Notes under the pieces: generated by a model | What the model was told of the DNA's origin: nothing | Databases searched by the model: none | The model's input: only the letters and a program-made list of their open reading frames with translations | Shown here: positions 1 through 36,891 of the stretch, piece by piece | Layout of the letters: each line of letters opens with the position of its first letter | How positions within the stretch are numbered: position 1 is the first letter of the stretch | Source of the DNA: Pseudomonadota bacterium | GTDB taxonomy: Bacteria > Pseudomonadota > Gammaproteobacteria > Burkholderiales > Methylophilaceae | Direction of reading: 5' to 3' | Assembly (NCBI GenBank): GCA_029781535.1 | Contig: JAKOWL010000243.1 | Span: 1 to 36,891, forward strand | Length of the DNA: 36,891 bases | Made by a program: the position numbers and the translations under genes

Positions 1-144
1 CCAAATCGAAATATAGAAATTTCTGTTGAAGCATTAAGTCCAAACACCACGCGTATGAGAGCCGTTGCCAAAGATGGCTTGTTCTACGATAGCTCTACCG
101 CTTCGGAAATTGTTTTTCAGACAGAAAAGGTTTTAGGGGCCTAA
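1..144 (+). CDS. C-terminal fragment of a CDS truncated by the window edge, DUF3568-like
   Basis: Frame 1 reads ...PNRNIEISVEALSPNTTRMRAVAKDGLFYDSSTASEIVFQTEKVLGA* from base 1 to TAA at 142-144; pattern resembles the C-terminus of DUF3568 family proteins. Confidence 0.6.
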   Translation, partial: PNRNIEISVEALSPNTTRMRAVAKDGLFYDSSTASEIVFQTEKVLGA

Positions 145-191
145 CCTTGTGACTCTGGGTAGGTAAATTAAACTTATAGGGGAATGACTCT

Positions 192-1160
192 ATGCGCAAA
201 AAATATCTTTTCATCTTGCTTGCGGCTTTTTTCTCAATTAATGCTAATGCGGCTGAAGATAGTACATCAGACGCGACCATGACAACTGGCAGCGCTGGCG
301 CAACTATTTCTGCGCCTACTAATAATGGCGTGGTAAGCAGCCGTATAGTAGATCAATATTCTGATTGGGCAGGTTCGCCTTCCAATGCGGACAGTTTGGT
401 GAAAGGGTTGCGGAGCGGTTCTGCTATAACGTTGCAGTCATCACTCGAAACAGGCAGCACAACCGTCAGCGAAGTAACATTTACACCGCCTACAAAAACG
501 ATGGGTTGGGGTAATGTGACCAAATCATTGTCTTTAGCAAAGGCTGATTTGGCAGCAGCGGGTATTACAAACCCTACACCAGAGCAAATTCAAACCGCCC
601 TAACAGGGGGCGATATAGTCGTTTCACAAGGTGCAACTACTCAAACTGTTCATATGGATGGCATTCTCACAATGCGTAGCCAGGGAATGGGCTGGGGCCA
701 AATTGCACATAAGCTGGATATGCACCCTGACACGGTATTTAAATCAGCCCAAGCGAAAAATGCAACAATTCGCCCACAAGACAGTCACCATGTCGATGCC
801 ACTACAGAAATTGAGCATCAAGAAACAAGTCATATTGTTGAGCACCATAGCTTATTATCTTCCAATGATCATGCTGTTGCTGGAAAGTCCAGCCATATGA
901 CTACTGCAGGTGGGCAGGCAAAAAATGGCTCATTAGATGTTAAAACTACTCATGCCAATAACGTAACACATCGGGCTGTAACTGCTTATGGCACTTCCAT
1001 GTCATCTAGCTCTTCTTACCATCATGTTCAAAGTGGTAGTTCAAATCATGTTCAGGTGCAAACTGTAAGTCATGTGACGACGGCTTCTGGTGGCGGTATG
1101 GCATCTAGTGTCAGAAGCGGCGGTAGTGCTGGGAAATCATTAGGTCATTTCAAAAACTAA
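192..1160 (+). CDS. Exported protein of unknown function; two MGWG motifs and His/Ser/Thr-rich low-complexity C-terminal half
   Basis: N-terminal signal peptide MRKKYLFILLAAFFSINANAAE; MGWGNVTKSLSLAK and GMGWGQIAHKLDMHPDTVFK motifs; followed by a terminator. Confidence 0.75.
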   Translation: MRKKYLFILLAAFFSINANAAEDSTSDATMTTGSAGATISAPTNNGVVSSRIVDQYSDWAGSPSNADSLVKGLRSGSAITLQSSLETGSTTVSEVTFTPPTKTMGWGNVTKSLSLAKADLAAAGITNPTPEQIQTALTGGDIVVSQGATTQTVHMDGILTMRSQGMGWGQIAHKLDMHPDTVFKSAQAKNATIRPQDSHHVDATTEIEHQETSHIVEHHSLLSSNDHAVAGKSSHMTTAGGQAKNGSLDVKTTHANNVTHRAVTAYGTSMSSSSSYHHVQSGSSNHVQVQTVSHVTTASGGGMASSVRSGGSAGKSLGHFKN

Positions 1161-1267
1161 AGGGATTTAATCGGAGCTAATTTTAATAGTGGTTTTTAGT
1201 GTGACTAAGTTTGTATATGGCTAACGAGTCTTGGTGAGCGAAAGCGGGATAAACTACCAGATGAAAC

Positions 1268-1297
1268 AAAGGCTTGTGTTTTTACACAAGCCTTTTT
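1268..1297 (+). terminator. Intrinsic terminator
   Basis: 10-bp stem AGGCTTGTGT (1270-1279)/ACACAAGCCT (1284-1293), TTTT loop, followed by a T tract. Confidence 0.8.
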
Positions 1298-1325
1298 CAT
1301 TTCCCGGCAATTACCTTGCTCAGCG

Positions 1326-1826
1326 TTAACGATGCCAGCTTACGCGTACGAGATTTTCTCCCGGAGTATGCTCTGTTTTTAATTCGCCTTGGTAAGCGTG
1401 GTGTATCGCTTCACCAAGTCCTTTGGCTAAATGCATGTCAGTAGTGGTGATTTCTATGGTGCCATTTTGATGATTGATTGCCATGATTCGTTTTAACGGG
1501 TGTTCTGCACGTTCTCGCTCGGCATGATGTTGAATGAGCTTTTGTATCTCATCCAGATGTGCTTCCAGAAAAGAACCATTTAGGGTGACATACCCTGCAG
1601 GGAAGTTGTCCTGAATGCGCCGGCAAGATGGACAAGTTTCCTGATGAGCGTTCTTGGGGGCGTCACCCCATTGCCATCTCCCCTGATGATAGACTGCCCC
1701 ACAGTCTTTGCAGACAGTAGGTTCTGACAATTTTTTGTCGTTACGGTAAGGGTCTATGGCCTGTTCGAATCTAGGTTGAACATTACCTTCTGCATGGTGC
1801 CCGGAAGGGTTTTTGTTTGTACTCAT
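1326..1826 (-). CDS. BCAM0308-like zinc-ribbon protein
   Basis: 166 aa with two CxxC pairs (CKDCGAVYHQGRWQWG and CPSCRRIQD) typical of the BCAM0308-type family. Confidence 0.65.
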   Translation of the reverse strand: MSTNKNPSGHHAEGNVQPRFEQAIDPYRNDKKLSEPTVCKDCGAVYHQGRWQWGDAPKNAHQETCPSCRRIQDNFPAGYVTLNGSFLEAHLDEIQKLIQHHAERERAEHPLKRIMAINHQNGTIEITTTDMHLAKGLGEAIHHAYQGELKTEHTPGENLVRVSWHR

Positions 1827-2110
1827 ACGATCTTCCTCCTAAAATTAATAAAAATCTGAAAATGTATATATTTGCATCACCGTGTATCCAACTTGCCTAG
1901 CTTATTTACAAATGGCGACGAAATATCTTTCCATCCAGTAAATTGTTTTTGTTATCCAACAAAAATTAGACATTTTTTTATATAGATGGTTTCTGTTTTA
2001 TGTTATTGCCGCACTAGCTTGATCTTGTCGATTGTCAAAAATGGACATCTGTTAGTTATGGTGGTGCTTCACATGCAGGTGACGAAAACGGTGAGGTGTA
2101 AGGAAAGGAT

Positions 2111-2140
2111 AAAATAAAAAAGCTCACATGATTGTGAGCT
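2111..2140 (-). terminator. Intrinsic terminator for the MarR gene
   Basis: AGCTCACA/TGTGAGCT 8-bp stem (2121-2128/2133-2140); minus-strand T tract TTTTTTATTTTA follows. Confidence 0.7.
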
Positions 2141-2211
2141 CTTGCTGTAATAATCGTACCAGTTCAAATTTAGCCAAAAATTTTCGACAAATATATTTAA
2201 AAATCTGCGAG

Positions 2212-2700
2212 TTATATTTTACCTAATGGTTCAAAGGCTCTGGATTCCTGTTTGCTATCTATTTTTTCAGTTAATTCTGCCAAGATGCGTATCAAGGTTT
2301 CAAGATTATCCTGACTAAGTTTTGAGAGTGCATCAGGCAAAATACCTTTATGTGGTAGCGGGGCTTTTTTTAATATTTCATTACCTTGAGAAGTTAGTTC
2401 CAAATAAACGACCCTTTTATCCTCTGTACTTCTGTTTCTTGTAATAAGTCCAGATTTTTCCAACTTCTCAAGCAAATTACTTGCGGTAGATTGATGTATA
2501 GCCATTGCCTTGGCTAAGCCGTTAACCGTTAGTCGATCATTGCAGCTAATCTCTGATAATACCCATAGAGATGCACCACCAATCCCAGCTATTTGTTCAA
2601 TTTCGTGGAAATGCTGAGTCATAGACTTGAATATAACGCGGAAGTATTTAAGCGCTTCAATTGCCGATAAATCGGGATCGTAAGGTTTGGTGCTTTCCAT
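2212..2700 (-). CDS. MarR family transcriptional regulator
   Basis: LTVNGLAKAMAIHQSTASNLLEKLEKSGLITRNRSTEDKRVVYLELTSQG winged-helix signature. Confidence 0.88.
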   Translation of the reverse strand: MESTKPYDPDLSAIEALKYFRVIFKSMTQHFHEIEQIAGIGGASLWVLSEISCNDRLTVNGLAKAMAIHQSTASNLLEKLEKSGLITRNRSTEDKRVVYLELTSQGNEILKKAPLPHKGILPDALSKLSQDNLETLIRILAELTEKIDSKQESRAFEPLGKI

Positions 2701-2728
2701 ACATTGGATTATGTCGTTTTTTCAAAAT

Positions 2729-2765
2729 AAAAAAAAGCTTGGGAGGTCCAAAGACCTTCCCAAGC
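2729..2765 (-). terminator. Intrinsic terminator for pal
   Basis: Hairpin gcttgggaggtc/gaccttcccaagc with minus-strand T tract TTTTTTTTATTTTG. Confidence 0.75.
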
Positions 2766-2837
2766 CAACCGCTCTAAAACCACAAGTGAAGAAATTAACT
2801 GTAGAAAATTTTTTGGAAAGGTTGCTAAACCATAAGG

Positions 2838-3389
2838 CTACTGCATTTCACCTTGATAGCGAATATCAGCACGCCTGTTTTCCGCCCAAGCTGCTTCATC
2901 ATGTCCATTGTCTTTTGGCTTTTCTTCACCATAACTAATTGTTTCGATCTGATTGTCCTTTACGCCAAGCAAATTCATGAGTTGTTTGACAGCTACTGCA
3001 CGTTTCTGACCAAGTGCGAGATTGTATTCACGGCTGCCTCTTTCGTCTGCATTGCCTTCAATGGTGACCATTCGATTTGAGTGGTCGTTTAGATATTTTG
3101 CATGTGCCTCTACCAAGGCTCTATATTCTGGCTTGACTTCGTATTTATCGAAATCAAAATATACGTTACGTTTAGATAGAATATTGCTTGGATCTGTTAG
3201 GGGGTCGATTTCTACTTGCTTGCTTTTGATAGCATTATCCTGCACCTTGTTTGTTTCAGGCTGCTGCACAGCCGTTTGTGGCTGTTTTGATGTTGCTGCG
3301 GTCGTATCGCTTGTGCTTGGTTTAACTTGTGAGGATGAACACGCCATCAAGCCGACAGAAATTGACAGTAAGGCTAAAAAATTCTTCAT
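2838..3389 (-). CDS. pal: OmpA-family peptidoglycan-associated lipoprotein (Pal)
   Basis: Internal ATG at 3389 gives lipobox MKNFLALLSISVGLMACSSS; VYFDFDKYEVKPEYRALVEAHAKYL...EGNADERGSREYNLALGQKRA is the OmpA_C motif. Confidence 0.88.
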   Translation of the reverse strand: MKNFLALLSISVGLMACSSSQVKPSTSDTTAATSKQPQTAVQQPETNKVQDNAIKSKQVEIDPLTDPSNILSKRNVYFDFDKYEVKPEYRALVEAHAKYLNDHSNRMVTIEGNADERGSREYNLALGQKRAVAVKQLMNLLGVKDNQIETISYGEEKPKDNGHDEAAWAENRRADIRYQGEMQ

Positions 3390-3425
3390 ATATTCTCCTG
3401 AAACTAGAGTAATAGTGCAGATAAC

Positions 3426-3452
3426 ATTTGTGCAAAATATTATTGCACAAAT
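3426..3452. promoter_or_regulatory. Perfect 10-bp-arm palindrome, candidate operator in the divergent pal/ClC promoter
   Basis: ATTTGTGCAA-N7-TTGCACAAAT; abuts TATAAT at 3452-3457. Confidence 0.55.
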
Positions 3453-3488
3453 ATAATATACCATGTCAAATTTATTTGATTCTGCTAA

Positions 3489-4757
3489 ATGAGTAAAAGA
3501 GAAAAACTCCAAGGTTTATTGAGCAAGCTTTTAATCTGGTTTGCAGCCTGCGTGGCCGGGCTGGTAATAGTCTTGTTCGCTGAAGTCAGTGAATTGGCGA
3601 TACATGCTTTTTTTAAGTTGGAAAGTCATTATTGGTGGCTGCCCTTGTTTCTGACACCAATAACCGGCATGCTAATAGTCTGGATTACAAGAAAATGGTT
3701 TCCATCAACCAGTGGAAGCGGTATTCCGCAGACGATTGCGGCCCTGGAAGAAAATAGAAGTGATCGTGACATTGGTAAATTACTCTCTCTTCGAGTGGCA
3801 TTTGCCAAAATTGGATTGGTGACGTCAGCATTACTGGGAGGATTCTCTGCTGGTAGGGAAGGACCATCAGTTCAGGTGAGTGCGGCAATAATGTATGGCT
3901 TTAAAAAATACTTGCCACACGCTGGTTCCATTAAAGCTAAACATCTCGTTTTGGTAGGTGGTGCAGCTGGAATATCTGCTGCTTTTAATACACCATTAGC
4001 CGGGATAGTGTTTGCCATTGAAGAATTAGGTAGACGTTATGAAGAAAAGACCAACGGTATATTAATCACTGCCATCGTTTTATCAGGATTGGTGTCGATT
4101 TCACTGCAAGGCAATTACACTTATTTTGGTAACTTGCATGTGAGTGGCATCAATCGAACGATAATCTTTCCAATCTTTCTATGCAGTGTAATTTGCGGTG
4201 CTCTTGGTGGGATATTCAGCAAAATATTAATTATTTCATCCAGTCACAGCGACACATTTTTAGGTAGATTCCGTCAAAATAAACCCGTTGTTTGGGCTGG
4301 GTTTTGTGGATTGCTTATAGCCTTTCTTGGGATTGGAAGCTTTGGTGCCGCGCATGGTTCTGGATACATATATACCCATCATCTGCTCGAAGATCCAACG
4401 ACTGGTCACTGGTATTATGCGCCGGTGAAATATATATCTACATTGTTGACATACTTGAGTGGAATCCCGGGCGGGATATTCGCTCCATCGCTATCTATAG
4501 GCGCAGGCATTGGTTATGAGTTAAACCTGATGTTGCAAGATCCTGCGTTATCCACGGCCATATTTGCTTTAAGTATGACTGCTTTTCTTTCGGCAGTGAC
4601 CCAAACCCCACTGACATCATTCATTATCGTGATGGAAATGATCAATGGTCATGAGATGGTGATCAGCTTAATGTCGGTAGCTCTTTTGTCTTCGCTAGTA
4701 GCAAGAATCTTTAGCCCACCTATTTACCTGACACTTGCAAATCGAATCTCGAAGTAG
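3489..4757 (+). CDS. ClC-family chloride channel / H+:Cl- antiporter
   Basis: GSGIPQ, GREGPSVQ and GGIFAPSLSIGAGIG ClC signature motifs; FAIEELG carries the internal Glu pair seen in exchangers. Confidence 0.92.
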   Translation: MSKREKLQGLLSKLLIWFAACVAGLVIVLFAEVSELAIHAFFKLESHYWWLPLFLTPITGMLIVWITRKWFPSTSGSGIPQTIAALEENRSDRDIGKLLSLRVAFAKIGLVTSALLGGFSAGREGPSVQVSAAIMYGFKKYLPHAGSIKAKHLVLVGGAAGISAAFNTPLAGIVFAIEELGRRYEEKTNGILITAIVLSGLVSISLQGNYTYFGNLHVSGINRTIIFPIFLCSVICGALGGIFSKILIISSSHSDTFLGRFRQNKPVVWAGFCGLLIAFLGIGSFGAAHGSGYIYTHHLLEDPTTGHWYYAPVKYISTLLTYLSGIPGGIFAPSLSIGAGIGYELNLMLQDPALSTAIFALSMTAFLSAVTQTPLTSFIIVMEMINGHEMVISLMSVALLSSLVARIFSPPIYLTLANRISK

Positions 4758-4789
4758 CAAGGCTTTAAAAGTTGAAGGAGGCAAATTCA

Positions 4790-5545
4790 ATGAATGTAGG
4801 AATGATAGGGTTTGGTAAAACGGGGCGCGCCGTCGCATCTGTTTTGCTTGAATCAGAAAAGACTTGTCTAAAATGGGTTGTTAGGGGATCCAACGTATTG
4901 CAGCATCGGTCAGTTCCAGAATTTCTGGGTATACAAAGTGACGAGCCTGGATTGATCTACAGTAAAGATGAATTCAACATTGAGCAACTGATAGAGCTGC
5001 AGCCTGTAGACGTTATAGTCGATTTTTCTTCAACGCAGGGATTGGAGTACTATGGTGATATAGCTGCTACACATGGAGTCACTATCATTAGCGCTGTTTC
5101 TCAATACGAGCAGTCAAATTTGGATCACTTGAGGGCATTGTCAGAAAAAACTGTGGTGATGCATTCGCCGAATATCACTTTGGGAATCAACTTTTTGATG
5201 ATTGCCGCAAAAGTGCTCAAAAATATAGCGCCTCACACAGATATTGAAATTATTGAGGAGCATTTCAAGACCAAGCCAGAAGTCTCGGGGACAGCTAGGA
5301 TAATTGCAAAAAAACTGGATGTGCCTGATGATCAAATCAAAACCATACGTGCAGGTGGCATCATCGGTGTCCATGAGGTTTTATTCGGTTTCCCATATCA
5401 GACGGTGCGCCTGAAACATGAATCTATCGCACGTGAAGCATTTGGCAACGGGATATTGTTTGCCATTGAAAATCTGAAAAATAAGCCAAATGGCTTGTAC
5501 AGTATGGAAGATTTGCTAATCCCTTATTTTGATGCTGCGATTTAG
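4790..5545 (+). CDS. DapB-like dihydrodipicolinate reductase family protein (probable paralogue)
   Basis: MNVGMIGFGKTGRAVA Rossmann start preceded by AAGGAGG; DIEIIEEHFKTKPEVSGTA corresponds to the DapB EAHHRHKVDAPSGTA region; track start at 4772 is TTG. Confidence 0.75.
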   Translation: MNVGMIGFGKTGRAVASVLLESEKTCLKWVVRGSNVLQHRSVPEFLGIQSDEPGLIYSKDEFNIEQLIELQPVDVIVDFSSTQGLEYYGDIAATHGVTIISAVSQYEQSNLDHLRALSEKTVVMHSPNITLGINFLMIAAKVLKNIAPHTDIEIIEEHFKTKPEVSGTARIIAKKLDVPDDQIKTIRAGGIIGVHEVLFGFPYQTVRLKHESIAREAFGNGILFAIENLKNKPNGLYSMEDLLIPYFDAAI

Positions 5546-5674
5546 TCTTTAATAACATACTTGAATGGTATTAAGGCTATTCAAACTTAAAGCCAGAAGT
5601 AAGTATTCATGTCGTAAGTAAATGCTAAGCAAGTAATTAAAAGAACCCACCCTGATTCCTAAAAAGAACTGAAT

Positions 5675-6679
5675 TCAGGTTTTGGATTCTGGTTCAAGCT
5701 GGTGCTTTTTAACTGCGCTGGGAGGCAAGCCATACCTGTTTTTAAATGCCCGACTGAAATGTGAAAAGTCATTAAAACCCCAGCGTAGTGCAGTCTCTGA
5801 TATGCTTCTGCTGTTATATCTGGAACTGGTCAAGTCATCATGGCAGCGCATCAATCTGCGTAGCCAGATATAGCGCATCAAAGAGGTATCTTCATCATGG
5901 AACAGTTCATTGATATACCGTGCTGACAGTCCGGTCCCGCGAGTGACTGTTTTCGTATCCAGGTCTGGGTTGTCAAGTTGCTGTTCCACAAAATCCTTAA
6001 CGCGGCGCAGCGATAAAGACCTGCTACGGCTCAAGCTGTAGTTTGATGGGCGTAGGTTGTTGAGCGCCATTGTAAACAAATCCAGCGACTGTTCAGCAGT
6101 AGCTTCGAAGGAGCCGCAAGTCATATGATTAGCTTGCTTTGCGATTGATTGTACGAAGCCTGATGCGATTGCACCAAGCCCTATTTCTCCATTGACCTTG
6201 CAAGCAGTATAGTGCTCAACTCCAGGCAGTCTCTCTCGCATCAATTTGCGGGGAATCGATATTATCAGCTTGGAAAAGCTTTTCGGGCAATGGATGCGAT
6301 GTGGACGCGTTGCATCATAGATCGTGATATCGCCTGGTTTCAGAAATACCTCGCGCCCATTTTGTTCAAGCTGATAGTCTCCGGACAGCAGGATCACACC
6401 GAAATAGGCGTCATGACTGACTGCCGAAGGCTCCTGCGGAAGCCTTTGAATGGTAATGGCGTTGGAATGGATGACAGAAAGCCGTAAGTCCTGCCAGGGA
6501 TATATGTTCATTTCATTGAACAGGTATTCATTTCTGGGAGAGGTGATATTTACATTGGCATATTCGCGGCCAATTACTTCACAAAGCCACTCACGCCTTT
6601 GCCAAGCGGGAATGTCTTCTGTAGAGAATATCATTTTATTGATGCTTAATGAGTCCTGATGGGAACCGTTTTTTTCCAT
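5675..6679 (-). CDS. AraC family transcriptional regulator with N-terminal AraC-binding-like domain
   Basis: C-terminal double HTH: TKTVTRGTGLSARYINELFHDE...SISETALRWGFNDFSHFSRAFKNRYGLPPSAVKK. Confidence 0.92.
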   Translation of the reverse strand: MEKNGSHQDSLSINKMIFSTEDIPAWQRREWLCEVIGREYANVNITSPRNEYLFNEMNIYPWQDLRLSVIHSNAITIQRLPQEPSAVSHDAYFGVILLSGDYQLEQNGREVFLKPGDITIYDATRPHRIHCPKSFSKLIISIPRKLMRERLPGVEHYTACKVNGEIGLGAIASGFVQSIAKQANHMTCGSFEATAEQSLDLFTMALNNLRPSNYSLSRSRSLSLRRVKDFVEQQLDNPDLDTKTVTRGTGLSARYINELFHDEDTSLMRYIWLRRLMRCHDDLTSSRYNSRSISETALRWGFNDFSHFSRAFKNRYGLPPSAVKKHQLEPESKT

Positions 6680-6850
6680 TTCAGTTATCCCTGATTGATC
6701 AACAAGATTATATTAGCCCTGTTTGCAAGCAGATGTAAATTTACAAAACACCGTTTCAGTCAAGTTTCACTTCCTGTCCAGCCAAGCTTGAAAATACAGA
6801 TTCTCTAATCTGACCATTGTTCTGATAACTGACAATAATGGGAGAAAACA

Positions 6851-7291
6851 ATGGCTGAAGCTAACCAAAAACATGCAGGTAATATTGTGCTGATTCGTAG
6901 TGCAGCCTTATGGCTGCTCATGGCATTGCTGCTTGCATGGTGCATGGTGGGTTTGAACTTTGGCGTTGCTCCATTGAAAGTGATTTTTGCGGGCAAGTTT
7001 ACTCGGCTTTTGCAGGCGCATATCGATTTTCTGCTTATGACGGCCCTGATCCTAGGGGTATATGCTGCCAAAGTCCCTTTGCCGTGGCATGTACGTTGGG
7101 CCATGGTCGTTGGTGCATTCACCAACTCCAGCCTGTTCTTGTTAATGGCAATCTTCCCGTCTCTGGACAATCCTGCCGTCCAGCCGCCGCCTATTTTCGG
7201 GGTTTATCTGCTGACCAGCATCATCATGACAAGCTATGGGTTCGGTAAGGCATCCGTCATCGTATTGCGTTCCACATTCAAGCAGGCGTGA
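6851..7291 (+). CDS. Small integral membrane protein (about 4 TM), possibly styrene-oxide-isomerase/hydroxylaminobenzene-mutase-like
   Basis: 146 aa, four hydrophobic segments, RLLQAHIDFLLMTALILG in second TM region; divergent from AraC gene. Confidence 0.55.
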   Translation: MAEANQKHAGNIVLIRSAALWLLMALLLAWCMVGLNFGVAPLKVIFAGKFTRLLQAHIDFLLMTALILGVYAAKVPLPWHVRWAMVVGAFTNSSLFLLMAIFPSLDNPAVQPPPIFGVYLLTSIIMTSYGFGKASVIVLRSTFKQA

Positions 7292-7360
7292 GCTGTGCAG
7301 GGCTTCCTGTTATCGGCATCTTGCTCTGGGGTGCTGACTTTTTACTTGGTGTAGCCTTAA

Positions 7361-8293
7361 ATGAAGACGCTGCATTTCTATCTGGTCAGCAAGGGAATCT
7401 ACCTTGTACTGGCACTAGTATCCCTTATGCTGGCGGTGTATAACCCGGAGGTGAGTATTCCGCGTGATTTTAGACATTATGTGTTTGTGGTCGATATTAC
7501 ACAGAGCATGAATGTGGAGGATATGCGCGTTAATGGACGACCCATTAGCAGATTGAACCATACGCTCAGGCTGTTAGATGCAACTATCAAGCAAACGTCC
7601 TGTGGTACAAAGGTCAGCATCGCGCTTTTTGCCAATGCCGAGATTGTTCCGCTATATGTTCCCATGGAAGTGTGTGCCAATTACGGCGTGATAGAGGCTT
7701 CTCTAAGCCATATCGAATGGCGAATGGCTTGGCGCGGCAGTAGTCATGTCAGGCTTGGATTGCTGGATGCGTCGCGTATGCTATTGCTGCTACCTGAGCA
7801 GGCGCAAATCATTTTGCTTACTGATGGCGATGAGGCCGCCCCTATCAATGCCATCACCAAGGTGGAACTGGCTCCCATGCCTGGCAGTAGTGGATGGCTG
7901 CTGGCAGGTGTTGGGTCGCCCAATCAGTCCCCAGTACCTAAGTTTAATAGTAAGAATCAGGTGATTGGTTATTGGTCACAATATGCGACCAAGTTCGAGC
8001 CAAGCCAGATCGTTAATGAAGATTCTGTCGGGAAGCGGGATGACTCCATTGCGACTGATCCAGGGGAATATTATCTGTCTGCATTGCGAGAGGACTATCT
8101 TAAGGAAGTGGCCAATGACATAGGTGCAGGTTATGTTCGGGCTGATACTCCAGATCATTTGCTGACTGCAATCAACAAATTACCGCCAACAGGACATGGA
8201 AATTACCCAGTCAGAGTAGGCTGGTTGGGTGCAATTCTGGCGATGCTGTTTGTACTAACAGAATACTTGCCAGCGCGAATTGGTAACCGCTGA
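7361..8293 (+). CDS. VWA-domain membrane protein resembling MxaL (methanol dehydrogenase accessory)
   Basis: VVDITQSMN (MIDAS DxSxS variant), VPMEVCANYGVI...IEWRMAWRGSSHVRLGL, ILLTDGDEAAP; terminal hydrophobic segments. Confidence 0.7.
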   Translation: MKTLHFYLVSKGIYLVLALVSLMLAVYNPEVSIPRDFRHYVFVVDITQSMNVEDMRVNGRPISRLNHTLRLLDATIKQTSCGTKVSIALFANAEIVPLYVPMEVCANYGVIEASLSHIEWRMAWRGSSHVRLGLLDASRMLLLLPEQAQIILLTDGDEAAPINAITKVELAPMPGSSGWLLAGVGSPNQSPVPKFNSKNQVIGYWSQYATKFEPSQIVNEDSVGKRDDSIATDPGEYYLSALREDYLKEVANDIGAGYVRADTPDHLLTAINKLPPTGHGNYPVRVGWLGAILAMLFVLTEYLPARIGNR

Positions 8294-8368
8294 GCTGGTG
8301 CAAAGTTGGTGTAAAAGATACAAACTAAACGAATATCACTGGATCATTATTCTAGGTTGAGAAAACAT

Positions 8369-8396
8369 TTGACTGTGCAAAAGTTGCGAGTAGAAT
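8369..8396 (+). promoter_or_regulatory. Sigma70-like promoter with GC-rich discriminator
   Basis: TTGACT (8369-8374), 16-bp spacer, TAGAAT (8391-8396), followed by gcgcccc; predicted start close to 8403-8404. Confidence 0.6.
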
Positions 8397-8403
8397 GCGC
8401 CCC

Positions 8404-8493
8404 ATGCAAACAACGAACCAAATCAATTTCGTACTAGCCCGCAAAGCCCTGTGGCGTGTAGCTACAACTTGCGGCGTTTGCTATTTTTCTTGA
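8404..8493 (+). CDS. Candidate 29-aa leader peptide MQTTNQINFVLARKALWRVATTCGVCYFS
   Basis: Short ORF directly after promoter and overlapping mutually exclusive hairpin arms upstream of the EamA transporter. Confidence 0.4.
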   Translation: MQTTNQINFVLARKALWRVATTCGVCYFS

Positions 8494-8569
8494 TTCAACT
8501 AGCAACCGCAGGCCCTCTCTGCGGTTGATCTGATTCTTTCCCAGTATGTGCGGCCTGTTGAAAGAGGCC
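8470..8569 (+). promoter_or_regulatory. Attenuator-like / RBS-sequestering structured 5' leader
   Basis: Arm 8470-8483 pairs with 8500-8510 (11 bp, 3-nt bulge); 8503-8511 pairs with 8519-8527 (9 bp perfect); 8511-8518 and 8552-8556 can each pair with 8563-8569/8565-8569 over the SD. Confidence 0.45.
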
Positions 8570-8572
8570 AAC

Positions 8573-9493
8573 ATGCAAAATAAAAATTCACAAACAATAG
8601 ACAAAGACTCACTTGTCGGAGCGACATTGGTGCTGGTTTCCGCTATCGCTTTCTCAGCCAAGGCGGTGTTTGTCAAACTGGCTTATGCATACTCAGTTGA
8701 TGCGGTGACTTTAATGGCATTGCGTATGTTGATGTCCATACCATTTTTTGTAGGGCTTGCCTATATTGCAAGTCATAAGGAAACAACGCCTTTATATTTC
8801 AGGGATTGGGTAATGATTATTGCCTTAGGTATTTCTGGCATGTATTTGTCGCAGCTATTCGATTTTATCGGTTTGGCACATGTGTCTGCAGGCATGGAGA
8901 GAACGATACTTTTCCTTTATCCAACTTTCACTGTGCTGATATCGTCCCTGATAACTCAACGGCCTATCGGTAAACGGGTAATACTGGCCTTGGTGCTTAG
9001 TTATTCCGGAATATTGTTAGTCGCTGCTCATGAGCTTTCCTTTAATAACAGTCATAGTGCAATGATCGGTGCAGGATTTGTATTTCTTAGCACTTTGACT
9101 TACTCCAGCTATCTGGTGGGAAGCGGTTCTGTAATTCACCGGATTGGTACGCAAAGGTTCACATGCTACACCATGCTGGTGGCAGCCACGGCTGTGTTAG
9201 GACATTTCGCGCTGATGCATCCAATCTCAACCCTTGAGGTTCCGTCGCGAGTATATGAATTAGGTCTGGCAATGGCCATCATCTCAACAGTTTTGCCGAT
9301 GATAATGCTCAATGCAGGCATCAAGCGGGTTGGTAGTAGCAAGGCAGCACTTATCAGTAGTGTTGGCCCTGTGTCGACGGTCTTGCTTGCAGCAGTCTTC
9401 CTGAATGAAACAATCAACTTGCGGCAGATAATGGGGACTGGTTTGGTGTTGGCAGGGGTGTTGATTATTACAATGGATAATTCTAGAAAATAG
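8573..9493 (+). CDS. EamA/DMT family transporter
   Basis: Ten hydrophobic segments, two EamA repeats (LVGATLVLVSAIAFSAKAVFVKLAY...; ...SSVGPVSTVLLAAVFLNETINLRQIMGTGLVLAGV). ATG 8573 has SD AAAGAGG; track ORF starts at 8546. Confidence 0.88.
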   Translation: MQNKNSQTIDKDSLVGATLVLVSAIAFSAKAVFVKLAYAYSVDAVTLMALRMLMSIPFFVGLAYIASHKETTPLYFRDWVMIIALGISGMYLSQLFDFIGLAHVSAGMERTILFLYPTFTVLISSLITQRPIGKRVILALVLSYSGILLVAAHELSFNNSHSAMIGAGFVFLSTLTYSSYLVGSGSVIHRIGTQRFTCYTMLVAATAVLGHFALMHPISTLEVPSRVYELGLAMAIISTVLPMIMLNAGIKRVGSSKAALISSVGPVSTVLLAAVFLNETINLRQIMGTGLVLAGVLIITMDNSRK

Positions 9494-9526
9494 AAATATT
9501 TTTATTCTTGGATGTTTTCCAAAAAC

Positions 9527-9556
9527 GAAAAAAGGGCTGACATTTGTCAGCCCTTT
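9527..9556 (-). terminator. Intrinsic terminator of the tRNA/lysC-side transcript (possibly bidirectional)
   Basis: AAAGGGCTGAC/GTCAGCCCTTT 11-bp stem (9531-9541/9546-9556), minus-strand T-rich tail. Confidence 0.75.
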
Positions 9557-9563
9557 ATTTAAT

Positions 9564-9640
9564 TGGCGCGCCCGGAGCGATTCGAACGCCCGACCCTTTG
9601 GTTCGTAGCCAAATACTCTATCCAACTGAGCTACGGGCGC
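9564..9640 (-). tRNA. tRNA-Arg(ACG), CCA encoded
   Basis: Reverse complement GCGCCCGTAGCTCAGTTGGATAGAGTATTTGGCTACGAACCAAAGGGTCGGGCGTTCGAATCGCTCCGGGCGCGCCA folds as a cloverleaf; anticodon loop CTACGAA. Confidence 0.97.
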
Positions 9641-9668
9641 AAGGGTGTTTCATTTCAGAAACGTGCGT

Positions 9669-9677
9669 ATTATAGCA
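9669..9677 (-). promoter_or_regulatory. Extended -10 element upstream of tRNA-Arg
   Basis: Minus strand reads TGCTATAAT. Confidence 0.5.
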
Positions 9678-9692
9678 CAAGTCTGAGGAAAC

Positions 9693-9786
9693 TGGCGGAG
9701 AGAGAGGGATTCGAACCCTCGATACAGATTTAAGCCCGTATGCTTCCTTAGCAGGGAAGTGCCTTCGACCTCTCGGCCATCTCTCC
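9693..9786 (-). tRNA. tRNA-Ser(GCT), CCA encoded
   Basis: Reverse complement GGAGAGATGGCCGAGAGGTCGAAGGCACTTCCCTGCTAAGGAAGCATACGGGCTTAAATCTGTATCGAGGGTTCGAATCCCTCTCTCTCCGCCA; long variable arm; anticodon loop CTGCTAA. Confidence 0.97.
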
Positions 9787-9805
9787 GGTACTGCATGAGG
9801 GCGCC

Positions 9806-9834
9806 ACTATACGCGAAACCCCCTTAAAAATCAA
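9806..9834 (-). promoter_or_regulatory. Sigma70 promoter for tRNA-Ser
   Basis: Minus strand TTGATT-17 bp-TATAGT followed by GC-rich discriminator GGCGCCC. Confidence 0.7.
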
Positions 9835-9857
9835 TTAAATCCAAGTTGTCTAGTTTG

Positions 9858-11090
9858 TTATGCTTCTTCAAGTTCAAATGCTTTGTGTAGCACACGCACA
9901 GCAAGTTCCATATATTTTTCTTCAATGACGACCGCGATTTTGATTTCGCTGGTAGAAATCATTTGAATGTTGATGCCTTCCTCAGCCAATGTGCGGAACA
10001 TCTTGCTGGCGACGCCAACATGAGAGCGCATGCCGACGCCGACAACAGAGACTTTGGCAATCTTGTCGTCACCGTTGATCTCGCGTGCATGGATATGCGG
10101 CTGTACTTTGTCACGCAGGATGCTGAGTGCCTTGTTCATCTCATTTTTGTGCACAGTAAAGGTGAAATCGGTGGTTCCGTCAGCGCCGGTATTTTGGATG
10201 ATCATGTCAACGTCAATGTTTGCCTCGGCAACCGGACCAAGAATCTGGTAAGCGATACCGGGTTTGTCAGGCACGCCCAATACGGTGATTTTGGCTTCGT
10301 CGCGGTTGAACGCAATGCCTGAGATAATCGGATCTTCCATGTTGTTTCCTTCGTTTTCCTCAAATGTAATCAGCGTGCCGTCGCCTTCATCTTCAAAGCT
10401 GGAGAGCACGCGCAATTTAACTTTATATTTTCCGGCAAACTCTACAGAACGAATCTGCAGTACCTTGCTGCCCTGGCTGGCAAGTTCCAGCATCTCTTCA
10501 AAGGTGATTTTGTCCAGACGACGTGCTTCCGGCACAATACGCGGATCGGTGGTATAAACGCCATCCACGTCAGTGTAGATCTGGCATTCGTCGGCTTTGA
10601 GTGCAGCAGCCAAAGCAACACCGGTGGTATCGGAGCCGCCACGGCCCAAGGTCGTGATGTTTCCGTTGGCATCCGCCCCCTGGAAGCCTGCGACCACTAC
10701 GACGTAGCCGTCATTCAAATCGCGTTTGATATTCGCTTCGTCGATGCTCAGAATGCGTGCTTTGGTGAATGCATCATCAGTCAGGATCTTGACTTGCGTA
10801 CCCGTATAGCTTTTGGCTTTGATTCCCAATTCCATCAAGGCTAAAGCGGTCATGCCAATCGTCACTTGTTCGCCAGTCGAGACCATCACATCCAGTTCGC
10901 GGGGGTCAGGTTCCGGCATAATCTCCTTGGCTAGTGCAATCAGGCGGTTAGTTTCGCCCGACATCGCAGAAACGACGACCACTACCTGATGCCCCATCGC
11001 CTTATAGCGTGCCACCCGTTTTGCCACGTTGCGGATACGCTCAGGGTTTGCAACTGAAGTGCCGCCGTATTTTTGTACTATCAATGCCAT
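9858..11090 (-). CDS. lysC: Aspartate kinase
   Basis: MALIVQKYGGTSVANPERIRNVAKRV; GRGGSDTTGVALAAALKADECQIYTDVDGVYTTDPR; two ACT domains. Confidence 0.97.
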   Translation of the reverse strand: MALIVQKYGGTSVANPERIRNVAKRVARYKAMGHQVVVVVSAMSGETNRLIALAKEIMPEPDPRELDVMVSTGEQVTIGMTALALMELGIKAKSYTGTQVKILTDDAFTKARILSIDEANIKRDLNDGYVVVVAGFQGADANGNITTLGRGGSDTTGVALAAALKADECQIYTDVDGVYTTDPRIVPEARRLDKITFEEMLELASQGSKVLQIRSVEFAGKYKVKLRVLSSFEDEGDGTLITFEENEGNNMEDPIISGIAFNRDEAKITVLGVPDKPGIAYQILGPVAEANIDVDMIIQNTGADGTTDFTFTVHKNEMNKALSILRDKVQPHIHAREINGDDKIAKVSVVGVGMRSHVGVASKMFRTLAEEGINIQMISTSEIKIAVVIEEKYMELAVRVLHKAFELEEA

Positions 11091-11111
11091 TTGTTAACTC
11101 TATGTTTTTAA

Positions 11112-13734
<2,623 letters not shown>

Positions 13735-13751
<17 letters not shown>

Positions 13752-14154
13752 ATTTGCTATTCAATATTTTTTTAATCGTCTCAAAGCCAAATCCACGGCT
13801 CTGTAAAAATCTTGCCTGTTTGGCCCACTCTTCGCGGTTATCGGGTGGAGCCTTAAATTTTTTGCGCCATACTTCTCGCGCATTTTCCAACTCGTTTTCT
13901 TTTAACTGGGCAACTGCATCAGCCACCAGTTCATCTGCTACACCTTTCTCGCGCAGTTCATGCGCCACCTTGCTTGCACCGAACTTTGCCTTGCGGGCGT
14001 GTACTATCTGCTCGGTAAATCGCGCATCACTCAGCCAGCCATGTTTGTTGAAGTCATCCAGTAACGCGGCGATATCATCATTTTCTTCCGCGAACCCCTT
14101 AAGTTTTTGCGCCAGTTCTTGAGTTGAGTATTCGCGTTTAGCCAGATACTCCAA
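13735..14154 (-). CDS. recX: Regulatory protein RecX
   Basis: [17 protein letters not shown]...[33 protein letters not shown]; follows recA; start is TTG (no ATG/GTG in frame after the preceding TAG), so the N-terminus is uncertain; overlaps alaS by 17 bp. Confidence 0.9.
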
Positions 14155-14192
14155 GGCACGTTGCCGCAGGGATTTTTGAACTGGTTTGATGT

Positions 14193-15221
14193 TTAGTCGT
14201 CCTCGCTACGTGCTGCTACCATGCTTTCGTTCAGCTGTTTGGCGTTAGCACGGATTTTTGCTTCAATCTCTGCAGCCACTTCCGGGTGTTCGCGCAGATA
14301 TTCTTTAGCATTCTCTTTGCCTTGGCCGATTTTCTCGCCGTTGTAGCTGAACCATGCGCCGGCTTTTTCAATCAGCTTCAGGTTCACGCCAAGTTCAATG
14401 ATTTCGCCCAGACGGGATATGCCTTCGCCGTACATGATGTCGAATTCTGCCTGCTTGAACGGAGGCGCCACTTTGTTCTTGATGACTTTGACACGGGTTT
14501 CGGAGCCGATGATTTCGTCACCTTTCTTGATTGCACCAGTGCGGCGGATATCCAGACGCACAGAAGCATAGAATTTCAATGCGTTACCACCGGTCGTGGT
14601 TTCCGGGTTGCCGAACATCACGCCTATCTTCATGCGAATCTGGTTGATGAAGATGACCAGCGTGTTAGTGCGTTTGATGTTGCCGGTGAGCTTGCGCAAG
14701 GCCTGTGACATCAGGCGTGCCTGCAGACCCATGTGGCTGTCGCCCATCTCGCCTTCGATCTCGGCACGTGGAGTCAATGCAGCAACAGAGTCAATGACGA
14801 CGATGTCCACACTGCCGGAGCGTACCAGCATATCGGCAATTTCCAGCGCCTGCTCACCCGTATCCGGCTGGCTGATCAGAAGCTCTGGGACATTTACCCC
14901 CAGTTTGGCAGCATATTGAGGATCCAGCGCATGCTCTGCGTCAATGAATGCGGCCACGCCGCCCAATTTTTGCATTTCGGCAATCACGGATAAGGTAAGT
15001 GTGGTTTTACCGGAAGACTCCGGGCCGTAGATTTCCACGATACGGCCACGAGGCAAACCACCGATGCCAAGTGCGATATCCAGGCCGAGCGAACCTGTAG
15101 AGACTGGCTGGACTTCTTCGCCGATGTCGCTGTCGCCCATGCGCATGATGGAGCCCTTGCCGAATTGTTTTTCAATTTGCGAAAGTGCAGCGGCCAGCGC
15201 CTTACTTTTGTTGTCATCCAT
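14193..15221 (-). CDS. recA: Recombinase RecA
   Basis: [35 protein letters not shown]; 342 aa. Confidence 0.99.
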
Positions 15222-15247
15222 GAATTTTTGCCTTTGTTTTTAGGTGC

Positions 15248-15297
15248 TTAAATGCGTTTTATAATAACCTGTTATTATTTCATAAAACGGCATTTAA
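15248..15297. promoter_or_regulatory. Nested palindrome in the recA upstream region
   Basis: TTAAATGC-GTTTTAT ... ATAAAAC-(G)-GCATTTAA outer arms; inner ATAATAAC-CT-GTTATTAT. Confidence 0.5.
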
Positions 15298-15410
15298 AGT
15301 AAGCGCGGCAAAGGTGTCATAGCGAAATTTAAGCGGGTGATTCCGCGTCAACGAATAAGCAGAAACGTGCGTTAATTAAATGTCTGTTCAGGACAAAATG
15401 GAGAAGCAAA

Positions 15411-15758
15411 ATGAAATTATTCAAAACAATATTAGCAATGACAATACTGGGTTTGGCTGGAATCTCGAGTGCGCAAGCCCATGGCGGTGGTAACGTAGGC
15501 TGGAGTATTTCGATTGGCAGCCCATATTATGCACCCCCGCCAGTTTATTATGCGGCACCGCCAGTGGTGTATTATGATGCGCCGGTTGTTTATTATCGTT
15601 CTGCGCCGCCAGTGGTGTACTCTCCTTATGCGTCTTTCAGTTATTTCGGTACGGGTGGTCGTCATCGTGATTGGGATCGTCATGAGTGGCGTGAAGGACG
15701 CCATGATTGGGGAAGAGGCGGATGGCGTGGGCATGGCCATCACGACGATGATGATTAA
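15411..15758 (+). CDS. Small exported Tyr/Pro-rich protein with Arg/His/Asp-rich tail
   Basis: Signal peptide MKLFKTILAMTILGLAGISSAQA; repeats PPPVYYAAPPVVYYDAPVVYYRSAPPVVY; HGHHDDDD tail. Confidence 0.7.
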   Translation: MKLFKTILAMTILGLAGISSAQAHGGGNVGWSISIGSPYYAPPPVYYAAPPVVYYDAPVVYYRSAPPVVYSPYASFSYFGTGGRHRDWDRHEWREGRHDWGRGGWRGHGHHDDDD

Positions 15759-16247
15759 CTAAATTTGCCTTAAGGCTTGAATCAGTCCTTGTAGCGCATA
15801 GGCAACTGACTGGATACGGATTTCCTGCCGGTTGCCACTGAAGTGCCTTGTGGTACTGGTGATTGCAGCGTTAGTCTGCGCCCATGCAAAACACACGGTA
15901 CCTACAGGTTTCTCAATAGACCCACCGTCCGGGCCGGCGATTCCGGTAATGCTGCACGCGAATTGCGCGTGACTGTGTTGAAGTGCACCCTGTGCCATTT
16001 CGCGGGCGGTTTCCTCGCTTACAGCACCAAATCTCTCCAAAGTTTCTGTTGAAACACCCAGCATCTGGATTTTTGCTTCGTTACTGTATGTGACAAAGCA
16101 TCGGTCGAACCAGTCTGAACTGCCTGCAACGCTGGTAACGGCGGTAGCCGCCATGCCGCCGGTGCATGATTCCGCCAGTGCCAGCATATAGCCCTGTGCT
16201 TTAAGCTCCGTGCCGAGCTTGGCGGCTAATGCGTAGAGTTCATCCAT
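15759..16247 (-). CDS. pncC: CinA C-terminal-type nicotinamide-nucleotide amidohydrolase
   Basis: LALAESCTGGMAATAVTSVAGSSDWFDRCFVTYSNEAK...CSITGIAGPDGGSIEKPVGTVCFAW. Confidence 0.93.
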   Translation of the reverse strand: MDELYALAAKLGTELKAQGYMLALAESCTGGMAATAVTSVAGSSDWFDRCFVTYSNEAKIQMLGVSTETLERFGAVSEETAREMAQGALQHSHAQFACSITGIAGPDGGSIEKPVGTVCFAWAQTNAAITSTTRHFSGNRQEIRIQSVAYALQGLIQALRQI

Positions 16248-16711
16248 ATAAACAAGGCCAAGATACAGATAATGCTGTAAACCGCTGCCAGAATGTCATC
16301 CAGCATCACGCCAAAGCCATTCTTGAGTTTGGCATCCAGTTGGCGGATAGGGAACGGCTTCCATATGTCGAACAGGCGAAACAGGATAAACGCGACCAGC
16401 CACCATAGCCAGTTCATCGGTGTGAAAGCCAATACCAGTATGATGGCGACGATTTCATCCCATACAATACTGCCGTGATCAGCTACGCCTAACGCCTTAC
16501 CTGTCTTGTCACAGCACCACGCGCCTAGCATGAACATTGCCAGCAAAACGGGCGCCTGCCAAACGACGGGTAGCCTGAACAGTAGTAGCGCTAGTGGGAA
16601 GCCAATTAATGTACCGAAAGTGCCGGGCGCCTTGGGGGCAAGGCCGCTGCCGAACCCGAGTGCGATGAAGTGTGCCGGATGCTGCAGTAAGAACTTTAAA
16701 TCAGGTTTCAT
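16226..16711 (-). CDS. pgpA: Phosphatidylglycerophosphatase A
   Basis: GFGSGLAPKAPGTFGTLIG...DHGSIVWDEIVA...RLFDIWKPFPIRQLDAKLKNGFGVMLDDILAAVY. Confidence 0.95.
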   Translation of the reverse strand: MKPDLKFLLQHPAHFIALGFGSGLAPKAPGTFGTLIGFPLALLLFRLPVVWQAPVLLAMFMLGAWCCDKTGKALGVADHGSIVWDEIVAIILVLAFTPMNWLWWLVAFILFRLFDIWKPFPIRQLDAKLKNGFGVMLDDILAAVYSIICILALFIWMNSTH

Positions 16712-16726
16712 GATGACTTGTCCAGT

Positions 16727-17695
16727 TTAACCGAAATGGTCATAGCCGCTTTTTTGCAGGACCATCGCTCGATTCTCTGCATCATAGACTGTCAATGCAC
16801 TGCCTGCACAGATATTACCGATATGTGTGAGCTTTAAATCCAGCTCGCGGCTGATATCCGCGATGCGCTGCCGTTGCTGTTGCGGCGCGGTAAAACATAG
16901 CTCGTAATCGTCTCCACCGCTTAAAGCATACGCCTCGAACCCCGCATGGCCATTATTTAAACTTACAGTGGCTTGCAAAGCAGGCAGTTTAGGGATTTTG
17001 GCAAAGTAAATCTCGGCCCCTACAGCAGAGGCGTGCAAGATATGCCCTAAATCTGCCGCCAAGCCATCGGAGATGTCAATTGCGCTGCTGGCGATATTGC
17101 GTAGCGCTAGCCCCAACGCGACACGTGGCATCGGTCTGTGAAGAGCGTCCAGACAGGCTTTCAGGGTGTCTTTTTCGAGCATTATCTTGCCCTGCAAGTG
17201 AGCGAGCCCGGCGGCCGCGCTGCCGATATGACCACTCACCCAGATGTCGTCACCTGCTTTTGCGCCACTGCGGCGCAGCGCTTGGCCTTGGGGGGATTCA
17301 CCCAAGATCGTTACGCTGATGTTCAGCGGGCCCCGCGTAGTATCGCCGCCAATCAAATCTACATAGAACTTGTCTGCGCAAGTGAAGAAACCGCGTGCGA
17401 ACTCGCTCAACCAATGCGAATCGTTTTCAGCGAGCGCGATAGACAAGGTCGCCCATTTAGGCTGCGCACCCATGGCCGCCATGTCTGAAACGTTGACCGC
17501 CAGTGATTTCCAGCCGATATCGTAGGGCGCGGCATCTGTAAAAAAGTGTGTGCCAGCTACCAGCATGTCGGCGGAAATGGCAAGTTGTGTATCTGGACTA
17601 GGCTGAATCAGTGCTGCGTCATCGCCCACACTCAAATCCGTGTGCCTGGTCGGGCGTGTGAAGAAATCGCGGATGATATCGAATTCACTTGACAT
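16727..17695 (-). CDS. thiL: Thiamine-monophosphate kinase
   Basis: MSSEFDIIRDFFTRP...LSVGDDAALIQPSPDTQLAISADMLVAGTHF; start at 17695 trims the track ORF. Confidence 0.95.
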   Translation of the reverse strand: MSSEFDIIRDFFTRPTRHTDLSVGDDAALIQPSPDTQLAISADMLVAGTHFFTDAAPYDIGWKSLAVNVSDMAAMGAQPKWATLSIALAENDSHWLSEFARGFFTCADKFYVDLIGGDTTRGPLNISVTILGESPQGQALRRSGAKAGDDIWVSGHIGSAAAGLAHLQGKIMLEKDTLKACLDALHRPMPRVALGLALRNIASSAIDISDGLAADLGHILHASAVGAEIYFAKIPKLPALQATVSLNNGHAGFEAYALSGGDDYELCFTAPQQQRQRIADISRELDLKLTHIGNICAGSALTVYDAENRAMVLQKSGYDHFG

Positions 17696-18320
17696 GTCTT
17701 TCCCCGAAATAACTTTCCATGATTGAAGCCAAGGGGTGGCCATGTTTATTTAGTGCTTTAATTACGCCGGTTTGATTTACAGCAGGCTGGTTCTGACTGA
17801 TTTTCCATTTACCGGAAAGCTCGGTAATTTCCAATTCGATGCCGATAATCGAATTAATTAGCTTCTCGATGAACTCAACAGGGGCATCATCTAGGCTCCA
17901 AGGTGTTTGCTGAGAAGATTCATGCGTATTTGTTAGCTGTTGCAGGTGTGATTTTAGCCAAACTTTATCCTCTATTATTTTGAGATTGCCGCGAACATGT
18001 ACGGTGATGTAATTCCATGTAGGGACAACCTTGCCGTGATCATGTTTTGTAGGGTACCAGTTGGGGGAGACATAGTTGTTTTCACCCTGAAAGATAGCGA
18101 GCACCCGGGCATCATTCATGGATTGCCATAAAGGGTTGTTGCGCGGGATGTGTGCTTGTAACGTCCCCAGCCCTGTATTGTTATCGCATAACAACATCGG
18201 GATATGGTTGGCATTTAGTAATCCGTCATTGATTGTTACGATTAAGGATAAAGGGAATTGCCTAATATGTGCTTTTAGCACATCGATACGATTCTCTTCA
18301 AAATGCGCGGGGCAATACAT
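17685..18320 (-). CDS. FMN-binding PaiB-family protein
   Basis: MYCPAHFEENRIDVLKAHIRQFPLSLIVT...HIPRNNPLWQ...NYVSPNWYPTKHDHGKVVPTWNYITVHVRG. Confidence 0.88.
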   Translation of the reverse strand: MYCPAHFEENRIDVLKAHIRQFPLSLIVTINDGLLNANHIPMLLCDNNTGLGTLQAHIPRNNPLWQSMNDARVLAIFQGENNYVSPNWYPTKHDHGKVVPTWNYITVHVRGNLKIIEDKVWLKSHLQQLTNTHESSQQTPWSLDDAPVEFIEKLINSIIGIELEITELSGKWKISQNQPAVNQTGVIKALNKHGHPLASIMESYFGERHVK

Positions 18321-18901
18321 CAGGATTTTATTGCGGATTTTGGACGAAACGCCTTGCAGATAGCCTCATTGGTTTCGATATAAGGCGCGCCAATCAAGTC
18401 CAGGCAGTATGGCACCGCAGCGAAGATACCATGCACGACCTGTTTGCCAGATTCATCCTTCAGTCCTTCCAGCGTTTGCGCGATGGCTTTGGGTTGGCCG
18501 GGCAGGTTGATGATCAAGCATTGTTTGCGAATCACGGCGACCTGTCGCGACAGTATTGCAGTGGGGACGAAATGCAGGCTGATCTGCCGCATTTGTTCGC
18601 CAAAGCCAGGCATCTCTTTTTCGGCGACTGCCAGCGTAGCCTCGGGAGTCACATCGCGCTTGGCTGGACCAGTGCCGCCTGTGGTGAGAACCAGATGGCA
18701 ACTTTTGTTATCCACCAGATCTATCAGGGTATCTTCTATGGTCGGTTGATCGTCGGCAATCAGGCATGTTTCCAGTTTGAACGGCGAAATCAGCGTTTTT
18801 TCCAGCCATTCACGCAGGCTGGGGATGCCTTTGTCTTCATAAATACCGGAACTGGCGCGGTCACTGATAGACACTAGGCCTACATTTAATATATTCTGCA
18901 T
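18320..18901 (-). CDS. mog: Molybdopterin adenylyltransferase
   Basis: VGLVSISDRASSGIYEDKGIPSLREWLE...LVLTTGGTGPAKRDVTPEATLAVAEKEMPGFGEQMRQ...NLPGQPKAIAQTLEGL. Confidence 0.93.
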   Translation of the reverse strand: MQNILNVGLVSISDRASSGIYEDKGIPSLREWLEKTLISPFKLETCLIADDQPTIEDTLIDLVDNKSCHLVLTTGGTGPAKRDVTPEATLAVAEKEMPGFGEQMRQISLHFVPTAILSRQVAVIRKQCLIINLPGQPKAIAQTLEGLKDESGKQVVHGIFAAVPYCLDLIGAPYIETNEAICKAFRPKSAIKS

Positions 18902-18981
18902 TTTGGAAATGGTTTTACTTTTAACAAGTCTAGCAATCAGGTTAAAGCGGAATCATAACATTGAACATACAAGGGCGAACC

Positions 18982-19695
18982 ATGCGATTACTATTCATCC
19001 TTTTATTGGCATTTACTACATTTTGTGCGCAGGCGGATGAGAACTGGTATGCCAAATATTACCAGACACAAGCCAAAGGCCAGTTGGCTTCGATGCAGCC
19101 AGAGCCAAAGACCGAGATTTATGTAGGCAAGAACAAACAGGAAGAGAATGTCAGTATGCTCGAACAAGGATATGACCTGATGGGGGTTTCCAGCTTTGAG
19201 GGTAAAGATATCCCTCCTGAGCAGGCGTTGGCGCATGGCAGGGAAATCAGGGCGGATAGGGTGTTGGTGTATGTGAGTGATGCCGGCAAAAACACGCCAA
19301 TCTCGCAGATGGAGTTTATCCGGGAAGCCAGAAAATCAGGTAAAGAGCTTACAGAAAAGGATTTTCAGGAAGCTCCGAAATATAGTTATTACGCTACTTA
19401 TTGGGCTAAATTACCGACACCTTTACTTGGCGTGCATGTTATTAAATTGGTGCCCAAAGATGAAGATGCCGCTTCTGCAGATGGCGTTAATGTGGTGGCT
19501 GTGATTCGGGGCTCGCCTGCTGATCAGGCCGGCTTGCAGCGAGGTGACGTGTTGCTGACGGTAGCAGGCAGACCGGTCAATAAGCCAGAAGAGCTTTCAG
19601 CGCTAGTAACCGGGCTTCAAGGGCAAATCGTGCCATTGGGGATGGTGCGCGATGGTGAGGAAAAGACATTGCAGGCGCAAATCAACAAGCGATAG
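18982..19695 (+). CDS. Periplasmic PDZ-domain protein
   Basis: Signal peptide MRLLFILLLAFTTFCAQA; PDZ: VVAVIRGSPADQAGLQRGDVLLTVAGRPVNKPEELSALV; ATG 18982 preferred over TTG 18961. Confidence 0.75.
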   Translation: MRLLFILLLAFTTFCAQADENWYAKYYQTQAKGQLASMQPEPKTEIYVGKNKQEENVSMLEQGYDLMGVSSFEGKDIPPEQALAHGREIRADRVLVYVSDAGKNTPISQMEFIREARKSGKELTEKDFQEAPKYSYYATYWAKLPTPLLGVHVIKLVPKDEDAASADGVNVVAVIRGSPADQAGLQRGDVLLTVAGRPVNKPEELSALVTGLQGQIVPLGMVRDGEEKTLQAQINKR

Positions 19696-19703
19696 TTCCC
19701 CGG

Positions 19704-19726
19704 CCCATCCTGAACATAGGGATGGG
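19704..19726. terminator. Weak hairpin between convergent PDZ gene and nhaD
   Basis: CCCATCC/GGATGGG 7-bp stem, no clear T tract. Confidence 0.35.
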
Positions 19727-19735
19727 TTCGTCAGC

Positions 19736-21031
19736 TTACTGTAAGTGCATTAATAATTGCCCCAGCATGATATAGGTTGCCGCACCGCCTATGTAACCAA
19801 TAAAGGCTAGCAGGCTGATTTTACGGAGATACCAGAAGAACTCGATTTTTTCTAAACCCATTGCCGCAACACCAGCGGCAGACCCAATGATCAGCATGGA
19901 GCCGCCTGTGCCGGCAGCATAGGCAAGAAACTCCCAGATGAATGAATCTGCAGGGAATTGTGCAATCGGGTACATGCCCATAGAGGCGGCGACAAGAGGT
20001 ACGTTATCTACGATGGCGCTAGCCATTCCAAACAAGGTCACGATGATGGCCTGGTTGCCAATAGACTTGTCCAGCCATTGAGCAAGCGCAGTCAGAATAT
20101 GTGCGTGTTCAAGCACAGCTACTGCCAATAAAATACCGATAAAGAACACCAAAGATGCCATGTCGATTCTTTGCAGAGCAGATGCCAGAGACAGGTGTTG
20201 CTTATCTTCATCATCTTTATTGCGGTGAATCAGCTCGCTAAGTAGCCAGATGACGCCCAAGGCGAACAATATGCCCATGAATGGAGGCAAGTGCGTCAAG
20301 GTTTTAAAGATAGGGACGCTGCATAGGGCGGCGATGCCGGAAAAAAATATGAAGCTCTTTTCAAACTGGTTGGTTGCGTATTTCTCTGTATGCTGCAGCG
20401 AATTATTTGGCCCAGTGATTTGCTTGCCTTTGAACATGTAGCTGACGACAAGTAATGGCAATACCATATTGACTAGCGATGGAATGAATAGTCCCTTGAT
20501 GATGGCAATTGCAGTGATTTGACCGCCAATCCAAAGCATCGTTGTCGTGACGTCTCCCAAGGGAGACCAAGCGCCGCCAGCATTGGCAGCGATGACAATG
20601 ATGCCTGCAAAGAACAATTTGTCTTCTCTTCGGCCAAGTAGTTTTCGTACAACGGAAATCATGACGATAGTTGTCGTCAGGTTGTCGAGTATTGCGCTTA
20701 AAAAGAATGTGACAAAGCTTACCAGCCATAACAGCGTTGTCATTTTTTTCGTTTTGATTTTTTCCGTGATGACGTCAAAACCGTCATGTGCGTCTATGAC
20801 TTCTACAATCGTCATCGCGCCCATCAGGAAAAAGATGATCTGGGCTGTCCCGGATATGGTTTCGTTGAGTTGTTCTTCTACATGCTCGCCTGTCAGCGCA
20901 TATATCGTCCACAACAACCCCGCACCAATTAACGCAGGTGCGCTTTTGTTGATACTGATTGGATGCTCAAAGGCAATTGCGGCATAAGAAAGCACGAAAA
21001 TGGTGATTAATAAAATGTCCATCTGTATCAC
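19736..21031 (-). CDS. nhaD: NhaD-type Na+/H+ antiporter
   Basis: HPISINKSAPALIGAGLLWTIYAL; FLMGAMTIVEVIDAHDGFDVIT; LDNLTTTIVMISVVRKLL; NAGGAWSPLGDVTTTMLW; ASAIVDNVPLVAASMGMY. Confidence 0.93.
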   Translation of the reverse strand: MIQMDILLITIFVLSYAAIAFEHPISINKSAPALIGAGLLWTIYALTGEHVEEQLNETISGTAQIIFFLMGAMTIVEVIDAHDGFDVITEKIKTKKMTTLLWLVSFVTFFLSAILDNLTTTIVMISVVRKLLGRREDKLFFAGIIVIAANAGGAWSPLGDVTTTMLWIGGQITAIAIIKGLFIPSLVNMVLPLLVVSYMFKGKQITGPNNSLQHTEKYATNQFEKSFIFFSGIAALCSVPIFKTLTHLPPFMGILFALGVIWLLSELIHRNKDDEDKQHLSLASALQRIDMASLVFFIGILLAVAVLEHAHILTALAQWLDKSIGNQAIIVTLFGMASAIVDNVPLVAASMGMYPIAQFPADSFIWEFLAYAAGTGGSMLIIGSAAGVAAMGLEKIEFFWYLRKISLLAFIGYIGGAATYIMLGQLLMHLQ

Positions 21032-21052
21032 TTTAATGTAAGAAGTTATTTA

Positions 21053-22417
21053 TTATTCAACGACAAGATCCACATCGTCAGATTTGACGCGCAGCTTGAG
21101 CCAGTTGAGTAGCCGATATTTATCATTGGAATTTAATTTGCTGCTGGTTTTCACATTCACTACAATCAGCGCATTTTCAGCTGGGCCTTCACCAGCCTTC
21201 CATGGTGTGGCATTTGATATCATCACTTCACGAATCTGTGGGTACTGGGCGTTAAGTTCCGCGGGCAGATTCGACCATTCTGCTTGTTTTGCAGCATTTT
21301 TTTGTATTTCATCCTGTAATTGTTGGATGGTTTTGTTTTTTTCTTCCAATGCGTACAAATTATTCTTGTATAACTCACTGATAATGTTGGATTTCAGGGC
21401 GGTAACGTCTATGTTCTGATCCTTTGATTGATGCACGAGTAAAGACGCCCCCACAAGGCCGTAATTTTCCAAGCGTGATTCAATATCCTTAAGCTTTCCT
21501 TGACTGAGCTGGTCGCCGATGAGCGTCACTTCAATCCGTCTATTTTCGGGATCAATGTTGCGTTCTGTAAGATGCGCCTGCTCAAAGGTCAATTCCTTGC
21601 TAATAAATTCTTTGGCTTTTAAATTGAAGACCTCTACTTTTACCAGCTTGACTGCGAGATAAATGCTGGGGAGCATCGTTAATACCACTATCGTTGTCAG
21701 CGCGCGCCTGACACGAATTTCGGTTTTTTCATCGACAAACTTTTTGTGCGATGGGTTAAGCACCCAGATAATCAGGATGGCTGCAAACGCGATAAATACA
21801 CAGTTGATGGAATACAGATAGAAGGCGCCAAAAAAGAATTCCCAATTACCGTTGGCTAAGCCATAGCTTGCGGTACACAAAGGCGGCATGAGGGCCGTGG
21901 CAATGGCGACGCCAGGAATGATATTGGTCTTTTCGCTACGTGTAGCGCCAATAATGCCGGCAAGGCCGCCAAACAAAGCAATCAGCACATCCCAGATTGT
22001 GGGAGATGTTCTTGCGAGCAGTTCAGATTGTGCATCAGAGAGTGGTGTCAGCAAAAAATAAAGTGTCGACACCATTAAGCTAATCAAAGTCGCAATGCCT
22101 AGGTTGCGGAGGGATTTTCTAATGAGTTCTGAATCATAAATGCCAACGCCGTAACCGATTCCCATAATAGGCCCCATCAATGGCGAGATGAGCATTGCGC
22201 CGATGATGGTTGCTGTAGAGTTAACATTCAACCCCACGGAGGCGACCATGATGGCAAACATCAGCACCCATAAATTAGTGCCCCTGAGCTCCACGCCAGA
22301 GCGGATGCTAGCATCAATTTGTTCGTCATCCGCTTTATCTTCAGTCAGGCTGAAGCGATGCCGTATTGTCTTTGCAAGTAAACGAAAGACAGATTTGGAT
22401 ATGTTATCGGTTGTCAT
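21053..22417 (-). CDS. DUF389 family membrane protein
   Basis: GTNLWVLMFAIMVASVGLNVNSTATIIGAMLISPLMGPIMGIGYGVGIYD is the DUF389/TIGR00341 signature; start MTTDN at 22417 preferred. Confidence 0.9.
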   Translation of the reverse strand: MTTDNISKSVFRLLAKTIRHRFSLTEDKADDEQIDASIRSGVELRGTNLWVLMFAIMVASVGLNVNSTATIIGAMLISPLMGPIMGIGYGVGIYDSELIRKSLRNLGIATLISLMVSTLYFLLTPLSDAQSELLARTSPTIWDVLIALFGGLAGIIGATRSEKTNIIPGVAIATALMPPLCTASYGLANGNWEFFFGAFYLYSINCVFIAFAAILIIWVLNPSHKKFVDEKTEIRVRRALTTIVVLTMLPSIYLAVKLVKVEVFNLKAKEFISKELTFEQAHLTERNIDPENRRIEVTLIGDQLSQGKLKDIESRLENYGLVGASLLVHQSKDQNIDVTALKSNIISELYKNNLYALEEKNKTIQQLQDEIQKNAAKQAEWSNLPAELNAQYPQIREVMISNATPWKAGEGPAENALIVVNVKTSSKLNSNDKYRLLNWLKLRVKSDDVDLVVE

Positions 22418-22421
22418 GGTG

Positions 22422-22649
22422 TTAGAGCTTTCTGATGTAAAGCACATGATGAGATTGTGTTTTTACGGATTCAATGATCTCATAAGGATTGTTCGACACT
22501 AGAGTTGCGATGTTTCTGACTGCGGATTCCTTGCTGACTGTCACTTTGATAGTGTCACCGGTATTGGCTAGATCTAATAACTCCTTGGTGCGAATCATCG
22601 GGATGGGGCTTTCTTCACCTGATAAATCTAACTGAGCAAAATATTTCAT
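22422..22649 (-). CDS. TusA/SirA-like protein with Ser in place of the catalytic Cys
   Basis: MKYFAQLDLSGEESPIPMIRTKELLDLANTGDTIKVTVSKESAVRNIATLV matches the TusA pattern LDLxGxxCPxPxxxxR but has SPIP; SD AGGAGA 6 nt from ATG. Confidence 0.75.
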   Translation of the reverse strand: MKYFAQLDLSGEESPIPMIRTKELLDLANTGDTIKVTVSKESAVRNIATLVSNNPYEIIESVKTQSHHVLYIRKL

Positions 22650-22697
22650 GTGCTGTCTCCTGTTGTTAACGCCCTTAGAGGTGGAAAGCGGAAAAAA

Positions 22698-23222
22698 TCA
22701 ATCTGAAGGGGTTGTTTCGCTAATGCTGCGTATTAGCTTGAATAATTCCCGACTGCTTTTCGGGGCGCTGTTTGCAGCAATTTCTTTTTGACTGTTACGT
22801 ATCAAGCTCCTGAGTTGCTGACTGTCTGCATGGGGATATGCCACCATGAAGTCCGATAAGGCTTCGGGCGAACTCAATAAGCGTTCGCGCCAGCGCTCCA
22901 GTGCATGGAAGCGCGCATTTTCTTCGTTATGCTTGCCTTCCCAGCGCGCGAGCTGATCGACGATGGGAGCTACATCGACATCACGCATCAGCCTGCCGAT
23001 ATACTGCATCTGACGGCGAATCGCGCCGTTCGCGGTAATGCGTTTGGCTTCAGCTATCGCTTCCACCAAAGCCTCTGGCAGGTCGAGTTTTGCCAGTTTC
23101 TCCTTGGGCAGATCCACCAGTTTCTTGCCGATGGCTTGCTGTGATTCAGCCTCACGTTTGAGCTGGCTTCTGCTTGGGCCATCGTAGATAGGGGATTTAG
23201 AATTTTTGTCGGATGTTTGCAT
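22698..23222 (-). CDS. darP: Ribosome biogenesis protein DarP (YjgA, DUF615)
   Basis: SRSQLKREAESQQAIGKKLVDLPKEKLAKLDLPEALVEAIAEAKRITANGAIRRQMQYIGRLMR; divergent to pmbA as in many proteobacteria. Confidence 0.95.
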   Translation of the reverse strand: MQTSDKNSKSPIYDGPSRSQLKREAESQQAIGKKLVDLPKEKLAKLDLPEALVEAIAEAKRITANGAIRRQMQYIGRLMRDVDVAPIVDQLARWEGKHNEENARFHALERWRERLLSSPEALSDFMVAYPHADSQQLRSLIRNSQKEIAANSAPKSSRELFKLIRSISETTPSD

Positions 23223-23277
23223 GCGTTTTCCTATGACGCAGGTATGATAGCAGTTTTGAGTTTAAGCATAAATCAGA

Positions 23278-24600
23278 ATGGAACTGGAAGCCTTAAAACA
23301 ATTGACGCAAGATGTGCTGAAGATGGCCAGACAAAAGGGTGCCAGCAGTGCAGAAACCGAGGTGAGCTACGGTACAGGCCAAAGTGTCTCGGTGCGTATG
23401 GGGGAGTTGGAGAATATCGAATACAACCGCGATAAAGGTGTGTCTGTCACTGTATATTTCGGCCAGCGTAAGGGGTTTGCCAGCAGTTCTGACCTTAGTC
23501 CGCAAGCATTGCAGGATACTGTGGAAGCTGCGTGCAATATCGCGCAATACACAGCAGAGGATCAGTACTGCGGGCTAGCAGATCCAGCCTTGTTGGCGAA
23601 GGAAATCCCCGATCTTGATTTGTACCATCCTTGGAATATCAACGTGGATGAGGCGGCAGAGCTGGCCAAGCGCTGCGAAGCTGCAGCCATGCAGGTGGAT
23701 GAACGGATTACCAATTCTGAAGGTGCCAGTGTTTATAGTAGCGATGGTGTATTTGCCTATGCCAACACGCACGGTTTTGTCGGGGGCTATTCGAGTACGC
23801 GGCATAGTATCAGCGCATCGGTGATAGCAGAATCTGGCGACATGATGCAGCGTGACTACTGGTACAGCAACGCGCGGGATGCCATGGATATGGAATCTCC
23901 AGAAGCTGTTGGCAGACGCGCAGGCGAACGTACCGCCAGACGCTTGGATGTCCGCTCTATCAAGACAGGCCAATACCCAGTACTGTTCGAGGCACCGTTG
24001 GCGTCCGGGCTGATTGGTACACTCATTAGTGCGATTTCTGGTGGTAACCTGTATCGGAAATCCAGTTTTTTGTTAGATAGCCTCGGTAAGCAAATCGCAT
24101 CTAGTATGCTGAATATTCAGGAGTTAGCATACTTAAAGAAAGGGGCGGCCAGCAGCGCGTTCGATAACGAAGGTGTCAGGACGCAGGACAGAGCTTTGGT
24201 GGAAAATGGCGTCTTGCAAGGATATCTGCTGTCCAGCTATTCTGGACGAAAACTAGGGCTGCAAAGTACCGGTAATGCAGGCGGCGCGCATAATTTGCTG
24301 GTAGCAAGTACGGGCGAGGATTTTAATGGGCTGCTGAAGCAACTGGGTACCGGCTTGCTGGTGACCGAGGTGTTAGGGCACGGTCTGAACATGGTGACCG
24401 GCGATTATTCGCGCGGTGCTGCCGGTTTTTGGGTACAGAACGGGCAGATCATGCATGCGGTCGAGGAAATTACCATTGCCAGCAATATGCGAGATTTGCT
24501 GAAGCAGATCGTCGCAATCGGGTCGGACGTGGTTCCTAATGTGGCACGGCAGACGGGCTCGATATTGATAGAAAATATGACGGTTGCAGCTGGACAATAA
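23278..24600 (+). CDS. pmbA: Metalloprotease PmbA/TldE
   Basis: KGASSAETEVSYGTGQSVSVRMGELENIEYNRDKGVSVTVYFGQRKG; GTGLLVTEVLGHGLNMVTGDYSRGAAGFWVQNG. Confidence 0.97.
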   Translation: MELEALKQLTQDVLKMARQKGASSAETEVSYGTGQSVSVRMGELENIEYNRDKGVSVTVYFGQRKGFASSSDLSPQALQDTVEAACNIAQYTAEDQYCGLADPALLAKEIPDLDLYHPWNINVDEAAELAKRCEAAAMQVDERITNSEGASVYSSDGVFAYANTHGFVGGYSSTRHSISASVIAESGDMMQRDYWYSNARDAMDMESPEAVGRRAGERTARRLDVRSIKTGQYPVLFEAPLASGLIGTLISAISGGNLYRKSSFLLDSLGKQIASSMLNIQELAYLKKGAASSAFDNEGVRTQDRALVENGVLQGYLLSSYSGRKLGLQSTGNAGGAHNLLVASTGEDFNGLLKQLGTGLLVTEVLGHGLNMVTGDYSRGAAGFWVQNGQIMHAVEEITIASNMRDLLKQIVAIGSDVVPNVARQTGSILIENMTVAAGQ

Positions 24601-24601
24601 A

Positions 24602-24622
24602 AAAGCCCCGTTTCGGGGCTTT
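24602..24622. terminator. Bidirectional intrinsic terminator between convergent pmbA and mlaA
   Basis: AAGCCCCG-TTT-CGGGGCTT hairpin flanked by A/T tracts. Confidence 0.85.
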
Positions 24623-24653
24623 CTTATTTGGGCTAGCGAGCTAGCGTCCTGAA

Positions 24654-25430
24654 TTACTTGGTTTGTTCAGCCGGTTTTGCTTCTTCCGCCGGCTTATCTT
24701 CATCTGCTGGTTCAAAACCATCGTCAATCGATTTTCCATCAACTACGCCATCTGCTACTTGATTTGCACGGCGTTGCAGATAGGCATCGCGCATGAAGGC
24801 ATATGGATCCAGTGCAGCATTGTCAATAAAGTCTTTGGCATCCAGCAACTCGGTGCGTCTATCCAGGAACTGTCCTGCACGCAACTGATTGTGCAGACGA
24901 ATCCTGCCCATGTTGTGCTGGTAGGCAATCGGGTCGGTAGTCGCTGTATCGAAGACCAAGCCTGTTGTGTCGCGTACTGTACTTGGGCCCAAGAAGGGTA
25001 ATACCAGGTAAGCACCATTGCCAACCCCCCAATATCCTAACGTCTGGCCAAAATCTTCTTTGTGTACAGGGATATTGTCCATGCCAGCCACATCAATAAA
25101 GCCGGCAATCCCAAACGTCGTGTTAATGACGAAACGACCTGCTTCAGAGAACGCATTGGCAAACTTGAATTGAAGCAAGTTATTCAATACCGATGTGATG
25201 GAGTATAGGTTGTTGAAGAAGTTATTGAAACCTTTACGGACAGGGGTAGGGGCTACATTTTTGTAGGCGGTTGCTACAGGCTTGAAAAAAGCGCGGTCAG
25301 TCACGTCATTGAACTTGTAAATGCCACGATTCATGCCCTCCAGCGGGTCACGGTTCGTAGCAGTCGCGCAACCGGTCACCAGCACTGCGATAGCAACAAT
25401 CACTAATAGTCTCAATTTTGTGTACATCAT
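24654..25430 (-). CDS. mlaA: MlaA (VacJ) outer-membrane lipoprotein
   Basis: Lipobox VLVTGCA; RDPLEGMNRGIYKFNDVTDRAFFKPVATAYKNVAPTPVRKGFNNFFNNL; DFGQTLGYWGVGNGAYLVLPFLGPSTVRD. Confidence 0.96.
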   Translation of the reverse strand: MMYTKLRLLVIVAIAVLVTGCATATNRDPLEGMNRGIYKFNDVTDRAFFKPVATAYKNVAPTPVRKGFNNFFNNLYSITSVLNNLLQFKFANAFSEAGRFVINTTFGIAGFIDVAGMDNIPVHKEDFGQTLGYWGVGNGAYLVLPFLGPSTVRDTTGLVFDTATTDPIAYQHNMGRIRLHNQLRAGQFLDRRTELLDAKDFIDNAALDPYAFMRDAYLQRRANQVADGVVDGKSIDDGFEPADEDKPAEEAKPAEQTK

Positions 25431-25457
25431 TTGCTTATTTAGTATCCCCTGTGTTTT

Positions 25458-25482
25458 CGCATTATGGCTGAGGCATAATGCG
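25458..25482. repeat. Perfect inverted repeat upstream of mlaA
   Basis: CGCATTATG-GCTGAGG-CATAATGCG (9-bp arms). Confidence 0.7.
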
Positions 25483-25504
25483 ATGTCTATACCTCTTATG
25501 CTGT

Positions 25505-25550
25505 AGGTGCCTGTTTAATTGAAAATTTTGTTGATATACGACAGGCACCT
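25505..25550. repeat. Perfect inverted repeat with 26-nt AT-rich spacer
   Basis: AGGTGCCTGT (25505-25514) and ACAGGCACCT (25541-25550). Confidence 0.75.
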
Positions 25551-25631
25551 TGAGGTTAGCGATCTCAAGTGTTCGAGAAAACTAAGCAAACTCTATGCCT
25601 CTATTGGATATCTTCTCTGTTATTCTCGTAA

Positions 25632-27068
25632 CTAATTGATTTTTTTGTATAAATTTAATGCCATGGCGTGTTGTATCGTATGATCTACGATAGGTGAAAA
25701 ATAATCCTTTTCGACAGAAAAGCCAATTTTCCTTTGTCTTTGTGACGGAATTTGCCACGGCGCGTGGATTTCCGCGTCATTGAGCAAGGCTAGTTCTGGC
25801 ACGTATTTGCGGATGAATTTACCGTGGGAGTCAAACTTCTTGCTTTGTGCAATCGGGTTGAAGATGCGGAAATAAGGCTGCGCGTCGCATCCTGTGCTGG
25901 CCGCCCATTGCCAGCCGCCATTGTTGGCACTCAGGTCGAAATCGATCAATTTTTCTGCAAAGTAACGCTCGCCCCAATGCCAGTCCACGAGTAGGTCCTT
26001 GATTAAAAAACTGGCGGTGACCATGCGCAGGCGATTATGCATCCAGCCGGTCTGGTTCAGCTGGCGCATTGCAGCATCCACAAGCGGATAGCCGGTTCTG
26101 CCTTCACACCAGGCCTGAAACAGAGTGACATCATTGGGGAAGGGGATGTGTGCATATTCGGGTTTGAAAGCATGGCCTTCAGCTACCTGCGGGTGGTGAT
26201 ACAGGATCTGGAAATAGAAATCACGCCAGATGAGTTCATTCAGCCATGCCTGGGAGCCAGTATCCACTCGGCTTGCAGCCTGCCGTGCCAGATGCCGGAT
26301 TGAGACTGTGCCGAAGCGAAGATGTGCCGACAGGTATGAAACTCCTTTGACGGCAGGAAAATCGCGCGCATCTTTGTATCGGGACATGCGTTCTTCAAAG
26401 TTTTCGAATAAGGTTTTGCCGCCTGACATGCCGGTAGGTAGCTGCAGCGCCTGGAGGTTTGTGCGCTGGAAGCCTAGTTCTTCCAACGGTATCAATTGGG
26501 TCGGAGGGATTTTTGCGAGGTGTTCAATGTAATGGTCCACGTGGTAGGGCTTGAGATAAAATCCTTCCAGATCCTCGGCAAGCTTCTTTAAATGCGCATT
26601 CTTGTAGGGCGTGAATACGGTGTAAGATTTTCCAGCCTGACTTAATATCTCGTCTTTTTCAAAAATCACCTGATCCTTGAAGTCGTGGAAAGCTATTCCA
26701 CCCGAGCTGAGCGTTGCAGCCACTTGTGTATCACGTTCGATTGCGGCAGGTTCATAATCGCGATTGGTGAATACGGCTTGCACACCAAGCTGTTTTGCCA
26801 GAGCGGGAATCAGTGCTGATACCTTGCCGTATAGCACAGTCAGGTCGCTCCCTTTGGCCTGCAGTGCAGACTTTAATTCGCGTACGCTTTCCCAGATGAA
26901 CTCCACCCTGCGATCAGCTTTGTCAGTCAGTTTGTCGAGGATATCGGTGTCGAAGACGAAGGCGCAGTAAACGGCATGGGACGATTTGAGTGCATGGTAT
27001 AACGCTGCATGGTCGAAATCGCGCAAATCGCGGCGAAACCAAACCAGGGATTTAAGATAGGCGCTCAT
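25632..27068 (-). CDS. phrB: Deoxyribodipyrimidine photolyase
   Basis: LVWFRRDLRDFDHAALYHAL; ELIWRDFYFQILYHHP; WMHNRLRMVTASFLIKDLLVDWHWGERYFAEKLIDFDLSANNGGWQWAASTGCDAQPYFRIFNP. Confidence 0.97.
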   Translation of the reverse strand: MSAYLKSLVWFRRDLRDFDHAALYHALKSSHAVYCAFVFDTDILDKLTDKADRRVEFIWESVRELKSALQAKGSDLTVLYGKVSALIPALAKQLGVQAVFTNRDYEPAAIERDTQVAATLSSGGIAFHDFKDQVIFEKDEILSQAGKSYTVFTPYKNAHLKKLAEDLEGFYLKPYHVDHYIEHLAKIPPTQLIPLEELGFQRTNLQALQLPTGMSGGKTLFENFEERMSRYKDARDFPAVKGVSYLSAHLRFGTVSIRHLARQAASRVDTGSQAWLNELIWRDFYFQILYHHPQVAEGHAFKPEYAHIPFPNDVTLFQAWCEGRTGYPLVDAAMRQLNQTGWMHNRLRMVTASFLIKDLLVDWHWGERYFAEKLIDFDLSANNGGWQWAASTGCDAQPYFRIFNPIAQSKKFDSHGKFIRKYVPELALLNDAEIHAPWQIPSQRQRKIGFSVEKDYFSPIVDHTIQHAMALNLYKKIN

Positions 27069-27103
27069 GGATTTTTAGGAGCGCGATAATGTGATTAAGT
27101 TCG

Positions 27104-27367
27104 TTATTTAAAGGCGGATAAAGCGCTTTCCGTTAAAGTGGGCGGTTTTTGTTTGTCCCTGAATTTGGCATAGTCGAGCAGGTCCTTCAGTTGCATGGCC
27201 ATCAGCATGGTTTCCTCATCACCCTCAGCGAATATTTTTGCACAAATCTCTGCACGATATGCAGCGTCATCACCCAGCCTTCTACTGTCGATGTGCCCTA
27301 CAAATCTGCGCGCTCTTACAGAAAAGCGTCCCAGCAATAATAATCCATCTTTGGTCATGTGTTGCAT
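27104..27367 (-). CDS. Small hypothetical protein (87 aa)
   Basis: ORF in the gap between phrB and rlmH; no recognised domain. Confidence 0.5.
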   Translation of the reverse strand: MQHMTKDGLLLLGRFSVRARRFVGHIDSRRLGDDAAYRAEICAKIFAEGDEETMLMAMQLKDLLDYAKFRDKQKPPTLTESALSAFK

Positions 27368-27582
27368 ATTTGCTATCAGTTCTGGTTTTGTTGAAACAAT
27401 TTGCCAATTTCCCTTGTGACATGCATGCTAGATGCATATTGCATGCCATGCCTTGGTGACTGGTTTACGGTCAGAAAATGCGGTTTTTGAGCTGTTTTAA
27501 GCTGTTTTGGAAGGAAATTCGCTTTGATTGGGCAAAACAGCCAGTGCCAAATCGACAGTGGTGGCGGGAAATCGACATCCGC

Positions 27583-28047
27583 CTATTCGCGGTGATAAGG
27601 ATGGCCTTGATTGACGGTGTGGGCGCGATAAAGCTGTTCGCATAGCAAAACGCGCACGAATGCATGCGGTAGTGTCAGCCTGGATAGGCTCCAGAGCCAG
27701 TCTGCATGCTGTTTCAGGCTGGGGTGCAAACCATCTGCGCCGCCGACGAGGATGCTGACGTCCTTGCCTAGGCCTTGCCAGGATTTGAGCTTTTCCGCTA
27801 ACAGCAGTGTGGTCACTTCCTGGCCGCGTTCATCGCATGCCACTAGGAAGTCCTTGCCTGCGGCTTCCAGAATGCGTTTGGCCTCAGCCTCCTGCACGGC
27901 TTCGCTTTTGATGTCGCTGCGTTTGTCCGGCTTGATCTCGATGATGTCGATCTGCAGCTCGCGGGGCATGCGTTTGGTGTATTCTGCGCAGGCATCGGTG
28001 ACCCAGCCGGGCATCTTGCGCCCGACGGAGATGATGCGCAGTTTCAT
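27583..28047 (-). CDS. rlmH: 23S rRNA pseudouridine-1915 N3-methyltransferase
   Basis: MKLRIISVGRKMPGWVTDACAEYTKRMPRELQIDIIEIKP...ILVGGADGLHPSLKQHADWLWSLSRLTLPHAFVRVLLCEQLYRAHTVNQGHPYHRE. Confidence 0.98.
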   Translation of the reverse strand: MKLRIISVGRKMPGWVTDACAEYTKRMPRELQIDIIEIKPDKRSDIKSEAVQEAEAKRILEAAGKDFLVACDERGQEVTTLLLAEKLKSWQGLGKDVSILVGGADGLHPSLKQHADWLWSLSRLTLPHAFVRVLLCEQLYRAHTVNQGHPYHRE

Positions 28048-28059
28048 GTGGGAGAGTGG

Positions 28060-28416
28060 CTAGGCTGCTTTGGAGCTGGTTCTGCGGGTTTCGCCTTCAG
28101 TCCAGAGCTGTTCCAGGTTGTAATAGGCGCGTGTGGCGGGAAGCATGATGTGCACGATGACATCACCTAGGTCGACCAGCACCCATTCGCCGTCCTTTTC
28201 GCCTTCGATGCCACGTGGTTCGACACCTTTTTCTTTCAGCTTTTCGTATACGTTATCTGCGAGCGCCTTGGTCTGGCGGTTGGAGTTGCCGCTGCATACG
28301 ACCATATAGCTGGTCAGGCTGGTCATGTTCTGTACATCTAGCACAGAGATGTCAAACCCTTTGATGTCTTCCAGTGCGGCGACGACCGCGTCTTTGATTT
28401 GTTCAGGGGTCAACAT
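28060..28416 (-). CDS. rsfS: Ribosomal silencing factor RsfS
   Basis: ALEDIKGFDISVLDVQNMTSLTSYMVVCSGNSNRQTKALADNVYEKLKEKGVEPRGIEGEKDGEWVLVDLGDVIVHIM. Confidence 0.97.
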   Translation of the reverse strand: MLTPEQIKDAVVAALEDIKGFDISVLDVQNMTSLTSYMVVCSGNSNRQTKALADNVYEKLKEKGVEPRGIEGEKDGEWVLVDLGDVIVHIMLPATRAYYNLEQLWTEGETRRTSSKAA

Positions 28417-28796
28417 CAGGCGGCCTGCACGGGGATTTCGCGTTTCGAGTGCGAGATACGGTTCTTCGCATCGACATAGACCAGTTGCGGCGCGTACTTT
28501 TCTAGCTCCAGTTCGGAGTAATTGGCGTAGCTGGCGATGATAATGATGTCTTTGGGATCCGCCTTGTGGGCGGCAGCACCGTTCACGGAGATGATGCCGG
28601 AGTTGCGCTCGGCACGGATCGCATAGGTGCTGAAGCGCTCGCCGTTGGTCACGTTGTAGATGCTGATCTGCTCGTATTCACGAATATTGGCGGCTTCCAG
28701 CAAAGCGTCATCGATGGCACAACTGCCTTCGTAATGCAGCTCGCTATGTGTCACATGGACACGATGGAGCTTGGATTTGAGCATGGTTCTTTGCAT
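28416..28796 (-). CDS. panD: Aspartate 1-decarboxylase
   Basis: [34 protein letters not shown] includes the GSC self-cleavage site; likely true start 4 codons in. Confidence 0.97.
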
Positions 28797-28903
28797 TAAA
28801 AATTGCCGATTCGTTAAAAGGGATACAATTATAAAGTTATCAACAGCTTAGCGCAAAAAATAATTTGTATCAAAGTGTTTTTCATTGCAGGGATGAATGG
28901 CCT

Positions 28904-28933
28904 AAAAAGCCCGTCCAGATTGGCTTTCAGGCC
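28904..28933 (-). terminator. Hairpin downstream of panC
   Basis: AAAGCC/GGCTTT stem nested in GGCCT/AGGCC; minus strand reads GGGCTTTTTAGG after the inner stem. Confidence 0.4.
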
Positions 28934-28973
28934 GATTTGGCAAGCAATGAACGTACGCACGCACGTAAGCCGG

Positions 28974-29840
28974 TCAATCCAGAGTGATTTCGATGTTGTC
29001 TATCAGCCGGGTATTGCCGAGTTTGGCGGCACCCAGCACCATCAGCTGCTTGTCCGTTGAGGATGGTTCTGTCAGGTCGTGGACCGAGCGCACGGCGACA
29101 TAATCGACCAGCCAGCCTTTCTCGCGCAAGTTGTTCTCGGCAGTTGCCTGCAAGCTGGCAAAATCGCGGTTTCCGGAGGCGATATGGTCAATCACCAGAC
29201 GCAGTGCCTGATGCAGTTCGGTCGCTTGCTGGCGTTCCTGCGGGCTCAGGTAGCCGTTGCGGCTGCTCATCGCCAAGCCATCCGCCTCACGGCCTGTCTC
29301 GGCAGCGATGATTTTGATTGGTAGGTTGAATTGCCGTACCAGTTGCCTGATTACCAGCAACTGCTGAAAATCCTTTTTGCCAAACACGGCGACATTCGGC
29401 TGAGCGGTGTTATAAAAAACCATATTGAACAGCTTCATCACTACTGTGGCGACGCCCGAGAAGTGGCCGGGCCTGCTTGCACCACATAGAGTATCCGCCA
29501 GAGGCGGCGGCGTGATGGTCATGGTTTGGTTCAACTGTTTGCCATCGAAATCAGGATACACTTCTTCGACGCTAGGGGCGAACACGATATCTGTCCCGGC
29601 AGCCTGCAGTTTTTCGCAATCAGCCTGCAAGGTGCGTGGGTACTTACCGAAATCCTCATTCGCACCAAATTGCAGCGGGTTGACGAAGATGCTTACCACA
29701 ACGGTTTTGGCATGCTGTCTGGCGATCTTTACCAGGCTGATATGTCCAGCGTGCAGATTGCCCATGGTAGGGACGAAGCCGACGTTGCTTTGCGAGCCAA
29801 GTGCAGTGCGGAGTTCGGCGACGGTATGGATGATGCGCAT
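28974..29840 (-). CDS. panC: Pantothenate synthetase
   Basis: VGFVPTMGNLHAGHISLVKIARQHA...SIFVNPLQFGANEDFGKYPR; VFGKKDFQQLLVIRQLV. Confidence 0.98.
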   Translation of the reverse strand: MRIIHTVAELRTALGSQSNVGFVPTMGNLHAGHISLVKIARQHAKTVVVSIFVNPLQFGANEDFGKYPRTLQADCEKLQAAGTDIVFAPSVEEVYPDFDGKQLNQTMTITPPPLADTLCGASRPGHFSGVATVVMKLFNMVFYNTAQPNVAVFGKKDFQQLLVIRQLVRQFNLPIKIIAAETGREADGLAMSSRNGYLSPQERQQATELHQALRLVIDHIASGNRDFASLQATAENNLREKGWLVDYVAVRSVHDLTEPSSTDKQLMVLGAAKLGNTRLIDNIEITLD

Positions 29841-29842
29841 GT

Positions 29843-30646
29843 TCAGTAACTATGCTCAGGCGCCGGGAAGGTTTTATCTTTCACGGCGGCTACATAATTC
29901 ACAACGGCCTGCTGTACGCTGTTGGATTCTTGTAAGAAGTTTTTTGCAAAACGCGGCGCTTTGTAATCTTGCGGGGCTTTGCTGGCTGGGCCGTTGTAGA
30001 TGCCTAACAAGTCCTGCAGCACAAGTACCTGGCCGCTGCAATCCACGCCCGCGCCAATGCCGATCGTGGGCACGATGGCAGTCACCTTTCCTGCGAGTGC
30101 TGCCGGCACCATTTCCAGCAGTACCAGGCTGGCACCTGCCTCTTGCATGGCCTGTGCGTCTTGCAGGATCTGCTGTGCAGATTCCGGCGTCTTGCCCTGG
30201 ATTTTATACCCGCCGAGTTTTTCGACCGATTGCGGGGTAAAGCCCAGATGCGCACATACCGGAATGCCGTGTTGCACCAGGTGGCGCGCAGTTTCGGCCA
30301 GCTTGCCGCCGCCTTCGAACTTGACCATATGCGCGCCGGCATCCATCAGCATCTGTGCGTTTTCCAGCGCCAGCTCCTTGCCGAATTCATAGGTATTGAC
30401 TGGCATGTCAGCCAGTATCAATGTGTTGGGGGCGCCGGCAGCTACGCATTTGACGTGATAGATCATCTGCTCCAGCGTCACTTGCAGCGTGTTCTCCGCG
30501 CCCTGCAGCACCATGCCCAGAGAGTCACCGACCAGCAGCACATCGACGCCTGCCAGTTCCATCAGTTTGGCGAAGCTGGCATCGTAGCATGTCAGCATGG
30601 CGATCTTTTCACCACGGTCTATCAATGCTTGCAGGTGTTGTAGCAT
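29843..30646 (-). CDS. panB: 3-methyl-2-oxobutanoate hydroxymethyltransferase
   Basis: KIAMLTCYDASFAKLMELAGVDVLLVGDSLGMVLQGAENTLQVTLEQMIYHVKCV. Confidence 0.98.
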   Translation of the reverse strand: MLQHLQALIDRGEKIAMLTCYDASFAKLMELAGVDVLLVGDSLGMVLQGAENTLQVTLEQMIYHVKCVAAGAPNTLILADMPVNTYEFGKELALENAQMLMDAGAHMVKFEGGGKLAETARHLVQHGIPVCAHLGFTPQSVEKLGGYKIQGKTPESAQQILQDAQAMQEAGASLVLLEMVPAALAGKVTAIVPTIGIGAGVDCSGQVLVLQDLLGIYNGPASKAPQDYKAPRFAKNFLQESNSVQQAVVNYVAAVKDKTFPAPEHSY

Positions 30647-31293
30647 TATTCGAAGTTCGGGTTGAAATATTCCCGGCTGCTCTTGATCTGGCTGATGCGA
30701 TCGACCAGCAAATTAAGTGCTTCCGGATCTTTGATGATGTTGAGTTTTTCGTTATTGACAATGAGCAACGGTGAAGCATCATACAGGTGGAAGTATTCGC
30801 TGTAGGCATCGGACAGGCGCTCCAGATATTCACGCGGGATGTCTTGCTCGTAACTGATGTTGCGCTCTTCGATGCGTTCCATTAACCCGTCTATAGGCGT
30901 TTGCAGATATATCACCAGATCCGGCTTGGGGGATTTGAGCTGCAGATGCGTGTAAATCTGGTGATACAGCGCGTATTCTTCGTCATCCAGATTCAGGCGT
31001 GCAAAGATCGGGTCCTTCTCCAGAAAGAAATCCGCCACAGTGGGCTTGTAGAACATGTCCCGTTGATTCAACTCGCCAATCTGGCCGCTGCGCTGGAACA
31101 GGAAGAACAGCTGCGTAGACAAGGCATATCGCTGCGCGTCCTGATAGAAGCGCGGCAGGAATGGGTTCACCTCGGCCTTTTCGCTCAGCAGATGTGCCTG
31201 AAATCTGTCTGCCAGCATGCTGGCCAGCGTGCTTTTTCCACTACCGATAGGGCCTTCGATGACGATGTAGGGAAACCGGTCAAATATGTTCAT
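30646..31293 (-). CDS. Deoxynucleoside kinase (dCK/dGK family)
   Basis: YIVIEGPIGSGKSTLASMLADRF P-loop; RDMFYKPTVADFFLEKDPIFARL; PDLVIYLQTPIDGLMERIEERN. Confidence 0.92.
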   Translation of the reverse strand: MNIFDRFPYIVIEGPIGSGKSTLASMLADRFQAHLLSEKAEVNPFLPRFYQDAQRYALSTQLFFLFQRSGQIGELNQRDMFYKPTVADFFLEKDPIFARLNLDDEEYALYHQIYTHLQLKSPKPDLVIYLQTPIDGLMERIEERNISYEQDIPREYLERLSDAYSEYFHLYDASPLLIVNNEKLNIIKDPEALNLLVDRISQIKSSREYFNPNFE

Positions 31294-31777
31294 ATTGCTT
31301 GATGCCTGAAACGTTCAATTTTTTGAGTAATTCTACAACACTCCCGTGCTTGGCGACGTGCAAATCTGGCGCAATTTCTGCCAGCGGCAGCATGACGAAG
31401 CTGCGTTCGAACATGCGCGGATGCGGCAGGGTGAGCTTTTGTGAATGCAGTTCCTGTTCGTCGTATAGCAGCAGGTCCAGGTCCAGTACACGCGGCGCAT
31501 TGGGAAAAGGCCGCTCGCGCCCGAAGGCCTGCTCAATATCCAGCAGCGCATCCAGGAGCGCAGATGCGCTTAGATCCGTGCGTACCTGCGCGACTGCGTT
31601 GATAAAGTCAGGCTGGTTGTCATAGCCCACCGGTGTGCTTTGATACAGGCTGGACTGTTTGACCAGCTTAGTTCCCGGCAGTTTTTCGATGGCCTGGAAG
31701 GCGCGTAGAATCTGGTTTGCGGGGCTGCCTGAATTTCCAGGCAGATTGCTGCCAAGTGCCACGAAAGCGTTATGCAT
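31280..31777 (-). CDS. folK: 2-amino-4-hydroxy-6-hydroxymethyldihydropteridine diphosphokinase
   Basis: MHNAFVALGSNLPGN...SSLYQSTPVGYDNQPDFINAVAQVRTDLSASALLDALLDIEQAFGRERPFPNAPRVLDLDLLLYDEQ; start at 31777 trims the track ORF. Confidence 0.96.
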   Translation of the reverse strand: MHNAFVALGSNLPGNSGSPANQILRAFQAIEKLPGTKLVKQSSLYQSTPVGYDNQPDFINAVAQVRTDLSASALLDALLDIEQAFGRERPFPNAPRVLDLDLLLYDEQELHSQKLTLPHPRMFERSFVMLPLAEIAPDLHVAKHGSVVELLKKLNVSGIKQYEHI

Positions 31778-33113
31778 GTTGCTGGGCGGCGGCTGGTTTG
31801 CGCTTGCGGCGCCGGCGTTTTTTGGGAGCGTTGTCGGGCAGCAGCATTTGCGTGCGGCGTTCGGTACTTGCATCCGCAAACTCGGTCCACCAGTCACCCA
31901 GTTCCTGGGATATTTCGCCGGATTCGCACCGCAACAGCAGAAAATCATAGCCGGCACGATAACGCGGATGGGTCAGTAGCGCGTAAGGGCGTTTGCCTGC
32001 ACGCTGCTCGAAGCGCGGCTGCATGGACCAGATCTCTTTCATCGTGGACACATAGCGGTTATGGATAGCCAGTTTTCCCGCTTGGATATCAATGACCTGG
32101 TTCATTGCCAGATGCAATGCAGGAATGGGGTGTTCGCCTTGGTCCTTGAACTTCTTCCAGGCAACCAGTACTTCGTGCCAAAGGAGTGTGGCGAACAGGA
32201 AACTCGGGTTCGATGATTTTCCGGATTCGATGCGTCTGTCAGTGTTTTCCAAGGACAGCATCACGAACCGTTCGCCCAGCGGCTGCTCCAGCACTACATC
32301 CAGCAGGGGTAGCAGCCCATGATGCAGATGCTGGGCACGTAAGGCATTGATGCTTTCCATCGCATGGCCGGACAGGAACAGCTTCAGCATCTCGTCGAAC
32401 AGGCGGCTGGGAGAGACATCCTGAAGCAGGTCGGCGAGTTCGGAGATGGGTTTCTGCGTGGCTGCTTCGATCTTTAGGCCCAGTTTGGCAGACAAGCGTA
32501 CCGCGCGCAACAGCCTGACAGGGTCTTCGCGATAGCGGGTCTTTGGCTCGCCGATAATGCGTAACAGGTTGGCTTTAATATCCGCAACGCCATGATGGAA
32601 ATCCAGCACTTCCTCGCGTGCAGGGTCGTAATACAAGGCGTTGGCGGTGAAGTCACGCCGTGCAGCGTCTTCCTCCATGCTGCCAAAGATGTTGTCACGG
32701 AGAATGCGGCCGGAATCAGTTACTGCGGCATCATCTGCGCTGCTTTCGTTTTGATGATGGCCGCGGAAAGTAGTGACTTCGATCGTTTCATTGCCCCAAA
32801 GCACATGCACGATACGGAACCGGCGGCCAATGATGCGGCTGCGGCGGAATACTTTGTTCACTTGCTCCGGCGTTGCGTTGGTGGCGACATCGAAGTCTTT
32901 GGGTTTGAATCCCATCAGTAAGTCACGTACGGCGCCGCCTACCACATAGCCTTCATAACCAGCTTTTTGCAAGCCTTCGCAGGTCTTCAATGCCGCCTGG
33001 CTGATTTGGTCTTTGCGGATCCCATGCGATTTGCGCTGGATACGCTGTGGCTGGTGGGGTGATGCTGGTTTTTTTGAGGGTTTGAAAACGCGCTGTAGCA
33101 GTCTTTTAATCAT
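31770..33113 (-). CDS. pcnB: Poly(A) polymerase I
   Basis: GYEGYVVGGAVRDLLMGFKPKDFDVATNATPEQVNKVFRRSRIIGRRFRIVHV; Arg/Lys-rich C-terminus. Confidence 0.95.
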   Translation of the reverse strand: MIKRLLQRVFKPSKKPASPHQPQRIQRKSHGIRKDQISQAALKTCEGLQKAGYEGYVVGGAVRDLLMGFKPKDFDVATNATPEQVNKVFRRSRIIGRRFRIVHVLWGNETIEVTTFRGHHQNESSADDAAVTDSGRILRDNIFGSMEEDAARRDFTANALYYDPAREEVLDFHHGVADIKANLLRIIGEPKTRYREDPVRLLRAVRLSAKLGLKIEAATQKPISELADLLQDVSPSRLFDEMLKLFLSGHAMESINALRAQHLHHGLLPLLDVVLEQPLGERFVMLSLENTDRRIESGKSSNPSFLFATLLWHEVLVAWKKFKDQGEHPIPALHLAMNQVIDIQAGKLAIHNRYVSTMKEIWSMQPRFEQRAGKRPYALLTHPRYRAGYDFLLLRCESGEISQELGDWWTEFADASTERRTQMLLPDNAPKKRRRRKRKPAAAQQHA

Positions 33114-33181
33114 GTGCGCAGAATATGGTTAGGAAAATGCCGGAATCTGATGCGCATTATAACCGAGGCTGTGCAATGTGA

Positions 33182-33592
33182 CTAACTTTGATGCAACCGG
33201 TGGAATATCATCATGCCGGCAATCATGCTGGCAGTGAAAATGAATGGCTTGAGTCCGCCGGACAATAGTGAGCCCAAGGCAGGCCCAGGGCAATAACCAG
33301 CCAGACCCCAGCCGATGCCGAATAGGGCGGCGCCGAGTAACAAAGGCCGGTCAATCTGGTGTCCAGTCGGCAGATGCGCAGTCTCGCCAAGCAGGGTTTT
33401 ATGTGTTTTCTTGGTGTGGCGGAAGGCGAAGAACCCGACCAGAATCGCACCCATCATCACAAAGGCCAGTGACGGGTCCCATTGCCCGAAGATGTCCAGG
33501 AAGCCAATCACCTTGACTGGGTTGGTCATGCCGGAAACGATAAGGCCTAAGCCAAAAATCAATCCGGAGAAAAAGCTGATCAGTAGGGACAT
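33182..33592 (-). CDS. YeeE/YedE-family half-permease (DUF6691-like)
   Basis: MSLLISFFSGLIFGLGLIVSGMTNPVKVIGFLDIFGQWDPSLAFVMMGAI...GIGWGLAGYCPGPAL; start at 33592. Confidence 0.88.
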   Translation of the reverse strand: MSLLISFFSGLIFGLGLIVSGMTNPVKVIGFLDIFGQWDPSLAFVMMGAILVGFFAFRHTKKTHKTLLGETAHLPTGHQIDRPLLLGAALFGIGWGLAGYCPGPALGSLLSGGLKPFIFTASMIAGMMIFHRLHQS

Positions 33593-33597
33593 GATAT

Positions 33598-34023
33598 TCA
33601 ATGATGGGTCAAATAAACAGTGATGATGCCGGTCAGTATGAACACGAGTGTTGCGGCCAGAGAGCGCACGGAGAGGCGTGACAAGCCGCAAACTCCATGT
33701 CCGCTGGTGCAGCCAGAGCCAAGACGGGTACCGTAACCAACCAAAAGCCCGGCAACGACCAGCCCCAGATTGTCTAATTCCACTTTTGCATCGGGTAATG
33801 CGAAGAATAGTCCATACACCCAAGGGGAGAGGATCAGGCCGGCGAGAAAGAAGATACGCCACTGGTTTTGCCTGGTCTCCGAAAAGCGCACGACCCCGCC
33901 CAGGATGTTGCTGATGCCTGCGATCCTGCCACTGAACAGTATCAATATGGCGGCAGCAAAGCCTATCATGACGCCACCAGCCAGTGAGGCATAAGGTGTG
34001 AAGTTGACGGTATCTATACTCAT
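33598..34023 (-). CDS. YeeE/YedE-family half-permease
   Basis: GYGTRLGSGCTSGHGVCGLSRLSVRSLAATLVFI signature; adjacent partner half. Confidence 0.9.
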   Translation of the reverse strand: MSIDTVNFTPYASLAGGVMIGFAAAILILFSGRIAGISNILGGVVRFSETRQNQWRIFFLAGLILSPWVYGLFFALPDAKVELDNLGLVVAGLLVGYGTRLGSGCTSGHGVCGLSRLSVRSLAATLVFILTGIITVYLTHH

Positions 34024-34065
34024 GTTCTGTCTGGTTTCAATACGAATACGACATTATAGCCAAGA

Positions 34066-35310
34066 CTACAGCGCCCAGCTATAACCAACTCCGATTGCGT
34101 CCTGATACATCTTCAGGTTGGCTTCGCCCCCGCCAAACGCCGCTGGGATTGAGCCTTTGCCGTGTACTGTATGCTCGAAGGCATGGAAGTAGCTGAAGGA
34201 GAGCTCGCTCTTGTTCTCAAAAGCCCAGGTCAGCCCTAGTGTGGCATGGTTCTCCACTACACCGGGTGCGATGATGTTGAACAGGGTCTGGCTGGATGGA
34301 ATCGGCTGGTTGATATGGTTGTAGCCAGCTCGCAAGGTCAGATTGTCTGTCGCGGCATAGATGACGCCCAGTTTGTAGACTGTACTATCCTGCCAGCCAA
34401 AGCCTGCACCCTTGTTCGATCCGAGCTGTGCGGTAAAGAAATTGGCGAGACCGTTGCCCACTGAGTCAACATCACTGTAATTGATCCGTTCGACATCCGC
34501 GGCGATGGTAAGTTTTGGAGTTGCTTTCACTGCAATGCCGGCACCGTAGGAGGACGGGATATCAAAGTCACCTTGATTGGCGAACAAGCCTTTGTATTTG
34601 TCGAACTTGCTCATGTAGGTCTTGCTTTTGTAATGTGCACCCAAGGTCACATTATCACTTACCTGGCCTTGCCAGCCGAGGTGAATGCCTACGCCATAAG
34701 AGTGGTCATAGTCATTTCCAGTGACGTTGTTAGGCGATTCAGAGAACATCGGGTTAGCAAAGTTCTGTAGACCCTTGGCCTTAAAGCGCTGATATGCCAA
34801 GTCAAGCGAAACGCCCACGGACTGTGTTGGTGTAACCTTGTAGGCAACGGTAGGCGCAATGAAAAGCTGGGCCATGTCCATGCCGAGTCGGCTGGTGCCG
34901 AACAATGGCACGGGTTTCTTGTAATCTGTATTCATGCCGCCATGGCCATATACCGCAATCCCTACGGTCGTTTCTGGTGAGATGGTACGGCTGTATCCGA
35001 ACTCCGGGATGATGAAGTTCGTCGTCTCGTTTGCTTCATAGGTGCCGTTGATGGGCATTGGGTGCCCCTGGATTTCTGCTTCACGGATCGGACGGAACCA
35101 GGTGGCGCCGATATCAATCCGGTTGCCGATAGCGCTAAGGCCAGCCGGGTTACTGGCGATTGCCAGAGTGTCCTGAGGAAGCGCAATGCCGACCCCCCCT
35201 GCACCTTGGGATTTGACGCCGTAACCGTGCGGGAAATAGCCATCCGTTGCGAAAGCGGCTTCGCTGATCGTTAAGGCCAAGAAAGGCAAAGCAAAATAGA
35301 TTCTTTTCAT
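34066..35310 (-). CDS. OmpP1/FadL-family outer membrane protein
   Basis: Signal peptide MKRIYFALPFLALTISEAAFA; GYFPHGYGVKSQGAGGVGIALPQDTLAIASNPAGLSAIGNRIDIGATWFRP; C-terminal aromatic-rich beta strands ending YSWAL. Confidence 0.88.
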   Translation of the reverse strand: MKRIYFALPFLALTISEAAFATDGYFPHGYGVKSQGAGGVGIALPQDTLAIASNPAGLSAIGNRIDIGATWFRPIREAEIQGHPMPINGTYEANETTNFIIPEFGYSRTISPETTVGIAVYGHGGMNTDYKKPVPLFGTSRLGMDMAQLFIAPTVAYKVTPTQSVGVSLDLAYQRFKAKGLQNFANPMFSESPNNVTGNDYDHSYGVGIHLGWQGQVSDNVTLGAHYKSKTYMSKFDKYKGLFANQGDFDIPSSYGAGIAVKATPKLTIAADVERINYSDVDSVGNGLANFFTAQLGSNKGAGFGWQDSTVYKLGVIYAATDNLTLRAGYNHINQPIPSSQTLFNIIAPGVVENHATLGLTWAFENKSELSFSYFHAFEHTVHGKGSIPAAFGGGEANLKMYQDAIGVGYSWAL

Positions 35311-35439
35311 GATGTTGTTTTCAAAAGAGTGGTAATGCGAACGAAAAAGTGAGCGCATTATATTCAATAATTAAGATAACTATAAAGAATATTTGATAAT
35401 TTAATTATTCCTAATTGTTATAAGGGATGGGGGTAAGAG

Positions 35440-35985
35440 TTAAGGTTTATGCTGCCAGAGGATATCATTCACGCCGGCGTTCTTGTTCAGGACGCGGCAT
35501 AGAACGAACAGCAGATCCGATAGACGGTTAATATATCGCAGGGCCGCGTTGCTGACAGGTTCGTTTTCATTCAGCGCATATATGGCACGTTCCACCCGGC
35601 GGCAAACGGTCCGTGCCAAGTGGCAATAAGCTGCCGCCCGGCAGCCGCCGGGCAGTATGAATTCTTTTAACGGTGCCAGATGTGCGTTCCACGCATCTAG
35701 CTGGTTTTCCAGTGCGTCCACGCGTTCAGGTTTTATCAGCGTGTAACCAGGCATGCAAAGCTCGCCGCCCATGTCGAACAGATCGTGCTGTATCGCTTCA
35801 AGCACCGCATGGATGCTGGATTCCAGCGGCTCAGTCCGCAGCACGCCGATGACGGCGTTCAGTTCGTCCACTTCGCCCAAAGCATGAATGCGCAGACTGT
35901 TCTTGGCGATACGTGTGCCATCGCCTAAGCCGGTGGTGCCATTGTCGCCAGTGCGGGTGTATATCTTACTTAGTCGGTTGCCCAC
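35440..35985 (-). CDS. pduO: Cob(I)yrinic acid a,c-diamide adenosyltransferase, PduO type
   Basis: KIYTRTGDNGTTGLGDGTRIAKNSLRIHALGEVDELNAVIG; ARTVCRRVERAI; YINRLSDLLFVLCR. Confidence 0.95.
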   Translation of the reverse strand: MGNRLSKIYTRTGDNGTTGLGDGTRIAKNSLRIHALGEVDELNAVIGVLRTEPLESSIHAVLEAIQHDLFDMGGELCMPGYTLIKPERVDALENQLDAWNAHLAPLKEFILPGGCRAAAYCHLARTVCRRVERAIYALNENEPVSNAALRYINRLSDLLFVLCRVLNKNAGVNDILWQHKP

Positions 35986-36036
35986 TTAATTTTCCTCTAT
36001 AATCCAGCCATTATAAATGATGCAACCCTACCTCAC

Positions 36037-36837
36037 ATGAGTTCTCAACCTGTCAGCCAACATCCTGTCGGCGTGTTTGATTCCGGCGTAGGCGGCTTGT
36101 CCGTGCTCAAGCATATCCATGCCTTGTTGCCGCACGAGCATTTGATTTATGTGGCGGACAGTTTGAATGCACCATATGGCAACAAATCACCCGAAGAGAT
36201 CACGGAGCGTTGTTTGGCGCTAACGGATTTTTTACTTGCGCATGGCGCCAAGGCCATCGTGGTAGCCTGCAATACGGCCACGGCGGCTGGCATCGCTCGC
36301 CTGCGCCAGGAGCATCCGGCATTGCCGATAATCGGGATGGAGCCGGCGGTCAAACCGGCGGCTGCAGCCAGCAAGAATGGAATCATCGGCGTGCTGGCCA
36401 CAACCGGAACATTACAGAGCGCGCAGTTCGCCGCATTACTGGAAGCTTACGGTCGCAATGTGCAGGTAGTCACACAGGCATGTGTCGGGCTGGTGGAATG
36501 TATCGAACGCGGAGATCTGGACGGGTCAGAAACACGTGCGCTGCTGCAAAAATACCTCAAGCCATTGCTGGATGAAGGCGCAGACACGATCGTGCTGGGC
36601 TGCACACATTATCCGTTCGTAAAGCCGCTGATTCAGGAATTGATCGGAGAAGGAGTCACCTTGGTGGATACAGGTGCTGCTGTAGCCAGACGATTGCAAA
36701 GTCAGCTGGCCGAGCGTGGTTTGCTGAATCAAAGTGCGGAACAAGGCAAGCCGGAGTTCTGGACGAATAGTCCGCAACCGGATGCGATGGAAGTGATCGA
36801 AAGCCTGTGGGGCGAAAAGATCAACGCTGGGGCGTAG
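36037..36837 (+). CDS. murI: Glutamate racemase
   Basis: PVGVFDSGVGGLSVLKHIHALLPHEHLIYVADSLNAPYGNKS; IVVACNTATAAGI; TIVLGCTHYPFVKPLI. Confidence 0.97.
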   Translation: MSSQPVSQHPVGVFDSGVGGLSVLKHIHALLPHEHLIYVADSLNAPYGNKSPEEITERCLALTDFLLAHGAKAIVVACNTATAAGIARLRQEHPALPIIGMEPAVKPAAAASKNGIIGVLATTGTLQSAQFAALLEAYGRNVQVVTQACVGLVECIERGDLDGSETRALLQKYLKPLLDEGADTIVLGCTHYPFVKPLIQELIGEGVTLVDTGAAVARRLQSQLAERGLLNQSAEQGKPEFWTNSPQPDAMEVIESLWGEKINAGA

Positions 36838-36891
36838 CCTTATTTAGGTTTTAGCCCCAAGGACGAAAAAGGCGCATTTGCCACCAATTTA

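Follow-up and report, generated by a model that had tools for sequence, protein, structure and literature searches.

The closest described relatives of the leader analysed here are the trp-operon attenuators, the translational attenuators of the erm/cat type, the TnaC leader and the Cys leader peptides of actinobacteria. In the trp-operon attenuators (E. coli trpL; S. meliloti trpL/rnTrpL), a mini-ORF carries its Trp codon at arm 1, the pairings 1:2, 2:3 and 3:4 exclude each other, and the outcome is set by the position of the ribosome. A study of S. meliloti trpL compared leaderless constructs with constructs bearing a Shine-Dalgarno (SD) sequence (PMC7298713). The leader of the eamA transporter gene described below shares the Trp-containing mini-ORF and the exclusive pairings, and its outcome is predicted to be set by the ribosome in a similar way. 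However, it has no terminator or T tract, its predicted output is translation initiation, reached through additional arms (D, E and F), its target is a DMT transporter gene and not trp biosynthesis, and it contains one or two Trp codons which are not consecutive. The likeness is one of topology; no relation in sequence is apparent.

In the erm/cat systems, as is proposed for the eamA leader, a leader peptide governs whether the downstream gene has its SD and start codon paired. In the eamA leader, however, the SD-pairing arm would be reached by a relay in which helix B:C traps arm D, the arm sequences are unrelated, no drug link is apparent, and the predicted effect of a ribosome that has reached the end of the ORF is to turn the gene off, not on. 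TnaC, a case of arrest induced by free tryptophan, shares with the eamA leader a short leader peptide and one key Trp preceded by K or R, whereas the Trp-to-stop spacing of the eamA leader is variable, its peptide does not end in proline, and the predicted pause lies upstream of arm A instead of at the stop codon. A TnaC-like fixed spacing was considered and rejected, as it fits the Methylophilaceae (13 codons from Trp to stop) and fails in other families. Trp and Cys leader peptides have also been described in actinobacteria, and no conserved terminator-like hairpins were found for the cys-operon leaders (PMC1262725). The Methylophilaceae subset of eamA leaders likewise has Cys codons near the stop; unlike the actinobacterial leaders, the eamA leaders do not conserve Cys as a group, and their arms are explicit and covarying. 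Other published uORFs include one that senses translation (PMC12218461) and the copper uORF of a Bordetella (PMC9426467). A search of the open-access literature retrieved no EamA/DMT-gene leader of the anatomy reported here. The first half of the eamA leader is like a trp attenuator, lacking the terminator of that class, and its second half is like a translational attenuator; it would be a form of ribosome-mediated attenuation that the literature searched does not describe.

A conserved leader 5' of eamA

The window, that is the whole stretch of 36,891 nucleotides that was analysed, comes from a member of the Methylophilaceae. A preliminary description had pointed to an attenuator-like region 5' of an EamA/DMT transporter gene, and this observation is confirmed: the region is a real, conserved RNA leader. 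Its features, with the gene that follows, are these (window coordinates):

8369-8396, + strand: promoter, TTGACT (8369-8374), 16-nt spacer, TAGAAT (8391-8396); read directly and by scan
8404-8493, + strand: mini-ORF of 29 codons, MQTTNQINFVLARKALWRVATTCGVCYFS, ATG at 8404, probably leaderless
8436-8446, + strand: arm Z (protector), pairs with arm A in the local fold; unsupported by the swap test
8450-8466, + strand: hairpin P1 (8450-8455 with 8461-8466) inside the mini-ORF; covariation, swap z -5.3
8452-8454, + strand: Trp codon TGG, the sole codon found in every leader
8468-8483, + strand: arm A, holds two Cys codons, pairs with Z or B; A:B swap z -4.0
8500-8512, + strand: arm B, pairs with A or C; swap test, covariation
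8508-8514, + strand: arm D, the 3' end of B and the B:C loop, pairs with E (8552-8558); D:E swap z -6.3
8518-8527, + strand: arm C, pairs with B; B:C swap z -6.5, covariation
8544-8558, + strand: arm E, pairs with D or F; folding, swap test
8565-8576, + strand: arm F, SD-adjacent region and eamA AUG, paired by E in the OFF fold; E:F swap z -6.6
8573-9493, + strand: EamA/DMT transporter gene, the regulated gene; Pfam PF00892, E 1.1e-36
9531-9562, + strand: intrinsic-terminator-like site after eamA, found by scan

The promoter and the 29-codon ORF (8404-8493, ATG at 8404) had been noted before, and both were read from the sequence at the same coordinates. TTGAC and TAnnnT elements spaced by 16-18 nt occur in 50 of 51 leaders, with the start codon 6-10 nt past the -10 element (6-8 nt outside the Methylophilaceae). 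Since this distance is so short, transcription should start on or just before the mini-ORF start codon, as had been suspected, and the mini-ORF is probably leaderless. The first start codon after the -10 element opens a reading frame that includes the Trp codon in 49/51 leaders, despite ORF lengths ranging from 24 to 35 codons. As in the trp/his attenuators, a short ORF conserved in frame is thus present at the start of the transcript, and it is presumably translated. In one genome (L049, G007) 4 extra bases put the RKALW codons in another frame than the promoter-proximal ATG, and an in-frame internal ATG sits six bases before the Arg codon; either the start has been re-wired or the assembly contains an error.

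The N-terminal residues of the mini-ORF vary freely, and the motif R-K-A-L-W-L (Methylophilaceae) or K-R-L-W-L (elsewhere) is kept through synonymous codon changes. Trp was found in all leaders (55/55), with one or two Trp codons each and a single one in most members; the distance from Trp to stop extends from about 10 to 17 codons. In 17 of the 22 leaders from outside the Methylophilaceae, the Arg codon before Leu-Trp is CGA, and synonymous Arg codons do not occur in its place. This CGA may be slow to decode in itself, or it may be fixed by pairing.

Covariance models yielded accepted leaders in 55 genomes, all but one of which belong to a single order, where they are spread over roughly twelve GTDB families. 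The model R1 detected the leader in 29/187 genomes of the family and 25/399 of the order, and a second model, R2, added four matches, including the one outside the order (G874). Three weak matches (L100, L101 and L102, E 3e-5 to 5e-4) were dropped, having neither eamA nearby nor the leader anatomy. A blastn search of 101 relatives, with the leader as query, detected it in 11 further genomes. When the regions 5' of eamA orthologs were read, most had the same anatomy, in each instance with a mini-ORF; alignment of these regions, the check proposed with the preliminary description, gave covarying arms and a retained ORF. Compared with dinucleotide shuffles, the fold of the whole window leader is better by 3.9 sd (z -3.87; 0/200 as good), and its recurrence with covariation upstream of orthologous eamA genes places it far beyond chance. 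The Rfam scan that had also been suggested returned no matching family, at either the gathering or a relaxed threshold.

An EamA/DMT gene directly follows the leader in 55/55 cases, if a pseudogene and a copy truncated where its contig ends are counted. The same two are the exceptions in a tblastn search, which placed an eamA ortholog next to all other leaders: the truncated copy still has the eamA N-terminus, beyond which the contig stops, and the pseudogene retains about 21 codons of eamA. In the pseudogene case (L095, G084) the remnant runs into unrelated sequence, and the leader, still recognisable, is the lowest scoring of those accepted; decay of the leader and of the gene goes together. 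Outside the Methylophilaceae the genes around the leader-eamA unit are not conserved, and a search for conserved neighbours as a functional clue was dropped for that reason. Because eamA always follows while the neighbours change, the leader belongs to eamA itself. In the window, eamA is followed by the terminator-like site and then by two tRNA genes on the other strand, which indicates that it is probably a single-gene unit. Some eamA orthologs have no leader, for example L007, L008 and L009. Others (L010, L013 and L015, in G050, G035 and G031) have divergent leaders that the model missed, with mini-ORFs carrying KRLW, KQLWLW and RLW and a B:C-like hairpin of different sequence. The leader family is probably wider than counted.

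Alternative pairings of the leader RNA

Several pairings had been proposed for the window, and most were recovered. The two Cys codons (8470-8472 and 8479-8481) do lie inside arm A. Helix A:B joins 8470-8483 to 8500-8510 by 11 bp with a 3-nt bulge, exactly as drawn before, and helix B:C, measured here as 8503-8512 with 8518-8527, has 10 bp including one G-U. The view that A:B and B:C exclude each other agrees with the swap test and with covariation. The local GGCCT/AGGCC hairpin is present (8552-8556 with 8565-8569); it extends to 8544-8549 with 8571-8576, so that the eamA AUG is paired too. By contrast, the segment after B does not pair with the SD region as had been thought: arm D pairs with E (8552-8558), and the swap test for D:F gave z +1.5. 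Two elements had been missed: hairpin P1 and arm Z, which would protect A. Our scan bore out the absence of a T tract after B:C, and no intrinsic terminator of the trp/his type (G+C hairpin and U run) was found between 8404 and 8573.

The chain Z:A, A:B, B:C has the 1:2/2:3/3:4 topology of trpL, its Z:A member being seen by folding alone. Beyond it, arm E has two rival partners, one being the B:C loop (D) and the other the eamA start region (F); this indicates that the output is translation initiation and not termination. A leader helix thus pairs the SD and start codon, and an alternative fold frees them. Among close relatives, the best fold is A:B with D:E in some and B:C with E:F in others.

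In the covariance-model alignment, 15 of 21 pairs of P1, B:C and E:F had changed on both sides. The covariation score for these helices was 0.249, against 0.03-0.07 for slid partners, in an alignment that was fitted to them and so leans towards them. Helix A:B, which is outside the model, scored 0.143, slid versions reaching 0.115 at most. We also used an alignment-free swap test, in which own arms were compared with arms from other genomes for 34 representatives and 5000 permutations. Own arms paired better for P1 (z -5.3), A:B (-4.0), B:C (-6.5), D:E (-6.3) and E:F (-6.6), with 0/5000 permutations as good in each case. Relatedness may inflate these values; the control pairings A:C, Z:C, D:F and A:E share the same relatedness, and for them own arms were no better in the 34 representatives. 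The alignment A2 puts arm E in the wrong place in several rows, and D:E and E:F were therefore judged mainly by the swap test. The pairing Z:A appeared in the local fold of 29/34 representative leaders and found no support in the swap test on the same set (z +0.9), which makes Z:A the weakest arm. Judged from the sequences, the conserved leader, its covarying helices, the ORF frame, the Trp codon and the fixed eamA partner are established.

Proposed model of a ribosome-mediated switch

In the switch that we propose, the mini-ORF would begin at the 5' end or no more than a few bases from it, and the first ribosome would read it. With no ribosome, Z would pair with A and leave B for C. A ribosome standing at the stop codon would block A, and B would again pair with C. 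Formation of B:C would lock D in the hairpin, and E would then pair with F, which would hide the SD and start codon of eamA (OFF). A ribosome slowed on the KRLW/RKALW codons, most likely at Trp, would cover Z and leave A free; A:B would then form before C is made, D would capture E, and the eamA start would stay open (ON).

In order to model these states, the ribosome was represented as a mask reaching from 15 nt on the 5' side of the A-site codon to 12 nt on its 3' side, and the transcript was folded to arm C. A ribosome at Trp gave an expected 7.4 A:B pairs; without a ribosome the figure was 3.5, and for one at the stop codon it was 1.0. The value at Trp exceeded that at the stop codon in 34/34 representatives. 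When the transcript was extended to F, D:E amounted to 8.3 pairs with B:C barred and 2.0 with A:B barred. At full-length equilibrium, B:C and E:F win nearly always, whatever the ribosome position, and in the window E:F beats D:E even in the A:B state. Since equilibrium favours the closed fold nearly always, the switch must be kinetic, and we predict that the choice would be made during transcription.

Together, the exclusive arms and the modelling support the earlier suggestion of a ribosome-mediated, attenuator-like leader with translational control. We consider it likely that the leader, taken as a whole, is such a switch; this judgement covers the whole ribosome-mediated translational switch and not the Trp signal inside it.

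Possible pause signal and role of the transporter

What would slow the ribosome is less certain. Trp is the only invariant codon, and Trp-tRNA shortage is therefore our best guess; the Trp codon as pause signal within the switch is a possibility to which we give a little less than an even chance. The Arg, Lys and Leu residues beside it are also conserved, so that Trp is not singled out, and a nascent-peptide effect or a general slowing of the ribosome is nearly as likely as Trp-tRNA shortage. In the former, the peptide RKALWL/KRLWL would arrest the ribosome together with an effector (a metabolite or a drug), and the same RNA relay would turn eamA on. The R/K-(A)-L-W-L motif, kept at the amino-acid level with synonymous changes while other residues vary, is consistent with this, and TnaC and the erm leaders are precedents (PMC8429421, PMC8274638). 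However, the same codons are also constrained by the pairing of Z with A, the distance from Trp to stop (about 10 to 17 codons) makes a TnaC-like arrest at a fixed spacing from the stop improbable, and no recognised arrest motif such as RAPP is present; taken alone, the nascent peptide is an unlikely determinant of the pause. We are equally doubtful of a sensor of general translation status, in which any slowing over the first half of the mini-ORF, whether by an antibiotic or by a shortage of ribosomes or amino acids, would open eamA with no codon as signal. The masking suggests that any footprint over Z and not A should give A:B, the leaderless start would suit such a sensor, and ermC-type leaders and the S. 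meliloti DUF1127 uORF leader sense a slow-down of translation (PMC2965389, PMC12218461), but the invariance of Trp in 55/55 leaders would be left unexplained.

Cysteine, which the preliminary description had favoured as signal, is not supported by the comparison between families. A ribosome stalled on the Cys codons would cover A, B:C would form and eamA would be off, so that a cysteine exporter would be made only with plentiful cysteine. This would make sense for an exporter; in E. coli, EamA/YdeD exports cysteine-pathway metabolites, and Methylophilaceae leaders mostly have 2-5 Cys codons in or beside arm A. Beyond the Methylophilaceae, however, 8 of 22 leaders have no Cys codon and 11 have one (19/22 together), with the switch intact, so that Cys is not conserved as a codon at a sensing position; the Cys codons that do occur mostly fall in arm A. 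Within the Methylophilaceae the Cys codons follow the pairing of arm A, with which they coincide: they are TGC, and the synonymous TGT is nearly absent where A pairs, as an RNA constraint would predict. The window EamA has no match to the NCBIfam O-acetylserine/cysteine exporter, and two homologs score about 20 bits against a cut-off of 472. Attenuation on cysteine codons is accordingly very unlikely. The alternative reading of the start region offered earlier, leaderless translation or a ligand-sensing RNA without a translated ORF, divides in two: the leaderless start is probable, and ligand sensing is disfavoured. A metabolite-binding riboswitch with an incidental ORF would account for the strong covariation and the translation-control output. 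Against it, Rfam gave no family even at the relaxed threshold, the alignments contain no conserved unpaired core, and the frame is kept in 49/51 leaders despite length changes; it is the least probable of the readings, and we hardly credit it.

We infer that the ribosome would stall on the mini-ORF, that Trp-tRNA shortage may be the signal and that the transporter may have a tryptophan-linked role. DMT proteins are usually exporters. If EamA is one, its induction by starvation would be unexpected, and a role in uptake or in the export of an intermediate would fit better. The window EamA falls well short of the cut-offs of YddG and other curated NCBIfam models: it scores 55 bits against the YddG aromatic amino acid exporter, with a cut-off of 300. 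This similarity was dropped as a clue to the substrate, unrelated DMT control paralogs scoring equally high. Elsewhere in the window, positions 4772-5542 (+ strand) encode a DapB-like protein (NCBIfam dapB, 106.8 bits against a cut-off of 122), possibly a paralog with another role, and positions 5675-6679 (- strand) an AraC-type regulator whose nearest NCBIfam model is FeaR (159 bits against a cut-off of 199).

The leader is a conserved, testable regulatory RNA without an Rfam entry. Our tentative proposal, which we think somewhat less likely than not, is that it represents a widespread, undescribed class of leaderless Trp-codon attenuator, in which a two-stage RNA relay would control the translation of an orphan DMT transporter. 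If this is true, two hairpin exchanges, the one coupled to the other, would pass the position of an upstream ribosome on to a start codon that lies about 120 nt further along. If the Trp step holds, the leader would be among the few attenuators that control the translation of a transporter from a leaderless mini-ORF. A transporter with no assigned substrate would then gain a specific hypothesis, induction by tryptophan shortage or by ribosome slowing, and as the target of a Trp attenuator it would belong to tryptophan/aromatic metabolite homeostasis in beta-proteobacteria.
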